DNA from: Gloeobacter kilaueensis JS1
Lineage (GTDB): Bacteria > Cyanobacteriota > Cyanobacteriia > Gloeobacterales > Gloeobacteraceae
DNA length: 64,000 nucleotides
Reading direction: 5' to 3'
NCBI RefSeq assembly: GCF_000484535.1
Contig: NC_022600.1
Location: 2,480,001-2,544,000 of the forward strand
In this document: in pieces, positions 1 through 64,000 of the stretch
Position numbering within the stretch: the first letter of the stretch is position 1
Layout of the letters: each line of letters begins with the position of its first letter
Position numbers and translations under genes: made by a program
Notes under the pieces: model-generated
The model's database searches: none
The model's input: only the letters and a program-made list of their open reading frames with translations
Told to the model about the DNA's origin: nothing

Positions 1-1
1 C

Positions 2-1189
2 CGGCAAACAGGCACAGCAGCCACCGGCATCAAGTACGACCGGGGCGTGCTGCCTCGCGGTACGCGCATTCCGCTCAGGGTGACGATCGACTTTACCGAC
101 GAAGCCACCTGGGAAGCCGCCTCCGATTCCTGGTTCGCCCTGCTCGAAGCCCTCAAGCGCGGGCAGGTACGGTTCGGAGCGGGCAAGACCCGTGGTCTCG
201 GACGGGTGCAACTCGATGCGCCGAGCGTGAAAGTCCAGCAACTTTCTACCCGCGCGGGGATGCTCGCCGCCCTCAAAGACGGAGGTGAAAGCGTCAGCTT
301 CGAAACCCTGCCTGCCCCGGCAAAGCATAGCACCCGTCCCTGGCTGACTTTCACGGTCCACTGGCGTCCTCTCGGCCCCCTGATGGTCAAGTCGGGCGTC
401 GATGGTCTGGCGGTCGATATGTTGCCGCTGGTCAGTGCCGTGGGGCTGGATGCGGTGCGCTTCTGCCTACCGGGCAGCGCCATCAAAGGGACTCTGCGCT
501 CCTGGTGCGAACGTCTCGTCTGCACGCTCCTCGACCGGCCCGAGGTGCAGGAGCGCAATTCGGGAAGCCGTTTCCTGGCCCAGGTCGAGCAGCCCCTGGT
601 AAAACACCTTTTCGGCAGTGCAAACACATACCGCGCCGCCGGTGTCCTGAGCGTGGACGACTGTTACGCGATTAACCAGATCGCCGCCGACCAGTGGAAC
701 GCCATCGAAACGGCCACCAGCGACGGCAGTCTGCAAAGCGCCCTTCGCACCAGTGGCCTGGACGGTAGGCTACAGCAGAGCTACCACGTCGCCATCGATC
801 GCTGGACCGGCGGGGCCGCCGACAGCATGCTCTTCACAGTCCTGGAGCCCCACGCCCTCACCTGGGAACCGCTGCGCTTCGACCTCGACCTCGACTCGAA
901 GCGCCTGGACGGATCACTCCAGTTCCCGATCCTCGCCCTGCTGCTGTTGATGCTGCGCGATCTGGGCAAGAACCGTATCCCCCTCGGGTTTGCCGCCCTG
1001 CGGGGTATGGGAGCGGTGGCCGTGGAGCGGGTCGAGATCGAGGGTAGCGGTCTACCGACCGAACTCTCCGGGTTGCAGGAAGCGACTCTGGTTGTTGGGG
1101 ACTTCGCAGCGCTCGACTATAAGCTCCTCACCACCCTGCAGACCGCCTGGAAAAACTGGATAGACCAGCAGAGCGAGGAAGCACCATGA
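2..1189 (+). CDS. Type III CRISPR RAMP protein with two RAMP modules, 5' end outside window
   Basis: The frame is open to the left edge, so the N-terminus is missing and about 395 residues are visible. The first module retains TGTAATGIKYDRGVLPRGTR and a glycine-rich loop (GAGKTRGLGRVQL), as in Csm3/Cmr4-like Cas7 proteins. A second module starts near nt 345 with VKSGVDGLAVDML, then the LPGSAIKGTLRS signature, then IDRWTGGAADSMLF and a second closing loop (GFAALRGMGAV). Cas7 RAMP subunits bind the crRNA backbone, and some carry an Asp that cuts target RNA; D in GLAVDML is a candidate by position. The stop overlaps the next start as ATGA, implying translational coupling. Two fused Cas7 units fit type III-D-like systems. 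The subtype is inferred because cas10 lies outside the window. Confidence 0.85.
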   Translation, partial: RQTGTAATGIKYDRGVLPRGTRIPLRVTIDFTDEATWEAASDSWFALLEALKRGQVRFGAGKTRGLGRVQLDAPSVKVQQLSTRAGMLAALKDGGESVSFETLPAPAKHSTRPWLTFTVHWRPLGPLMVKSGVDGLAVDMLPLVSAVGLDAVRFCLPGSAIKGTLRSWCERLVCTLLDRPEVQERNSGSRFLAQVEQPLVKHLFGSANTYRAAGVLSVDDCYAINQIAADQWNAIETATSDGSLQSALRTSGLDGRLQQSYHVAIDRWTGGAADSMLFTVLEPHALTWEPLRFDLDLDSKRLDGSLQFPILALLLLMLRDLGKNRIPLGFAALRGMGAVAVERVEIEGSGLPTELSGLQEATLVVGDFAALDYKLLTTLQTAWKNWIDQQSEEAP

Positions 1190-1755
1190 GCGAACGAGTA
1201 TTACACGGACGCACGAGCAACAATCTATCCCTGGCCGAGGCTCTGACCAACTGCGCCGCGCCTCTCACCGGGGCGATCGCCCTGCTCTACAGCTCCAACG
1301 CTTGCACCTTTGCCCGCTTTGAGGATGGCCTCCTCATCGACGCTGGGGGCGACATCGACCTGACACCGGTCTTCGAGGCGCGGGTCTTTAACGAAGCGTG
1401 CGAACTGCGCTGGCTCAACACCCACGACGGTCAGGGCCGGGCGGTGCTGCTCTCGGAGACGCAGCAGAACGGCCTGGAAGAAGACATCATGCCTCTTCAC
1501 TTCCTGGAAGCCCTGCCCGGAACCTATCTGCTCTGGGGCGAGCAGATCGATTCGGACTTAGCCACTGGTTGGAGCCGGGTGGGCCGATCGCGCATGGGAG
1601 CGATCGCTATCCCCCTCGCCCCACTGCCGAAAGGAGCCTGCGTCTACCTCCAGGTGCGCGAGTACCTGGGTGAAATCGGCGATCACGGCAACGTCGCTGT
1701 TGTCGAAGAATGTCTTACCGGTCTAAGCCTGAAACCTCCCGGAGCAACAGCATGA
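1186..1755 (+). CDS. csx19: Csx19-like type III CRISPR-associated protein
   Basis: This 189-residue protein lies between two RAMP genes and overlaps both neighbours by ATGA, so the three are translated as one unit. It has no RAMP glycine-rich loop and no nuclease motif that I can see. The run FEARVFNEACELRWLNTHD and the length resemble the TIGR03984/Csx19 family, found only in type III-D-type cas operons, where Csx19 is a small accessory subunit of the effector complex. The assignment rests on recognition of that pattern plus context, so the family name is less certain than the CRISPR association. No signal peptide or membrane segment is present, consistent with a cytoplasmic subunit. Confidence 0.62.
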   Translation: MSERVLHGRTSNNLSLAEALTNCAAPLTGAIALLYSSNACTFARFEDGLLIDAGGDIDLTPVFEARVFNEACELRWLNTHDGQGRAVLLSETQQNGLEEDIMPLHFLEALPGTYLLWGEQIDSDLATGWSRVGRSRMGAIAIPLAPLPKGACVYLQVREYLGEIGDHGNVAVVEECLTGLSLKPPGATA

Positions 1756-3884
1756 CCCACTCCCGCTTCCACAACCCCTACAACTTCGTTCCCGCCCCAC
1801 CGCGCCGATTGGGCGACCGGCACCTGGGCGATGCTATTCCTCCCAGCCACCATCGCCTCCACCCTGACCGCTACAGTGGGCGGATCGCTGTCACACTCAC
1901 TACCGTCACCCCGTTGCTGCTCCTCGACACAGCCAGGGTGAGCGAGAATGACCAGACAAAGCACAAGACTTACCCTCTGCGCCTGGGAGCCGATGGCAGA
2001 CCCTACCTGCCTCCCACCAGCCTCAAAGGTATGCTGCGCTCGGCCTACGAAGCCGTCACCAACTCGCGCCTGTCGGTCTTCTTCGGTCATGACAAGCGTC
2101 TGGCCTATCGCATGCCTGCCCGCGACGGCCTCAGCCTGGTGCCAGTACGGATCGAGGGCAACCAGATCCAGATTCTTTTGGGCACCAATAACAACCTGCC
2201 TGCCCTGCACAACGGCCACTGGCAGATACCGAACAGCGTCATGTATGCTGCCTGGCTACCTCGTTACGACACAAGCACTGGCGAAGTTTCAGCGGCAACT
2301 GCAGTTGGCTTCGCAGGTATGCAACACGGTGATCTGGCTGGTGCATGGTTAGAAGAAATAGAGCGTCTCCCACGTTCGCCGAGACAAAGACCATTCAAAT
2401 ACTGGAGAGTACGCAAGCTCGTCAGAGCGGGTGAGAACCTGGGAAGAGCACCACAACCCAGTCGTCCGAGTCGCTATCACGTCCCAACAGGACGTCCCAT
2501 GCGCGAGCAAAAAGGTTATGTCTGCCTCACTGGTGGCACCGGCAACCCGCCGAAGCACAACATCGACGGCAAACATGATGAGCGCCTGTTCTTCTCAACA
2601 GCCGACCCGTTGCCCGTTGCCCCTCTCACCGCCGATTTGAAAACCCAGTGGCGCGAATTGATCCGCAACTACCAGAGCATCCACGCCGAGGAGCGCAGAC
2701 AAAACCGTTCGGGTCCTCCCGCCCTCGCCCACTCCCACTGGTCGCGCCAGGTCGTAGGCGGTGAATCAGAAACCGAACTGAAAACCGGTACTCTCTGCTA
2801 CGCCGCAGTCGATCGGGATCACGAGGGCCGGTACGGGGTATACGCCCTCTACCCGGTGATGATCTCGCGGGCGCTCTATGACGCGGCTCCCATCGACCTG
2901 CTCGACGCCTCACTACACCCGGCAACGGCCTTGCAGGAGCTTTCTCCCGCCGAGCGCGTCTTCGGCTGGGTGAACCAGGACGGAACAGGCAGCTACCGGG
3001 GCAACCTGCGCATCGGCCCAGTTACCTGCACTGCCGACGATGCCGCCGAGCGGTTCGCTATCCCAGGTGTCCCACTTGCGATCCTGGGGCAACCCAAGCC
3101 CCAGCAGATCCGCTTCTATGTAGCCGAGGACGTTGCAGGTCGAGCGCTACAGGCCAATACCCCCAAAGAAGACGGCTACATGCATCCATACGAGCGGATC
3201 AAACGCAGCCTGCGCGGGCGCAAGGTCTATCCCCACCATGCCAACCTGTCACAGAACTACTGGAATTCACCGACCCAGGATCGCACCCAGCGAGAACTCC
3301 AGGAATACCGACGACCCGAGAACGGGACCGAGCCCCGCGACGATCAGAACCGCTCGATCCTGGGCTGGGTGAAACCTGAACGGCAGTTCCGTTTCGACAT
3401 CGACATCACCAACCTCTCGGAGGTCGAACTCGGTGCCCTGCTGTGGCTGCTGGATCTGCCCGAGCGTCACTACCACCGCCTGGGCGGCGGCAAGCCTCTG
3501 GGCTTTGGCAGTGTGCGCCTGTCGATCGACTGGAGCGGTACTGACCTGCGCACCGGCACCGGCTGGAGCGAGTACTACGCCGACCTGCTGGCCCAGACAA
3601 CCAGTAGCCTTGCTGCCACGACCGGCCCAGTCGCGGCCTTCAAAAAAGCTGTCGCCAGCACCTACGGCAACAGCCAGCCTTTCGAGCGGGTGCGCTTCAT
3701 CGCCGCCTTCTTGCGCTCTGCCCAGGGCTATGGTGACGGGCTACCCATCTACTATCCACGGATCACCCCTCACGCCAATCCTGCAGGGGAATCCTACCGC
3801 TGGTTCACAGCCAATGAAGATCCAAAACGCCGCAAATCGCTCCCGGATCTGGCCGATGGCCCTCACGGACTCAACCTGCCATAG
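1752..3884 (+). CDS. Large type III CRISPR RAMP protein, TIGR03986-like
   Basis: The start at 1752 was chosen because its ATG overlaps the upstream stop (ATGA); an in-frame ATG exists at 1710 but lies inside csx19. The product is 710 residues. Near the N-terminus RYSGRIAVTLTTVTPLLLLD is followed by LPPTSLKGMLRSAYEAV, the RAMP helix signature. Near the C-terminus HYHRLGGGKPLGFGSVRL is a canonical RAMP glycine-rich loop. The roughly 480 residues between them are unusually long. Length, motif order and position beside csx19 match the TIGR03986 RAMP family of cyanobacterial type III loci. It is probably a Cas7/Cas5-type backbone subunit of the effector. The 114 bases after it contain an imperfect hairpin but no clear T-run terminator. 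Confidence 0.8.
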   Translation: MTHSRFHNPYNFVPAPPRRLGDRHLGDAIPPSHHRLHPDRYSGRIAVTLTTVTPLLLLDTARVSENDQTKHKTYPLRLGADGRPYLPPTSLKGMLRSAYEAVTNSRLSVFFGHDKRLAYRMPARDGLSLVPVRIEGNQIQILLGTNNNLPALHNGHWQIPNSVMYAAWLPRYDTSTGEVSAATAVGFAGMQHGDLAGAWLEEIERLPRSPRQRPFKYWRVRKLVRAGENLGRAPQPSRPSRYHVPTGRPMREQKGYVCLTGGTGNPPKHNIDGKHDERLFFSTADPLPVAPLTADLKTQWRELIRNYQSIHAEERRQNRSGPPALAHSHWSRQVVGGESETELKTGTLCYAAVDRDHEGRYGVYALYPVMISRALYDAAPIDLLDASLHPATALQELSPAERVFGWVNQDGTGSYRGNLRIGPVTCTADDAAERFAIPGVPLAILGQPKPQQIRFYVAEDVAGRALQANTPKEDGYMHPYERIKRSLRGRKVYPHHANLSQNYWNSPTQDRTQRELQEYRRPENGTEPRDDQNRSILGWVKPERQFRFDIDITNLSEVELGALLWLLDLPERHYHRLGGGKPLGFGSVRLSIDWSGTDLRTGTGWSEYYADLLAQTTSSLAATTGPVAAFKKAVASTYGNSQPFERVRFIAAFLRSAQGYGDGLPIYYPRITPHANPAGESYRWFTANEDPKRRKSLPDLADGPHGLNLP

Positions 3885-3998
3885 CCACAGGCTGCACCAG
3901 CCCAGCAGTCTGTAGCTATGCGCCCTTAGGGAAATGGAAGGTCATCTCTGCCCACTAACTCTCGCGAAAACAATACCGTCGAAACAGGAATATCAGCA

Positions 3999-5111
3999 AT
4001 GAAAGACACGCTTATCTGCACCGTCGGCACCAGCCTCCTGGGCAATTTGAAAAGAGCTGCAGATCAAAAACTTCAGAACGCCTACACATCTGAGAATTGG
4101 CCTGAGGTACTTTCTCTGCTAAAAAAGTTATCGGTAGATGCCAAAATCTGCGGTGCTGAGATCAACTCGACTGCAGCAATCGTCTCCAGGAACTATCTCG
4201 ACCATTGTCAGCGGCTTATCTTGCTCTACTCAGATACGCCAGATGGTGAAAACGTCGGCAAACTCCTGCAGAGCTACTTCGACAGCAGTAAGGAGCTTGC
4301 ATTCAAAGAAGTCTCAGCAAGACCTCTCAAAGGATTAACAGATAGAGACGTGCGCTCCTTTCAGAACAAGGGATTGCTCAGCCTGGTACAGGAGATCAGC
4401 GAACTTGTACGGAAATACGGCTTGGAATCGGTTCTCATCAATGCGACCGGTGGTTACAAAGCACAGATCTCCTTTGCTGGGATGATCGGCCAGGCGTTTG
4501 ATATTCCTGTCTTTTATTTGTTCGAGAACTTCTCCGAGATCATCGAGTTGCCGCCGCAGCCTATTGCTCTTGATTTGAGCCTGTGGCTGGAGAACTACGC
4601 TGCCTTCGAGCAAATCGAGGAAGCGGAGGGGGAATTGACGTTCCTGGAGGATCTGCCGCTTGATATTCAGCAACAGGTGCCTGCATTGATGTTCAATCTG
4701 ACCCCTGAGGGTGGCAAGCATTTCATTGAACTCACCGCCATGGGCTACCTGTTTCATGAGCGTTGCCGCCTTCAGTTTCAGCGCCAGGAGACCACACTAC
4801 TGAACCGGATACCACAGACGGACCTTCTGCCGGAAAGGAAAAGAATTGATCTGAGAGACGATCACGGGAATGATTTACTGATGAAAATCTCGAAGAAACT
4901 CTGTCAGTCGCCCTACGTCATCGAGGTTGTCAACTCGCTTCCCTGGAATCCAAAAGCAACAAAACCAATCCGCCGCACTACGCATAATGGCCTGATTGAC
5001 TTCGTGATGGTTCACACCGACCGTGGCCTGGGAGTATGCCTCCGCACCACCGGCAGAACACGGGTAGAGACAAATACGATCGCCGCCCATCTGGCAGATC
5101 GCTACGGTTAG
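3999..5111 (+). CDS. CARF-domain CRISPR protein, APE2256/Crn1-like, candidate ring nuclease with extra C-terminal domain
   Basis: 370 residues. The N-terminal CARF domain (about 1-190) has the TVGTSLLG loop and the INATGGYKAQ motif. CARF domains bind cyclic oligoadenylate made by Cas10. In the Sulfolobus Crn1 ring nucleases a Ser in the first loop and a Lys in the GG(F/Y)K motif matter for cleavage; the matching residues here are Ser12 and Lys154. Residues 234-260 (LTPEGGKHFIELTAMGYLF) look like a winged-helix linker. Residues 280-370 form a domain I cannot assign, ending TTGRTRVETNTIAAHLADRY. No RxxxxH HEPN motif is seen outside the CARF fold. Base composition is visibly more AT-rich than the cas genes, suggesting separate acquisition. 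It could degrade the messenger, act as a cA-activated effector, or do both. Confidence 0.75.
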   Translation: MKDTLICTVGTSLLGNLKRAADQKLQNAYTSENWPEVLSLLKKLSVDAKICGAEINSTAAIVSRNYLDHCQRLILLYSDTPDGENVGKLLQSYFDSSKELAFKEVSARPLKGLTDRDVRSFQNKGLLSLVQEISELVRKYGLESVLINATGGYKAQISFAGMIGQAFDIPVFYLFENFSEIIELPPQPIALDLSLWLENYAAFEQIEEAEGELTFLEDLPLDIQQQVPALMFNLTPEGGKHFIELTAMGYLFHERCRLQFQRQETTLLNRIPQTDLLPERKRIDLRDDHGNDLLMKISKKLCQSPYVIEVVNSLPWNPKATKPIRRTTHNGLIDFVMVHTDRGLGVCLRTTGRTRVETNTIAAHLADRYG

Positions 5112-5304
5112 CCCTGGAGCGGTTCTCGGTTCACTGCTGCACAGCAATCGTTGCTACTTCTTTTGTCTGTCGGGGCGGGTTGCGTTTGTCTTCCGCTGCG
5201 CCTCCCAGACTCTCCGAACGTTAGTATGAACGAGGTCTGGAGGGTGAAGTTTCTGTAGACCCCGACCAGCCAAAGCTGTGTCGAATCGCAGGAGCGGGCG
5301 GGTC

Positions 5305-6153
5305 ATGGCAGAGACAGACGAGGACTTAAAAGGGCTGGGAGGCCGGGGCGAAGGCTACAGTGCTGTAGTCGCGCAGTTGTTGAGGTTGGAGACACCTGAA
5401 GCGATGGAGGGTCTTCCCGACGGCGATTACCGCGCCCTGGGACTGGGAGAAGCGCACGTGGACGAGTTGCGGGCGTTTGCCAGGGAATATGCTCCTTTGC
5501 GCCTCGATAGCAAAAACTGGAATTCGCCCGAATATTGGGCTGCAGCCCATGCCTGGCGGGCGCTTACCCAGATCGACATCGAGGCGGCGGTGGAGACGAT
5601 GCTCGACCTGCTGCCCCGGCTCGCGGACGACGAATGGTTGCACTCCGATTTTCTTGAGGTGGCGCAGCGGATCGGACCTGCGCAGCTGCCCCGGCTGCGG
5701 GCTTTTCTCGAAGAGGAGGCCAACGCTCCAGCCTCAGACGCGGTGACGACCGCTCAGACGCTGATTGCCGAGCAACATCCCGAGGCTCGCGACGAAGTCG
5801 TTGCGGCACTGGTGCAGATATTGGAGCGGGCCAAGACCAACAGCGAATGGCTCAATGCCGTCCTCATCGATGGGCTGATAAGACTCAAGGCGGTCGAGGC
5901 GGCGGATGTGATCGAACGCGCCTATGCTGCCGATGCCGTAGACCCGATATTTGTGGGCGACTGGGAGGATGTCCAGGTAGAACTCGGGCTCAAAGACCGA
6001 CCACCATCTGGCCAGTCATCGCCCTTGTTGCCGCGTGTGTCGAATCGGAGTCACCTGGAGCCGTCTGGCACGAGCAAGAAGTCTGTCTCGGCCTCGCGGC
6101 GGCAGATGCAAAAGCAGTCGCGCAAGCAAAACCGCAAGTCCAAACGCAAGTAG
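5305..6153 (+). CDS. HEAT-repeat / DUF1186-like protein with basic tail, between cas genes and array
   Basis: An in-frame GTG at 5278 would give 291 residues. The ATG at 5305 has AGGAGCG upstream at good spacing and gives 282, so it is preferred. The body is a series of amphipathic helix pairs ending DPIFVGDWEDVQVELGL, which resembles DUF1186/HEAT-like proteins used for protein binding. After about residue 235 comes a Ser/Pro linker and then a strongly basic tail (RRQMQKQSRKQNRKSKRK), which could bind nucleic acid. No catalytic motif is visible. It is read toward the CRISPR array, whose transcript comes from the opposite strand. Position suggests a link to CRISPR, but the family also occurs elsewhere, so this may be coincidental. 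Confidence 0.7.
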   Translation: MAETDEDLKGLGGRGEGYSAVVAQLLRLETPEAMEGLPDGDYRALGLGEAHVDELRAFAREYAPLRLDSKNWNSPEYWAAAHAWRALTQIDIEAAVETMLDLLPRLADDEWLHSDFLEVAQRIGPAQLPRLRAFLEEEANAPASDAVTTAQTLIAEQHPEARDEVVAALVQILERAKTNSEWLNAVLIDGLIRLKAVEAADVIERAYAADAVDPIFVGDWEDVQVELGLKDRPPSGQSSPLLPRVSNRSHLEPSGTSKKSVSASRRQMQKQSRKQNRKSKRK

Positions 6154-6197
6154 CATCAGCCGTTGAGAAGCGTCCAATGCACGGCGAGCACGAGCGC

Positions 6198-6962
6198 GTA
6201 TCCATCCCCTCGCGGGGATTAGATCCACTCGAACTTCACATCCAGCAGCACCACCCGGCCCTGCTGGGCTACGACCGTGCAGCACACAACCGGGCGTATC
6301 CGTCCCCTCGCGGGGATTAGGTCCACTCGAACGAAAGACAATGACCAACTCCAGCAGCAAGTTATCGAAGTTTCCGTCCCCTCGCGGGGATGTAGGTCCA
6401 CTCAAACCGCAATGGCTGAACGACTGTTGCACAAACAGCTGGTCGAGGCTGCGCGCGGTGTTTCCGTCCCCTCGCGGGGATTAGGTCCACTCAAACTTTG
6501 GCATTCAATATAATTTTCGCTATTCTGAATGGCGAGTTTCCGTCCCCTCGCGGGGATTAGGTCCACTCAAACTTCTTCGTGCTGAAAAGGAGTGCTTGTC
6601 TGATGATCTGGCGAGTTTCCGTCCCCTCGCGGGGATTAGGTCCACTCAAACATGGTGAATGCGCCATTGTCCGACGCTGAAGCGTTGATGTGTTTCCGTC
6701 CCCTCGCGGGGATTAGGTCCACTCGAACGCGGTGAAGTTGTTCGAATCCGGCAACGCCTGCCAGGTTTCCGTCCCCTCGCGGGGATTAGGTCCACTCGAA
6801 CGAGGGTCGCCTCCGGGCCTTTCTGGAAGAATGGGACATCAAGTTTCCGTCCCCTCGCGGGGATTAGGTCCACTCGAACACCCACAACGGCGATCAGTTG
6901 CCCGTGCGCTACCTGGGCGGCAAACGTTTCCGTCCCCTCGCGGGGATTAGGTCCACTCGAAC
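6198..6962 (-). CRISPR. CRISPR array, 10 repeats and 9 spacers, transcribed on the minus strand
   Basis: The 37-nt plus-strand repeat begins GTTTCCGTCCCCTCGCGGGG and ends ATTAGGTCCACTCGAAC, with a TCCCC/GGGGA stem. Repeats start at 6198, 6296, 6370, 6460, 6536, 6615, 6692, 6765, 6843 and 6926. Read on the minus strand the repeat ends GGGGACGGAAAC, close to the ACTGAAAC-type handles of cyanobacterial type III arrays, so I assign minus transcription. The copies at 6198 and 6296 are degenerate and the one at 6370 is 38 nt with an inserted G. These lie at the left, as expected of a trailer end. Copies 3-6 carry CTCAAAC and the others CTCGAAC. Spacers are 36-46 nt except 61 nt (6235-6295) and 52 nt (6408-6459). 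The two spacers ending at 6535 and 6614 share the terminal TGGCGA. Confidence 0.97.
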
Positions 6963-7092
6963 CCTATCGTCTTAACATGGGCTCAGTATAAAGGTTTCAA
7001 GGTTCGATTGCGCGAGGCCGCGTTACACGGCTTTACGAAGCGTAACATCTGCCTTTTGCGGGGACTGTAGCAGTGGTATCTGCAACACGATT
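6963..7092 (-). other. CRISPR leader
   Basis: This stretch lies between the last perfect repeat and a good minus-strand promoter, and is more AT-rich than the flanking genes. It holds no convincing gene. About 125 nt of transcribed leader would precede the first repeat. New spacers would be added at its left border if adaptation proteins are available elsewhere. From 7122 to 7467 I see only AT-rich intergenic sequence upstream of the aminopeptidase gene. Confidence 0.7.
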
Positions 7093-7121
7093 ACGATAGG
7101 TGTTTTTGAGCTATCTGTCAA
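7093..7121 (-). promoter_or_regulatory. Sigma70-type promoter of the CRISPR array
   Basis: On the minus strand a perfect -35 box TTGACA (7116-7121) is followed by a 17-nt spacer and TATCGT (7093-7098), a 4/6 match to the -10 box. The predicted start is near 7085. The orientation agrees with the direction deduced independently from the repeat handle and the degenerate trailer repeats. Confidence 0.7.
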
Positions 7122-7467
7122 GCAAAAACCTTTCGAGGCTTGGTTCCAGGTTATTGCAGCTCGGAAATATTGGTGGGATCTTGACTGACAGATTTGAACT
7201 GGTTCAGGCGTTTACATAAGTTTAAGATGCTGGAGTGCTTGTCCGGTGCGGCTTTGGTCTGCTTGCTGGCCTCGTCTCGGGTAGTTTTTGCGTTAAGTCT
7301 TGTAAACGAGATGCCGAAGTGTAGGGAGAGGCCAACTACAAACTCCTTTCACCGCTGCGCATACCCGTGGGTCGCCAGGCTGGCTACATCTTTTGTCGGC
7401 TCGATTGCATACTGTTCAAAGTGTGCGCCTTTGCTATGTTCTGTGTCTGAACAACTGGGGAGGAACG

Positions 7468-10146
7468 ATGCTGAGCCGTCCGTTGGTCTATTTGCTGGCA
7501 GGTCTGGCCTGGGCGCTCTCGCTGGTGGGTCCGGTCCGGGCTGAGCCCAAATTTGCCTTCGAGAATACGCCCGGCCAACTGCCCAAAGAGGTCGTGCCCC
7601 AGAGTTATGCGATCGCAATTACCCCCGATCCCAAGAGCCTGACTTTTAGAGGCTCTGAGACGATCACCGTCAAGGTGCGCAAGGCCACCCGCACAATCAC
7701 CCTCAACGCCCTTAATCTGCAGATCACAAACGTCCGGCTCGACGATCAGACCGACGGCACGATCTCGATCGACCCTGACAGGCAGACGGCGAGCTTCGAT
7801 TTTCCTCAAGACATCCCAGCCGGGATTCACAAGCTTGCCCTCGATTTTGCGGGCAGGGCGAACCTGCAGGCCGAAGGGCTCTACTACGTGCGCTACCAGA
7901 CAAATGAAGGCGGCAAGGTGATGTTCGGCACCCAGATGGAGCCCACCGACGCCCGGCGAATGTTTCCGCTCTGGGATGAGCCGGTCTTTCGCGCCAGTTT
8001 TCAGCTGAGCGTCACCCTGCCCCAGAGCATGAGCGCCGTCTCCAACATGCCCGTCGAGCGCGAGGAGCCTTTAGGCAGCGGCCTCAAGACCGTGCGCTTC
8101 GCTCCTACCCCGCCGATGGCGAGCTATCTGGTGGTGCTCTGTGCCGGAGAATTTGAATCGCTCAAGGACACGGTAGACGGCATCGATATTTCTGTGGTGA
8201 CTACAAAGGGCAAAAAGGAGACGGGCCGCTACGCCCTGGAGGTGCTCAAGCAGATTCTGCCCTACTACAACGATTATTTTGGGGTGAAGTACCCCCTGCC
8301 CAAGCTCGACATGATCGCCGTGCCGGGGGGCTTCAGCGGGGCGATGGAAAACTGGGGCGGCATCACCTACAACGAGGCGATCCTGCTCTTTGACCCGGCC
8401 CACTCCACCCAGCAGACCAGAGAAGCGATCTACGGGGTGGTCGCCCACGAGGTCGCCCACCAGTGGTTCGGCGATCTGGTGACGATGGCCTGGTGGGACA
8501 ATCTCTGGCTCAACGAGGGCTTCGCCTCCTGGATGTCGGCCAAGGCCACCGACCACTTCAACCCGGACTGGCAGATCTGGCTGCGGTCGAGCGGCTCCAA
8601 AAATACGGCGATGCTCTTCGATGCCCGCCGCACCACCCACCCGATCCAGCAGCCGGTTACCAACCCCGCCGAGGCGGCGAGCGCCTTCGACGAGATCACC
8701 TATCAAAAGGGCCAGGCGGTGCTGCGCATGTTCGAGAGCTACCTGGGCGAAGACAGGTTTCGGGCCGGGATTCGCGCCTACATGGCCGCCCACCAGTTCG
8801 CCAACACGACGACCGCCGATCTGTGGGAAGCGCTCGGCCAGGCGAGCGGCCAGCCGGTAAGTTCGATCGCTGCCGGTTGGACCGAGCAACCGGGTTTTCC
8901 GCTGCTTTCCGTCGAAGGCAACTGCCACGCCAGCCGCTACAACCTGACCCTCAACCAGAGCCGCTTCACGATCAACGATCCGAAGGCCCAGCCCCTGCTC
9001 TGGCAGATCCCGATCACCTACGGTCAGGGTTTGCCCGCCGACAACCAGAATTATCTACTGGCGGCCAAAACCGGGGCGCTGATGAGCGCGAGTTGCCGAC
9101 TGCCGCTCAAGTTCAACCTGGGCGACACGGGCTACTACCGCGTCCGCTACGCACCGACCCTGTTCAAAGCTCTCAAGCAGCGCTTTACCCAGTTACCGGC
9201 GGCGGACCGGGTGAATTTGCTCAGCGACAGTTGGGCCGCCGTGCAGGCCAACCAGGCGCGGGCGAGCGATTATCTGGCGCTTGTGAACGTGGCGAAGGGC
9301 GACAGCGAACTGGCGGTCTGGCAGCAGATCCTGGGCAGCCTGAACGAGATCGATCGGCTGGAGATCGGGCGGCCCGGTCGCATTCCGTTTCAAGGCTACG
9401 CCCGCACGCTGCTGGAACCGGTCTACCGACGGGTAGGCTGGGACGCTGCGCCGGGTGAAGCTGGGACGACGAGCCTGCTACGCACCAGCGTGCTCACTGC
9501 CCTGGGCCGCTTCAAGGACGAATCGGTGATCCGCGAGGCCCAGCGCCGCTTCCAGGTCTTTTTGAAGGCTCCTGACAGCCTGCCTCCCAACCTGCGCCCG
9601 GCGGTCTTTAACACGGTGGGCCGCTACGCGGATAGCGGGACTTACGAGGCGCTGTTGACCCTGGGCCGCAAGACCACCAGCACCGAAGAAAAGCGCCTCT
9701 ACTACGGAGCCCTGGCCGGAGCCCTCGATCCGAAACTGGCCCAGCGCACCCTCGCCCTCGCCCTCAGCGACGAACTGGAGCCGAACCTGGCGACAAATCT
9801 GGTGCAGACGGTGGCAGAGCGGGGCGAGCAGCCGGAACTGGCCTGGGAGTTTGCCCAAAAGCACTACCAGCCGCTTCTTGAAAAACTTGCCTTCTTCCGC
9901 CGCTACCGCTATCTGCCGAATCTGGTCGCCAACTTCAGCGACGCAGAGTTTGCCCAGCAACTCGAAGATTTTGCCCGCGCCCACCTGCCCGCCGATGCCC
10001 AGGCTGAGGTGCGCAAGGGCGTCGAATCCGTTCGCGCCAGTGCCAGCATCAAACAAAAGCAACTGACGAATATCGACCGCTACGCCTGCGATCAAAGCAA
10101 GACCCCTGGCCAGCGCACCCCCCAGGTCTGCGTCGGTGTAGAATAA
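7468..10146 (+). CDS. pepN: M1 family zinc aminopeptidase, exported
   Basis: Start 7468 follows GGGGAGGA at proper spacing; the frame extends upstream but without a ribosome site. The 892-residue product begins with a signal peptide (MLSRPLVYLLAGLAWALSL, cleavage near ARAEP/VRAEP), so it should act in the periplasm. GAMEN, the substrate N-terminus recognition motif, is at residues 291-295. The zinc motif HEVAH is at 327-331, and the third ligand Glu350 lies in LNEGF, at the family spacing. The C-terminal half is helical, like the ERAP1-C domain. M1 enzymes remove N-terminal residues from peptides. The size matches the family, and the gene appears monocistronic. The gene name is by family; substrate preference is unknown. 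Confidence 0.93.
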   Translation: MLSRPLVYLLAGLAWALSLVGPVRAEPKFAFENTPGQLPKEVVPQSYAIAITPDPKSLTFRGSETITVKVRKATRTITLNALNLQITNVRLDDQTDGTISIDPDRQTASFDFPQDIPAGIHKLALDFAGRANLQAEGLYYVRYQTNEGGKVMFGTQMEPTDARRMFPLWDEPVFRASFQLSVTLPQSMSAVSNMPVEREEPLGSGLKTVRFAPTPPMASYLVVLCAGEFESLKDTVDGIDISVVTTKGKKETGRYALEVLKQILPYYNDYFGVKYPLPKLDMIAVPGGFSGAMENWGGITYNEAILLFDPAHSTQQTREAIYGVVAHEVAHQWFGDLVTMAWWDNLWLNEGFASWMSAKATDHFNPDWQIWLRSSGSKNTAMLFDARRTTHPIQQPVTNPAEAASAFDEITYQKGQAVLRMFESYLGEDRFRAGIRAYMAAHQFANTTTADLWEALGQASGQPVSSIAAGWTEQPGFPLLSVEGNCHASRYNLTLNQSRFTINDPKAQPLLWQIPITYGQGLPADNQNYLLAAKTGALMSASCRLPLKFNLGDTGYYRVRYAPTLFKALKQRFTQLPAADRVNLLSDSWAAVQANQARASDYLALVNVAKGDSELAVWQQILGSLNEIDRLEIGRPGRIPFQGYARTLLEPVYRRVGWDAAPGEAGTTSLLRTSVLTALGRFKDESVIREAQRRFQVFLKAPDSLPPNLRPAVFNTVGRYADSGTYEALLTLGRKTTSTEEKRLYYGALAGALDPKLAQRTLALALSDELEPNLATNLVQTVAERGEQPELAWEFAQKHYQPLLEKLAFFRRYRYLPNLVANFSDAEFAQQLEDFARAHLPADAQAEVRKGVESVRASASIKQKQLTNIDRYACDQSKTPGQRTPQVCVGVE

Positions 10147-10184
10147 CCCGCAAAGTCTAACGGAGAACCTTCAGCGACATTCGC

Positions 10185-10376
10185 TCACGAGATTATCAAA
10201 AGCTTGGCGACATCGGGGCCAAAAAGCTTGAAATGTCTATCGTTAAGCGTAACTATTCGATCCACCTGAACCTTGATGCCAGCTTGAGCGATGGCCAGAT
10301 CGTAGATTGTACCGCCGCTAATGCTGTACTTTTCTGTACGCCTGAATATTGCCCGCATATCTTCAACGTGACGTAC
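10185..10376 (-). pseudogene. C-terminal remnant of a PIN-domain (VapC-like) toxin gene
   Basis: On the minus strand 63 codons read through ISGGTIYDLAIAQAG and IVTLNDRHFKLF to a TGA. This is the typical end of a PIN-domain ribonuclease: GG-x-IYD, then TLN-x-RHF. The N-terminal half with the first catalytic Asp is absent. Similarity runs right up to 10376, one base before the TCCCGACGCT sequence that also occurs at the other end of the TnpB element, so insertion of that element probably removed or displaced the rest. No antitoxin gene is visible nearby. It cannot make a functional nuclease as it stands. Confidence 0.7.
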
Positions 10377-10382
10377 TCCCGA

Positions 10383-10404
10383 CGCTCATCCTACGGATAG
10401 AGCG
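10383..10404 (-). promoter_or_regulatory. Right-end hairpin of the TnpB element, likely 3' part of the guide RNA scaffold
   Basis: CGCTCATCC-TAC-GGATAGAGCG forms a 9-pair hairpin with one bulged A. It overlaps the last codons of tnpB. In characterised TnpB systems the guide RNA derives from the end of tnpB plus the right end, and the guide is the flanking DNA. Here that flank would be the PIN remnant read from 10376 downward. This role is inferred from the family. Confidence 0.5.
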
Positions 10405-11666
10405 CGGGCTTCTCCAGCCTTTCGGCTTTCACGTTTTATAGTGAGGCGAACGCCCAACCCCACTTTCTTGATCAGCATTCCAGAGTTTACGTCGCGCGAC
10501 AGCTCCACCCCACAATGGGGGCAACTGTGCCAGCGATCCGACAACTGTTTTGGAACACGCTTCAAGCACTTTGCACAATGTTGAGATGTTCCCGCCGGAT
10601 TGACTTTGATGACTTGCTTACCAGCTTTTTCAGCTTTGTAAGGCAAAATTTCATTCAAGAATCTAGCGACCCCAGCATCAGCAAAACTTTTGTTCAGTCC
10701 CGACTTCGCTGATTGACCATTCGCCAGGAATCTACCCTCTTCATCCTGCTTTGGTTTGCATCGGCACGACAGATTAGAAACTTTCAAATCTTCAACAAAC
10801 AGTACATCAGCGCGGTCTAACAGTTCACCTGCTGTTTCAAAGTGCCACTGACGACGTGTACGGGCGATGGTTTGGTGAAGTCTGCCGATGCGTTGACCAA
10901 GCTTGCGACATGCTTTAGAACCCTTCTTGCGCAGGGCAAACTTGACTTGCAGTTTTGCCAACTTCTCTTCAGCTTTGCGCAGGAACTTGGGCGATTCGTT
11001 GGTAAAGCCGTCAGAACATGCCACAAAGTACTCCAGCCCCGCATCCACGCCCATGCTATTGGCTTCTGTTGGGACAATGTTGATAGATGGGGCGTCAGGC
11101 ACAGAAACATCTTCTAAAACTAGCTGTACATACCAGCCATCGGGCTTTTTTGTCACTGATGCTGTTTTGATGAAAAAGCCATCTGGAATTGGACGGTGTT
11201 GAGTCAACTTGACTTTCCCTAACTTAGGCAGAGCAATACGGTTACCCATGAACGGTTGAGCACTGAGTTGCGGGAAAGTAAATGTGCGATAGCGACCCTT
11301 GCCTTTAAACCTTGGCTTACCACTCCTGTTTGCTTTGCTATCCCCTTTCAAGTACCGGGCAAAGGCGAGTTCGACACGTTTTACCATGTCTTGCAGTACA
11401 TGGGCATGAATATCTTTGTACCATTCGCGTTCTTGCTTAAGAGGTACGAGAGAACGCTTCTGGCTGTAGTAGTTGGGCGGTTCTTTGAGTTTTGGTAAAT
11501 GGCATAGGAGCGGACAAGCGTTGATTGAACAACGGTTCCTCTCGTACCAATCAAATCGTTCAGCGAGCAAATAGTTGTATTGATGGCGCAACATATCCAG
11601 CCACTTGTCCATGCGACAACGCTGTTCATAAGTTGGCAAGAGCTTGTACTGGTAAGCAAGTAGCAT
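10386..11666 (-). CDS. tnpB: TnpB RNA-guided nuclease (OrfB family)
   Basis: 426 residues starting MLLAYQYKLLPTYEQ. The RuvC-like catalytic residues are intact: Asp208 in GVDAGLEYF, Glu292 in FVEDLKVS and Asp392 in SRDVNSG. A zinc ribbon (CAKC at 364-367, CPHC at 382-385) is inserted between the last two. TnpB proteins are programmable DNA endonucleases guided by an RNA made from the element's right end; they are the ancestors of Cas12. With all key residues and a right-end hairpin present, it should be active. Base composition is lower in GC than the flanking host genes, in keeping with horizontal arrival. A TATAAT lies just upstream (11676-11681, minus strand), but no good -35 was found. 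Confidence 0.93.
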   Translation of the reverse strand: MLLAYQYKLLPTYEQRCRMDKWLDMLRHQYNYLLAERFDWYERNRCSINACPLLCHLPKLKEPPNYYSQKRSLVPLKQEREWYKDIHAHVLQDMVKRVELAFARYLKGDSKANRSGKPRFKGKGRYRTFTFPQLSAQPFMGNRIALPKLGKVKLTQHRPIPDGFFIKTASVTKKPDGWYVQLVLEDVSVPDAPSINIVPTEANSMGVDAGLEYFVACSDGFTNESPKFLRKAEEKLAKLQVKFALRKKGSKACRKLGQRIGRLHQTIARTRRQWHFETAGELLDRADVLFVEDLKVSNLSCRCKPKQDEEGRFLANGQSAKSGLNKSFADAGVARFLNEILPYKAEKAGKQVIKVNPAGTSQHCAKCLKRVPKQLSDRWHSCPHCGVELSRDVNSGMLIKKVGLGVRLTIKRESRKAGEARALSVG

Positions 11667-11758
11667 AATATGGACATTATATCACAAATGCAGTTGAGGA
11701 TGCGATTCTTCCCGACGCTGAATCAAAGATTACAGCGCGGGGCTGCTCGCGTAAAAGC

Positions 11759-12223
11759 TCAAAGGTGAAGTGACCGGACAGACTGGTTACGGGCCTCCTC
11801 GATCGCCCGGATCTGTTCGACGTAGACCCGCTCGCTCGCCGGGCAGTCGGTGCCGAACCAGGCATCGAGGATTTCGCGCAACAGGTCCGGGGTGGTCGTG
11901 CGCAGCGAAAGGGCGAGCACATTGGCGTCGTTCCAGCGCCGCGCCCCGGCTGCTGTCTGGGCGTCACCGCAGAGAGCGGCGCGCACACCGGTCACCTTGT
12001 TGGCGGCGATACTCACCCCTGTTCCGGTATAGCAGCAGACGATGCCCAGGGCGCTCCTGCCGCTGCCCACCGCCTCGCCCACCGCCTCGCCCACCGCCGG
12101 CCAGGCGTCGCCCGTGCCCGCAAGCGGTCCAATCAAGAGCAACTCGTGGCCGCGCCCCTCCAGTTCCTGCACCAGGGCGTCGGTCAGATAGTTTTTTTCG
12201 TCGCTGCCGACTGCAATTTTCAT
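11759..12223 (-). CDS. rpiB: RpiB/LacAB-family sugar-phosphate isomerase
   Basis: The start at 12223 (MKIAVGSDEKNYL) gives 154 residues, the normal RpiB length; the longer frame to 12352 lies inside tldD. The family pattern is clear: CCYTGTGVSIAANKVTGVRA corresponds to the C-x-GTGxGxSIAANK active-site loop, and RRWNDANVLALSLR to the C-terminal HNDANVL motif. RpiB interconverts ribose-5-phosphate and ribulose-5-phosphate in the pentose phosphate and Calvin cycles. The active-site His of HND is Trp here, and Tyr-Thr follow the Cys, so substrate preference may differ. It lies 11 bases downstream of tldD and is probably cotranscribed. Confidence 0.82.
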   Translation of the reverse strand: MKIAVGSDEKNYLTDALVQELEGRGHELLLIGPLAGTGDAWPAVGEAVGEAVGSGRSALGIVCCYTGTGVSIAANKVTGVRAALCGDAQTAAGARRWNDANVLALSLRTTTPDLLREILDAWFGTDCPASERVYVEQIRAIEEARNQSVRSLHL

Positions 12224-12234
12224 CTTTTTCCCTC

Positions 12235-13719
12235 TCAAGCCGGGCCGCCGACTTCGATATTGCGCACCCGCACCGGCACGCAGGCGTGGCTCATCTGGGC
12301 CACCTGCATCGGTTCCCCTTTGCCGCAGATGTCGGTGCCCCACTGCTCGCATTCGGATTCCGGACCGATGGCATCGACGCTGTTCCAGAAGTCGGTGGTC
12401 ATTGCGCTATAGGTCACGTCCTTGAGCATATGAACGATCTTGCCTTTTTCGATCTTCCAGAAGGCGTCGCCGCCGAACTGAAAGTTGCGCCGCTGCTGGT
12501 CGATCGAGTAGCTGCCGATGCCGTCGATGAGAATGCCTGCTTCGGTATCTGCGATCATCTGAGCGAGGGTAGCGGTGTGGCTGCCCTCCGCTGCTCCCGG
12601 TACAAGGCCCAGGTTCGGAATGCGCACCATCGGCACCGAAGCCCAGCTGTCGGCAAAGGCACAGCCGTTGCTCTGTGGGCGTCCGAGGCGGTGGGCCGTC
12701 TCGCGGTCGGTGAGATAGTCCACCAATAGACCGTCGCGGACCACCAGCCATTCCTGGGCCGGCACACCCTCGTCGTCCCAGCCGCAGGTGGCCCGTCCGC
12801 CCGGCTGGGTGCGGTCGGCCCGAAAGTTGACCCAGGGGGCGGCGTAGCGCAAGTGACCCAGTTTGTCGGTGGTGGCAAAGCTGGTCCCGGCAAAATTGGC
12901 CTCGTAGCCGTAGACGCGGTCCAGTTCGGTCGGATGACCCACCGATTCGTGAATCGTCAAAAACAGGTGGCTCGGTTTGAGGATCAAATGCGTGCGCCCT
13001 CCCTGGGAAGCTCTGGGGGCGCGTACCTTCTCGATCGCCTCGTTCGCCACCCGCTCGACCTGGGAAAACAGGTCCGCCGCATCGACGTGCTCGTAACCGA
13101 TATTAAGGGGAGGCCGCTCGTAGGAGCGCTCCTGGGCGTCGCCCTCTGCGACCGCCGTGCAGCTGAAGCCCGGATAGCTGCGGTAGAGCGTCTGCTGGAT
13201 GCGGGTGCCTTCGCTGTTGATAAAGAGCTTCTCCTCCCGGCCCAGGCGCAAAAACGACCGCGCCTTGCGGATGCCCTGGTGGGCGAAGCTGAGCAAACGT
13301 TCGTTAAGTTCTAAAAGCAACCGCGCTTTTTCTTCGACCGTCACTTCAAAAGGATCCTGGCGGATGGGCGTCGTGTAATGGCCCTGTTGGACGGGGGCCG
13401 TTACCAGTTGGGCCGGCTGCTTGAGCGTGGTGCGGCTCGCCTGGGCGGTAAGGACGGCCAGATCCACGACCCGCTTGACTTCTTCAGGGGTGCGGCGGTG
13501 GCTGGCGGCAAATCCCCAGGCTCCCCTCCAGAGCACCCGGACTCCAAAGCCGCTGCTGGTGCGATCGCTCAACTCCGCCAGCGAGCGATCGGAGGCGGTG
13601 AGCCGCTGGTTGCGGTAACTGGCAAAGCGCACGTCGCCGTACTCGCACCCGGCCTTATAAATCAGATCTACCGCCAGTTGGGCCAGATCGAGCTGGGTGA
13701 GGGGAGCTAGCTGGACCAT
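12235..13719 (-). CDS. tldD: TldD-like metalloprotease
   Basis: 494 residues; the ATG at 13719 is preceded by GGAGG on the minus strand. The zinc site HESVGH is at 257-262, the HExxxH signature of TldD, with the usual downstream region (YEANFAGTSFAT, TDRETAHRLG, IDGIGSYSIDQQRRNFQFGGD). TldD forms a heterodimer with TldE/PmbA that degrades unfolded peptides and trims some ribosomal peptides and antitoxins. The TldE partner is not in this window. Presence of the metal motif marks this as the catalytic TldD subunit rather than TldE. Confidence 0.92.
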   Translation of the reverse strand: MVQLAPLTQLDLAQLAVDLIYKAGCEYGDVRFASYRNQRLTASDRSLAELSDRTSSGFGVRVLWRGAWGFAASHRRTPEEVKRVVDLAVLTAQASRTTLKQPAQLVTAPVQQGHYTTPIRQDPFEVTVEEKARLLLELNERLLSFAHQGIRKARSFLRLGREEKLFINSEGTRIQQTLYRSYPGFSCTAVAEGDAQERSYERPPLNIGYEHVDAADLFSQVERVANEAIEKVRAPRASQGGRTHLILKPSHLFLTIHESVGHPTELDRVYGYEANFAGTSFATTDKLGHLRYAAPWVNFRADRTQPGGRATCGWDDEGVPAQEWLVVRDGLLVDYLTDRETAHRLGRPQSNGCAFADSWASVPMVRIPNLGLVPGAAEGSHTATLAQMIADTEAGILIDGIGSYSIDQQRRNFQFGGDAFWKIEKGKIVHMLKDVTYSAMTTDFWNSVDAIGPESECEQWGTDICGKGEPMQVAQMSHACVPVRVRNIEVGGPA

Positions 13720-13851
13720 CCTGCCTCCGCAAACGTGCTTTTGCCTATTATTTATTGTGCTGCACCCAACAGGATGGTCCGCCCGCGTGCGGGCAGCGCC
13801 GCTTCGTCCCGGTTTGCCGTTACAAAAATTGAAAATCTTTGGGCCAGGCTC

Positions 13852-13880
13852 TTGACAGACCCCGGAGCGGCCTCTAAGTT
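13852..13880 (+). promoter_or_regulatory. Possible promoter for the 47-residue ORF and purB
   Basis: A perfect TTGACA (13852-13857) is followed after 17 nt by TAAGTT, a weak -10 box. It lies 49 nt before the small ORF at 13929 and would also serve purB. A GCCCGC-GT-GCGGGC palindrome (13781-13794) lies upstream, between this promoter and the tldD start. Confidence 0.4.
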
Positions 13881-13928
13881 AAGAATTATTACTGCAGCTT
13901 AACTTTTCACTCAGGGCGGAGCGACTTT

Positions 13929-14072
13929 ATGAAATCCGTAGAAGAGCGGTCCTTCGACATCGAGGAGCTGAAGCAGTACTTCTTCGCCGACCGCCAGCCG
14001 GTCGAGGAGTTCGACCTCGAAGCGATGCGCCGCCACTTCGACGCGTTGCTCCAGCGCGGCGCGGCGCGTTAA
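13929..14072 (+). CDS. Small acidic hypothetical protein, 47 residues
   Basis: The ORF MKSVEERSFDIEELKQYFFA...FDALLQRGAAR has GGCGGAG upstream at proper spacing and a promoter-like sequence before it. It is rich in Glu/Asp and Leu/Phe with regular spacing, as for one or two amphipathic helices. There is no signal peptide and no Cys. It ends 65 bases before purB and may be cotranscribed. I do not recognise a family. The ribosome site and GC-rich codon pattern make it more likely real than chance. Confidence 0.5.
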   Translation: MKSVEERSFDIEELKQYFFADRQPVEEFDLEAMRRHFDALLQRGAAR

Positions 14073-14137
14073 GTTTTGCAAGCGGCAGCAACGCTTTGTT
14101 AGACTTGGAGGCTGTTGCCGCTGTACGGATAGATCGT

Positions 14138-15433
14138 GTGATCGAGCGCTATACCCTGCCCGAGATGGGGGCCTTGTGGACCGAGGAGCAAAAATATCGC
14201 AACTGGTTAAAGGTTGAACTGGCAGCCTGCGAGGCGCTGGCCGAAAGAGGCGAGATCCCGCCGGATGCCTGGGAGGAGATTCGTAGCAAAGCGGGCTTCG
14301 ATCTGGAGCACATCGCCCAGATCGAGGCAGAAGTGCATCACGATGTCATTGCCTTTTTGACCTCCCTGGGCGAGAAGGTGGGTCCAGCGAGCCGCTTTAT
14401 CCACCTGGGCCTTACCAGTTCCGACGTCCTCGATACGGCTCTGGGCCTGCAGATGACCCAGGCTCTCGATCTGATTGCACTGCGGCTTGCGGATCTGGTT
14501 GCTGTTGTGCGGCAGCGGGCCGGTGAGCACCGCGACACGGTGATGATTGGCCGCACCCACGGCATCCACGCCGAACCCATCACCTTTGGTTTCAAGCTGG
14601 CAGGGTGGCTTGCGGAGCTGTTGCGCCACGCCGAGCGCCTGGATGCGTTGCGCCCCCGGATCGCAGTGGGCAAGCTCTCTGGGGCGGTGGGCACCTACGC
14701 CAACATCGATCCGGCTATCGAGGCGCGGGCCTGTCAGTTGCTGGGCCTCAGCCCGGACGCTGCCTCCACCCAGGTGATCAGCCGCGACCGGCACGCCGAA
14801 TTCGTCCAGGCACTGGCGCTGCTGGCCGCATCGATCGAGCGCTTCGCCGTCGAGATCCGCAACCTCCAGCGCACCGACGTCCTCGAAGTTGAAGAATACT
14901 TTGCCAGAGGCCAGAAGGGCTCCTCGGCGATGCCCCACAAGCGCAACCCGATCACCGCCGAGCAACTGACGGGCCTGGCCCGCCTCATCCGCTCCAACGC
15001 CCTCGCCGCCCTCGAGAACATGCCCCTGTGGCACGAGCGCGACATCTCCCACTCCTCGGTCGAGCGGGTGATTCTGCCGGACAGCACCATCCTCGCCCAT
15101 TACATGCTCGTCAAGTTTACGGCCCTGGTAGAGCGGCTGCAGGTCTACCCCGACAACATGCTCGCCAATCTCAACCGCTACGGCGGCGTCGTCTTCAGCC
15201 AGCGGGTACTGCTCGCTCTGGTGGGCAAGGGCCTCAGCCGCGAGCACGCCTATCGGATTGTGCAGTCGAACGCCCATCGCGCCTGGAACCAGATGGACGG
15301 CGACTTCCGAGCGCTGATCGCAGCCGATTCCGAAGTGGGCCAGTACCTGAGCGAAGCCGAGCTGGCCCAATGTTTCGAGCCTGCCCATCACCTCAAGCAC
15401 CTGCCCGTTGTCTTCGAGCGGCTGTCGGTGTAG
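14138..15433 (+). CDS. purB: Adenylosuccinate lyase
   Basis: The GTG at 14138 gives [19 protein letters not shown], the normal N-terminus of bacterial PurB, and 431 residues, the standard length. The frame extends to 14096 without family similarity. The fumarase/aspartase superfamily signature [11 protein letters not shown] is at 261-271, and other conserved blocks ([26 protein letters not shown]) are present. PurB releases fumarate from SAICAR and from adenylosuccinate in purine synthesis. No other purine gene adjoins it. The assignment is secure; only the start codon is a choice. Confidence 0.95.
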
Positions 15434-15504
15434 GGGTCGCCCTCCATACACCAGTCTCGATCGGTTAGCGTAGACAGGTGTTTGCGTAAAACAGCGGGGT
15501 CGCC

Positions 15505-16293
15505 GTGGCCAAGTTCGCAGCAGGGGCGATCTCGCCCTGGGGCGTATATTCTGTCTGGCGGCGTCATGCCGGGGTGTACCGGGTGACCTGGCTATCGAAT
15601 TTGCTGCCGCCCATGACCGAGCCGATGCTATATCTTTTTGCCTTCGGAGCCGGTCTGGGGCCGATGATCGGCAGCTTCGTGTACCTCGAAAAAACGGTCA
15701 CCTATCCCCAGTTTCTAGGACCGGGGATGATCGCCGTCGCTGTGCTTTTTCAGTCATTTTTTGAAGGAGCCTACAGCAGCTTTGTGCGCCTGAGCTTTCA
15801 AAAAACCTGGCAGGCGCTGCTTACAGCTCCTTTGAGCTTCACCGATGTCTTTTTAGGGGACTGGCTGTGGGCGGCGACCAAGGGCGTGATTGGCGGCCTG
15901 GTGACTGGCCTGGTGGTGATTGCCTTTGGCCTCTATCCGCCGTCTGCTCTGCTTTTCTCGCTGCCGATCCTGGTCCTCGCTGCGCTTTTATTTGGTGCCT
16001 GTGGTCTGGTGACGGCGGGCATCGTCAGGACCATCGATCAGGTCAATTTGCCCACCTTTTTGTTCATCCTGCCGATGTTTACCCTCTGCGGCACCTACTT
16101 TCCACGCACCAATCTGCCGCAGGCGGCCCGCTGGCTGGCGGAGGCGCTGCCCCTCTCGGCGATCGTCGATTTTTTGCGCTGGCCCATCGGCCTGCAGAAC
16201 TACTGGCCCTGGCAGCTTGGCTGGCTTCTGGTACTGGGGGCGCTGGCCGTCAGCTGGGCCTGGCGGGCGATTTATCGCCGGATCTATCTGTGA
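15505..16293 (+). CDS. ABC-2 type transporter permease
   Basis: 262 residues from a GTG start. About six hydrophobic segments are visible, with the ABC-2/NodJ-type arrangement: an N-terminal cytoplasmic stretch, a periplasmic loop after TM1, and a conserved region RTIDQVNLPTFLFILPMFTLCGTYFPRTNLP before the last segments. Such permeases export polysaccharides, lipids or drugs with a separate ATPase. No ATPase gene adjoins it, so its partner must be elsewhere. It follows purB by 71 bases. The substrate cannot be told from sequence. Confidence 0.85.
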   Translation: MAKFAAGAISPWGVYSVWRRHAGVYRVTWLSNLLPPMTEPMLYLFAFGAGLGPMIGSFVYLEKTVTYPQFLGPGMIAVAVLFQSFFEGAYSSFVRLSFQKTWQALLTAPLSFTDVFLGDWLWAATKGVIGGLVTGLVVIAFGLYPPSALLFSLPILVLAALLFGACGLVTAGIVRTIDQVNLPTFLFILPMFTLCGTYFPRTNLPQAARWLAEALPLSAIVDFLRWPIGLQNYWPWQLGWLLVLGALAVSWAWRAIYRRIYL

Positions 16294-16302
16294 ACACAAA
16301 AT

Positions 16303-16333
16303 ACCCCCGGTAGCTTATCTGGCTACCGGGGGT
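16303..16333 (-). terminator. Strong hairpin between convergent genes
   Basis: ACCCCCGGTAGC pairs perfectly with GCTACCGGGGGT around a 7-nt loop. On the minus strand it is followed by TATTTTG, a short T-run, so it could end transcripts of the small ORF at 16349-16549. On the plus strand it follows the permease stop at once but lacks a T-run. Confidence 0.55.
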
Positions 16334-16348
16334 GAGGGCGCTAAGGCT

Positions 16349-16549
16349 TTAGCGCCGGTGGGTTGGCCGGACGATTACCTCCGGCAGATCAAAGACGGGC
16401 GTTTGATCGACGCTGTAACGACTGGTGTTGAGCGGCAGCGACTGGACCTGCCGGGCAGCGAGAAGCCCGGTCAGCAGAAGGCCACCGGTAATCAGCAGGT
16501 GCAAAAGAAATTCGAGCCGAAAAGGACTCACACTCGGATAGCTGTTCAT
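16349..16549 (-). CDS. Small hypothetical single-span membrane protein
   Basis: The ATG at 16549 gives 66 residues; a TTG at 16600 would add 17. There is one hydrophobic segment (LLHLLITGGLLLTGLL) followed by a polar C-terminus (RQVQSLPLNTSRYSV...RPTHRR). No strong ribosome site is present. It sits between two hairpin terminators with its own minus-strand AT-rich upstream region, which supports an independent gene. No family is recognised. Confidence 0.4.
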   Translation of the reverse strand: MNSYPSVSPFRLEFLLHLLITGGLLLTGLLAARQVQSLPLNTSRYSVDQTPVFDLPEVIVRPTHRR

Positions 16550-16633
16550 AAGACCCACGTCCCAAAGCGGTCCTCTATTACTAGGGATAAACTCTATCAA
16601 ATTTATAAAGGTTGGCTCAATTTATCTAAAAAA

Positions 16634-16655
16634 GCGGGCTAAGTTTTTAGCCCGC
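16634..16655 (-). terminator. Rho-independent terminator of the ssb pair
   Basis: GCGGGCTAA pairs with TTAGCCCGC around a 4-nt loop; on the minus strand it is followed by TTTTTT. It lies 28 bases past the stop of the second ssb gene. Confidence 0.85.
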
Positions 16656-16682
16656 CTCCGGCGCAAAAATTTTAGATCGCGC

Positions 16683-17135
16683 TCAAAACGGGATATCGTC
16701 GTCGGCCACAGCGACGGCGGGCCGGGCCGGAGCGTTGCCCGGACGGCGGGCAGCGGTGGGCCGAGAAGCAGAAGGGGCAGCGGTCTTTTGCGCGGGAGCA
16801 GGGACAGGGGCAGCAGTGGCAGGACGGGTGCTGGCGGGAGTGAGAGCGTGACAGCGCCGGGCAATCAGTTCGATTACCCGCTCCTTGGTGCCGTCGGGCC
16901 TGGGGCGCGCCTCAGACTGCAGCCGGCCCTCGACGATGAGAGCGTCGCCCTGGTGAAAGTTTGCACAGAATTCTTCGGCGGCGTTGCCGAAGAGAACGAG
17001 GCGCAGGGTGTAGTCGGCTTCGTCGGTTTTGAGCGCTGCGAAGCTCAACAAAGCGGAAGCCTGGGCGAGGCCGTCCTGGGTGTGGCGCAACTCTGGGGCG
17101 GAGTGCAGTTTGCCCTGTAGAGCAATGGTGTTCAT
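16683..17135 (-). CDS. ssb: Single-stranded DNA-binding protein, second paralog, with DDDIPF tail
   Basis: 150 residues. The N-terminal 95 form an OB-fold like the cyanobacterial SSB-like family (ALQGKLHSAPELRHTQDG, GDALIVEGRLQSE). A low-complexity Ala/Pro linker (about 97-143) follows, and the chain ends ADDDIPF, the tip by which SSB recruits repair and replication proteins. The gene follows the other ssb by 17 bases and shares its terminator, so the two are coexpressed. The upstream partner lacks such a tip, so this subunit probably supplies the partner-binding function, either in mixed tetramers or as a separate SSB. Confidence 0.85.
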   Translation of the reverse strand: MNTIALQGKLHSAPELRHTQDGLAQASALLSFAALKTDEADYTLRLVLFGNAAEEFCANFHQGDALIVEGRLQSEARPRPDGTKERVIELIARRCHALTPASTRPATAAPVPAPAQKTAAPSASRPTAARRPGNAPARPAVAVADDDIPF

Positions 17136-17152
17136 CGCCTCTCCTGTTTAGG

Positions 17153-17512
17153 TTATGAAAAAGATTCGGAATCGCCGCTGCGGCGCTCGCGGCTGCCGAG
17201 CAGTTCGAGCTGATCGACTTTGATCACCGGACGCTCGCGGCGCTCCTGGGTGGTCTTGTCGGTCCAGCGGCTGAAGGTCAGAGCACCTGTGATCCCCAGA
17301 AGCGAACCCTTGCGGACGTACTCGCCCGCAATCTCGGCGGTCTTGCCCCAGATTTCGAGATCGAACCAGTCGGGTTGCTCGTCCGTTCCTTTGCGCCGCA
17401 GGCGATCGACCGCCAGGGTGAGCGTGCAGAGCACCGTGCCGGTCTCGAAGTAGCGGATCTCGGGGTCGCGGCCCGCCCGACCGACCAGATTGACCTGATT
17501 GAGTAGCGCCAT
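17153..17512 (-). CDS. ssb: Single-stranded DNA-binding protein, core OB-fold without acidic tip
   Basis: 119 residues: NQVNLVGRAGRDPEIRYFET, PDWFDLEIWGKTAEIAGEYV and KGSLLGITGALTF are the classic SSB OB-fold blocks shared with the main cyanobacterial SSB. The chain ends RRSGDSESFS, without the DDDIPF-like tip. It binds single-stranded DNA in replication and repair. First gene of a two-gene minus-strand unit. Truncation of the tail rather than family divergence is possible, but cyanobacterial homologs of this type often end in a similar place. Confidence 0.9.
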   Translation of the reverse strand: MALLNQVNLVGRAGRDPEIRYFETGTVLCTLTLAVDRLRRKGTDEQPDWFDLEIWGKTAEIAGEYVRKGSLLGITGALTFSRWTDKTTQERRERPVIKVDQLELLGSRERRSGDSESFS

Positions 17513-17634
17513 GATCGTGTCTCTCGCTGGGACAAAAAGGAGCGTGAGCGCAAATGCTCACAACCCCTCTTTATCCTACACAATTCATGGCCGTCTGTCC
17601 ATGTTTGCCGGGCCTGCCGTGGTCCGGAGGCGGA

Positions 17635-18699
17635 CTACTTTGCCGTCGGCGTGTAGATCTGATCGAAGATGCCGCCGTCGTTGAAGTGGGTCTTCTGGGC
17701 CTTCTGCCAGCCGCCAAAGACTTTATCGACGGAGACGAGGCTGACTTTGCCGAACTGGTTTGCGTACTTTTTGGCCGCCGCCGCCGAACGGGGACGGTAG
17801 TAGTGCTTGCCGACCAGATCCTGGCCGACGGGGCTGTAGAGATATTCGAGGTAGGCTTTGGCGATCGCCGTGGTCTTGTGCTTTTCGGTGTTCTTGTCTA
17901 CCCAGCTCACCGGTGGCTCGGCCAGCATACTGAGGGAGGGGGTGATGATCTCGAACTTGTCTTTGCCCAGTTCGTTGATCGACAGGTACGCCTCGTTCTC
18001 CCAGGCGAGCAGAACATCGCCCAGATTGCGCTGTACAAAGGTATTGGTCGCCCCCCGCGCCCCAGAATCGAGCACCGGAACGTTTTTGTAGAGGCGGGTC
18101 ATGTAGTCTTTGACCTTGGCCTCGTCGCCGTTGTATTTTTTGAGCGCCCAGGCCCAGGCCGCCAGGTAATTCCAGCGCGCTCCGCCGGAGGTTTTGGGAC
18201 TCGGGGTGATCACCGATACGTCGGGGCGGATCAGATCGTTCCAGTCGTAGATTTTTTTGGGGTTGCCCTTGCGCACCAGAAAGACGATCGTCGAGGTGTA
18301 GGGCGTGCTGTTGTCGGGCAGGCGCTTCTGCCAGGTGGTGGGCAACAACTTTGCCTTTTCGCTGATCGCGTCGATGTCGTAGGCGAGGGCGAGGGTGACC
18401 ACGTCCGCTTCCAATCCATCGATGACCGAGCGGGCCTGCTTGCCCGAGCCGCCGTTGGACGTGTTGATCTTGATGGTCTGGCCCGTTTTTTTCTTCCAGT
18501 AATCGGCGAAGACCTTGTTGTAATCTTCGTACAGTTCGCGTGTCGGGTCGTAGGAGACGTTGAGCAAGCTTATCTCCTGGGCGCGAAGCGGTGCCCCCAG
18601 ACCCAGGCCCGAGGCCAGGACGACAGCAGCGGCAACAGCGAAGCGGCGGCCAACGCGGCTACCGAGGAGGGAATGCAGCGATAGATTGGACTCGGACAT
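17635..18699 (-). CDS. sbpA: Sulfate-binding periplasmic protein of an ABC transporter
   Basis: 354 residues with an N-terminal signal ([19 protein letters not shown], cleavage near 40). The mature part starts [16 protein letters not shown], typical of sulfate/thiosulfate-binding proteins, with the binding-site runs [31 protein letters not shown] and [11 protein letters not shown]. It captures sulfate for CysTWA import; those membrane genes are not adjacent. A GGAG ribosome site precedes the start. Four operator-like half-sites lie 77-124 bases upstream, suggesting sulfur-dependent control. Confidence 0.93.
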
Positions 18700-18775
18700 G
18701 GATCGTTTCTCCAGGTTTCAAGGTCAAGGTTGACAGGTTTTGCAAAAAGCGGGACTGTAGAGACTTTGTGGACTT

Positions 18776-18823
18776 CTACGGTTCACCGTAGAATAAACCG
18801 TAGAAAGCGTACCACGCTACGGT
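18776..18823. promoter_or_regulatory. Cluster of four CTACGGT half-sites upstream of sbpA
   Basis: The 7-mer CTACGGT or its complement ACCGTAG occurs at 18776-18782, 18785-18791, 18797-18803 and 18817-18823. The first two form a perfect palindrome with a 2-nt centre; the last two form a second inverted pair with a 13-nt centre. This lies between the persulfide dioxygenase stop and sbpA, both on the minus strand, and looks like a regulator-binding site. The regulator is unknown. Confidence 0.6.
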
Positions 18824-18879
18824 CAAGATTTCAGCTATCGGCCTCGCATTCTGGCAGGACTGTATAGGCCATGCACAAT

Positions 18880-19584
18880 TCAGGCGGCAGCCCCGCAGCG
18901 CTCGTTGGCGGGCACCGCTTCGAGAATCTTTTTGGGCCTGGGGAGGCTGAGGCTGTCCATCAGGGCGATAAATTCGGCGCGCTCGCGACCGTGGAAGCGG
19001 GGATTGCAGCTTTTTTCTTCGCCGATCGTCGAGACGGTCTGTCCCCGGTAGTCGTGGCCGGGGTAGACGAGCGTCGCATCGGGTAGAGCAAAAAGTCGCG
19101 AGGTCACCGAATCGAAGAGGGCACCGGCATCGCCCCCTTGAAAATCGGTGCGTCCACAACCGCGAATAAAAAGTGCATCGCCGGTCAAGACCCGATCGCC
19201 GTTGACCACAAAAGCAATGTGGCTGTCGGTGTGACCAGGAGTAGCAATCGCCCGGATCCTGACAGTACCTAACTGCAATACTTCGCCGTCGGCAACGAAG
19301 TGATCCGCGCACTGAGCGGGAGCGCGCTGGGGCACCCAGACGGCGCAACCGGTGGCAGCGCGCAGGCGGGCCGCTCCGGTAATGTGATCGGCGTGAATAT
19401 GGGTCTCAAGGCAGGCGCGCAGCCGAAGCTCCAGTTCGGCGATAAGCCGCAGGTCGCGCTCGACCTGTTCGAGGACTGAATCGATGAGCACCGCCTCGCG
19501 GCTGGCCTCGTCGGCAATCAAGTAGGTGTAGGTGCTCGATTCGCTATCAAAAAGCTGTCTGAATAACATGGTTGATACTGACAT
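18880..19584 (-). CDS. Persulfide dioxygenase (ETHE1-like), metallo-beta-lactamase fold
   Basis: 234 residues. The start FRQLFDSESSTYTYLIAD is diagnostic of the ETHE1 group. Metal ligands are present: THIHADH (61-67), His118 in TPGHTDSH, Asp136 in TGDALF, and His177 in YPGHDY; the GRTDFQ motif is also present. ETHE1 enzymes oxidise glutathione persulfide to sulfite using one iron. Together with sbpA downstream this forms a sulfur-handling neighbourhood, with shared operator-like sites between the two genes. A glyoxalase II role is less likely because the ETHE1-specific GRTDFQ and AVPANERCG ending are present. Confidence 0.9.
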   Translation of the reverse strand: MSVSTMLFRQLFDSESSTYTYLIADEASREAVLIDSVLEQVERDLRLIAELELRLRACLETHIHADHITGAARLRAATGCAVWVPQRAPAQCADHFVADGEVLQLGTVRIRAIATPGHTDSHIAFVVNGDRVLTGDALFIRGCGRTDFQGGDAGALFDSVTSRLFALPDATLVYPGHDYRGQTVSTIGEEKSCNPRFHGRERAEFIALMDSLSLPRPKKILEAVPANERCGAAA

Positions 19585-19732
19585 AACTGCAGGGCTCTCG
19601 GGGCATTTTTATCACCCCTGATGTCAATAAATAGTATCCGTTCTAGCGATTGAAGACACGTTTTATGTCGTTTCCGCAGCCACTTTGTCAGGGTTTTCTG
19701 GAATTAAAATCTACAGTTAATCTCTCGGAATT

Positions 19733-19888
19733 ATGCCTAAAAGCTGGCAGGAAATCGAGCAAATATTAGCGGGCAAGCACACAATAACATTCCCCGGTCA
19801 AAGCCGCAAATTCTCTGCTTTTGTGAAGCAGTTTATAAAACCGCGCAGAAAGCAGGATGCGCTACTCTTTCTGAGAGGATTTGCATGA
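19733..19888 (+). CDS. Possible small basic protein, 51 residues
   Basis: The ORF MPKSWQEIEQILAGKHTITF...QDALLFLRGFA lies in an otherwise gene-free 500-base AT-rich stretch (19585-20082). A weak GGAA lies 6 bases before the ATG. The composition is protein-like and basic (pI high by eye), with no known motif. It may be chance. Otherwise the stretch holds only the upstream region of the phosphoketolase gene, including a TTGGT/ACCAA hairpin just before its ribosome site. Confidence 0.25.
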   Translation: MPKSWQEIEQILAGKHTITFPGQSRKFSAFVKQFIKPRRKQDALLFLRGFA

Positions 19889-20082
19889 CCTATCTCGGAG
19901 TGCGGTCCGGATCGCCTCCGCCGATCGGACCTTGACAATCCAGATTTGCAGGGCTATCACGTCCGGTAAGTCTTGTTGCCAAATGGGCAGCACATTTAGC
20001 CGTCCTATCAGGTCAAACCGTCGCCTGCCTCGTGTTGGTAAGTTGGTAGGCGGTGGCACCAATTTAAGGGGAGAGATTCATC

Positions 20083-22470
20083 GTGACTCAAACCATCCGT
20101 CCTGCCGTGCAGCAGGGGCCCCTCAGCCCGGACGAGCTGCACAAGATGAACGCTTACTGGCGTGCGGCCAACTATCTATCGGTGGGCCAGATCTATTTGC
20201 TGGACAATCCGCTGTTAAAAGAACCGCTCAAGCTGGAGCACATCAAGCCTCGCCTGCTCGGCCACTGGGGGACGACGCCGGGGCTCAACTTTATTTATGT
20301 ACATCTCAACCGCATCATCAAAGCCCACGATCTCAACATGATCTATATTGCCGGGCCGGGCCACGGTGGGCCGGGCCTGGTCGCCAACACCTATCTTGAA
20401 GGCACCTACAGCGAGTACTACCACAATATTTCTCAGGACACTGAGGGGATGAAGCGGCTTTTTAAGCAGTTTTCGTTCCCCGGCGGTATCCCGAGCCACG
20501 TTGCGCCGGAGACGCCCGGTTCGATCCACGAGGGGGGCGAGTTGGGCTATTCGATCGCCCACGCCTACGGGGCGGCCTTCGACAATCCGGATTTGATCGT
20601 CGCCTGCGTGGTGGGCGACGGTGAAGCAGAAAGTGGTCCCCTCGCTGCTGCCTGGCATTCCAACAAGTTTCTCAACCCCGTCCACGACGGGGCGGTACTG
20701 CCGATTTTGCACCTCAACGGCTACAAGATCGCCAATCCGACCCTCTTTGCCCGCATTCCCAAACCAGAGCTGGAGGCGCTGCTGGTGGGCTACGGCTACG
20801 AGCCTTACTTTGTCGAAGGTTCCGACCCGGAGCAGATGCACCAGTTGATGGCCCAGACCCTCGATGCGGTGCTCGCCCAGATCAAGGCGATCCAGCACCG
20901 AGCGCGCACGGGCGGCGACACCCAGAGGCCGCGCTGGCCCGTGATCGTCTTGAATTCGCCGAAGGGCTGGACTGGACCCAAAGAAGTGGATGGCCAGAAG
21001 ACCGAGGGCTACTGGCGCTCCCATCAGGTGCCCTTTGGGGAACTGGCGAGCAAGCCCGAACACATCCAGTTACTTGAAGCCTGGATGAAAAGCTACAGGC
21101 CCGAGGAGCTATTCGACGAGAATGGCACGCTGCTGCCGGATCTGGCAGCCCTCGCTCCGGTGGGCGAGCGCCGCATGGGCGACAACCCCCACGCCAACGG
21201 CGGCGTATTGCTCAAGGATCTGCGGCTGCCGGATTTTACCGACTACGCGATCGAGGTCGATAAGCCCGGCACCGGAACCGCAGAGGCCACCAAGATCCTG
21301 GGCAAGTTCCTGCGCGATGTGATCAAGGCCAACCGGCGCGAGCGCAACTTTCGGATCGTCGGGCCGGACGAGACCAAGTCCAACCGCCTCGACGCGGTCT
21401 TTGAGGCGAGCGACCGGGTCTGGGAGGCGGAGATCGTCTCCTACGACGATCACCTGGCCACCGATGGCCGGGTCATGGAAATCCTCAGCGAGCACACCTG
21501 CCAGGGCTGGCTGGAGGGCTACTTGCTCACGGGCCGCCACGGTTTTTTCTCGTGCTACGAGGCGTTCATCCACATCGTCGATTCGATGTTCAACCAGCAC
21601 GCCAAGTGGCTCAAGACCACCCGCCACATTCCCTGGCGGGCCCGGATCGCTTCGCTCAACTATCTGCTCACCTCCCACGTCTGGCGGCAGGACCACAACG
21701 GCTTTTCCCATCAAGACCCCGGCTTCATCGACCACGTTCTCAACAAAAAAGCCGACATCATCCGCGTCTACCTGCCGCCGGATGCCAACACCCTGCTCTC
21801 GGTGGCCGACCATTGCCTGAGAAGCCGCCACTACGTCAACGTGATCGTCGCGGGCAAGCAACCGGCCCTGCAGTACCTCGACATGGATAGCGCCATCAAG
21901 CACTGCACAAAGGGCGTCGGCATCTGGGACTGGGCGAGCAACGACCAGGGCCACGAGCCGGATGTCGTGATCGCCTGCGCCGGGGATGTACCGACCCTTG
22001 AGGCGCTGGCGGCGGTCGATATCCTGCGCCAGAACTTCAGCACTCTCAAGATCCGCTTCGTCAACGTCGTCGATCTGATGACCCTGCAGCCCACGAGCGA
22101 ACATCCCCACGGCCTCTCCGACTGGGACTTCGATGCGATCTTTACCACCGACAAACCGGTGATCTTTGCCTTCCACGGCTATCCCTGGCTCATCCACCGC
22201 CTCACCTACCGCCGCACCAACCATCCCAACATCCACGTGCGCGGCTACAAGGAGGAGGGCACGACGACGACGCCCTTTGACATGGTGGTGCTCAACGAAC
22301 TCGACCGCTTCAACCTGGCGGACGACGCCATCGACCGCATCCCTGGCCTGAGAAACACCGCCGCCCACGTCAAGCAGATGCTCAAAGACAAGCTCATCGA
22401 GCACAGGCTCTACGTGCGCAAGTACGGCGAGGACATGCCCGAGGTGCGCGACTGGCAGTGGCCCTACTGA
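20083..22470 (+). CDS. xfp: Phosphoketolase (xylulose-5-P / fructose-6-P)
   Basis: 795 residues from a GTG preceded by GGGGAGAG. Family blocks are plain: [47 protein letters not shown], the thiamine diphosphate motif [19 protein letters not shown] and SPKGWTGPK. The enzyme splits xylulose-5-phosphate or fructose-6-phosphate to acetyl phosphate plus a shorter sugar phosphate, giving a carbon-saving route to acetyl-CoA. Length matches the family (about 790-800). Monocistronic in appearance; menA begins 51 bases downstream with little room for a promoter, so read-through is possible. Confidence 0.96.
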
Positions 22471-22521
22471 GTCGAGGCGGGCTTGATGTCACAATGACAG
22501 CGAACCTCAAGAAGATTGCCC

Positions 22522-23397
22522 GTGGCCTCCAGCCCGCTTAAACCGTGGCTTAACAGTTTCAACCCGCTCATCTACACCGCCTCGGTCGTGCCGGTGCTGG
22601 TGGGCACTGCCTTTGCCTGGTGGCACAGTGGCGAGTTCAATCCGGGCCGCTTTGCCCTCTGCCTGGCGGGACTGGTGTGCGTCCACGGCTGGATTAACCT
22701 GAGCAACGATGTCTTCGACTGGGACACCGGCGTCGATCGCAACAAGCTCAACTCGCTGGTCCGAACCACCGGCAGCCGCTCCCAGGTGCTCTGGGTGGGC
22801 AACGCCCTTTTAAGCCTTGGCTACCTGTGCTTCTGGCTGCTGCAGGACTGGTGGCTGTTGCTGTTTGGCAGCTTTGGCATCTTTTTGGGCTACGCCTACC
22901 AGGGGCCGCCCTTCCGGCTCGCCTATAAAGGCTGGGGCGAATGGATCAGCTCCAGCTGCTTTGGGCCAATCGCCGTGCTCACCGCCTGCCGCGCCCAGAC
23001 TGGCAGTTGGGAGGTGGGGGCGCTGCTGGCCGGGGTTGCTGTCGGCTCCTGGACGGCGACGATTCTCTATGCCCATCACTTTCCCCAGTGCGCCGACGAC
23101 CGCGAATTTGACAAGCGCACCCCGATCGTGCGCTGGGGGCCGCAGTTGGCTGCCCGCCGCTTCTGGTGGGTGATCGCTCCTGCTTACGCCGTTCTTGGGC
23201 TGGGGGTTGTTACCCGCTATCTGCCCTGGACGGTGCTCGCCTGCCTTCTCACCCTGCCTCTGGCTCTCTCGCTCCTGCGCTTCGTGCGCGCCAACGCCAC
23301 GGACCCGCCGGTTGTCGGGGCCGCCCTACCGATGGCTGCCCGCTTTCATCTGGTGAACGGTCTGCTGCTCGCCCTCGCCCTCGCCCTCGCTCCCTAG
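22522..23397 (+). CDS. menA: 2-carboxy-1,4-naphthoquinone phytyltransferase, UbiA family
   Basis: The GTG at 22522 has AAGAAG 7 bases upstream; the TTG at 22516 is too close to it. About 291 residues with eight or nine hydrophobic segments. The two Asp motifs of UbiA prenyltransferases are present: NLSNDVFDWDTGVDRNK and CADDREFDKRTP. The sequence after the first motif (KLNSLVRTTGSR) is of the cyanobacterial/plastid MenA type, which attaches the phytyl chain of phylloquinone, the photosystem I secondary acceptor. Membrane enzyme. The stop overlaps the convergent DUF3598 gene by 4 bases. Confidence 0.9.
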   Translation: MASSPLKPWLNSFNPLIYTASVVPVLVGTAFAWWHSGEFNPGRFALCLAGLVCVHGWINLSNDVFDWDTGVDRNKLNSLVRTTGSRSQVLWVGNALLSLGYLCFWLLQDWWLLLFGSFGIFLGYAYQGPPFRLAYKGWGEWISSSCFGPIAVLTACRAQTGSWEVGALLAGVAVGSWTATILYAHHFPQCADDREFDKRTPIVRWGPQLAARRFWWVIAPAYAVLGLGVVTRYLPWTVLACLLTLPLALSLLRFVRANATDPPVVGAALPMAARFHLVNGLLLALALALAP

Positions 23398-24224
23398 CCG
23401 ACGCGCCGCTCGCTTACCAGGGTCAGCGCCGTCCATTCACCTTTGGCGTTGAAGCTGCGGATCATCCGCTGGCGCAGGTTGGGTTCGATGAGCCAGCCCG
23501 CTTCTAAAAACACCGGCTTTGCCCACTCGTGGACGAGCGGGCCGGTGCAGGAAGCGCCCCCCGGCAACAGCAGCACCTGTACCGGCTGTGTGCCCGTATC
23601 GAAGCGCAGGCGGTTGCCTTCGATCTGACCACTGGAGCGCAGGTCCACCCCTTCCGACTGCAGGTGCTGAACGATCTGCTCGCCGTGGCGCTCGACCGTG
23701 AGTCGGGTAGAAACGGTGCGCTCGCTAAAATCCGGGTAGATCGTCGTCGCCTCCCCCTGCCAGACGCCCGTGAGTGACTCTAAATCTAGAGGCGGCGATT
23801 CGGCGGCTGGTTGGTCCTCGAGGGCTTCGCGAATCAGGGTCACCTGATCGAGGTGGTGGTCGCTGTTGTACATTTGCACCAGCCGCAGGCGGCGGTTGGC
23901 GGCGATAAAGCCGAACTCAGAAGCAAAATCGGCGAACGGCGAGAGCTGCAGCGAACCCCAGCAAAAAGCACCGCCATCAAAAAAAAGAACCGAGCGGCTC
24001 AAGGAGCTGTAGACTAACTCGCGCTCGCGCTGGAGGCTGCCATCGGTAGATGAGAAAAAACGCAGCACCTGGCGAACAGTCTGATTGTTATCTATCCCCT
24101 CAAGGCTCACGATGCTGGGCGTATCTTCGATGAATGCTCCGGAGGGAGAAAAGCGCGTAAAAGAACCCTTCCAGGTTCCCAGATTTTTGATGAGGCGGTC
24201 CCACTGCGAAACGAACTCGGTCAC
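23394..24224 (-). CDS. DUF3598 family protein
   Basis: 276 residues, no signal peptide, no Cys cluster. Features match the cyanobacterial DUF3598 family: WDRLIKNLGTWKGSFTRFSP at the start, a second similar block LTGVWQGEATTIYPD near residue 150, and RQRMIRSFNAKGEWTALTLVSERRVG at the end. The two similar blocks suggest a tandem lipocalin-like beta barrel, in which W-x-G-x-F/A opens each half. Function is unknown; a pigment or lipid ligand would fit the fold, but that is inference. It is divergent from the Uma2 gene, sharing the 24225-24338 intergenic region. Confidence 0.8.
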   Translation of the reverse strand: MTEFVSQWDRLIKNLGTWKGSFTRFSPSGAFIEDTPSIVSLEGIDNNQTVRQVLRFFSSTDGSLQRERELVYSSLSRSVLFFDGGAFCWGSLQLSPFADFASEFGFIAANRRLRLVQMYNSDHHLDQVTLIREALEDQPAAESPPLDLESLTGVWQGEATTIYPDFSERTVSTRLTVERHGEQIVQHLQSEGVDLRSSGQIEGNRLRFDTGTQPVQVLLLPGGASCTGPLVHEWAKPVFLEAGWLIEPNLRQRMIRSFNAKGEWTALTLVSERRVG

Positions 24225-24338
24225 AACCCACCTATTTATCTACCGCCTCGATTGTCCCACTGTGCGGCACCGTCCGGCGCTGCAACATCCGTCCACAAGG
24301 GGTCTTTATACTGACAGTAGCGTTTGGGGTACCCGACG

Positions 24339-25139
24339 ATGACTATACTGCCATCCGCACTTTTCTTGCCCGACCACCTGCAGCTACCAGAGTCGGACGG
24401 AACCTTCGTGAAAAATTTTCAAGAACACCCCCAGAGTCTGCTGCTCACCGACTCGATTGCGCCGCACCTGCAGCGACTTCATCCGGACGGACAGTACTGC
24501 ATTGGCCAGGATAGCGGCATCTACTGGCGTCTTCCCACCCCGCCGGAGCCGCTGTACCGGGGAGCCGAATCGCCTGACTGGTTCTTTGTGCCGGGGGTGC
24601 CGCCCAACTTAAAAGGCCAGTTCCGCCGCTCCTACGTCCTCTGGCAGGAGATCGTCTCGCCGCTTATCGTGCTCGAATTTGTCTCGGGCAGTGGCGAGGA
24701 GGAGCGGGACCGCACCCCCTTTCGGGGCAAGTTCTGGGTCTACGAGCAGGCGATCCGGGTACCTTTTTACAGCATCTACGAGGTCGAAAAAGCGAGCGTC
24801 GAAGTCTATCACCTGGTCGAGGGGCAGTATGCGCTGCTGGCACCGAACGAGCGCAGCCACTTCCCGATCGGTCCTATGGCAGTCGAGCTGGGCCTCTGGC
24901 AAGGAACCTATCAAAATGTCGAGCTGCCTTGGCTGCGCTGGTGGGATCTGGAGGGCAACCTGCTGCTCACAGGCGACGAGCGCGCCGCCCAAAAAGAAGC
25001 CTTACTCGTCCAGGAGCGGGAACGAGCCGAGCGAGAACAAGCACGGGCAGAGCAGGAGCGGGAGCGCGCAGAGCGGGAGCGGGAGCGTGCAGAGCAATTG
25101 GCCGCCCGGCTTCGGGAACTGGGCATCGACCCCTCCTGA
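24339..25139 (+). CDS. Uma2-family endonuclease-like protein (DUF820) with charged coiled-coil tail
   Basis: The ATG at 24339 gives MTILPSALFLPDH and 266 residues. The core has the PD-(D/E)xK-like pattern of Uma2 proteins: ESPDWFFVPGVPP, then PLIVLEFVSGSGEEERDR, then FWVYEQAIRVPFYSIYE. From about residue 222 the chain is almost only Glu, Arg, Ala and Gln in a heptad-like pattern (QERERAEREQARAEQERERA) and ends AARLRELGIDPS, an ending common in cyanobacterial Uma2 paralogs. These families are hugely expanded in cyanobacteria, and their substrate is not established. In VLEFVS the residue usually Lys is Ser, so nuclease activity is doubtful. Confidence 0.85.
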   Translation: MTILPSALFLPDHLQLPESDGTFVKNFQEHPQSLLLTDSIAPHLQRLHPDGQYCIGQDSGIYWRLPTPPEPLYRGAESPDWFFVPGVPPNLKGQFRRSYVLWQEIVSPLIVLEFVSGSGEEERDRTPFRGKFWVYEQAIRVPFYSIYEVEKASVEVYHLVEGQYALLAPNERSHFPIGPMAVELGLWQGTYQNVELPWLRWWDLEGNLLLTGDERAAQKEALLVQERERAEREQARAEQERERAERERERAEQLAARLRELGIDPS

Positions 25140-25379
25140 GGAGACGAAGCTAGAAAAGCATCCGCTTTTGGGCTGGATGGGGGAAGCGGGCTCTCTGGGA
25201 GTTGGTTGTTCTTTTGCGCTTTTGAGTATTTCTAAAACCGTCCCCCACCCCTCCACACCCCCCCTGCCCCCCCTCTCCTCCTCCTGCCCCCCGAATGGGG
25301 GGCTGCCCCCGCTGGGCAGAGGAGAAGAGATACGGTATTGAGAGTCAAGCAGCCTCCTCCTTTCTTCTCTTCCTCCGCC
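25140..25379. other. Intergenic stretch with C-rich repeats beside the IS110 element
   Basis: No gene is seen. The middle (about 25243-25325) is very C-rich and contains the hairpin CCCCCC-GAAT-GGGGGG followed by CTGCCCCCGCTGGGCAG. It resembles the C-rich intergenic repeat at 30557-30970. The right end should contain the short non-coding end of the IS110 element. Confidence 0.5.
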
Positions 25380-26408
25380 CTACTGCAAGCAAACCAACCT
25401 GCCGTGCTCTGCATCGAAAGGCGTGTCTGTTTTCACAACCGCCCAGGCAATGTGTAAGAGTTTGCGAGCCGCAGCGCAAAGCGCTACCTTTGCCGGTTTA
25501 CCGGCTGCTCGTAGCCGCTGGTAAAAGCTTTTAATCTGCTGATTGCAGCGGATCGCACTCAAGCTCGCCATATACAGCGCCGTGCGTAAGCGGGCATTGC
25601 CTGCATGGCCGATGCGCTCTGGTCTATGAAGGCTGGTGCCGCTACGGTGGGAGCGGGGAGCGAGACCCGCGTAGGCCACCGCCGCTTCCACCGTTGCACA
25701 GCAGCCGAAGTTGAGGGTACTCACCAACACCCACCCAGCGGTGACAGACCCAATGCCTTTGATAGTGCGCAGCTTGGTTGCAGCTTGATGCCAAAGCGAG
25801 TCTTGGGCGAGCAGCGCTTCTAGCTGAGCTTCCATCTGCGCAATCTGCTCATCGAAGGTGTGGCTCAACTGCTCCAGACTCGCTTGTACCGCCGCCACCA
25901 CCAACGGAAATTGCCGCAGAGCGTGCAACTGGTTGTGCAGTTGTTGGCGTTGCTGCAGCAAGGCATCGCGATGCTGCAGGCGCTGTTGGAGTTGGTAATA
26001 AATCTCAGGCGGCGGCTGCCAAAGACCAGGTTGCAGGGCGGCAGCGAGTTGGGCAAGCGTCTGGGCATCAAGCGCATCGCTTTTGGAACGCTTGAGCAGT
26101 GCCCTGGCAAAGTAATGAGACTGAGCGGGGTTGACCACACTGACGGCAAAACCTTTGAGCGCCAGAAATGTGGCCAGTCGCATCCAGTAGGAGCCTGTGG
26201 CTTCGATGACCACTAACACCTCAGCGGCGGTGGGACAGACGGCGAGTAAGCGTTCGGCCAATTGGCAGTGTCCTTCGGGGGTTTGGGGCAGTGTGATGGC
26301 AGCGGTAGGCTTTGCGTGGGTGAGCAGCCAGGCGGCAGTGACAGTGAGTGCCGCCACATCAATACCGACAAATAGCTGATAGTCGTTTTGTGAACCGTCT
26401 CGCTGCAT
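25380..26408 (-). CDS. IS110 transposase/recombinase (DEDD plus Tnp_20)
   Basis: The start at 26408 (MQRDGSQNDYQLFVGIDVAA) gives 342 residues; 29 more upstream codons are open but not family-like. The N-terminal RuvC-like DEDD domain shows VGIDVA, VIEATGSYW and KSDALDAQTLAQ. The C-terminal Tnp_20 domain shows IKGIGSVTAGWVL and AYAGLAPRSHRSGTSLHRPE, then the catalytic serine region GHAGNARLRTALYMASLS. All blocks are intact and there is no frameshift, so it may be active. IS110 recombinases use a bridge RNA from the element to pair donor and target DNA. Confidence 0.93.
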   Translation of the reverse strand: MQRDGSQNDYQLFVGIDVAALTVTAAWLLTHAKPTAAITLPQTPEGHCQLAERLLAVCPTAAEVLVVIEATGSYWMRLATFLALKGFAVSVVNPAQSHYFARALLKRSKSDALDAQTLAQLAAALQPGLWQPPPEIYYQLQQRLQHRDALLQQRQQLHNQLHALRQFPLVVAAVQASLEQLSHTFDEQIAQMEAQLEALLAQDSLWHQAATKLRTIKGIGSVTAGWVLVSTLNFGCCATVEAAVAYAGLAPRSHRSGTSLHRPERIGHAGNARLRTALYMASLSAIRCNQQIKSFYQRLRAAGKPAKVALCAAARKLLHIAWAVVKTDTPFDAEHGRLVCLQ

Positions 26409-26620
26409 GAGTGTCTCCAGTTGAAGCTTCAGAGGAGGTAGGCAAGTTCCGCAGGACGGCAAAAGTCTAGCCTCGTGATACGTGGTCAGTGCCACTCGAT
26501 ACGGTTCAGCTTTGCCGGTCCTTGATAGCGGGGGACAATCTCTTCCACGCGGTCAAAGCCGCAAGGGGGGGCACAGTCCTCACCGCTACCTTGGAACCAA
26601 TAGCAATATACGAGGGGGGG
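26409..26620 (-). ncRNA. Candidate bridge-RNA region of the IS110 element
   Basis: The region upstream of the transposase start has no ORF likely to be real, while IS110-group elements encode a bridge RNA of roughly 180 nt there. Short self-complementary runs are visible (for example TGCGGAACTTGCC and TGGCACTGACCACG, read on the minus strand). The guide loops cannot be named without an alignment of copies. Placement is by family knowledge only. Confidence 0.4.
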
Positions 26621-26737
26621 TTCACTGTAACTGGGCTGCAGGCGGGATGGGTGAGGGCAAGCAGGGCATGTGCCCAAGCAAGAAGGGTTACTTTGTACAG
26701 AAAAATATAGATTTGTATCAAACAAAAACCGGGCTGT

Positions 26738-28003
26738 TCACTTAGAGAGTAGCTGCAAGTATTTGTTGATTGAACGCAGCAAGGGGATATCCTGCTTAGA
26801 ATCTGCCTCTGCTTTTGCAAGCAAAAGGGTCTGGCGAGCCGTTTCTCTCTCGCCTAAGGTGGCGTAGGCGAGTGCGAGGCGCAGGCGAGGTCTACCTTTG
26901 TTCTCGTCACCGTAACGGGCAAGGTCTGCTTTGTAGAGTGCGAGGGCGTACAGATAGTCTTGGCGAGCTTTCGTCTCGTCTCCGAGCAACTGCCAGGTCA
27001 ATCCACGACCGATGTAGTGGTCGCCTTCAGCGTGTTGCAGATCGCTATCCCAGCGGATCGCCAGATCGAAGTCGCGCAACGCCTCCTGCAGGCGATTGAG
27101 CTTCACATAACACAAGCCCCGGTCGTAGAAAGCTATTTCAGGTTGAGACTGGCTCATCGCACTGAAATCTTCGCTCGCCTGTTGATATTTGCCCAGTGCA
27201 TAGTAAGCACACCCACGGCTAAATCGGACAGTATAGGCTGGCCCTTCCTGTGCTCCAGGAAAGTTCAAAGCAGCAGTGTAGTCGATAATGGCTTGCTCTT
27301 CCTGGCCTAGAGCGTGTTGGGCTTCTCCCCGAGCGGCCAGCACAAGTGGCAGAAGCATTGCATCGGACGGGTCGGTAGGTGGATGTTCCAGTACCCAGCC
27401 ACAGTCAGTGGTTGCCCCTGCCGGGTCACCGCTTTGTAAACGGCCAAGAATGCGCATCGCCCGGAGTGTGAAGTTGTCCCCTGGAGAATCGAGAACGATG
27501 TCGCAATCTATGAGGGCTTCGTCGATTTGTTGCAATTGCCAGTAGACAAGCGCACGCTCAGTTCGTGCCTGGATAGCAGTTGGGTCGAGTTGCAGCCCAG
27601 TAGTGTATTCGTCGAGAGCTGCTCGAAGAATACGGTCAGTCTCCTTCTTCTCCTCTTGCCAGGAGGTTTTCTTCACGGCTGACCTTTTGCTGGACTGGCT
27701 ACCCAGTAAGGTCAGTCGGTTGGCGGCGCGCCGAAAAGAGCGATCGGCATCAGGTGTCTGCGAAAAGAGGATCTTGCCCTGGTCAAGCTGCCGGGAGAGC
27801 AGTTTGCTCCAGGCGGTCATTGGGGCTATTCCCAGTGCTTCCGAGTTCAACAAAAACGTGGGGACAAGCACAGCCTCTGCAAATCTGGCACCGGTCTTGC
27901 CTTTGGCCTCGGTTGCAACCAGCCCCCAGGCAGATACAGAGGTAAAAAGAACTGAGGTGGCACCAGAACGCAGGAAAGCTCGGCGAAACATCCTGCTCAC
28001 CAT
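26738..28003 (-). CDS. Exported TPR-repeat protein
   Basis: About 421 residues starting MVSRMFRRAFLRSGATSVLF; an ATG four codons later is possible. The N-terminus has arginines (SRMFRRAFLR) and then a hydrophobic run (TSVLFTSVSAWGLVA), like a Tat-style or Sec signal. From about residue 125 to the end there are seven or more TPR units, for example ALDEYTTGLQLDPTAIQART, AIIDYTAALNFPGAQEG, ASEDFSAMSQSQPEIAFYDR and ALRDFDLAIRWDSD. TPR arrays bind protein partners; no enzyme domain is visible. It sits at the downstream edge of the polysaccharide cluster, 69 bases after the last glycosyltransferase and on the same strand. It may help polysaccharide assembly, but this is a guess. Confidence 0.8.
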   Translation of the reverse strand: MVSRMFRRAFLRSGATSVLFTSVSAWGLVATEAKGKTGARFAEAVLVPTFLLNSEALGIAPMTAWSKLLSRQLDQGKILFSQTPDADRSFRRAANRLTLLGSQSSKRSAVKKTSWQEEKKETDRILRAALDEYTTGLQLDPTAIQARTERALVYWQLQQIDEALIDCDIVLDSPGDNFTLRAMRILGRLQSGDPAGATTDCGWVLEHPPTDPSDAMLLPLVLAARGEAQHALGQEEQAIIDYTAALNFPGAQEGPAYTVRFSRGCAYYALGKYQQASEDFSAMSQSQPEIAFYDRGLCYVKLNRLQEALRDFDLAIRWDSDLQHAEGDHYIGRGLTWQLLGDETKARQDYLYALALYKADLARYGDENKGRPRLRLALAYATLGERETARQTLLLAKAEADSKQDIPLLRSINKYLQLLSK

Positions 28004-28072
28004 TTCTCGACTCGTGAAGTACACCTCTATACTGTACAGCTGTCGATTGTCGCCAGGTCCGGTGCCCAGTGC

Positions 28073-29284
28073 TTATTCGACTGGCTGCTGCAGTGAACTG
28101 GTATTGTCGAGCGGTTCGGCAAACGCCCCCGATAGTACGGCCCCGGCTGGAAAACGGCGGGAAGCTGCCGGTTGCGCGTAGGCTTCCAGCGTCTGCTGGG
28201 TGATCCGCTCCCAGTCGTGATGGATGCGCACGTAGCGCTGGGCACTGCGGGCCATCGCTGAGAGTTCGCGCGAGTGCTGAATCGCCCAATCCAGTTCTGT
28301 GCGGCACGAATCGAGATTATCGACCTCGAAGAGTCGGCCCCGCCCACCGGCGGTGAGCTGGCGATGGGCCGGGATGTCGCTTGCCAGAATCGGCACACAC
28401 TCCCGCATCGCTTCGAGCATGGCGAGGGGCAGCCCTTCGACTTTGGAGGGCAGGACAAAAAGCCCGGCACCGCGCAGGACTTCTGCCAGGCGAGTACCGA
28501 CAAGCTCGCCCGTAAAGACGATGTTGCCGTCGCCTTCGGCCAGGTGGAGCAGCGTTTGGGTGTACTGGTCGGTATCGCTGGAGCTGCCCACCAGCACCAG
28601 TTTCCAGCCCGAGGGCCGCAGTTGCTGAAAGGCGCGGACGAGCAGATCCGGACACTTTTCGGGCACCAGGCGGCCCAGGAAGACCACGTAGCGCCCCTCC
28701 TCCAGGGCGAGAGAATCGGTGAAGGCGCTGCCGGGGGCGGTCTCGTCGAGGGCTCCTGGCCCGTTGGAGATATAGATCGTCTCGCGCCCGTAAAATTCTC
28801 GAAAATAAATATGCAGTTCTTCGGAGACGACGATCAGGCTGTCGGCGTGACGGACGGCCACCTGCTCGCCCAGGCGCAACAGGCGGCTGGAGAGCCGGCC
28901 CCACTTGGCGCGCTGCCAGTCCAGCCCGTGGCAGGTGACGACGATGCGGGCGCGGTTGAACCAGGCAGGAATCCAGCTAAAAAGTGCCGGACCCAGGGCG
29001 TGAAAGTGAATGACATCGTAGGCGACGCCGCTGGCGGCCACGGCGGCCAGAGCGCTGCAGAAGAGTGCCCCCAGACCTTTTCCGGTCGGGCAGGGCAGCG
29101 GAACGACCCGCACGCCGCGCACGCGATAGGAACCGCGATCGCAGCACTGGGCGTAGCTGGCGCGGGCATAGAGATCGACGCTGTGGCCAGCTTGAACCAT
29201 GCGCGGGTAGATTTCTTCGCAGTGGCGCTCGATGCCGCCCTGTCTGGCGGGCAAGCCTTTGGCTCCAATTACGGCAATTTTCAT
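28073..29284 (-). CDS. Glycosyltransferase family 4
   Basis: 403 residues. The N-terminus MKIAVIGAKGLPARQGGIER is the classic opening of GT4 rhamnosyl/mannosyltransferase-like enzymes, with the glycine-rich GGIE loop. The donor-binding half shows VFLGRLVPEKCPDLLVRAF and FVLPSKVEGLPLAMLEAM (the E-x7-E region). It is GT-B fold, retaining, acting on the cytoplasmic face of the membrane to extend a lipid-linked repeat unit. It is the most downstream enzyme of the exopolysaccharide cluster. Donor sugar unknown. Confidence 0.92.
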   Translation of the reverse strand: MKIAVIGAKGLPARQGGIERHCEEIYPRMVQAGHSVDLYARASYAQCCDRGSYRVRGVRVVPLPCPTGKGLGALFCSALAAVAASGVAYDVIHFHALGPALFSWIPAWFNRARIVVTCHGLDWQRAKWGRLSSRLLRLGEQVAVRHADSLIVVSEELHIYFREFYGRETIYISNGPGALDETAPGSAFTDSLALEEGRYVVFLGRLVPEKCPDLLVRAFQQLRPSGWKLVLVGSSSDTDQYTQTLLHLAEGDGNIVFTGELVGTRLAEVLRGAGLFVLPSKVEGLPLAMLEAMRECVPILASDIPAHRQLTAGGRGRLFEVDNLDSCRTELDWAIQHSRELSAMARSAQRYVRIHHDWERITQQTLEAYAQPAASRRFPAGAVLSGAFAEPLDNTSSLQQPVE

Positions 29285-29319
29285 CGGGGAATTCTCCAGG
29301 GGGGAAACAGCAGCAAGGA

Positions 29320-30534
29320 CTAACAGGACGCGGGCCGGACGGTCGCCCTGCCGGAGCTTCGCCTCTGCCAGCGATCAAACATCCGGCCATAGACCTCGCC
29401 AACGACGCTCCGGGCGCTGTAGGGAGCGGCAGCGCGCAGACAGTCGCCCGCAGCAAAAGCCTGCGGACAGCGCAGCAGGTGGCCCAGGGCCGCCGCCAGT
29501 GCCTCCGGCGTGCGCTCCCGGCAGACGCTGCCACTACCAGGCACCAGCAGGCGGGGCGTCTCGCCGCAGTCGGTCGTAATCACCGGCGTACCGCTCGCGA
29601 GCGCTTCGAGGGCGACCATCGGCAGACCCTCGTAAGCGCTCGCGAGCACGAAGGCGCTGCTCAGCCGATGCAGGACCGCCAGCCGCTCCTGGCTCACCGG
29701 CCCGAGCAGAGAGACCTGCTTTTGCAGGCCAAGACGGCCCACCTCCTCCCGAACCGCCGTCAGCAGATCGCCGGTTCCGGCAACAAGTAGATGCACATCC
29801 GTCTGCTCCAGCCGGGCAAAGGCGCGCACGAGCAGGAGGGGATCTTTTTGGGCCTGCAGGCGACCGGCAAAGAGCAAAAAGCGCGTCTCCTCCCCAAGGC
29901 CCATCTGTGCTGCCAGGGCCCGGCGCTGCCGCAGGCGCTCCTCCCCTCCCAGCGGATAGAACACTTCCTCGTCCACCGTGTTGCGCAGGTCATGCACCCG
30001 CTTCGCCAGATGGGCATACTGCCGCCGATAAAACGCTGTCGAAGCGCTGTTGCAGGAGAGCACCTCGCTGAACTGCGGCAGCACCCACCTTTCGATCGCC
30101 CCATACACACCTGCCAGCTGCCGCCAGGGCTGCGCCTGCCGCTGCTGCTCCAGATCGTTATGCACGAAAAGCGTCTTATCCCCTGGCCAGCGGCGCGTCA
30201 CCAGTGTCGGCTCCAGGCGGTGAAAGTGAAAAAAGTCTCCCTCGAACCGCCACCTGGCCAGCGCCGCCGTATAGCTCGCCGTCACCGGCACCCGGCTTTT
30301 GAAATTGTCATTTGGCAGGCGAAACAGCGGCAAAAAGTCAACCTCTCTACCGGCCAACTGTTCCTGCTGCCAGGCTCCGACCACGTGGTGAGAACTATCG
30401 CTCGTGCCGACCATCCGCACCCGAAACGCCTCGGGCGCGTACTTGATGTACGAGCGAATCGTCGTCTGGATACCGCCCAGACTGCTGTTCCAGGGATCGA
30501 ACTGATAGAAAATCGTTACGACAGGCTTCGCCAT
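29320..30534 (-). CDS. Glycosyltransferase family 4
   Basis: Start MAKPVVTIFYQFDPWNSSLG (30534) is preferred to a codon five residues earlier; about 404 residues. GGIQTTIRSY is the N-terminal glycine loop. LFAGRLQAQKDPLLLVRAF and VLASAYEGLPMVALEALASG carry the donor-binding E-x7-E motif. Belongs with the polysaccharide genes, 35 bases upstream of the next glycosyltransferase on the same strand. A 434-base repeat-rich gap separates it from the GT39 gene, so transcription may restart here. Confidence 0.9.
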   Translation of the reverse strand: MAKPVVTIFYQFDPWNSSLGGIQTTIRSYIKYAPEAFRVRMVGTSDSSHHVVGAWQQEQLAGREVDFLPLFRLPNDNFKSRVPVTASYTAALARWRFEGDFFHFHRLEPTLVTRRWPGDKTLFVHNDLEQQRQAQPWRQLAGVYGAIERWVLPQFSEVLSCNSASTAFYRRQYAHLAKRVHDLRNTVDEEVFYPLGGEERLRQRRALAAQMGLGEETRFLLFAGRLQAQKDPLLLVRAFARLEQTDVHLLVAGTGDLLTAVREEVGRLGLQKQVSLLGPVSQERLAVLHRLSSAFVLASAYEGLPMVALEALASGTPVITTDCGETPRLLVPGSGSVCRERTPEALAAALGHLLRCPQAFAAGDCLRAAAPYSARSVVGEVYGRMFDRWQRRSSGRATVRPASC

Positions 30535-30556
30535 AGCACAGGTCCGCATTCAAAAG

Positions 30557-30968
30557 TTAAATCTGCCCCTCACCCCCCGGCCCCCTCTCCCACAGGGATC
30601 TGTTCCCCTCACCCCCCGGCCCCCTCTCCCACAGGGGGCGAGGGGGAGAAGTAGTTGTCTTGAGGAAAGCCCGCGTCCCTGCGGACAAAATCCTCGCCGC
30701 CCCACCGAGCCGCCACAGACTCGGCGTCGGGGGGGAGGGTGAGGGGGCCACGGGTGTCCCCCTCACGCGGGGCGGGGGGTTTGGGGGGAGGGCGCGAAGG
30801 GCCCCTCCCCCCGATGGTTTTGTTTCCTCAAAGCAGCCCAACCAAAAGAACCCCCCAATGGTTTTGTTTCCTCAAAACAGCTCAACCCAAAGAGCCCCTC
30901 CCCCGAGGACTTCTATCTCCTCAAGCCAACTCACCCCCAGAGAACCCCTCCCCCGATGGCTCTGGTTT
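30557..30968. repeat. C-rich intergenic repeats, two families
   Basis: No gene is seen in this gap. Part one (30567-30645): CCCCTCACCCCCCGGCCCCC plus TCTCCCACAGGG occurs twice in tandem, the second copy completed by GGCGAGGGGGAG as a palindrome. Part two (30801-30970): three and a half degenerate units of about 45-50 nt, each with CCCCTCCCCC, a GATGGTTTTGTTTCCTCAA-like core, and an AACCAAAAGAA-like end. A third C-rich stretch lies at 25243-25325. Confidence 0.75.
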
Positions 30969-32417
30969 CTAATCAAAAGAAAATTCGTAGACGACCGCAC
31001 CGATAAACTGCTTTTGCGACCGCTGCCGGGCATGGGCCTGCAAAAACTCGCGGCCATCGGCGACCAGTTCCCGGCCAGCAGACGCGAGAATCAAAAGTCG
31101 TCCGTGCTCCGCCTCAAGCTGGCGGTAGAGTTGCTTGAGGCTGCCGATATTGTTCTGAACAGATTGGGGAGGCAATCGGCCAAAGCGGGCGAAGTAGTAG
31201 TTAAAAAACTCCGGTTCGTTGAGTACTCGAACAGCGGTACGGCTATCGGTGTTCTCGACAGCGTAGTGGACCGCCTCGCGCCACTGCTCCTTCTGGGGCC
31301 GGTAATAGCCCGGTGCCATGACCAGAAAACCAGCGACGCAGAGCCCGAGCATCAGAGCATTCTGCCTGTAGCCTTTGAGCCAGTGAAAGCGCTCCAGCCA
31401 CAGTGCCACGAGCAGGTAAACCGCCGGTGCCAGAACAATCAAGTTGCGGTGAATGAGAATCGGCACGCGCTGCGAGACCAGAAATACCACTAGATAAATG
31501 CCGACAACCAGTGCCGCCAGCGCCAGATGCGGCGTGTCAAGCCGTTCAGGCCAACTCCAACGGCTCCCCTGAACGAGCAGGGGCACAACCACCAGCAACA
31601 CAACTACCAGAGCGCTCAGAAACAAATTCTTAAAAAACAGAAAATCCAGGAAAGTAAATATTCCCAATAGACTCGGCGGATGCACCCACTGAATGCGACC
31701 GAGCCCACTTGCAGCGCGGGTTCCACCATGAAGCCAGACAGCAACGATCCAGGGCGCGTAAGCGACTGCAAACGCCAGCGAAATCGCCCCCAGCTTCCAC
31801 CAGCTTCCCCAGTTTTCACCCCGGCGGGCACGGTACCAGACGAGCCAGAACAGATAAAGAATCTGAAAAAGGACGAGGATGAACCCGAAGTAGTGCAGGT
31901 AGGCGGTAAAGATCGCGCAAAGTGTATAGAGCACGTACGCGCCATTTCGCTTCCCGTCGCCGCAGATAAGCCCGAGCCAGGCCAGCGTCGCAAGGGTTGC
32001 TCCCAAAAAGAGCAGACTGTAGGAGCGGGCTTCCTGGGCATAAAAGAGCGTCGGGTAGGCGCAGGCGGTGAGGATTGCCGCCGAAGTTGCCACGAAGGGA
32101 CCAAACAGGGGCCGGGCAAATCGGTAGATGGCAAAAATGGCGAGCACCCCGGCGATTGCGCTCAGCGAACGGGCAGACACCTCCGAATCGCCAAAAAGCT
32201 TGAACCAGAAGTACAGCAGCACCTGATAGCCGGGCGGATGGGTGTCCGGAAACAACCAGCGCTCGAAGACTTCGCCCAGACTGGCAGAGGAAGAAGCGAC
32301 GACAGAATAAAGTTCGTCCAGCCACAGACTCTGCAGGTCCAGACCCAAAAACCGGCTGGCCGCGCCGATCAAGATGGCCACGAGCAAGTAGGGCCAGTGC
32401 GTTCGCAGCGCTTGCAT
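30969..32417 (-). CDS. Glycosyltransferase family 39 / ArnT-like membrane protein
   Basis: 482 residues with roughly ten to twelve hydrophobic segments. The first periplasmic loop has LWLDELYSVV (Asp34-Glu35) and DTHPPGYQVLLYFW, the acidic motif and HPP signature of GT39/PMT-type enzymes, then FYAQEARSYSLLFLG. These enzymes use lipid-phosphate-linked sugars as donors on the outer face of the membrane. The dolichyl-phosphate-sugar synthase-like gene just upstream (32465-33661) would make such a donor. They probably decorate the polysaccharide or a protein after flipping. Confidence 0.88.
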   Translation of the reverse strand: MQALRTHWPYLLVAILIGAASRFLGLDLQSLWLDELYSVVASSSASLGEVFERWLFPDTHPPGYQVLLYFWFKLFGDSEVSARSLSAIAGVLAIFAIYRFARPLFGPFVATSAAILTACAYPTLFYAQEARSYSLLFLGATLATLAWLGLICGDGKRNGAYVLYTLCAIFTAYLHYFGFILVLFQILYLFWLVWYRARRGENWGSWWKLGAISLAFAVAYAPWIVAVWLHGGTRAASGLGRIQWVHPPSLLGIFTFLDFLFFKNLFLSALVVVLLVVVPLLVQGSRWSWPERLDTPHLALAALVVGIYLVVFLVSQRVPILIHRNLIVLAPAVYLLVALWLERFHWLKGYRQNALMLGLCVAGFLVMAPGYYRPQKEQWREAVHYAVENTDSRTAVRVLNEPEFFNYYFARFGRLPPQSVQNNIGSLKQLYRQLEAEHGRLLILASAGRELVADGREFLQAHARQRSQKQFIGAVVYEFSFD

Positions 32418-32464
32418 GGGCGTTCTAGTTGATGAGCGGTAAATGAGGGGAGGAAGCGGAGAAG

Positions 32465-33661
32465 TTACTGCCGACCGCTGGAGAAGGCGGCGCGAATTGC
32501 ACTCCAGGCCCGGCGGGTGAGCGAACGGGTGCGGGCCGGTGGCTCGCTCTGCCAGTTGAGAACGGCGTTGAGCGTGTAGTTCCAGAGCGTACTCAGGCCC
32601 ACCGCCACCAGCTGCGACAGCAGATAGTACAGGCCGAGCAGGTTGGTGAGCAGGAGCAGGCAGGCAATGTTGAGGACGGCCCCGACGCCGCAGATGGCAT
32701 TGAAGCGCAGCAGACGGACGAACCAGGCCACCAGGCCCGGCTCGCGCTCCGCTTCGGCCCGGAAGGTCCAGTTGTCGTTGAGTAAAAAGTTACTGAAAAT
32801 CGCGATCTCGACTGCGGCGGCCCCTGCTTCCCAGAGGGGCCAGCCCAGGATGCCCTTGAACCACCAGAGGGCCGCCAGGTTGACTACCACCCCCGACGCG
32901 CCCACCAGGCCAAATTTTAAGAAGCGGTACAGCTCGCCCGTCTGCTGGCCGAGGCGAATGAGGTGCAGCAGGTACTGCCAGTAGAGCCGGGCGCTGACTT
33001 TGCTGTCGCCCGCCTCCCGCTCCAGAAAGACGTAACCCACTTCTTTGAGCGTCCGGTAGTCTCCCCGGCCCAGCACCTCCAGCAAGATCTTGTAACCCAC
33101 CGGATCGAGGACAGCCCCAGCAATTACCGAGCGGCGCAGGGCAAAAAAGCCTGACATCGGATCGCTCACCTGGCGGGCAATCGAGGGCACCAGCACCAGG
33201 GCGAGCAGTTGGGCACCCCGCGAGAGAAAGCGCCGCACAGCACTCCAGTCGCTCACCCCACCCCCGCTGACGTGCCGGGAACCGACGGCGACATCCGCTC
33301 CGGCATCGATGGCGTCGAGCAATTCCAGCAGCGTCAGGTGCGGATGCTGGCCATCGGCGTCCATCACCGCCAGAATCTCACCTCTGGCTGCCTCCCAGCC
33401 GCGCAGGACAGCGGTCGCCAGTCCCCGCTCCTCGGTGCGGTGGATCACCCGCAGCTGGGGGAAGCGCTCGCTCGCGAGCCGTTCAGCGAGTGCCCAGGTG
33501 CGGTCGGGACTGTCGTCATCGACGACGATTATTTCGTAGGAGCGGCCACTGCCTGTGAGCAAACCATCGATGCGGCTGAGCACCGCCTCAAGGTTGGCCG
33601 CTTCGTTATAAGTCGGCAGGACCAGCGAGACCTGGACGGGCGAAGGTACACGGTTGAGCAT
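32465..33661 (-). CDS. Polyprenyl-phosphate sugar synthase (DPM1-like GT2) fused to GtrA
   Basis: 398 residues. Residues 1-235 are a GT2 domain: VSLVLPTYNEAANLEAVLSR, IIVVDDDSPDRTWALAE, VMDADGQHPH and DPMSGFFALRR. Residues about 245-375 are a GtrA-like four-helix membrane domain (FLKFGLVGASGVVVNLAALW, then FNAICGVGAVLNIACLLLLT). The GT2 part loads a sugar on polyprenyl phosphate and the GtrA part may flip or anchor it. Directly upstream of the GT39 enzyme that would use this product. The fusion is known in bacteria. Confidence 0.92.
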   Translation of the reverse strand: MLNRVPSPVQVSLVLPTYNEAANLEAVLSRIDGLLTGSGRSYEIIVVDDDSPDRTWALAERLASERFPQLRVIHRTEERGLATAVLRGWEAARGEILAVMDADGQHPHLTLLELLDAIDAGADVAVGSRHVSGGGVSDWSAVRRFLSRGAQLLALVLVPSIARQVSDPMSGFFALRRSVIAGAVLDPVGYKILLEVLGRGDYRTLKEVGYVFLEREAGDSKVSARLYWQYLLHLIRLGQQTGELYRFLKFGLVGASGVVVNLAALWWFKGILGWPLWEAGAAAVEIAIFSNFLLNDNWTFRAEAEREPGLVAWFVRLLRFNAICGVGAVLNIACLLLLTNLLGLYYLLSQLVAVGLSTLWNYTLNAVLNWQSEPPARTRSLTRRAWSAIRAAFSSGRQ

Positions 33662-33676
33662 GAAAATCCTCGGGTG

Positions 33677-34978
33677 TCAGGAAGGAGATTTTTTGACCAG
33701 CGGCGGCACGACGTAGACTTTTTGAACCCGCAGCACCCTTAGAATTTCGGCATCGACCGCGCTGACGCCGCCGTAGGGTGCAAACTCGGCGGCGCTGAAG
33801 TTGCCTTTGATATTAAAGTCGCGAGGACCAGTGTCATCCATGTACCAGCCATAGGTTTGAATCGCTTCAAGAATTCTACGGGCAGGTAGCGAAAGAGACA
33901 ACCGCGAGAGGTCCAACCGGGGATCGAGCTGGAGCAAAAAGCCGTAGCCTAACAGGCCCCGGTTGTTGCGGTCGATCGTGTTGTCGGTGTTGCTTGCTGG
34001 ATAGACGATGGCTTTCCAGGCTTTTTCGGTCGGCCCGGAGAGGGCGTGGGCGATCGGGCGGCTGGGATCGATCGCTTCGCCCGGACGGATGAGTGTCACC
34101 AGATCCGACTTGTTGGCGGCGTTGATGCCGCCGCTGTCGCCGAGGCTGGGCAACTGCTCGCGCTTCTGGATGTACATCGCCGACCAGTCACCGGCGCGGG
34201 TCGCCTCCCAGCGCCTGCCGTCCGCCTCGACGCGCGCGGGCCTGTCGCAGTCCTCGATCGTGCCCCAGGTGCTCACGCTCGTGTGGTTCGCCCCATCGAT
34301 CCAGACCACGGTGCGGTCGGAGCGGTTGACCGGGACTCCTGCCCCTGTGCCGCCCAGCTTGACGTTGGCGGCGTCCTGGATGTGCAGGGTCTGGTTACTC
34401 GCTTTCCAGGGATTGTGATCCGGGCAGCTACCGATCTTGGCGTACTGGTCGGCCCGCTCAAGGTGGATCGTGCGCAGCGGATCGGCGGGGCCGGAGACGA
34501 CCACGCCGATGCCGAAGCCGTCGGAGCCGTCCCCGGCGGGGCCTATGGTCGAGATGTGGCCGCTGGTGAGATACCCTGGCGGTAATTCGACGCGGGGAGT
34601 ACCGGCAGGAATCTTCTGGTAAAAGGGCGCGTCGATCGAGTAGGGCAGCGGGTAGGTGCCGCCCAGGGGCCGGGGCGTGCGCGGTGACCAGTGCTTTGGC
34701 TTGAGCGCCAGCAGGGAGTTTTGATCGAGGGAGATGTCGAAACCTGCCTGCTGGTACATACGGATGATCGCCCGGCGTTTGGCGGCAATCTCGGGGCTGA
34801 GCACTGTGCCGGGTGTGGCGGTGCGCTCGTAGATCTCGTCCACCGAACGGCTGCGGGCGCTCGGGTGATCCGGGTAGAGGTCCAATTCGGGACTAAAAGC
34901 GAGACTCGGACTCTTGCCGCTCGCTCCAGTCGCCAGCACCAGCAGGGCGGGCAGGACAAACCATCTGGCCGCTGTCAT
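33677..34978 (-). CDS. Secreted protein of unknown function in the polysaccharide cluster
   Basis: 433 residues; signal peptide MTAARWFVLPALLVLATGASG, cleaved near residue 22. The mature protein has Gly/Asp-rich runs (SGHISTIGPAGDGSDGFGIG, NRSDRTVVWIDGANHTS, QLPSLGDSGGINAANKSD) and ends ILRVLRVQKVYVVPPLVKK. Two Cys (SCPDH, DCDRP) could form a disulfide. I recognise no enzyme family. The start overlaps the stop of the nucleotidyltransferase-like gene by ATGA, so it is translationally coupled within the cluster and likely acts on the exported polysaccharide in the periplasm or outside. Confidence 0.8.
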   Translation of the reverse strand: MTAARWFVLPALLVLATGASGKSPSLAFSPELDLYPDHPSARSRSVDEIYERTATPGTVLSPEIAAKRRAIIRMYQQAGFDISLDQNSLLALKPKHWSPRTPRPLGGTYPLPYSIDAPFYQKIPAGTPRVELPPGYLTSGHISTIGPAGDGSDGFGIGVVVSGPADPLRTIHLERADQYAKIGSCPDHNPWKASNQTLHIQDAANVKLGGTGAGVPVNRSDRTVVWIDGANHTSVSTWGTIEDCDRPARVEADGRRWEATRAGDWSAMYIQKREQLPSLGDSGGINAANKSDLVTLIRPGEAIDPSRPIAHALSGPTEKAWKAIVYPASNTDNTIDRNNRGLLGYGFLLQLDPRLDLSRLSLSLPARRILEAIQTYGWYMDDTGPRDFNIKGNFSAAEFAPYGGVSAVDAEILRVLRVQKVYVVPPLVKKSPS

Positions 34979-35916
34979 ACGGGTACCTCCGCTTGGGGCT
35001 GGCCCAGGCTACCGGTGAGGCAGGCTCCCGGCGGCAGATAGGCAAGCTCCGGCACGACCGCCCCGGCGCTTATCTGGGCCGCCCGAGCGATCACCGCCTC
35101 GCGCGCGACGACGCAATCGCTCAGCTGCGCCTGGACGCCCACTTTTGCCCCTTCCCAGAGTACGGCGTCGTGCAGGTAGGCGTCGGCGCTCACGACGCAG
35201 CCCGCCGCCAGACAGCTCGCCCCGGCGATCACCGCCCCCGGTCCGATCCGGCAGCCAGGGCCAATTCTGGCCAGAGGCGAGAGGCTGGCGCTGGGGGCGA
35301 TCAAGCAGCCCTTGCCCACAGGGGCATGGGCCACCGCCCGCTCCCGGTGCGCCTGCAGGTACGCTTCGACTGTGGGGATCTCGGTGAAACTGCCCGCCAG
35401 GTGCTGGGTGCGGGCGATCGTCCTGGCTTGCAACAGCTCTGAGAGCAGTTGGTGGGGACGGGCAAAGGCGGTGGCGGCAAAGGGACGCAGGATACCGGCG
35501 CTCGCTGCCCAGACTCCTATCTGGCTCGATTCGCCTTCGGCCACCGACACCGGCAAACCCCAGGCCCAGTGCTCGGCGAGCAATGTTTCCAGCGGGTAAT
35601 CGGTGAGGGCGTCGCTTGCCAGCACGAGAATCGGCGTCTCGGCGGCCAGGTCCGAGAGCAGCGCCGCCAGATCCGCTATGTTCTGCAGGCAGTGCAGCGG
35701 CAGGGGGCTACTTGCCTGGGCGGACTGACGGACCCAGGGTTGCCGGTAGTTTCCCAGGCAGAGATACACTTCCGCCAGCCCATTGCGCTGGATCAGATCG
35801 AGGTTATGTTCCAGCAGCGAACGGTTCTGGATGGGCAGGAACATGCGGGGCAGGCCGGTGCCCAGTTCCGCCGGAGCGGCTTCGGGCGCGAGCAGGAGGA
35901 CTCTAGCAGCGTTCAT
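34975..35916 (-). CDS. Nucleotidyltransferase-like protein with left-handed beta-helix, catalytic loop degenerate
   Basis: 313 residues. The fold order is that of sugar-phosphate nucleotidyltransferases: a GT-A-like N-terminal half (PRMFLPIQNRSLLEHNLDLI, ILVLASDALTDYPLETLL) and a hexapeptide beta-helix (APSASLSPLARIGPGCRIGP, GAVIAGASCLAAGCVVSADA). However, the usual GxGTRLxPxTxxxPK loop reads APEAAPAELGTGLPRMFLPI: the Arg is missing and the loop Lys is Arg. It is therefore probably inactive or altered and may be a regulatory or scaffold paralog. A normal enzyme of the family is encoded at 50644-51657. Confidence 0.8.
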   Translation of the reverse strand: MNAARVLLLAPEAAPAELGTGLPRMFLPIQNRSLLEHNLDLIQRNGLAEVYLCLGNYRQPWVRQSAQASSPLPLHCLQNIADLAALLSDLAAETPILVLASDALTDYPLETLLAEHWAWGLPVSVAEGESSQIGVWAASAGILRPFAATAFARPHQLLSELLQARTIARTQHLAGSFTEIPTVEAYLQAHRERAVAHAPVGKGCLIAPSASLSPLARIGPGCRIGPGAVIAGASCLAAGCVVSADAYLHDAVLWEGAKVGVQAQLSDCVVAREAVIARAAQISAGAVVPELAYLPPGACLTGSLGQPQAEVPV

Positions 35917-35942
35917 GGCAGGGGTGGTAGTGAGAAAGGGGG

Positions 35943-37481
35943 TTAGAGATTGCCCTTGCGGCAGTGATCGAGGATGTAGTCGCAGGCGCGGACAGTCATC
36001 GCCATGATCGTGAGGGTCGGATTCTGGCAGCCCTGGGAGACGAAGCAGGCTCCGTCGGTGACAAACAGGTTCTTTACATCCCAGCTCTGGTTGAACTTGT
36101 TGAGCACCGAGGTGCGGGGACTGTTGCCCATGCGGGCGGTGCCGACTTCGTGGACGGCGGTGCCGGGCGGGGCGAGATCGGGCTGCTCGCTCTCGATTTC
36201 AAAGCCTGCCGCCTCGGCCATCTCCTTGAGGGCTTCGAGCTGGTCTGTGGCCATGCGGCGCTCGTTGTCGGAGTACGCACATTCGATGCGGGCAACCGGG
36301 ATCCCCCAGGCGTCGCGCCGCTCGGAATCGACCCGTACCCGGTTCTCAAAGCGCGGCAGCATCTCGCCGAACGCTTTCATCTGAAAGAAGTGCGCCTGCG
36401 GCTGACGCTCGGCAAATGCCTGGATGCCGTAGCCGCGCAGAAAGTCGGGGTGCTGGCTCTGGAGGTTGCGAAACTGGGGGATATAGACGCCGCCGGGCGG
36501 GAGAGCGCCCTCGGCCTTTGCCTCTGGGATATGGCCTGTCACCGTCACCGCATTGAAGTGATCGTGCAGGTAGTGGCCGAGCAGACCCGAGGAATTGCCG
36601 AGGCCCGTGGGGTGCTGGTCGCTGGCTGAATTTAAAAGGAGCCGCGTCGTCTCGATCGTCGAAGCGCACAGCACGATCACCCGGCCCAGAGCCTCGTAAC
36701 TTTTGTGGCTGAAGCGGTCGATGTAGGCGATCCCCCGCGCTTTGCCCGAACCCGGATCGACTGTGACGTGGCTGGCAATGGCGTTGGTGCGCAGCGTGAG
36801 CCGCCCGGTGGCCTGGGCCGAGCGCAGGGTGCGGGGCGGCAGGCCGGTGCGTCCGCTCACCACCCGCCGCTCGCTCCAGCGTCCCTCGATCGTCGCTTTA
36901 AGATGCGCCTCGGCGGCACTCATCGGGAGGGCCGGTAAAAAGAGCGAGTCGGGCAGTTGGGGCAGGTGCTCGGTGGAGCCATGAATGCCGATCCAGCGCT
37001 CGACTCGTTGATAGTACGGGTCGAGGTCGGCATGGCCGATGGGCCAGTCGTCGCCGAAGCCGTCGCGGCTGGCGGCCTTGAAGTCGAGGTCCGACATCCG
37101 GTAGAGCTGGCGACCGTGGCCGGGGACGACCATCCGCCCGCCCTCCTGGCGGCTTCGAATCCAGGTGAAGGGCTTGTCCTCCGGCACCAGATAGGGATTG
37201 TCCAGATCGTCGATGTAGTAGGCAAAGTGCCAGTCCCAGGCGTGGCACTTTGACTGGATGGGCTGGCGGGCGAGCGAGAGAGTGCGCTGATCGACTCTGC
37301 CCCGGTACTTGAGCTTGCGGGTGAGATCCTGCCAGCGGCAGAACCATTCTTTCTGGCGCAGCGATTCGCCCGCCTCCAACAGGAGCACGCGCATTCCGCC
37401 CTCGGTCAGTTCTTTGGCAGCCCAGCCGCCGCTTGCCCCGGAGCCGACGACAATCGCGTCGTAGATCGGTAGTTTGCTCAT
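35943..37481 (-). CDS. GMC-family FAD-dependent oxidoreductase
   Basis: 512 residues. The dinucleotide-binding motif is YDAIVVGSGASGGWAAKEL; GHGRQLYRMSDLDFKAAS follows. The C-terminal block AVHEVGTARMGNSPRTSVLN carries the catalytic His, and GCQNPTLTIMAMTVRACDY carries the Asn. GMC enzymes oxidise alcohols, including sugars, using FAD. In this cluster it may oxidise a sugar or a polyol on the polysaccharide or its precursor. No signal peptide is seen, so it acts in the cytoplasm unless carried out by a partner. Confidence 0.93.
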   Translation of the reverse strand: MSKLPIYDAIVVGSGASGGWAAKELTEGGMRVLLLEAGESLRQKEWFCRWQDLTRKLKYRGRVDQRTLSLARQPIQSKCHAWDWHFAYYIDDLDNPYLVPEDKPFTWIRSRQEGGRMVVPGHGRQLYRMSDLDFKAASRDGFGDDWPIGHADLDPYYQRVERWIGIHGSTEHLPQLPDSLFLPALPMSAAEAHLKATIEGRWSERRVVSGRTGLPPRTLRSAQATGRLTLRTNAIASHVTVDPGSGKARGIAYIDRFSHKSYEALGRVIVLCASTIETTRLLLNSASDQHPTGLGNSSGLLGHYLHDHFNAVTVTGHIPEAKAEGALPPGGVYIPQFRNLQSQHPDFLRGYGIQAFAERQPQAHFFQMKAFGEMLPRFENRVRVDSERRDAWGIPVARIECAYSDNERRMATDQLEALKEMAEAAGFEIESEQPDLAPPGTAVHEVGTARMGNSPRTSVLNKFNQSWDVKNLFVTDGACFVSQGCQNPTLTIMAMTVRACDYILDHCRKGNL

Positions 37482-37505
37482 GATTCGGTGGATAAAGGGG
37501 GAGGT

Positions 37506-38510
37506 TTACCAGCCCAGCAGGCCCAATAGCCGGTCAAAGGTGCGAATTGGAAACTTTGATTTGTCCGCCTGGGTTTTCGCCAGCCAGCGGTGGATGAGCT
37601 TTTCGATCCGACTGCGCGGATCGCCCAGGGCCACGGGCGGCTCCTGCTCGTGCAGTTCGCGGTAGACGGCCTGCCAGTCCACCTGCCAGATGTTCTGGCG
37701 GCGAAAGTGAGCGGTGCCAAATTTTTCAAACAGATCGAGCACTTCTTTGTCCCACCAGGGATGGCGGTCGCGCAGGACGCTCGTCATGTCGATGCCCCGC
37801 TCGCGGTAGCCCGTGAGCCAGTCGCCGGGAATTGGTTGAATCCGCTCGGGGGCGACGGCGTACATGTGGTGGTACTGCCGGTAGACTTCCACTGCCCGGC
37901 GCTCGGGCTGGTTGATTCGCTCCCAGCACTGGTACCAGCGCGTCTTGCTTTCGAGGCGCTCCCAGTCGGTGAATTGGTAGTGCATCACCTTTACCTCGCG
38001 CAGGGTGAGCCGGGGGGCGCGGGGCGGCAGGGGAATGCGGGGACTGTGAATGGTGCTGCCGCCGTGATCGCTCCCGTCGTCCATAAAGCCCCAGTAGTAG
38101 TCGTAGGGCGAAGTCCAGTAGCGCTGCAGGTCCGGTAAAATGTTGACCCACTGAAAACCGATAATGCTGCCGGGCGGAGCGGCCAGCACCGAGCGCCACT
38201 CCGGAGAAGTCATAAAGTTGGCGGTGAGCATCTCGTCGGCGTCGAGGGTGATGAGCAACCGGCGGCCAGGAATACAGCGGGCCGCCTCGATGAGCCGTCT
38301 CTGGCGCTCCGCCTCGTCGTAGGTCGTCGAAGGATTGGTAAGGAGCGTCACCTTGGAGTGGCGGCGGGCAATCTGGGCGGTCTCGTCGCTGGAGAGCTGA
38401 TCGAGCAGGAGGATATAGTCGGCCCAGAGGCTGGCACAGGTTAAAAAGCGCTCGAGGATCCAGCCCTCGTTGCGCACCGGCGTCAGGCAGATGACAGTAG
38501 GTCTTTCCAT
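37506..38510 (-). CDS. Glycosyltransferase family 2
   Basis: The start at 38510 (MERPTVICLTPVRNEGWILE) lies just past the upstream stop and gives 334 residues; the longer frame to 38618 lies inside the neighbour. GT2 features: TPVRNEGWILERF, YILLLDQLSSDETAQIAR and TLDADEMLTANF (DxD-type metal site). The C-terminal half is rich in Trp/Tyr (PYDYYWGFMDD, HYQFTDWERLES). It is cytoplasmic and adds one sugar to the lipid-linked repeat. The acceptor is unknown. Confidence 0.88.
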   Translation of the reverse strand: MERPTVICLTPVRNEGWILERFLTCASLWADYILLLDQLSSDETAQIARRHSKVTLLTNPSTTYDEAERQRRLIEAARCIPGRRLLITLDADEMLTANFMTSPEWRSVLAAPPGSIIGFQWVNILPDLQRYWTSPYDYYWGFMDDGSDHGGSTIHSPRIPLPPRAPRLTLREVKVMHYQFTDWERLESKTRWYQCWERINQPERRAVEVYRQYHHMYAVAPERIQPIPGDWLTGYRERGIDMTSVLRDRHPWWDKEVLDLFEKFGTAHFRRQNIWQVDWQAVYRELHEQEPPVALGDPRSRIEKLIHRWLAKTQADKSKFPIRTFDRLLGLLGW

Positions 38511-38517
38511 AAGACGA

Positions 38518-39483
38518 TCAGTGGGCAGCAAAATTTTCAGCCGGGGCCGAAGTGGGCAGTAGCCGCTCCTGGGCGGCCCGCATCGTCTCGATTTGTTTTT
38601 TGGCCAGGGTCTGGGCACTTTTAGTCGCTTTTAGGAAGCGTCGCTCGCGCGCCGGCATCAAAAGTGAACCCAGAAAGTAGCGCAGCCGCGTGCGCCAGGG
38701 CAGTTGCTCCGGCTCCCGACCGCGCAGGTAATCTAACAGCGCGGTGGAATAGACGATCCCTTTGACCAGCCGCAGGAGATAGGCTTCGCCCAGCCGTTCA
38801 GCAGGGATCAGGTGGGTGAGCTGCAGCCGGGTGAAAAGCCCTGCCCCAAGGCCCAGGTCGAGGGCGGTGAGGGCCATGTCGAAATCCTCGCAACTCATCA
38901 GCAGATCGCCCTGGCGGCCCAACTGCAACCGCCTCGGATCCGCTTCGATCAGTTGAAGGTATTTTCTGGCAACCGTCCGCCTCAGACACATGCCCGCTCC
39001 CACCGGCATCGTCTCCGACTGGTCGAGGTTCGACCAGCGGTCTCGATCGAACTGGCGAATCGCCAGCAAGGGCCAGAGCGGCCTGGTCCACAGGGGCGGC
39101 TCGCTCTCAAAGCGGGGCAATACCTGTCCGCCCCAGATGCCCAGGCGGGGGTAGTCCTGGCCAATCTGCACCGCCATTTCCAGATAGCTGCTCTCCAACA
39201 CGTTGTCGTCATCGACGAAGACGACAATCTCGCCACAGCTTTCTCCCAGGCCGCGCGAGCGGGCATGGACGACGCCCAACTGCTCCTCGCGGATGTGGCG
39301 GGCCTGGGGATGCCAGCTTAGATCTACCGCGTCCGCGAGCGGTTCGCAGCTGGCATTATCGACCAGCAACAGCTCCCAGCAACGGGGAGCAAGGCTCTGG
39401 CCTTTTAGCGATTCGAGCACTTCTTCCAGGTAAGCCGCTCGGGGATTGTGGGCGGCGATCACGACGCTCAGGGCAATGCTCAT
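38518..39483 (-). CDS. Glycosyltransferase family 2
   Basis: The ATG at 39483 overlaps the stop of the phosphodiesterase gene as ATGA; 321 residues. GT2 core: SVVIAAHNPRAAYLEEVLES, LLLVDNASCEPLAD, VFVDDDNVLESSYLEMAVQI and GAGMCLRRTVARKY. DDD at about residue 92 is the metal-binding DxD. The C-terminal 100 residues are basic and helical and may bind the membrane (RLRYFLGSLLMPARERRFLK). One of the run of GT2 enzymes that build the repeat unit. Confidence 0.92.
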   Translation of the reverse strand: MSIALSVVIAAHNPRAAYLEEVLESLKGQSLAPRCWELLLVDNASCEPLADAVDLSWHPQARHIREEQLGVVHARSRGLGESCGEIVVFVDDDNVLESSYLEMAVQIGQDYPRLGIWGGQVLPRFESEPPLWTRPLWPLLAIRQFDRDRWSNLDQSETMPVGAGMCLRRTVARKYLQLIEADPRRLQLGRQGDLLMSCEDFDMALTALDLGLGAGLFTRLQLTHLIPAERLGEAYLLRLVKGIVYSTALLDYLRGREPEQLPWRTRLRYFLGSLLMPARERRFLKATKSAQTLAKKQIETMRAAQERLLPTSAPAENFAAH

Positions 39484-41117
39484 GGCCACTCCTTGGGGTG
39501 ACAGAGGGCAGCGGCTGAACCGGTAAGCAACGGTCGGCCCTCCAGGTGCTCCGGGATCGGGGCTCCCATTAGATCGAGCAGGGTCGGGGCCAGATCCACG
39601 ACATGGCCGCCCATCAGGTAGCTGCCCGGTGCAATTCGCGGGCCGCGCGCGAACAGGACGCCCTGGGGGCGATGGCCGCCGGGACGGCGGTAAGGCACAG
39701 GGCCGATGCGGCCACAGTCGGGGCTGTCGAGCAGGTCGGTGGGCCGGTCCTGCCAGATCACGATCAAGTCGGCCTCGAAGAGCTTCGCGCCGCGCTGGTC
39801 GGGCCGGTGGCGAGTACGAATCACCCGCTGGACGTGGGGTTTGCCGTCGCGGTCTTTGAGGCGATAGAGTTTTTCGCTCAGCTCCTCGCAGGTCGCCTCG
39901 TAGTCTGCCATCGAGACGATCCCGGCAGGTTCACGGCCTTCGAGGTTGATCCGGATATAGCCTTCTGAGAGGCTGGGCAGGGCGAAGGCGCGCATCGTCG
40001 GCCAGAAAGACCGGTACCAGTCCGCACCCGGTTGCCAGTCCGTTGGTCCACTGCCAGGCAAGGTGCCCAGCATCCGGTCGAGATGATGGTGAAAGCGGCC
40101 CGGCACCGCCCGCCTGAGCTGCCTGCGGATCGCATCCGGCTCGTGGCGCAGCTTGCGCACCTGCAAGCTCCAGCTGCCGTGCGCGACATTTGGGATCATC
40201 GGCTCGGTTCGCGCACCGGCTGGGGCGGAGGTGAGCAGCCACTGGCCGGGGAAGCTGAAGCGGTAGCAGAATTCCGCCAGCAAGATCATGCTCGGCAGAT
40301 CTTCGTAGTTAGAACAGGTGCCGTTGACCGAGAAGACGACCAGATGGGCGTCTGTCGGTACCTGCTCCGCCAGTTCACCCACCGCCCGATCGACCGTTTT
40401 GTAAAACTGCAACAGCGGGTCACTGCCGGCGGTAGCCGTGAGACCATAGAGCGGGTGATCCGGCTGGCTCAGGTGAAACAGATCGTGGCCGGGGGCGTGC
40501 AGTTCGCTGAAGGCCGTCAAAAACAGATCCCAGGGACCGCGTTGCAGTAGATCGCTGCAGATGGCGGTGCGGCGGCGGATGCCCTCCTCCAGGGTGCGCT
40601 GCAGGCGCTCCTGGTAAAAAGGATCAAACCAGTCGCCGTAGTCGCGCCTGTAGGCCGGGTGATCGCCGTAGCGGCGCACCAATTCGGCAAATAGCCCCTC
40701 CGGATCGGAGCGGCTGGGGGTCTGGGCGGAGTGGGCTCCCCAGCCCAGCATCTGCAGTCCCTTCAGATCAGAGACGACCACCGACTGGGGCACGTCGAAG
40801 ACAGCCACCCGGTAGTCCTCGCCCAGGGCGTAGAAGGGCGGATACTCCCGAAAGTCGTAGGCGCTGGTGTCGTCTACTTCGTAGCTGCCCTCGTAGAACT
40901 TGATGGGCGAGTAGTGACCGGTGGTCTCGGGCAGGCAACCGGTGAGAAACGTTGTCCAGGGCGTCTCGTTCTTGAAGCAGTCCAGATTCTGCAGGCGACC
41001 GGCGATACCCTGGGCGCGCAGGCGAGCGAGGGCCGGTAGATGGCCCTGGGCCATCCAGCGATCGATCAAGACCGGATCGGCGGCGTCGAGGCCGATCGCT
41101 ACGACGGGTTGATGCAT
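39480..41117 (-). CDS. Alkaline-phosphatase-superfamily phosphodiesterase-like protein
   Basis: 545 residues, no signal peptide. VVAIGLDAADPVLIDRW carries the first metal Asp (Asp11). ETPWTTFLTGCLPETTGHYS carries the nucleophile candidate Thr52. SELHAPGHDLFHL and GGHVVDLAPTLLDLMGAP carry further metal ligands. This is the type I phosphodiesterase/nucleotide pyrophosphatase branch. In a polysaccharide cluster it could transfer or remove a phosphate- or phosphoglycerol-type group or process a nucleotide sugar; the sequence does not say which. It is coupled to the following GT2 gene by ATGA. Confidence 0.85.
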   Translation of the reverse strand: MHQPVVAIGLDAADPVLIDRWMAQGHLPALARLRAQGIAGRLQNLDCFKNETPWTTFLTGCLPETTGHYSPIKFYEGSYEVDDTSAYDFREYPPFYALGEDYRVAVFDVPQSVVVSDLKGLQMLGWGAHSAQTPSRSDPEGLFAELVRRYGDHPAYRRDYGDWFDPFYQERLQRTLEEGIRRRTAICSDLLQRGPWDLFLTAFSELHAPGHDLFHLSQPDHPLYGLTATAGSDPLLQFYKTVDRAVGELAEQVPTDAHLVVFSVNGTCSNYEDLPSMILLAEFCYRFSFPGQWLLTSAPAGARTEPMIPNVAHGSWSLQVRKLRHEPDAIRRQLRRAVPGRFHHHLDRMLGTLPGSGPTDWQPGADWYRSFWPTMRAFALPSLSEGYIRINLEGREPAGIVSMADYEATCEELSEKLYRLKDRDGKPHVQRVIRTRHRPDQRGAKLFEADLIVIWQDRPTDLLDSPDCGRIGPVPYRRPGGHRPQGVLFARGPRIAPGSYLMGGHVVDLAPTLLDLMGAPIPEHLEGRPLLTGSAAALCHPKEWP

Positions 41118-41143
41118 GGTGTCCCCCCGGACTGAGCGTGGAT

Positions 41144-42985
41144 TCAGGCAATCGGCAGCGATTGTAGGTTGAGGTAAGCCCAGTAGGCTCCGCGATTTTT
41201 AAGGAGTTGCTGGTGCTCGCCAACTTCGACGATCCGGCCTTTGTCGAGCACGACGATCCGATCGGCGTTGCGCACCGTCGAAAGACGATGGGCAATCACG
41301 ATCACGGTGCGGTTGCGGCGCAGCCGCTCCAGCGCCTCCTGCACCAGTTGTTCTGACTGCGAGTCGAGGGCGCTGGTCGCCTCGTCGAGAATGAGAATTT
41401 CCGGATCCCGCAGGATCGCTCGGGCAATCGAGATGCGCTGGCGCTGGCCGCCCGAAAGCTGTACGCCCCGGTCGCCCACCAGGGTGTCGTAGCCGTTGGG
41501 CAACTGGCAGATAAATTCGTGGGCATTGGCGAGGCGGGCGGCTTCAACGATCCGTGCCTCGCTCACCGCCTCCAGGCCGTAGGCGATGTTGGCGCGGATC
41601 GCGGTGTTGAAGATGTAGGTGTCCTGGTTGACGATGCCGATGTGACGGCGCAGGGAGGTGATGTCGTAGGCGCGGAGGTCGAGGCCGTCGATCTCGATGC
41701 TGCCACTGGCAACGTCGTAGAGTCGGGGTACCAGGGCTGCCACCGTCGATTTGCCTGCCCCCGAGGCACCGACCAGGGCCACGGTCTGGCCGCGCGGCAC
41801 CTCCAGATCAAAGCCCGTCAGCACCTTGCTGCGTCCGGTGTAAGAAAAATCGACATCGCGAAAGACGATGCTCTCGCGCAGGCCCGTAAAGACGATCTGC
41901 CCCGGTTGATCGCGCTGTTCTTCTGGCAGCTCCAGACCGGCTGCTACCTGGGCGAAGGCGGAAAGGTTTTCCTGGATGTAGCCACGGGCGGTGTTGATTT
42001 TTTTGGTGACCGGGATGATCCGCACCAGGACGAGCATGAACAGCAACAGCTCGGAGGTGGCGAGCAGCCCCCGTGCGATGAGGAGGTTGTAGCTGCTGAC
42101 GAGGATGATCATCGCCACCCCGAGGGTCGCCCATTCGGTGAGCGGGTCGATCACGTTCTGCTTTCTGGCAAGCACGTTGCTGGTCTCCACCAGGCGGCGG
42201 GAGATGGCCTGAAACTTGCCCATCTCGAAGTCCTCGCTGCCGTAGGACTTGATGATCCGGATGCCGCCCAGCGCGTCGAGGGCGCGCACGTAGAGGTCGC
42301 TTCTCGCTTCGACTACAGCGCTGCCGGACTGGCGAATCTTGTTTAACAAAAAAGTCAGCCCCAGCCCGACCGCGCCGATGAGCATCACCACCAGCACCGT
42401 GAGCCGCCAGGAGACGACAAGCAGTGTGCCCAGGTAAGCGAGGAGGGTCAGCGAACTGGTGACGGCGGCAAAAAAGAACGAGAGCATGATGCTGACGTTG
42501 GTCGTCTCGCTGAGGAGGGTGCTCGTCACCCGCCCCATCTGAATATTGTCGAAGAAGGCGACCGGCGCTCTTAGATAGTTGCAGTAGAGTTGCTCGCGCA
42601 AAAGGGCAACGACCTCCTCCCGATAAAAGCAGGTGAGAACTTGAGATAGGTAATATAAATATCCTTTGAGGGTGAGGGCCGCCATCAGCACGAGCGTAAA
42701 AGCAAAGATGAGCGTGCCTTTTTGCTGGTGCTCGATCCAGCTGTTCACCCCGGCCACCAGCGCGCCACCCGGCAGGTGCAGCGCCGCCGGTCCGCCCTCG
42801 TTGAGCAGGACTTTAAGAAAGGGCACCATCAGCCCGATGCCGACACCGTCGAGCAGCGATGCTAAGAGCATCGTGAACAGGCCAAAGTAGAGCGTCCGGC
42901 GCGGCACCGTACAGCAGAGGGAGACAAGCCGGCCAAGCTTGCCGGGGGTCCGGCTCCAGAGGGATTTGCGCAGCTGAGCGATCAC
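41144..42985 (-). CDS. ABC exporter, HepA/PglK-like, probable lipid-linked oligosaccharide flippase
   Basis: 613 residues from a GTG that overlaps the upstream stop (GTGA). Six-helix membrane domain, then a nucleotide-binding domain with LVGASGAGKSTVAALVPRLY (Walker A), QLSGGQRQRISIARAIL (signature), ILILDEATSALDSQ (Walker B) and the His-loop IAHRLSTV. The long loop and GVGIGLMVPFLKVLL near the start are of the MsbA/HepA type. Such exporters flip lipid-linked sugars (PglK) or heterocyst polysaccharide precursors (HepA). The cluster has a Wzy-like polymerase but no Wzx-like flippase, so this is the likely flippase. Confidence 0.9.
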   Translation of the reverse strand: MIAQLRKSLWSRTPGKLGRLVSLCCTVPRRTLYFGLFTMLLASLLDGVGIGLMVPFLKVLLNEGGPAALHLPGGALVAGVNSWIEHQQKGTLIFAFTLVLMAALTLKGYLYYLSQVLTCFYREEVVALLREQLYCNYLRAPVAFFDNIQMGRVTSTLLSETTNVSIMLSFFFAAVTSSLTLLAYLGTLLVVSWRLTVLVVMLIGAVGLGLTFLLNKIRQSGSAVVEARSDLYVRALDALGGIRIIKSYGSEDFEMGKFQAISRRLVETSNVLARKQNVIDPLTEWATLGVAMIILVSSYNLLIARGLLATSELLLFMLVLVRIIPVTKKINTARGYIQENLSAFAQVAAGLELPEEQRDQPGQIVFTGLRESIVFRDVDFSYTGRSKVLTGFDLEVPRGQTVALVGASGAGKSTVAALVPRLYDVASGSIEIDGLDLRAYDITSLRRHIGIVNQDTYIFNTAIRANIAYGLEAVSEARIVEAARLANAHEFICQLPNGYDTLVGDRGVQLSGGQRQRISIARAILRDPEILILDEATSALDSQSEQLVQEALERLRRNRTVIVIAHRLSTVRNADRIVVLDKGRIVEVGEHQQLLKNRGAYWAYLNLQSLPIA

Positions 42986-43926
42986 GGAGAACTCCGATTG
43001 AGGGTGTCAGACCAGACTTGCGAAAAATAGCCCCAGCGCCAGGAGAAAACCATCCGCTCGCGGATGCGCACTTTTGGATCCGGCCAGAACTGGGCTATCA
43101 GTTTTTGAACGTCGAAGAGTACTCTAAGCAGGCTCCAGGTGCTCCCGAGGTAGAGCCGCAGCGCCGGGCGACCGAGCAGGCTCTCGATGAGCGCCACCGA
43201 CCGCCCCTGCCAGTAGCTGCGACCAATCAACCACTGGGCGTTGACCCGCTCCTTGGGAATCCAGTGCTGCACCGAGGCTTGCGGGTCGTAGTAGAATCCG
43301 CCGCCCAGCCGCTGGAGGGTGGCGTTGAGTAGGTACTCTTCGCCGGAGAGCAACTTCACCCCGACCCGCCCCAGCCGTTCACAAAAACCGCCCGCCGCCA
43401 CGAGCGCCTCCCGCCGGTAGGCGACGTTCGCCCCCCAGGGAAATTCGTTGGGGGCGAACCAGCGCGGCTCCTCGCCGCCGTCGAGGGTAGTGAAGATCAC
43501 CTCCATCATCGGGATCACCCAGTCGGGCCGGGGCACCTCCCAGAGCGGCGCGATCGGCCCGCCGACGCTCACCGGTTCGGGCAGCACCGTCTGAAAGGAG
43601 GCAAGCAGGGCAGCGAGCCAGCCTGGGGAGGGGATGGCATCGTCGTCCAAAAAAGCGACATAAGGACTACCGGCGGCCTGCCAGCCGGTGTTGCGCGCCC
43701 TTGAAAGACCCTGGACGGGCTCGAAGAGGTAGCGCAACTGGGGCAGCCGCTCGCGCTGAAACGCCTCGCACAGCGAACGGGTCCGGTCGGTGGAGGCGTT
43801 ATCGACTACCAGAATCTCGAAGGCGGTGGCCGGTAAGCTCTGGGTGCAAAGCGCTTCCAGGGCCAGTTCCAGCCGCTCGGCGCGGTTGTAGGTGCAGATG
43901 ATGGCCGAAATCAGGGGAGAGCCCAT
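42982..43926 (-). CDS. Glycosyltransferase family 2
   Basis: The start at 43926 (MGSPLISAIICTYNRAERLE) overlaps the upstream gene by 16 bases; the longer frame adds only six residues. 314 residues. ILVVDNASTDRTRSLCEAFQ, YVAFLDDDAIPSPGWLAALL (metal-binding DDD) and EFPWGANVAYRREALVAAGG are GT2 blocks. The C-terminal region is basic (KVRIRERMVFSWRWGYF) and may touch the membrane. Coupled by GTGA to the ABC flippase gene downstream. Confidence 0.92.
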   Translation of the reverse strand: MGSPLISAIICTYNRAERLELALEALCTQSLPATAFEILVVDNASTDRTRSLCEAFQRERLPQLRYLFEPVQGLSRARNTGWQAAGSPYVAFLDDDAIPSPGWLAALLASFQTVLPEPVSVGGPIAPLWEVPRPDWVIPMMEVIFTTLDGGEEPRWFAPNEFPWGANVAYRREALVAAGGFCERLGRVGVKLLSGEEYLLNATLQRLGGGFYYDPQASVQHWIPKERVNAQWLIGRSYWQGRSVALIESLLGRPALRLYLGSTWSLLRVLFDVQKLIAQFWPDPKVRIRERMVFSWRWGYFSQVWSDTLNRSSP

Positions 43927-44870
43927 GGGCGTCTGAAGCTCCATTTGAGCGATTCGAGGGAGAGCGGACCCACCAGGCGGGCGAGCGAGCGGGTGAGCGG
44001 GTGGGAGCGGGGCGGCTGAAAATCCGGCACCAGGGCGCGCAGGTCGGCGAACGCCTGACGGGCACTCGCCGGGCGTCCGGCCTGCAGTTCGCCCTGCACG
44101 ACCCGCCAGAGGCGTCCGGCGAGTGCCCCGGCGCGCTCTGGGGTGAGCAGCCCAGCAGCGAGCAGGCTGTGCCCGTACTCCACCAGCACCCGGCGCATCG
44201 CCTCGTTACCTTTTGGGTTGGCCGAGAAGCGCTCGCCGCCGTGGTCGCGGGCAATCGAGCGCACGCCCGGCGCGTAGCGGATCCGGGCTCCTTTGAAGGC
44301 CCGCCGCAGGTGCAACTCGTAGTCGTCCACGCACAGACAGTCGAGCCGCCAGCCGCCCTGGGCGATGAGCGTCTCGCGGCGGTGCAGGGGGACGGCGGTC
44401 TGGGTGTTTTCGGCCAGAAAAAACGTGATCCAGTCCGCCCCGGCGTCGCGGCCTGCAAAGGTGCGGGTAAAGTGGCCCGGCTCCTCTTTAAAAAAGGCGT
44501 AGTCGCCAAAGACCATGTCGCTGCCCGTCTGCTGGAGGATGGGCACCTCGACTTCGAGCTTGGTCGGCAGCAGCAGATCGTCGGAGTCGAGAAACTGAAC
44601 CCATTCGCCTCGGGCCAGGTGCAGGCCGACGTTGCGGGCGTTGGCGGCTCCGCCGTTGGTGAGGCGCTGGTAGCGCACCCGTTCGCCGAAGGAGCGGACG
44701 ATTGTCTCGGTGTGATCGGTGGAGCCGTCGTCTACCACGATCACCTCCAGGCGCTGCCAGCGCACCGCCAGAGCCGAACGCAGGCACTCGCCCAGCAAGT
44801 CGGCGCGGTTGTAGGTGGGAACGACGATCGAGACCAGCGGCAGGCGGCCATTGGCGGGTTCGGTGGGCAT
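43911..44870 (-). CDS. Glycosyltransferase family 2
   Basis: 319 residues: PLVSIVVPTYNRADLLGECL, VIVVDDGSTDHTETIVRSF, NARNVGLHLARGEWVQFLDS and DSDDLLLPTKLEVE are typical GT2 motifs. A GMD/SXD-like region CVDDYELHLRRAF holds the catalytic-base candidate. The C-terminal third is Arg/Pro rich, without transmembrane segments. Its reading frame overlaps the next glycosyltransferase gene, which supports cotranscription. Sugar donor and acceptor are unknown. Confidence 0.92.
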   Translation of the reverse strand: MPTEPANGRLPLVSIVVPTYNRADLLGECLRSALAVRWQRLEVIVVDDGSTDHTETIVRSFGERVRYQRLTNGGAANARNVGLHLARGEWVQFLDSDDLLLPTKLEVEVPILQQTGSDMVFGDYAFFKEEPGHFTRTFAGRDAGADWITFFLAENTQTAVPLHRRETLIAQGGWRLDCLCVDDYELHLRRAFKGARIRYAPGVRSIARDHGGERFSANPKGNEAMRRVLVEYGHSLLAAGLLTPERAGALAGRLWRVVQGELQAGRPASARQAFADLRALVPDFQPPRSHPLTRSLARLVGPLSLESLKWSFRRPWALP

Positions 44871-44882
44871 GGGGCAGTCTCT

Positions 44883-45824
44883 CTAGCGCAGGGCGCGGGG
44901 CGGTTGCCACCCCGCGTGGGCGAGCTGGGCGCTCAGGGTACCAACAAAGTGATTCCAGAGCACCGCCAGGCGCATCAGATCCTGGGGCACCGCCCAGGCC
45001 GGGGTGCGCCGGATCGGAGCGAGGCAGGCCCGGCTCAGGGTCGTCCAGGGATAAATGGCAAGGCCAATCAATACTTTGAGAAAGTACTTGATCGCCCCCG
45101 GCAGCGGGGCCATCTGGGGATGGGCGAGGGCCAGATAAAACCAGCCGTAGGCGTCGCGGCGAAGCACGTAGGCAAAATCGGTGAAGCGGGTGCGGTAGCG
45201 GTGGTAGACGATCGCCTGGCTGGGATCCAGAATCTTGAGGGTGTAGCGGCCCGAACTCAAAATGCGCCAGCTCATCTCGACGTCGGGACCAGAAAAATTC
45301 TCCTCGTCGAAGAGGCCCAGATCGTCGAAGACCGAGCGCCGGTACATGACGTTGGCGGTGATGAGGTAAGGCTGGATGCGCCGGGAGCCGGGGCTGTGGT
45401 TGGGGCTTTTGAAGACGCAGCCTTCAAAGTAATCGACGTAGTTGCTCACGGTGGCAGGCACCAGCGATCCGCCCACCGCACCAAGGCGCGGATCGTCGAA
45501 CCCCTGCCACAGCTCGGTGAGCCAGCCGGGACTCACCTGGCAGTCGGCGTCGGTAAAGGCGATAAATTCGCCCCGCGCCTGTCGGATCGCCCGGTTGCGG
45601 GCGGCGTAGGGTCCGGCCTTCGCTTCTTCGAGCACCGTCACTGCTTCTGCGGCGAGGAGCAGGGCGAGGCTGTTGTCGCTGGAGCGGTTATCGACGCAGA
45701 GAATCTCCAGCCGCTCCGCCGGCCAATCGAGGGCGCTGAGCGAGGCGAGCAGGTGGGGCAGTTCTGCTTCTTCGTTGAAGACCGGCACGATTATCGAGAT
45801 AAAAGGCAGCAATTCTGGGGGCAT
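44883..45824 (-). CDS. Glycosyltransferase family 2 with C-terminal membrane-associated region
   Basis: The start at 45824 (MPPELLPFISIIVPVFNEEA) lies 20 bases after the upstream stop; the much longer open frame to 46079 runs through the neighbouring gene and is not real. 313 residues. EILCVDNRSSDNSLALLLAA, GEFIAFTDADCQVSPGWLTE (DAD metal site) and GPDVEMSWRILSSGRYTLKI are GT2 blocks. IKYFLKVLIGLAIYPWTTL is a hydrophobic C-terminal segment that may anchor the enzyme. Cluster member. Confidence 0.9.
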   Translation of the reverse strand: MPPELLPFISIIVPVFNEEAELPHLLASLSALDWPAERLEILCVDNRSSDNSLALLLAAEAVTVLEEAKAGPYAARNRAIRQARGEFIAFTDADCQVSPGWLTELWQGFDDPRLGAVGGSLVPATVSNYVDYFEGCVFKSPNHSPGSRRIQPYLITANVMYRRSVFDDLGLFDEENFSGPDVEMSWRILSSGRYTLKILDPSQAIVYHRYRTRFTDFAYVLRRDAYGWFYLALAHPQMAPLPGAIKYFLKVLIGLAIYPWTTLSRACLAPIRRTPAWAVPQDLMRLAVLWNHFVGTLSAQLAHAGWQPPRALR

Positions 45825-45843
45825 CGTGGTTTTAGAGATGGGT

Positions 45844-46722
45844 CTATGTTTTTTCGATGAGCTTGCGCCGCACCCGCTCAAGGGCAAAGTGAGGGAGAGC
45901 CGGATAGCCCTGGCGCAGCGCCTGCCAGCTCGTGCGCACCCCCGACTTCCAGCTCGACCAGGCCACATCCAGCCAGCCCCGCTGCACCGCCAGCCGCACC
46001 AGATCGCTGTCGGCGGCCTCAGATTGGGCGGCCTGGGCCTGCACCACCTGCAGGTGATCGAGGGCGAGGCGCAGATCATCGACCGTCAGGCTGTCGGCCC
46101 GCTTGCGGTAGGTGGTGAGCGCTTCGCCGACAAAGCCCGCCTGCCAGCCTTTGCGGACGATCGCAAGCCAGAGGTCGTAATCTTCGCCGGTGCGCAACTG
46201 TTCGTTGAAGTGCAACCCCTCCGCCAGGGCGGCGGCGCGCAGAACGACGCAGCTGCTGGTGCCGGTCCAGTTGCGCACCAGAAAGTCGCGCCAGCCCAGC
46301 ACCGGTTTGGCGGGCGGTGTGAACCAGGGCGGACTGAGCAAAGGTTGCCCTGCGCCCTCGTAGAGGACGTGGAACCAGTTAAAGCTCAGCCCGAGCTGGG
46401 GTTCGCGCACCAGGAGCTGCCGATGCCGCTCCAGCTTGCGCGGATGCCACAGATCGTCCGCGTCCAAAAAGGCGATAAATTCGCCCTTGGCCAGCTGCAG
46501 GCCAGTGTTGCGGGAGGCGGCCACTCCCTGGTTGCGCTGGTAGAAGTAGCGCAGGCGCGGATCGCTGAAGGCGCGCACCCGCTCGCCCGTGCCGTCGGTC
46601 GAACCGTCGTCGATCACGACCAGTTCAAGATCCGTCTCGCTCTGGTTCAAGACCGAATCGATCGCCGCCTCGATGTAGCCCGCCGTGTTGTAGGCGGGCA
46701 TGAGCACGCTAAAAGTAGTCAT
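45844..46722 (-). CDS. Glycosyltransferase family 2
   Basis: 292 residues: FSVLMPAYNTAGYIEAAIDS, LVVIDDGSTDGTGERVRAF, ASRNTGLQLAKGEFIAFLDA and LDADDLWHPRKLERH. LRTGEDYDLWLAIVRKGWQA carries the acidic ED motif (catalytic base in GT2). It overlaps the acyltransferase gene upstream by ATGA. The C-terminal part is without clear membrane segments. Adds a sugar to the repeat unit; specificity unknown. Confidence 0.92.
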   Translation of the reverse strand: MTTFSVLMPAYNTAGYIEAAIDSVLNQSETDLELVVIDDGSTDGTGERVRAFSDPRLRYFYQRNQGVAASRNTGLQLAKGEFIAFLDADDLWHPRKLERHRQLLVREPQLGLSFNWFHVLYEGAGQPLLSPPWFTPPAKPVLGWRDFLVRNWTGTSSCVVLRAAALAEGLHFNEQLRTGEDYDLWLAIVRKGWQAGFVGEALTTYRKRADSLTVDDLRLALDHLQVVQAQAAQSEAADSDLVRLAVQRGWLDVAWSSWKSGVRTSWQALRQGYPALPHFALERVRRKLIEKT

Positions 46723-47267
46723 GACAAAATAGCAGGGTGGGGGCCAATTTTGCGGATCGGTCGGGCCGGTACGCCCCCCACGAGCGTGTAGGCTTCGACA
46801 TCGCGGGTGACGACGCTGCCGGCGGCGACGACCGCTCCTCGGGCGATGGTGACGCCCTTGAGGACGGTCGCTTTGGTGGCGATCCAGACGTCGTCCTCGA
46901 TGCAGATCGCTTCGGCAGGCGCAGGGGTGTCGCGGTCGATCAGGCCGTGAAAGTCGCTATCCAGGATCGAAACCCAGTTGGCGATCTGGACGTTGTTGCC
47001 GATGGCGACGATCGCCTGGGCGGAGATCGTCGTGGCGCTGTTGATAAAGACGTTGTCGCCGATGGTGAGCAGGCCGCCTGCACCCACCGCAAGCTGGCTG
47101 CGCCCGAGGTGCGACCAGAGCGAAAAATGATCGCCAATCTTGAGGGTGCCCCGATTTTCGATGAGGGGCAGGGCGCGGCAGCGGGGGGCATCGCCGACAG
47201 AGGTGCAGTGGCGCAGGCTCCAGCGGGCAAACACTTCGGCTTTGTAGTCTCGCAGTCGTTGCAGCAT
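46719..47267 (-). CDS. Hexapeptide-repeat O-acyltransferase
   Basis: 182 residues of left-handed beta-helix: LTIGDNVFINSATTISAQAI, AIGNNVQIANWVSILDSDFH, then the acetyl-CoA-binding end ICIEDDVWIATKATVLKGVT and GAVVAAGSVVTRDVEAYTLV. VGGVPARPIRKIG is the usual closing motif. The active-site His of the family would be in ILDSDFHGLID. It likely O-acetylates a sugar of the repeat unit. ATGA overlap with the next GT2 gene shows translational coupling. Confidence 0.92.
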   Translation of the reverse strand: MLQRLRDYKAEVFARWSLRHCTSVGDAPRCRALPLIENRGTLKIGDHFSLWSHLGRSQLAVGAGGLLTIGDNVFINSATTISAQAIVAIGNNVQIANWVSILDSDFHGLIDRDTPAPAEAICIEDDVWIATKATVLKGVTIARGAVVAAGSVVTRDVEAYTLVGGVPARPIRKIGPHPAILS

Positions 47268-47274
47268 GGCGCGT

Positions 47275-48132
47275 TCAGGTGGCCAGAAAATCGAAGCGAA
47301 AAAAATCGCGGCTGCCCAGGCGCTCCTTGAAAATCTGGGCGCGCTCGCGCAGCGTGTAGCGAAAGTGGCCGTCGCCCCGGTAGTAGTGCAGCTGCCGGCT
47401 GGGTACGATCGATTGCATCCAGTTCACCCCAGCGTCCAGCGAGCGGTAGTGGACGAAGTTGGCGTCGTTGGCGGCCCGCGCCGCCTGGCGGGTCAGCAGC
47501 CGGAGCTGAATTTGCTCTGGATCGCGGTACTGGTAGTGGCGGTTGGGGATCTTGGAGGAGCACTTCTTGCGCCCCGCCGGCCAGAGCGGAAAGATATAGC
47601 CGCTCGGGTGCTCTGCGTCGGTGGTCTCAGGCCAGACGAGATCGTCGCTGATTCTAAACAGGCGCTGCTCGACATTGACGAAGCGGTAGTAGCGCCGCCG
47701 CTGGGCGATGGGTCTTGATCGCGAGTCGCCGCCTTTGAGGTGCTCCTGCCAGTCCGTGTCGGTGTAATAAAAGTTGTACTGCAGCGTATTGATCTGCTGG
47801 GCACCCTCGCGCTCCGCCCGCTGGATCGCCCCCGTCGGATCCTCGGCCAGAAATTCGTCGGCGTCGAGAATATAGAACCAGTCGCCGATCGCACAGCCGC
47901 TGCGCACGGCGTTGTAGACCTGGGCGCGCAGGCCATCGCTGAAGGGTACCGCCTCGCGCCGGTAGGGAACGATCACCTCGCCTGCCAGCGCCTGCACCTG
48001 ATCCCAGCTGTCGTCGCTGCTACCGGTATCGAAGACGTAGATCCGGTGGCAAAAGCGGCTGGCGTACCTGAGGGTCTGGGCGACGACATCGCCTTCGTTT
48101 TTGAGCAGACAGACGGCGTGAATGCGGCTCAT
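47275..48132 (-). CDS. Glycosyltransferase family 2 (WaaE-like)
   Basis: 285 residues: IHAVCLLKNEGDVVAQTLRY, RIYVFDTGSSDDSWDQVQAL and WFYILDADEFLAEDP (DAD). The opening (CLLKNEGD) and size are those of small GT2 proteins of the WaaE/Lgt type rather than the larger spsA type. A Trp/Tyr-rich C-terminal half (QYNFYYTDTDWQEHLKGG) probably holds the acceptor site. The gap to the upstream polymerase gene is 4 bases and to the acyltransferase gene 7 bases, so it is cotranscribed. Confidence 0.9.
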   Translation of the reverse strand: MSRIHAVCLLKNEGDVVAQTLRYASRFCHRIYVFDTGSSDDSWDQVQALAGEVIVPYRREAVPFSDGLRAQVYNAVRSGCAIGDWFYILDADEFLAEDPTGAIQRAEREGAQQINTLQYNFYYTDTDWQEHLKGGDSRSRPIAQRRRYYRFVNVEQRLFRISDDLVWPETTDAEHPSGYIFPLWPAGRKKCSSKIPNRHYQYRDPEQIQLRLLTRQAARAANDANFVHYRSLDAGVNWMQSIVPSRQLHYYRGDGHFRYTLRERAQIFKERLGSRDFFRFDFLAT

Positions 48133-48136
48133 GGCG

Positions 48137-49552
48137 TTATCCTTCGAGGAGCGGAGCAGTCTGGACCGAGATTGGGGCAGCGGGGGCGGGCCAGGGCCAA
48201 CCGGCCACCGCCAGGGCCGCCCACCAGTAAAAGAAAAACGTCGTCGTCTGCCAGTAGTGCTCGGCGAGCATCCCGACAGTGGTGGCGCAGTAGATACTCA
48301 AGAGCACCCAGCACAGCTCCCGCTGGGGCGAATCGGGGAGAGCACCTCGCCAGAGGCTCAGTACCCGCACCGATAGAGTCCCCCACATCAGGACGAACAG
48401 GCAGAAACCCACCGCTCCTGTCTCCGCGAGGGCGCGCACGAAGTCGTTGTGGGAGTCGTTGCGATACGGCGTCAGGATCGCTGTCGTGCCAAGGCCGTGG
48501 CCGAGCACCGGAGCCTGCTCCCAGGCCCGGACAAGATAGCTCCACTGGGCAATGCGCCAGGCGAAGCTGTTGTCGTCGAGGTGGGCCAGCCGGGCCGCCT
48601 TGCCGAGGTTAAAGTCGCCGTTGAGGATCGGGGTCTGCCGCAGCGCGTTCAGCCGCTCGCGGCCCATATCGGTGTTGGCAAAGATGCCCAGCACCAGGGT
48701 GAGGGCAATCGCCGCCCCGACCAGGCCCTTGAGGTTGAGGCGCGGCAGGGCAACCATACCCACCAGCACCGGCAGCATCGCGATCCCCGAAAGGGAGTTG
48801 GTGTTGATGAACAAAAAGCCGAGCAGGGCAAGCAGCGCCAGCCAGCGCTTCCGGTGGCTGGTGGCGTACTTCCACCAGACCAGGCCCGCCATCAGCACCA
48901 GGTAGACCGCGAGGGTGTTGGGATGGCCGAGGGTGCCATAGATCCGGTTGTGCATGTACACCCGCAGCTCGTAAGGCAGGGCGGCGATGGGCAGCGCAAG
49001 CTGGGCAAAGGCGACGCTCGTCGGAGCCACCAGCGAGAGCAGCAGCCAGTCGAGGACGCGCTGGGGGCTGATCGTATCGCGCAGCTGCATGACGAGCCAG
49101 TAGACCCCGGCGTAGGAGACAAAGCGGATCCACTCGCGCAAGCAGAGGCCGAACGCCTCGGGCGGTTCTTCTCCCAGCCAGCCCAGATAAGAGGCGACAG
49201 GCCAGAAGCTCATCGCCGCTACCCAGAGCAACAAAAAAATACCCCACCAGTCTCCCTTGATGGGCCTATGCAACAGCAGGCAGCCCAGCACATAGAAGGC
49301 AAGGATGGCATCGATGCCGAGGGCGAGAAGCGAAGCGAGCTGCCAGCGACCGAAGGGGTCGAGGCTGGAGCGGATCGTGAGGAGCACGAGCACCGCGATC
49401 GTAAAGTGGCGGGCTAAAAAGCTCACCCCGATCGCGGCGACGAAGAAGGCGGCGAGTAAGAGCGGCGAGCGGGCGGCGGCGACGCCGATGCCGATACTCA
49501 CGACGACGAGCAGGTTCCAACTCGATTTCCAGAGCGGCGCTTCGAGGGTCAT
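48137..49552 (-). CDS. O-antigen ligase/polymerase family membrane protein (Wzy-like)
   Basis: 471 residues with about eleven to twelve hydrophobic segments, as in Wzy/WaaL. A conserved periplasmic loop HGLGTTAILTPYRNDSHNDF carries the S-HND-like signature of the family near the C-terminal side, followed by LAETGAVGFCLFVLMW. It would join flipped repeat units on the periplasmic side of the inner membrane. As the only such gene in the cluster, it is the probable polymerase of the exported polysaccharide. Confidence 0.88.
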   Translation of the reverse strand: MTLEAPLWKSSWNLLVVVSIGIGVAAARSPLLLAAFFVAAIGVSFLARHFTIAVLVLLTIRSSLDPFGRWQLASLLALGIDAILAFYVLGCLLLHRPIKGDWWGIFLLLWVAAMSFWPVASYLGWLGEEPPEAFGLCLREWIRFVSYAGVYWLVMQLRDTISPQRVLDWLLLSLVAPTSVAFAQLALPIAALPYELRVYMHNRIYGTLGHPNTLAVYLVLMAGLVWWKYATSHRKRWLALLALLGFLFINTNSLSGIAMLPVLVGMVALPRLNLKGLVGAAIALTLVLGIFANTDMGRERLNALRQTPILNGDFNLGKAARLAHLDDNSFAWRIAQWSYLVRAWEQAPVLGHGLGTTAILTPYRNDSHNDFVRALAETGAVGFCLFVLMWGTLSVRVLSLWRGALPDSPQRELCWVLLSIYCATTVGMLAEHYWQTTTFFFYWWAALAVAGWPWPAPAAPISVQTAPLLEG

Positions 49553-49558
49553 GGGTTT

Positions 49559-50638
49559 TTAGGGGCAGTGGCGGTGGAAGTTGGCAAAAAAACCGGTGGG
49601 CGAGAGCCATTCGACCCAGAGGCGGCGGCAGGCGAGCTGCAACTGGCTAAATTCGCGGGGGCTGAGGCGGGCGTGGAAAGCTTCGATCCGCTCGGCGATG
49701 TGGGGCAGATCGTCCTCTTTGACCCAGACGCAGTAGCGCTGCCAGTCGATCCAGCGCCCAAAGGGCAGTTCACAGTCGGTGTCGATCAAGACCGGGATAC
49801 GACCGCAACTGAGCGTCTCGTAGAAGCGGTAGGAGAAGTTGCCGCCGCCGCGCGCGCAGAGAATGTAGTCGCTGTTGAGCATGTTGGCGACGAACTGCCG
49901 CCGCGCCTCAAGGGCCAGACTTTCGCTGTGGTGCAACCGGTCGCGCAACAGAAAGTTGCAGGCGATGCGGGGGCTTTCAGCGAGGATGTAGAGCGCCTGG
50001 GAGCGCACCCGCGAACCATAGAGCCAGGGCAGGGGATGGCGGGTGAGTTCGATCCCGACGCTGTGGGCGAGCTTTGGTAGTACCGGTGTCGCCCCGAGCC
50101 TGAGCCGGAGGCGCGCCTTCCAGCCGCCGTTGGTCCTGCAGAGTGCGTCGTAGCCGCAGTAGCCCACCACCGGTCGGGTCCGCTTGCGGCGCAACTGCAC
50201 CTCGCCTCCGCTGTAGCGCTCGACAAAATCCTCGCTCCAGCCCGGCAGGACGAATTCGTTTTTTGCCCGCCGAGATCGCAAGAGCGAAGTGCGAAAGACC
50301 AGGGCGTTGTCGAGGGGCACCGGGGCGGTGGCATCGTCCGGATAAAAGACGACGAGCCGTTTACCGGCAGCGCGGGCTCGCGCTGCCAACTGGTGGGCGA
50401 GGTGGGCCGCCTCCGGCGAATGGGCCGCCTCCGTCCAGTCGAAGGGCAACACCGCCAGGTCTGCCTCTTCCAGAGCGCCGAGGGCAAAGTGCTCGCTGCC
50501 CGTCCGGGCGTAGTGATCGTAGCGCCCGCTATTCGGGTTGGCCGGATCCTCGGCGTTCTTGCCCCAGAAGGGATAGAGCAGCACGCAGTGGGGGGAGCTT
50601 GCCGGTAGATAGTGGCGGTCGGCGTAGAGGGCGATCAT
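49559..50638 (-). CDS. Exostosin-like glycosyltransferase (GT47)
   Basis: The start at 50638 (MIALYADRHYLPASSPHC) lies 5 bases past the upstream stop and gives 359 residues; the longer frame to 50830 runs through that gene. The GT47 exostosin core appears in the C-terminal half: FSYRFYETLSCGRIPVLIDT, DCELPFGRWIDWQRYCVWVK and LPHIAERIEAF. The exostosin family is best known from eukaryotic heparan sulfate and plant wall synthesis; bacterial members are fewer. It has no signal peptide, so it should use a cytoplasmic nucleotide sugar. Confidence 0.85.
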   Translation of the reverse strand: MIALYADRHYLPASSPHCVLLYPFWGKNAEDPANPNSGRYDHYARTGSEHFALGALEEADLAVLPFDWTEAAHSPEAAHLAHQLAARARAAGKRLVVFYPDDATAPVPLDNALVFRTSLLRSRRAKNEFVLPGWSEDFVERYSGGEVQLRRKRTRPVVGYCGYDALCRTNGGWKARLRLRLGATPVLPKLAHSVGIELTRHPLPWLYGSRVRSQALYILAESPRIACNFLLRDRLHHSESLALEARRQFVANMLNSDYILCARGGGNFSYRFYETLSCGRIPVLIDTDCELPFGRWIDWQRYCVWVKEDDLPHIAERIEAFHARLSPREFSQLQLACRRLWVEWLSPTGFFANFHRHCP

Positions 50639-50643
50639 GACCT

Positions 50644-51657
50644 TCAGGCGCGCTGGGCTGCGGGATGGGTGTGGTTCCAGTCGGCCACCTCGACCTCGAC
50701 GCAGCGATTGAGGCCGACGATCGCACAGGCGAGGGAGCCGCTTACCCGGTGGGGGGTCTGGGTGGGCGACCAGATCACGCTGTCGCGGACGTGGGCACCG
50801 GCTTCGAGGACCGTGTGATCCCCGATGCACGAAAAGCCCGTTACGATCGCCCCGGCCCGCACGTGGCAGTGATCGCCGATGAACGCTTCCGCTGCGATCG
50901 AGGCTCCCGGTTCGACGATCGTGTGCCGCCCGATTCGCCGTCCGGCGTGGTGGCGGCGCAGCAACTCCCAGTGGGTGATGAGGTACTGCGGCAGGGTGCC
51001 GACATCCGACCAGTAGGCGTCGGTCTGCATCGCAAAAAGCGGCGCACCGGCGGCGAGCAGGGCCGGAAAAAGATCGCTGCCAAAGTCGTAGGCGTGCTCC
51101 GCTGGAATCCAGTCGAGGACTTCTGGTTCCAGGATGTAGATTCCCATGTTCGCAAAGCGCGAGCGCTCGCTGCCGGGGGCGGGCTTTTCTTGAAACGAGG
51201 TGATCCGGCCTGTGGGGTCTGTGACCACTACCCCAAAGCGCGAGGGGTCGGCCACTTCTTTGATCGCCATCGTCACGAGGGCTCCCCGCTCGCGGTGAAA
51301 GGCGAGCAACTCACTCAAGTCGAGGTCGCTCACCACGTCGCCTGAGACGACCGCAAAGGTGCCGTCCGCCAGGTAGTCGCCCTGGCGGCGCACCCCGCCC
51401 GCTGTGCCCAGGAGTTTTTCTTCGTGGGAGTAGCGCAGGCTGACGCCGTGGCGGCTGCCGTCGCCGAACGCCTCGATGATCCGCTCGGCCTTGTAGTGGA
51501 CGTTCGCCACGAGTTCTGAGAAGCCGTGCCGATGACACAGACTCATCACCCGCGCCATCACCGGCTCGTTGAGCACCGGTACCAGGGGTTTCGGCAATTC
51601 GTCGGTAAAGGGCCGCAGGCGCGTGCCTTTGCCGGCGGCGAGCACGAAAGCTTTCAT
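50644..51657 (-). CDS. NDP-sugar pyrophosphorylase (nucleotidyltransferase)
   Basis: The start at 51657 (MKAFVLAAGKGTRLRPFTDE) is chosen over a codon five residues earlier; 337 residues. The GxGTRLRPxT loop, PKPLVPVLNEPVM, VVSGDVVSDLDLSELLAF and PDV-like YWSDVGTLPQYL are all intact. A C-terminal beta-helix (IVEPGASIAAEAFIGDHCHV) follows. It makes a nucleotide sugar, probably mannose-1-P guanylyl- or glucose-1-P thymidylyl-type, for the cluster. The product cannot be fixed from sequence alone. Confidence 0.93.
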   Translation of the reverse strand: MKAFVLAAGKGTRLRPFTDELPKPLVPVLNEPVMARVMSLCHRHGFSELVANVHYKAERIIEAFGDGSRHGVSLRYSHEEKLLGTAGGVRRQGDYLADGTFAVVSGDVVSDLDLSELLAFHRERGALVTMAIKEVADPSRFGVVVTDPTGRITSFQEKPAPGSERSRFANMGIYILEPEVLDWIPAEHAYDFGSDLFPALLAAGAPLFAMQTDAYWSDVGTLPQYLITHWELLRRHHAGRRIGRHTIVEPGASIAAEAFIGDHCHVRAGAIVTGFSCIGDHTVLEAGAHVRDSVIWSPTQTPHRVSGSLACAIVGLNRCVEVEVADWNHTHPAAQRA

Positions 51658-51686
51658 CGTGGGACTCCTCACGAATAGAAAAAATT

Positions 51687-52763
51687 TCAGCGGCCAAACA
51701 GGTAGCCAAAGGGAAAGACCAGGTTGAGCAGGCCGCCGATCGGTCCTAAAAAGGCTCTGATATCGTCGGCGAACTGGCGGCTGCCCTGGCGGCCAATAAA
51801 GACGATGTCGCCGTTGCGCACCTGAAAGGCGACTTTGCCCTCGGCGATGGCGCTGACATCGACGTGCAGGCGCTGGAGTTTGCCGCTGGGCATCATCCGG
51901 GCGACGTTGACGCTGCTCAGATCCGCCTCGGTGGTCGGCCCACCCGCCTCGTAGATCGTGTTGAGCAGCGAGGAGCGGGGATCGGCGTTGACCAGACCTG
52001 GCTTTTTTACCTCCCCCGCCACCTGCACCTTCACCGTCTCCGGGGCAAAGGTGGTGGTGGCGAGGGTGGCGGCCATCTGCTCGCCGGCGGCGTCCCCTTC
52101 TTCCAGCCGGGCGACCTTTACCGTGTCACCGTCGGTGAGGGACAGATCCTGGCTGAAGTCGCCCGACTGCAGCGCCTGCCAGAGGTCGATCGTCTTTTCG
52201 GTGGGTCCATCCGGTCCCTGGCGAATCAAACTCACCCGGCGCATGTCGGCGAGCGGCGTCACCCCGCCGGCCAGACTGAGGGCACCGCTGATCGTCTCCT
52301 GGCTCTGGACGCCGTTGCCGCCGGTGTTGGGCTGGATGGCGGCGTTGAGCTGGTTCTGGACTCTAAAGGACTGGGGGCCGGGATTGAGCACCTCGCCAAT
52401 CACGTTCACCTTCAAAGGCCGGGTGCCGATCACCGAGACCGAGATCACCGGCTGGCGCAGGATGCCCTGAAAGCGTCCGCTCAGCTCGCTGCTCAATTGC
52501 TCCGGGGTGCGGCCCGCCGCCTGCACCGCCCCCAGGTACAGCACGTTGATCGTGCCGTCCGGAAGGATCAGTTGATCTTTGGAGAGGTCCGGAAAATCGA
52601 CGACATCGACGTGGATGCGGTCGCCGCTGCGCAACCGGTAGCCCTGGTTGACCAGCCCGGTGCTGAGGGTAGGTACCGGCTCACCGGCAGCGAGCCCCCG
52701 CTCCGGCAGCGGCCCAAAAAGAGCGAGCGCCAGGAGCAGACCCAGGCGTGCAGGATGTTTCAT
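51687..52763 (-). CDS. Outer-membrane polysaccharide export protein (Wza/OPX family)
   Basis: The start at 52763 (MKHPARLGLLLALALFGPLP) gives 358 residues; an ATG three codons earlier also exists. Signal peptide, then the Poly_export domain (GYRLRSGDRIHVDVVDFPDL, GTINVLYLGAVQAAGRTPEQ), SLBB domains (VNVIGEVLNPGPQSF, VQVAGEVKKPGLVNAD) and a hydrophobic Gly/Phe-rich end. The signal ends without a lipobox Cys, so it is not a lipoprotein like E. coli Wza. It pairs with the kinase gene 17 bases upstream. Confidence 0.92.
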   Translation of the reverse strand: MKHPARLGLLLALALFGPLPERGLAAGEPVPTLSTGLVNQGYRLRSGDRIHVDVVDFPDLSKDQLILPDGTINVLYLGAVQAAGRTPEQLSSELSGRFQGILRQPVISVSVIGTRPLKVNVIGEVLNPGPQSFRVQNQLNAAIQPNTGGNGVQSQETISGALSLAGGVTPLADMRRVSLIRQGPDGPTEKTIDLWQALQSGDFSQDLSLTDGDTVKVARLEEGDAAGEQMAATLATTTFAPETVKVQVAGEVKKPGLVNADPRSSLLNTIYEAGGPTTEADLSSVNVARMMPSGKLQRLHVDVSAIAEGKVAFQVRNGDIVFIGRQGSRQFADDIRAFLGPIGGLLNLVFPFGYLFGR

Positions 52764-52779
52764 CGCGATCACCCAAAAA

Positions 52780-54912
52780 TTAGTGGCGGGCGGAGGGCAG
52801 TTGCAAGATATCGGTGCCTTCGGGCACCGCCTTGCGCTGGTAGTAGTTGTAGGCCAGCTCCTGACGACCGTTGACGCCGTTGAGCACCAGACCCAGTAGC
52901 TTGATCCGGTTGCGCTCGATCACCTGTTTGACCCGCACCAGCGGTTCGTGCTCCGAGTGCTCGGGCCGGACGACGAGCAAAATCCCCCGCGCCCTGGCTC
53001 CAAAAAGATAGCCGTGGGCGTAGCCTCCCAGAGGGGGCGTATCGACGACAATCTGGTCGTAGCGGTTCGCAAGTTGAGCCAGGAGCGCTTCGAGGGCCGG
53101 TGGGCTCAAAAAGCTCGCCGAATCTTCCAGCTGCAGTTGTCCGGCGGTGAGCACGTCGAGGTTTTCGCTCGCCGAAGGTTGGATGAGGCTCTCGATCGGG
53201 GGCGGGTTGCCACTACCCACCTGCTCGTAGAGCCACTCCGCAAGGCCCGGCCCTGCTTCGAGCTTGAGCAGGCTCGCCACCGACGGGCGGACCAAATCGG
53301 CGTCGATGAGCAGCACGCGCTGGCGCGAGTGGGCCATCGAGCGCGCCAGCCGAATCGAGACGTTCGTCTTGCCTTCGTTGGGCAGGGCGCTGCTCACGAC
53401 GATGAGGGGCTCGGCCTGATTGCCCAGCTGGCCCAAAAAGCGCAGGTTCATGCACAGCATCCGGTAGGCTTCCCGGTTCCAGGCTTCGAGCGCTTCGCTG
53501 GGGCGCGCCTCGATGAGGGGCAGCGAGGCGAGCACCGGGATCTGCAACAACTGCTGCACCTCCGGTCCTGAGAGCACCTTGCGGCTGAAGGCTTCTTTGA
53601 GGGCGACCGATCCTACCCCGGCGGCGATCCCGGCGGCGGTACCGGCGGCAGCGAGCACGAAGAAGTTGGGCCAGACCGGTGCACCCGGTTCGCTGGGCGG
53701 TTCTACCAGCTGCACGTTGGCAAGCCCCTGGGCTTCGGCGATCTTCGCTTCTTCGAGGCGGTTGGCGAGCAGGTTGAAGGCGTTGGTATTCACCTGCACC
53801 TTGCGGGTGAGCTGGGCGTAGCGCACCTGCCGCCCCGGCAGCACCTGCAATTTCTGGCGGTATCCACCGATCGCGGCGGTGACATTGTTCAGTTCGCGGC
53901 CCGTGCCGCTGTGCTTGACCTCCAGTTGGGCCAGGGTGGTGGTCAACTCCTGACTTACCGAATCGACCTTCACCGACTGCTCGCCACTGCTGCCGCCCAG
54001 ACGGCGGATCCGGCCATCGATCAAACTCTCAAGCGCCTCGCGCTGGCGCTGCAGCGACTGCATGATCGGGTGCTGGGGGCCGAGCCGACCGCTCTGGCGG
54101 GCGATATCGGCGTCGAGGGTGGCAAGCTGGGCGCGCATCGCCTGGATGTCGGGATCTTCGCTCACCGCCAGCCGGGTGATCGCCTGGGCGCTGGTGCGCC
54201 CGCCCAACCGCTGCCTGAGCCCATCTAGCTGCGACTGCTCCGAGTCGAACATCGCCCTCAGTTCGCGCTGGCGCGTCTCAAGGGTCGAGAGGTTGTTGAC
54301 CGCCGTCTGGGTCTCGACGGCAATCTCGACGGAGCCAGAAGCGTTCTGAAAATTCTGCAGATCCCGCTCGGCCTGCTTGAGGTTGCGCTCGACGGTGGGC
54401 AGCTTCTGCTGGATGAACTGGCGAATCGCCGTCGCCCGCCTGCGGCTGCTCGCCACCATGTCGCGAATAAAAGCGTCAGCCACCGCCTGCACCACCTGAC
54501 GGGCACTGTGGGGATCGCCGCTCTTAAACGAAAGCACGACGATATCAGTCCCCAGGATCTGCTTGGTCGCGAGTCCGGCGCGCAGTTGATCGACGCTGAA
54601 GACAGAGTGGGTCTTGGGGTTGACAGGCTTTGCCGCCTCGATCGCCGACTGGAGAACCGAGCCGGTCTTGATAAGTTCCAGGCGGTTCTCGATCGGATCG
54701 CTGGCGTGGGCGTAGGTGCCGTTGTCGGCCACACCGGCCAGACCTGAGACCTCCGGACCGGGATCTTGAAAGAGCAATTTGGCCTCCGACTGGTACTCGA
54801 CCGGCGTCAGCAGGCCAGTTGCCAGGCAAGAACCGAGTACCAGCGTAAAAGCGAGCGCTGCCTGCAACCTGTGTCTTGCAAAGACGCGCAGCAGCGAAAC
54901 TGTGGTAGCCAT
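52780..54912 (-). CDS. wzc: Polysaccharide co-polymerase and bacterial tyrosine kinase (Wzc family)
   Basis: 710 residues. Wzz-type N-terminus with TM1 (20-35) and TM2 (about 416-436), separated by a long coiled-coil periplasmic part (160-400). The cytoplasmic kinase has SALPNEGKT (508-516, Walker A), LLIDADL (534-540, A') and IVVDTPP (621-627, Walker B). The tail LAYNYYQRK has three Tyr close together, the usual autophosphorylation cluster, though short. It controls polymer length and export with the OPX protein. It is the first gene of the long minus-strand exopolysaccharide run. Confidence 0.95.
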   Translation of the reverse strand: MATTVSLLRVFARHRLQAALAFTLVLGSCLATGLLTPVEYQSEAKLLFQDPGPEVSGLAGVADNGTYAHASDPIENRLELIKTGSVLQSAIEAAKPVNPKTHSVFSVDQLRAGLATKQILGTDIVVLSFKSGDPHSARQVVQAVADAFIRDMVASSRRRATAIRQFIQQKLPTVERNLKQAERDLQNFQNASGSVEIAVETQTAVNNLSTLETRQRELRAMFDSEQSQLDGLRQRLGGRTSAQAITRLAVSEDPDIQAMRAQLATLDADIARQSGRLGPQHPIMQSLQRQREALESLIDGRIRRLGGSSGEQSVKVDSVSQELTTTLAQLEVKHSGTGRELNNVTAAIGGYRQKLQVLPGRQVRYAQLTRKVQVNTNAFNLLANRLEEAKIAEAQGLANVQLVEPPSEPGAPVWPNFFVLAAAGTAAGIAAGVGSVALKEAFSRKVLSGPEVQQLLQIPVLASLPLIEARPSEALEAWNREAYRMLCMNLRFLGQLGNQAEPLIVVSSALPNEGKTNVSIRLARSMAHSRQRVLLIDADLVRPSVASLLKLEAGPGLAEWLYEQVGSGNPPPIESLIQPSASENLDVLTAGQLQLEDSASFLSPPALEALLAQLANRYDQIVVDTPPLGGYAHGYLFGARARGILLVVRPEHSEHEPLVRVKQVIERNRIKLLGLVLNGVNGRQELAYNYYQRKAVPEGTDILQLPSARH

Positions 54913-54945
54913 AGGGATCCCTTATCCAAGTTCGTAAAGCCGTAT

Positions 54946-55356
54946 CTATTCAGCGATCCAGCGCGAGGTCAGGCAACGGGCCTGCTGCCGGCTAAATTCG
55001 CTCACCGACGGATTGTAAGGAGGCACCACCCCGAGCGCCCGCTGCCAGAGGCGATCGTCGGCCCGCATCGCAGTGTATCCGTCGCTGCGTTTTTGGATGT
55101 GGTACCAGCCGTTTTCGTCGCATTCCGGGCACCAGAACGCTTCGAGCCATTCGTCGCTCAGCGGAACAGCCTGCTGTTGAGCAAGCAGTTGCTGGATGCG
55201 CGGCGGGCGCATTCCGCGCTGCTTGAGCTGTTCGGCTGTGTGGGCAAACAAGTTCTGTTTGCGACTGCGACTGTCCATCAGACAGCCGTGGGTCGGGCAC
55301 TTGATGCGGCGACCGCCGGAACGGGAACGGTTCCGGTTGCGTTCGGATCTTTTCAT
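54946..55356 (-). CDS. Small conserved zinc-binding-type protein
   Basis: The start at 55356 (MKRSERNRNRSRSGGRRIKC) follows AGGAG with correct spacing; 136 residues. The longer frame to 55491 has no ribosome site. CPTHGC (near residue 20) and WCPEC (near 81) form a four-Cys zinc site. QNLFAHTAEQLKQRGMRP and NPSVSEFSRQQARCLTS resemble a small cyanobacterial family that I recall only as hypothetical. The N-terminus is strongly basic, as for RNA or DNA binding. It lies 33 bases upstream of the wzc-like gene on the same strand, so it could be the first gene of that operon or its regulator. Confidence 0.75.
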   Translation of the reverse strand: MKRSERNRNRSRSGGRRIKCPTHGCLMDSRSRKQNLFAHTAEQLKQRGMRPPRIQQLLAQQQAVPLSDEWLEAFWCPECDENGWYHIQKRSDGYTAMRADDRLWQRALGVVPPYNPSVSEFSRQQARCLTSRWIAE

Positions 55357-56203
55357 GCGTAACGCTCCTGGGGGAAGGGGCCGATATTTGCTGGAAGGTG
55401 TCGAAATCTGCGCGTTCAAGCAGATCAAGGCCAGACCACTCCAGGACACACGACTCCCCTGGAAGTGGTTGCAGAGAAGGTCGAGATCCAACGGACCATC
55501 AAGACTCTGTCTGCCTTGCGCTGAGGACTATGTCAGGATAAGCAACTCGGCGCGCTCGAATTTGAAGCAACCTGCTACTGCCTCTTAACCTCTAGCGGCA
55601 CCGGGACCAACTTATGCAGTCAGATTCTGAAAAGCACGGTTCTAAGACAACTCTAGGAATGCATTCGCTCAAGATGACCCGCTATCTCATAGCCCCGAAG
55701 GTGTCTGTTTCTAGAAAATTTAGATACCACATAACCGCTGAAACACTGACCCCTCTGGTGCCGGGAGAATAGTTTTAACATGCAGACTGGCTTCAACAAA
55801 TAACACGCCCCTGGGCAGTATTTCGTAGTTTTTGCTACAAACAATTGAGTGCCTGAAGGTTGCGATCCGGGCAGTTCGTGCCTCGTTTCTCCCGTATAAA
55901 GTTGCACTCATCATTCAATTTTTCACTCTTGCCTGTCTAGTTTTTGGGGAAAAATTGGTAGCAAAGCACTAGCTCTTGAACATTCTGCGCAGAGGCGGAG
56001 CGATGCACTGCAGGGGGTCTGTCCGTTCTTGAGTCGATAGAAATATGCCTACATTCTCTCTCATCTGTCCAGGAGCCTGAACAACATGGCACCCAAAGAA
56101 TAGTCAGCTTGAGCGCCGGCCCCTGGCAACAGGGGATCGCCCGATCCAGGTACGATTGAGCAGAAGCAGGCGGCAGGCAACCCGCCTGCCTGGGGGATTT
56201 TTC
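55357..56203. other. Intergenic region between the polysaccharide cluster and the RND gene
   Basis: About 850 bases in the divergent position between the minus-strand zinc-ribbon gene and the plus-strand transporter. It is AT-richer than the genes. Short ORFs occur on both strands but none has a ribosome site or protein-like composition. GTAG-TTTTTG-CTAC forms a small hairpin (55828-55841). Promoters of both flanking units should lie here. Confidence 0.5.
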
Positions 56204-58720
56204 TTGGCAGAAACGCCGCTTCGAGAACGCTTTAATATCTCACGACTGGCTCTCAAGTACCCCTGGTTGACCGTCGGCTTCTGGCTGGCGGTGTCGATCG
56301 GTGGGGCGGTGAGCTTCACCTCGCTCAAGTACGCGCTGTTTCCCGATATCACCTTTCCGGTCGTGGTGGTGAATAGCACCCTTGCCGCCTCCGATGTCGA
56401 GCGGACCGAGGCGCAGCTCACCCGGCCCATCGAGCAGCGGTTGCGCCGGATGACGGGCGTAGACAAGGTGCGCTCCTCCAGCTATCCCGGCCATTCGGTG
56501 GTGAGCCTGTCGCTGGCGGTCGGCACCGATCCCGCCGCCGCCAGCCGCGAGGTGCGGGCGGTGGTTGGGGCGCTGAGCTTGCCTGTGGGCACCCGCTTTG
56601 AGGTGGTGCAAGTTAACCTCAACGAGTCGGCGGTGGTGAGCTACGCCCTCGAAAGCGATACAGCCAATCTCACTGCCCTGGCGGGGATTGCTCGAAGCGA
56701 GATCGTCCCTGCTCTCGAAAAGGTGCCGGGGGTGCTCAAGGTCACCCTTTTAGGCAGCGGCGAAAGTGCAGTGCGCCTGGGTGGCCGCGACGCGCTCGCC
56801 GTGCAGGTGATCAAGCGCGAGAACGCCAACGCGCTGGTAGTCGCCCGCCAGGTCCAGCAGCAGATCGACAGGTTGCACGGGCGCTTCCGGCTGGTACTGG
56901 CCGCCACCCAGGCCGACTACATCCGCGAGGCGAGCCTCGCCACCGTCGAGGCTCTGGCCCTGGCGATTGCCCTCTCGGTGCTCGTGATCTTTCCGTTTTT
57001 GGGGAACTGGCGGGCGACGCTCATCTCCGCCCTGGCGATCCCCACGTCGCTGTTGGGTACGTTCATCGTCATGGCCCTGTTTGGCTTTAACCTTGAGACG
57101 ATTACCCTGCTCGCCCTGGCGCTGGTGATCGGGATCATCATCGACGATGCGATCGTCGATGTCGAAAACATCGCCCGCCACCTCGAAGACGGCGAGCCGC
57201 CGGCGCAGGCAGCGATTGCCGCCACCGACGAGATTGGCCTGACGGTGACGGCGGCAACCCTCACGGTCGTGGCGGTGTTTCTGCCGGTGGGCCTGATGGG
57301 GGGCGTGCTCGGGCAGTTCTTTCGGCCCTTTGGCCTCACCGTCTCGGCGGCGGTGATCACCTCGTTGCTGGTGGCGCGCACCCTCTCGCCCCTGCTCGCT
57401 TCCCGCTGGCTGAAGTCTGGTACCCAGCAGCCAAAATTTTCTGGCTTTCCTTTCTGGCCGCAGGTGATCGAGCGCTACCGCCGCCTGCTCGCCTGGTCGC
57501 TCGATCACCGCCTTGGGGTGCTGGGGATCGCCCTGGCGAGTTTTTTAGGCGGAGTGGCGCTCATCCCCCTCATTCCCAAGGGCTTTATTCCCCACCTCGA
57601 CCGGGGCGAATTTAACGTCAATTACACTGGCGAACTGGGTAGCTCGATCTTTGAATCGCGCCGGGTCGCTGTCGAGATCGAAGCGGCGATCCGCCGTTTT
57701 CCCGAAGTCCAATCGGTCTTCACGACGATCGGAGCAAGCGGCGGCCAGACCCACCGAGGCACGCTCTACGTGCGCCTGCGGGCCGATCGCAAAGTCAAGA
57801 CCTTCGATTTTCAAGACACCCTGCGCGCCCGGCTGCCGCGCCTCGCCGAAGTCGATATCAGCGTCGATGACATTCCCTTTATCGAAAACGGCAGTCAGAA
57901 ACCTGTCGAAGTCGCAATTCTGGGCGAGGATCTATCGCTGCTCAATCGCGGTGCTCTGGCCCTCAAGGACCGCCTCACATCAAAGAGCGGCTTCGTCGAT
58001 GTTGCCCTGAGCGGAGCCGGTCAATACCTGGGCGAGCAGGTCGAAATTAGCCATCTAAACGGCAGACGGGCCATCTACCTCACCAGCAACCTCAACCACG
58101 GCCTGACGATCAACGAGGCGACCGCCCAGATCGAGGCTGCGGCCAGGGCCGTCCTGCCGGCGGGCCTGCGCCTGAGTTTTGGCGGCGACACCGAAAATGT
58201 CTCCAACGTCTTTGGCGGCTTTGCCCTCACCCTGGCTCTGTCGGTTGGCTGCATCCTGGCGGTGCTGATTGCTCTATTTCGCAGTTGGGTCGAGCCGCTC
58301 GTCATCGTGCTGGCCCTGCCCCTGGCCATCGTTGGAGCGATGGTCGCCCAGTTTGTGACCCATAGCGAATTTGGGATGATCTCGGTCATCGGGATCATCT
58401 TTTTGCTGGGGCTGGTCAACAAGAACGCGATTATTCTTGTCGATTACATCAACCAGTTGCGCTCCCGTGGTCTTTCGACCCGCGAGGCGATCCTCCAGGC
58501 CGGTCCGATTCGTCTGCGGCCCATCTTGATGACGACGGCGGCGGCCATCCTCGGCATGGTGCCCATCGCCCTCGGCCTCGGGGCAGGGGCTGAGCTGCGA
58601 TCCCCGATGGCGATTGCGATCATCGGCGGACTGCTCACCTCGACCCTGTTGAGCCTGATCGTCGTGCCCGTCGCCGACAGCCTGATCGCCGATCTAAGAG
58701 CCGGGAAGTATTTTTTTTGA
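56204..58720 (+). CDS. RND-family transporter permease lacking both docking subdomains
   Basis: A TTG at 56204 with GGGGGA upstream gives 838 residues; the frame opens at 56156. AcrB-type permeases have about 1,030-1,050. The membrane parts are complete: TM1, then IIIDDAIVDVENIARHLEDG with the proton-relay Asp pair (314-315), and LVNKNAIILVDYINQLRSRG with the Lys of TM10. In the first periplasmic half the sequence goes from GVLKVTLLGSGESAVRLGGR straight to VQVIKRENANALVVARQVQQ, and in the second from FVDVALSGAGQY to LNGRRAIYLTSNLNHG. By comparison with AcrB these are the places of the DN and DC docking subdomains. No membrane-fusion or TolC gene adjoins it. Confidence 0.88.
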   Translation: MAETPLRERFNISRLALKYPWLTVGFWLAVSIGGAVSFTSLKYALFPDITFPVVVVNSTLAASDVERTEAQLTRPIEQRLRRMTGVDKVRSSSYPGHSVVSLSLAVGTDPAAASREVRAVVGALSLPVGTRFEVVQVNLNESAVVSYALESDTANLTALAGIARSEIVPALEKVPGVLKVTLLGSGESAVRLGGRDALAVQVIKRENANALVVARQVQQQIDRLHGRFRLVLAATQADYIREASLATVEALALAIALSVLVIFPFLGNWRATLISALAIPTSLLGTFIVMALFGFNLETITLLALALVIGIIIDDAIVDVENIARHLEDGEPPAQAAIAATDEIGLTVTAATLTVVAVFLPVGLMGGVLGQFFRPFGLTVSAAVITSLLVARTLSPLLASRWLKSGTQQPKFSGFPFWPQVIERYRRLLAWSLDHRLGVLGIALASFLGGVALIPLIPKGFIPHLDRGEFNVNYTGELGSSIFESRRVAVEIEAAIRRFPEVQSVFTTIGASGGQTHRGTLYVRLRADRKVKTFDFQDTLRARLPRLAEVDISVDDIPFIENGSQKPVEVAILGEDLSLLNRGALALKDRLTSKSGFVDVALSGAGQYLGEQVEISHLNGRRAIYLTSNLNHGLTINEATAQIEAAARAVLPAGLRLSFGGDTENVSNVFGGFALTLALSVGCILAVLIALFRSWVEPLVIVLALPLAIVGAMVAQFVTHSEFGMISVIGIIFLLGLVNKNAIILVDYINQLRSRGLSTREAILQAGPIRLRPILMTTAAAILGMVPIALGLGAGAELRSPMAIAIIGGLLTSTLLSLIVVPVADSLIADLRAGKYFF

Positions 58721-58967
58721 TGTCGCTGTGTCCGCTTTTGCCGGTTCCTGTATGAGTCGCAACCCGTCGGCTCACCCTGCAGCGGGGCTTGCCGCCCCCT
58801 GGGATTGGGGAGTGCCAATCCTACTGCAGGCATATCCCTTTTTGCCGTTGAAACTGGCTGCAGAAGGGCCACTATTGGAAGTAGATGCCGGCGCTGCTCA
58901 AAGGGCAGGCGGGCAGTGGCCGCAACCAGACCTGTACGGTCCGCGCTGTTCTCAGGAGGGAAATAGG

Positions 58968-59207
58968 ATGCTCTCAGCAGATACGATGCCCAGGTTGTAC
59001 CTCACCGAGTGTGGCGTGGTGTTGTTCCTGCACCTCGGGCTGGCCGAATTCAAAAATTCTCTCTGCGATGCCTGGCAGGCAGCGGTCGAGTTGCTGGACG
59101 GCAGGATGATCACAGGAACCCTTGCCCGCCCGATCGGCGAAGCTCCCGACCTGTTGTGCGCCAACCAGCTCGCAGCCCAGCTCTGGGATCAGAGCCGGGC
59201 CGCTTAG
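58968..59207 (+). CDS. Small hypothetical protein, 79 residues
   Basis: ATG at 58968 with a strong CAGGAGGG ribosome site 8 bases before it; the track frame to 58728 is longer but has no such site. Sequence MLSADTMPRLYLTECGVVLF...CANQLAAQLWDQSRAA. The core LYLTECGVVLFLHLGL is hydrophobic, so this is a soluble mixed fold or a peripheral protein rather than a membrane one. The stop overlaps the convergent ABC gene by 4 bases. The family is unknown. The strong ribosome site makes it likely real. Confidence 0.6.
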   Translation: MLSADTMPRLYLTECGVVLFLHLGLAEFKNSLCDAWQAAVELLDGRMITGTLARPIGEAPDLLCANQLAAQLWDQSRAA

Positions 59208-60952
59208 CTTTCGGACTCCCAGAGCTGCCGCATCTGGGGGCAGGTGCGCAGGAGTTCGTCGAGCTGGCCCTGGGCAATCAGGCGGCCTGCTTCGAGCACC
59301 AGGATCTGATCGGCGCGTTCCAGGGCGACCCGGCGGTGGGAGACGACCAGACAGGTAAGGTCGGGTTGGGTAAAAAGCCGCTTCCAGAGCTGGCTTTCGG
59401 TCTCGACATCGAGGGCACTGGAAAGATCGTCGAAGACGAGGAGCTGGGCGTCGCGCACGAACATCCGGGCGGCAGCGGAGCGCTGCAGCTGGCCACCGGA
59501 GAGCTTGATGCCGCGCGGGCCCACCACCGTGTCGAGTTTGTGCTCCAGCCGCTGGACATCCTGTTCGAGGACGGCAGTGTAGAGCGATCGCTCCAGCCGC
59601 TCCTCCTCACCGAGCAGTCCCTGCCGCACGTTGTCTTCTAAAGTTTCACTAAAAAGGCGCGGCACCTGGGGGGTATAGGCGCAGCGAGGCGGAATAAAAA
59701 ACGAAGCCGGATCGCTTACGCTCTTCCCGTTCCAGCGGATTTCTCCTGCCCGGTGGGGCAGCAATCCCAACAGGACCCGCAACAGCGTCGTCTTGCCCGA
59801 ACCGATGCGGCCAGTGATTACCGTAAACGATCCCCGCCGCAGGACAAAGTCGATCTGATCGATGCCCCGCCGGCTCTCGGGGTGGTGGTAGGTGAGTCCC
59901 CGCACCTCAAGGCGCTGAAAGGGAACATCGGCAGCCGGGGCGGGCAGCAGGGGCGGACTGGTGGTGAGGTATACGGGAGCCGCTGCAACCAGGCGGCGGG
60001 GGTCGCTGCCGGGGAGCAGTTGGGCGAGGCGGGCAAAGGAGACGCTGATTTTTTTGTGCAGGGCGATCAGGTGGCCAAAGGAGTACATCTTGTCGGTGAG
60101 GCGGGTGAGATAGCTGACGAACAAAGCAAAGTCCCCGACGCTGAAAGTGCCGTTGCGCAGAGAACTGGCGACGAGCAGCAGGATGCAGCCCACGCCCAGG
60201 TTAAAGACGCTCTCGCCCAGCGAATCGACCAGTTGGGTGGCGACATTGTCCCGCAGGCTCAGCTTGCGGCGGTGCTCGTTGATCTGCTCGAAGCGATCGA
60301 TGAGGCGTTCTTCGCCGGCAGCGAGCTTGACTGCCAGCACCGAGGCGAACAATTCACCCAAAAAGCCTGTGACCTGGCCGCCGGCCTCGCGGCTGGCCTC
60401 GCGGCAGCGGCGCAGGTATTCCCCCAGAACGTTGGCGGCGACAAAAAAACCGATGAGCGGCAGAGACAGGCAGGCCGTCACCAGCGCATCGATGCGCAGG
60501 AGAATGGCGAGGCTCACACCGACAAAGAGCAACTCTCCCCAGAAGTCCACCCAGCTTTCGAGGTACTCCACCGCCTCGTCGATGTCGTCGCGCAGGCGGC
60601 TTATCGCCTCGCCGGAGGAACCGGGCAGTACCCGCGCCCCCGGTCCCTGCACCAGCCATTCGAGAATATTGCCCCTCAGCCAGGCGGCGATCGTGTAAAG
60701 AAGGGCGGACCAGGTAAGACAGCCGGTCCAGAAGGCGGCCATGCGGGCGACGGCGACGGCAACCAGCAGCGCTATCGGCAGCCAGACGCTCCCGGCACCG
60801 CTGTGGCCCGTAGCCAGGGCGTCGAAGAAGGCTTTGATCGCAAGCCCCGCCACTAGGGGCAGGCTGTGGAAGCAAAGCCAGCAGAGGGTCGTGAGCAGAT
60901 ACAGGCCCAGGCGGTAGCGCAGAAGGCGGCCCAGGTAATACCAGGTATTCAT
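59204..60952 (-). CDS. ABC exporter half-transporter, second gene of a coupled pair
   Basis: 582 residues. The membrane domain (six helices, about 1-300) is followed by a nucleotide-binding domain with ITGRIGSGKTTLLRVLLGLL (Walker A), KLSGGQLQRSAAARMFVRDA (signature) and LLVFDDLSSALDVETESQLW. The Walker B acidic pair is DD rather than DE, so the catalytic Glu is Asp, as in the degenerate site of heterodimeric exporters. The switch His is present (VVSHRRVAL). The ATG overlaps the stop of the partner gene. Together they probably form one heterodimer. Confidence 0.92.
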   Translation of the reverse strand: MNTWYYLGRLLRYRLGLYLLTTLCWLCFHSLPLVAGLAIKAFFDALATGHSGAGSVWLPIALLVAVAVARMAAFWTGCLTWSALLYTIAAWLRGNILEWLVQGPGARVLPGSSGEAISRLRDDIDEAVEYLESWVDFWGELLFVGVSLAILLRIDALVTACLSLPLIGFFVAANVLGEYLRRCREASREAGGQVTGFLGELFASVLAVKLAAGEERLIDRFEQINEHRRKLSLRDNVATQLVDSLGESVFNLGVGCILLLVASSLRNGTFSVGDFALFVSYLTRLTDKMYSFGHLIALHKKISVSFARLAQLLPGSDPRRLVAAAPVYLTTSPPLLPAPAADVPFQRLEVRGLTYHHPESRRGIDQIDFVLRRGSFTVITGRIGSGKTTLLRVLLGLLPHRAGEIRWNGKSVSDPASFFIPPRCAYTPQVPRLFSETLEDNVRQGLLGEEERLERSLYTAVLEQDVQRLEHKLDTVVGPRGIKLSGGQLQRSAAARMFVRDAQLLVFDDLSSALDVETESQLWKRLFTQPDLTCLVVSHRRVALERADQILVLEAGRLIAQGQLDELLRTCPQMRQLWESES

Positions 60953-62697
60953 GTGAGGATTTCCGAAAGATCGTTTGCCAGAAGCCGGGCAAAGCGCGAG
61001 CGGCGGTCGGCGGCGAGGGCGGCGCGCTCGCCCTGCTCGACGATGCGGCCTCCGTCGAGGATCAAGATCCGATCCACCCGGCGAACGGTGCTCAGGCGGT
61101 GGGCGATGATGATGCCGGTGCGCCCCGCCATCAACTGGCGGATCGCCCGCTCGACGCGCTGCTCGGTGGCCGGGTCGAGGCGGGAGGACGGTTCATCGAG
61201 GATCACAAGCCCCGGATCTTTGAGGAGTACCCGCGCAAAGGCCAGAAGCTGAGCTTCCCCGGCTGAAAGTCCCTTTCCGGCGGCCATCAGTTCGGTGTCG
61301 AGGCCGCACTCAAGGCTACCCAGCCAGTTTGCCAGATCGACTTGTTCGAGCGCTGCTATCAGGCGATCGTCGGGAATCTGGCGATCGAAGAAGGTGAGGT
61401 TGTCGCGCACGCTGGCTCGAAACAGCTGCACATCCTGGGTGACGACGCCGACGCGCTCGCGCAACTGGGATCGATGCACGGCCCATAGATCCGTGCCTCC
61501 CAGGCAAATCGTCCCGGACTGCGGCTGCCAGAGGCGCAGCAGCAGGCGCGTCAGGCTGGTCTTGCCGCTGCCGGTGCGGCCCAATAGCCCCAGCACCTGA
61601 CCGGCAGGCAGCTCGAAGCTCAGATCAAAAAGCACCGGTTTGCCCTGGGCGTAGGCAAAGTTCACCCGCTCGAAGCGCACCGCGAGCGCCCCGGCCTCAA
61701 GGCACAGAGCCTCGTGCTCCGGCTCCGGCTGGGACCGGATCGCCAACAGCTCGACGATCCGGCCCAGGCTGGCGGTCGCCTTCTGCAGGTTCGACAGTTC
61801 CGTGGTCAACTGCTCCAGCGGACTCTGCACCAGCTCGGTGTACTGATAAAACAGGTAAGCCGTGCCGAGGCTGATCGCCCCGACCGCGTAGAGCCAGGCT
61901 CCGACCGCGCAGGCGAGCACCCCGCCCAGGGCGAAGATGGCGATCGTGACAAGCCAGAGCAAAGCGCGGCCTGTCCAGGCCCGGCGGCCTTCCTTGTACA
62001 GCGTCGCCATCACCTGCCAGTAGCGGCGCAGGACGTGGGGACCGGCCCCGTTGGCCCGGATGTCGTCCAGGCCCACCAGCCGTTCTTCTAAAAAGCCGAA
62101 TAACCCGGCGCTCGCCTGGCGCTCGGCGCGGATCGCCGCTACGGCCACGTGGCGCACGCGGCTGAGGGCATAGACGCCCAGGGCAGCAAAGAGCACCAGG
62201 GCCAGCCCCGCCTGCCAGTTTTCTATCCAGACGGTGGCGATCGTACCTGCCAGCAACAGCGCCGCACCCATTACCCGCAACAGAAACTGCGAAAAAAAGT
62301 TCGACAGGGCGGTAGTATCGCCGTCGATGCGCTCGATGAGTTCCCCCGGCGTGCGCTCGTGGTGAAAGGCCATCTCCAGCTGCAGACAGTGGCGGGCCAG
62401 ATCGGCGCGCAACTGGTTGGTGGCCGTCCAGCCGACGTTTTCGCCCACCCAGACCACCGCCAGGGCACACAGTTGCTGTACCAGACCAACGGCAAGAAAC
62501 ACCCCCCCAGATCCAAGGAGCACCGGCACCGGCGACCGGGCGAGGGCAGCGTCGATAAAAAAGCGCACCACCTGCGGATTGGCCAGTTGCAGGCCGACGG
62601 TGGCAAAGAGCAAAAGGGCAAGTAACACCACCCTGGGCCACTGCGGCCAGAGATAAAGCGACAGGAAACGTCTGTACTGCTGAAAGGTCAGGAGCAT
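60949..62697 (-). CDS. ABC exporter half-transporter, first gene of a coupled pair
   Basis: Start 62697 (MLLTFQQYRRFLSLYLWPQW) fits a half-transporter N-terminus; a GTG 12 codons upstream (62733) is also possible, and neither has a strong ribosome site. 582 residues. LLGRTGSGKTSLTRLLLRLW (Walker A), LSAGEAQLLAFARVLLKDPG (signature as LSAGE), LVILDEPSSRLDPATEQRVE (Walker B with Glu) and IIAHRLSTV (switch His). This half has the normal catalytic Glu, so it should carry the active ATP site. The exported substrate is unknown; an 18-codon ORF with a strong ribosome site lies 147 bases upstream. Confidence 0.92.
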   Translation of the reverse strand: MLLTFQQYRRFLSLYLWPQWPRVVLLALLLFATVGLQLANPQVVRFFIDAALARSPVPVLLGSGGVFLAVGLVQQLCALAVVWVGENVGWTATNQLRADLARHCLQLEMAFHHERTPGELIERIDGDTTALSNFFSQFLLRVMGAALLLAGTIATVWIENWQAGLALVLFAALGVYALSRVRHVAVAAIRAERQASAGLFGFLEERLVGLDDIRANGAGPHVLRRYWQVMATLYKEGRRAWTGRALLWLVTIAIFALGGVLACAVGAWLYAVGAISLGTAYLFYQYTELVQSPLEQLTTELSNLQKATASLGRIVELLAIRSQPEPEHEALCLEAGALAVRFERVNFAYAQGKPVLFDLSFELPAGQVLGLLGRTGSGKTSLTRLLLRLWQPQSGTICLGGTDLWAVHRSQLRERVGVVTQDVQLFRASVRDNLTFFDRQIPDDRLIAALEQVDLANWLGSLECGLDTELMAAGKGLSAGEAQLLAFARVLLKDPGLVILDEPSSRLDPATEQRVERAIRQLMAGRTGIIIAHRLSTVRRVDRILILDGGRIVEQGERAALAADRRSRFARLLANDLSEILT

Positions 62698-62843
62698 AAA
62701 AAAATTCCCAAAAAGCGGCAAAAAACCAGCCACCGATCGAGCCTGCCCAGAAACAGTGCAGGCAGGCAGCGATGAAAGATAGACGCAAAAGACGGAGGAC
62801 CGCGCCCTAAAGGCTGTCCAGCACGATCAAGATGAGCAAAAAC

Positions 62844-62900
62844 CTAACGGTGGCGATCAGCCTGGGCGTTGCGGAGCGTGTAAATTGCGTACTTGAGCAT
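62844..62900 (-). CDS. Possible 18-residue peptide upstream of the ABC exporter pair
   Basis: On the minus strand, GGAGGAG (62907-62913) lies 6 bases before an ATG that opens an 18-codon frame: MLKYAIYTLRNAQADRHR. The ribosome site is among the strongest seen in this window, which is unusual for such a short frame. It could be a leader peptide controlling the exporter genes, or a small exported peptide. It may be chance. No Cys or Gly-Gly motif is present. Confidence 0.3.
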   Translation of the reverse strand: MLKYAIYTLRNAQADRHR

Positions 62901-63033
62901 CGTAAGCTCCTCCCCTGGGGGCCAGGGCTGTGCGAAAACCGCGACTTCGAGGCTAACAGAGCCGAGGATGAGGTGTCAATGCAGGTACATCCTGAGAAAA
63001 TGAGGATCGAGACAAAAGATGCGAGAAAAAGCG

Positions 63034-63603
63034 ATGAAAGCTCCAGCCTCTCTCCTCGCTGCCCTGCTCACCCTCGCCGCCCCGGCCATGGCCCAGAGCC
63101 AGCCTGCCGTCCCGCCTGCAGGGCCGACGGCCTTCGGCACCGCCCTGCAGCTCACCCGCGCCGCCGCTACCTTCGATTCGACGTACTTCTATCCGGCCAC
63201 CTACCAGTTCACGATCAAAATTCCGCCGGAGGCGCAGCAGGCGCTCGCCCGCGTCACGATCGCCCTGCCCGACAACTACGGCCCTGCCGGGGGCCAGCTA
63301 CCGGACCCGCGCGCGGTGACGGCGTTTTTGCCCACCGAACCGGAGGCGCAGCGGCCCCAGAGCCCGGAGCGGCTTTTGCCCGCCCGCGTGCGCCTCGAAA
63401 ACCAGGCGGTGGTGATCGACTTTAACGAGCCCGTACCGGCAGGACAGATCCTCACCGTCCAGTTCGACCAGATGCGCAATCCCCGGTTGGGGGGCACCTA
63501 TCTTTTTGATGTCAACGCTCTGCCCGCCGGTCCCCGGCCCGTCTCACAATTTGTTGGCTTTGGACGGCTGGTCTTCCGCGAGGGCGGCTTCCGCTTTCCT
63601 TAA
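63034..63603 (+). CDS. DUF2808 family secreted protein
   Basis: MKAPASLLAALLTLAAPAMA is a signal peptide (cleaved after AMA); the ATG at 63019, five codons earlier, is also possible. 189 residues. YFYPATYQFTIKIPPEAQQA, VTIALPDNYGPAGGQLPDPR and GRLVFREGGFRFP match the DUF2808 family, found almost only in cyanobacteria, of unknown function. It is a likely periplasmic or cell-surface beta-rich protein. It is divergent from the ABC pair, with about 330 bases between their starts. Confidence 0.85.
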   Translation: MKAPASLLAALLTLAAPAMAQSQPAVPPAGPTAFGTALQLTRAAATFDSTYFYPATYQFTIKIPPEAQQALARVTIALPDNYGPAGGQLPDPRAVTAFLPTEPEAQRPQSPERLLPARVRLENQAVVIDFNEPVPAGQILTVQFDQMRNPRLGGTYLFDVNALPAGPRPVSQFVGFGRLVFREGGFRFP

Positions 63604-63613
63604 AAAGCGCGAT

Positions 63614-64000
63614 TTACTGGTTGCCGGTGTAGCGGCCCAACTGCACCGTGCCCTGCTGGGCCGGGTAGTCCTGGTACGGATCGATTGCGTAGCTGCCGAC
63701 AAAGCGCTCGCGCGTACAGCGGGCCGTTACGCGCATGGTGAAGCCCTGGTCGAGCACGCCCGATAGTTCACAGATATTGCCCTGCCGGGTGCCCGTCAGG
63801 ATGCCGCTGCCCACCAGGGGCGGGGCAACTTTTAATTGGGCTGTGATCTGATCGCCGTCAATTTTCAAGGCGACGGCGGTCACCGCCTTCTGGCCGACGG
63901 TGGCGTTGAAGGCGGTCCCGGCGTAGATGATCTGCGTCGGCAGCCTGGCTGCTACTGTTGGCGGGGGTGCCTCCGGCTCCTCGACCGGAGCCGGCTGCGG
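63614..64000 (-). CDS. Hypothetical protein with Pro/Glu-rich linker, 5' end outside window
   Basis: The frame stays open to the right edge, so the start is missing; 128 residues are visible. It begins in a Pro/Glu linker (PQPAPVEEPEAPPPTVAA), then LPTQIIYAGTAFNATVGQKA and a beta-rich domain ending YPAQQGTVQLGRYTGNQ. FTMRVTARCTRERFVGSYAI holds one of two Cys (the other is in GNICELSG), which could form a disulfide in an exported protein. The family is not recognised. Confidence 0.75.
   Translation of the reverse strand, partial: PQPAPVEEPEAPPPTVAARLPTQIIYAGTAFNATVGQKAVTAVALKIDGDQITAQLKVAPPLVGSGILTGTRQGNICELSGVLDQGFTMRVTARCTRERFVGSYAIDPYQDYPAQQGTVQLGRYTGNQ

Follow-up and report, generated by a model that had tools for sequence, protein, structure and literature searches.

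A shortened RND permease with an intact core

The window analysed here is a stretch of 64,000 nucleotides, positions 2480001-2544000 of the 4.72 Mb one-contig genome of the cyanobacterium Gloeobacter kilaueensis JS1. Near its end lies a real reading frame, open along its full span, which encodes a short RND permease of the HAE1 type (Table 1). Its start codon is preceded by GGGGGA, and an in-frame TTG at 56156 is a possible alternative; the relatives of the protein begin close to the later of these two codons. The protein matches ACR_tran (PF00873) with 580 bits against a gathering score of 28, and reaches 573 bits with NF033617 (RND_permease_2), for which the cut-off is 1250.

Table 1. Features of the short permease, its surroundings and its sister paralogues (window coordinates unless a contig is given)
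Feature	Location	Strand	Remark
Short RND permease of HAE1 type, DN and DC docking subdomains absent	56204..58720	+	838 aa, TTG start
DN-missing junction, residues about 185-189, LLGSGE/SAVRLGG	56756..56770	+	AcrB: 91 residues here
Proton-relay Asp pair D314-D315, TM4 (AcrB D407, D408)	57143..57148	+	
DC-missing junction, residues 608-611, YLGE	58025..58036	+	AcrB: 89 residues here
Proton-relay Lys K740, TM10 (AcrB K940)	58421..58423	+	
Proton-relay Arg R770 and Thr T777, TM11 (AcrB R971, T978)	58511..58534	+	
Two overlapping ABC exporter genes	59204-62733	-	
Squalene synthase-like gene, squalene-hopene cyclase (SHC) and HpnB	G000:C1:2546162-2550834 (window-equivalent 66163-70834)		past window end
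Sister full-length paralogues (L034-L037)	G000:C1 3493114, 4623853, 431606, 1524136		window's own genome

An alignment of the short forms of this permease shows that the porter subdomains PN1, PN2, PC1 and PC2 of the AcrB type are all kept, together with the membrane helices. AcrB D407, D408, K940, R971 and T978 all have their counterparts in each of the 31 short forms, without exception, so the claim of a sequence-only reading of the window that the membrane part and the proton relay are intact stands, and extends to the porter domain.

Most short pumps carry a Pro/Ser-rich insert of 25-60 residues between TM7 and PC1 (alignment columns 540-615). The window protein and the relative L008 have no such insert before PC1, and its absence from the window protein indicates that it is not essential.

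Absence of the docking subdomains

ACR_tran matches the protein in three pieces (profile positions 1-186, 271-708 and 804-1015), and the two gaps between them, 187-270 and 709-803, are the docking subdomains DN and DC. No residue of DN and 4 residues of DC are left in the window protein, against 91 and 89 in AcrB (AcrB numbering 182-272 and 724-812). The 30 aligned short relatives retain 0-31 residues of DN and 0-7 of DC, and the corresponding lengths are 84-97 and 89-95 residues in E. coli AcrB, MdtB, MdtC and CusA and in 20 aligned full-length permeases, 16 from the same genome and 4 from other genomes. The remnant is a variable linker at the DN site and a tight turn at the DC site (YLGE in the window protein).

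An AlphaFold2 model of the protein (24 sequences, pLDDT 83, pTM 0.79) was compared with known folds, and 815-821 of its 838 residues aligned with the best AcrB, AcrD and AdeB chains (residues 1-1033), with an rmsd of 2.6-3.0 and Z of 53-54. HpnN lay outside the best 50 rows of this comparison, which is uninformative either way. Because nearly the whole model is taken up by the AcrB fold, the docking subdomains are absent and not diverged. The alternative that they are present in a diverged form is ruled out by the alignment and the fold comparison, which leave no residues for DN or DC. That both are missing had been claimed from the letters of the window, and the alignment with AcrB and the predicted structure agree with this claim while showing the porter retained. 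The protein is an AcrB-type (HAE1) permease from which DN and DC have been cleanly removed; it is HAE1 by descent, but it is not an HAE1 pump of the tripartite type.

Distribution and origin of the short form

A scan of genome contigs recovered 19 cyanobacterial relatives with 49-57% identity and reading frames of 868-951 aa. With a short-form profile (A1) at a threshold of E<=1e-110, which separates cleanly in the window's genome, where the best full-length permease reaches 5e-89, the short form (about 870-990 aa) was detected in 61 of the 291 cyanobacterial genomes in the sample, spread over 31 genera and 13 families. The recurrence of the same form in 61 genomes rules out a local deletion or assembly error, and refutes the sequencing deletion seen only here that the sequence-only reading had allowed for. 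Outside cyanobacteria, the short form was sought at E<=1e-95 in two phyla, that of L021 (listed as an alphaproteobacterium; 299 genomes) and that of L020 (listed as Anaerolineae; 201 genomes). Neither search, run without its own positive control, returned one, and more distant short forms could escape this threshold.

The short forms make up one group with support 100 in a maximum-likelihood tree, for which midpoint rooting only was used. Its sister (support 99) consists of the four paralogues L034-L037, which have full docking parts (84 and 91-92 residues); AcrB, MdtB and MdtC come next. A single loss of both subdomains within HAE1 would be the simplest reading of this midpoint-rooted sequence tree.

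Gene neighbourhood

The genes around the pump in 20 loci were clustered into families, which were named by NCBIfam. Recurrent neighbours are HpnA (478 bits, cut-off 368), HpnH (548, cut-off 225) and HpnB (577, cut-off 379). Among the 19 relatives, HpnA lies directly downstream of the pump or close to it in 14, HpnH is near it in 12 and HpnB in 7, and an HpnG-like gene is found upstream in 16. The order at the Calothrix locus is SHC, HpnB, HpnG-like, pump, HpnA, HpnH, and another genome (G054) holds one complete block HpnH-HpnA-pump-HpnG-like-SHC-HpnB. In a separate genome sample, the pump was found at most 20 kb from SHC or HpnH in 30 of 61 pump genomes.

The HpnG-like phosphorylase of L001-L019 is divergent and lies upstream of the pump (for example L002:7214-7915, minus strand). 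It scores 78-88 bits, whereas the cut-off for HpnG is 187, and this cyanobacterial protein would therefore be missed by the curated HpnG model.

In the window's genome, the squalene synthase-like gene, SHC and HpnB stand side by side 7-11 kb from the pump. They lie past the end of the window, and the sequence-only reading could therefore not have seen them. SHC (890 bits, cut-off 431) is 8.9 kb downstream of the pump, and HpnB scores 570 bits; HpnH is far off, at 2170724. The pump is near SHC but not in the same operon, and it is directly surrounded by polysaccharide genes and an ABC exporter pair. The exporter genes, directly downstream of the pump and convergent with it, are MsbA-like and probably encode a heterodimer; among the matches shown, none to a curated family is above the cut-off for either gene.

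No membrane-fusion gene occurs within about 9 kb of the pump in the window, as had been noticed before for a partner gene, and none is recurrent beside the pump in the relatives. The fusion gene at L008 was considered as a partner and rejected, since it belongs to a neighbouring CusA-like pump. These observations bear on the idea of a mixed trimer, in which a full-length HAE1 permease would supply the funnel and the complex would still connect with TolC and a fusion protein. RND proteins can form mixed trimers, as MdtB and MdtC do in MdtBC, and among the 16 full-length permeases of the window's genome are the four that form the sister group of the short clade. However, no full-length permease recurs beside the pump any more than a fusion gene does, the permease at L008 being a CusA-like unit that comes with a fusion protein of its own, and the sealing of a docking ring with one part missing cannot be assumed. 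A mixed trimer is in our opinion highly improbable.

Co-occurrence with hopanoid synthesis

Squalene-hopene cyclase was detected in 70 and HpnH in 68 of the 291 cyanobacterial genomes. Pump and cyclase occur together in 61 genomes, the cyclase only in 9, neither in 221 and the pump only in 0. The Fisher value for this co-occurrence, 1.5e-53, is inflated by the shared descent of the genomes and overstates the number of independent events. The pattern does not reflect just one clade, since families f2, f7, f11, f13 and f20, as well as genus g7 within f7, include some members with both genes and others with neither. The nearest full-length paralogue clade (at least 49% identity) served as a control and was found in 43 genomes, with the cyclase in 22 of them; unlike that of the short pump, the occurrence of the L034-L037 clade is only loosely related to hopanoid genes.

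Nine genomes, mostly from two families, possess SHC and HpnH but neither the short pump nor HpnN (G079, G083, G153, G173, G235, G241, G274, G290 and G007); a search for the short pump at 1e-20 returned in them, fragments aside, only full-length permeases. These genomes imply that the pump is not needed wherever hopanoids are made and that other routes must exist. Two further genomes, G046 and G091, have the pump and SHC with no HpnH match.

Two observations on individual genomes can be added. The cyclase match contains one internal TAG in G089, G091, G229, G231, G247 and G239, five of which share one genus; the TAG may be genuine or reflect a frame artefact that arose in the search. In G007, a distant member of the phylum, HpnH adjoins SHC (G007:C87:40656-67639), and about 21 kb off lies an RND permease of full length (1115 aa) that counts among the nearest full-length relatives of the short pumps (2.9e-92).

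The protein could be a minimal multidrug or metabolite pump, acting at the inner membrane or into the periplasm only and having no special link with hopanoids. It does have the fold and sequence of HAE1 drug pumps, its nearest solved relative by sequence being MdtB, and the lack of a fusion gene within about 9 kb would suit such a pump. Against this, all 61 pump genomes encode the cyclase, half of them have the pump near hopanoid genes, and the closest full-length paralogue clade is not so tightly tied to the cyclase. We accordingly give a minimal pump little probability, and the generic pump of no predictable substrate envisaged by the sequence-only reading is not what neighbourhood and co-occurrence indicate. 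Both place the pump in the hopanoid gene set, and they point to transport of a specific lipid, which would be delivered toward the outer membrane and not simply expelled.

Comparison with HpnN and other RND proteins

HpnN (TIGR03480) exceeded its cut-off in none of the 291 cyanobacterial genomes; as a positive control, the same search was over the cut-off in 9 of 31 alphaproteobacteria. At E<=1e-3 the HpnN model does not match the window protein, whose fold and sequence are those of HAE1, so the pump was rejected as an HpnN orthologue. The two proteins are nonetheless alike in several respects. HpnN, a member of the HAE-3 family known from Rhodopseudomonas and Burkholderia, also belongs to the RND superfamily, has about 870 aa and is devoid of DN and DC; its gene lies among hpn genes, as the short pump sits with hopanoid genes, and the same class of substrate is predicted. 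HpnN is a dimer and has extra helical PD3/PD4 inserts in its porter domains (PMC8277102). The model of the pump would leave no room for such inserts, given the share of its residues that follow the AcrB fold. AcrB is a trimer, which DN normally helps to hold together.

HAE1 permeases of the AcrB/MdtB type have the same membrane part, PN1/PN2/PC1/PC2 and proton relay as the pump, with about 25% identity over at least 815 residues. They differ in keeping the docking subdomains, whereas the pump has lost both, has no fusion gene nearby and is tied to hopanoid genes. MmpL3 and other lipid-moving RND proteins likewise lack the AcrB docking part and handle lipids (PMC8277102), but they belong to RND families different from that of the pump, a comparison made here by family scans alone. 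The absence of a docking part has a precedent in the RND lipid transporters HpnN and MmpL3.

A putative hopanoid transporter

We consider it quite probable that the pump transports hopanoids at the cyanobacterial plasma membrane and is driven by protons. The proton relay of the membrane part, whose elements are present and conserved, would power the porter domain. Hopanoids, made at the inner membrane, would enter the porter cleft from the outer leaflet or the periplasmic face, and would be released into the periplasm or to a putative carrier en route to the outer membrane. Its anatomy suggests that a permease without DN and DC, and hence without a funnel to a membrane-fusion protein and TolC, would work without a tripartite conduit, as HpnN does. 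We infer the substrate (hopanoids), the direction (from the plasma membrane toward the outer membrane) and the independence from a TolC conduit. Gloeobacter has no thylakoids, and the presence of the pump in this organism would argue for a job at the cell envelope and not at the thylakoid.

In Nostoc punctiforme, hopanoids concentrate in the outer membrane of akinetes (PMC3883690). In proteobacteria, HpnN acts in outer-membrane delivery according to Doughty et al. 2011, as cited in PMC12583986. With hopanoids reaching the outer membrane and yet no HpnN in any of the 291 genomes, a transporter is wanting in cyanobacteria.

The pump might instead serve the hopanoid pathway without outer-membrane delivery, by flipping hopanoids between leaflets of the plasma membrane, exporting a polar head-group precursor or by-product, or removing membrane intermediates such as squalene. 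The same neighbourhood and co-occurrence would fit such a role, and the two genomes with pump and SHC in which HpnH is missing leave room for plain C30 hopenes, in place of extended hopanoids, as the substrate. However, the known proteobacterial RND protein of the pathway, HpnN, acts in outer-membrane delivery (Doughty et al. 2011, as cited in PMC12583986) and is absent here, and cyanobacterial hopanoids have been reported in the outer membrane (PMC3883690). A pathway role of this kind seems unlikely to us.

For the hopanoid transporter proposed above, a separate origin appears likely: an HAE1 permease without docking part would have become a stand-alone transporter and come to resemble HpnN, by convergence, in role and overall architecture. 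The loss of the docking part from an HAE1 paralogue would have happened a single time, in the ancestor of one cyanobacterial clade, and the paralogue would have taken over a job done elsewhere by HpnN, an RND protein of another family.

Concluding remarks

Hopanoids are the sterol-like bacterial lipids behind hopane fossils, which are used to trace early bacteria, including cyanobacteria. In the open-licence literature, we found neither an RND gene described in the hopanoid clusters of cyanobacteria nor an HAE1 pump devoid of docking subdomains, and no prior candidate for the placement of cyanobacterial hopanoids in the outer membrane; the short pump supplies one. It also suggests that a tripartite drug pump may be turned into a stand-alone lipid transporter by the removal of two subdomains, a change that bears on the diversification of RND families and on the purpose that the docking part serves.
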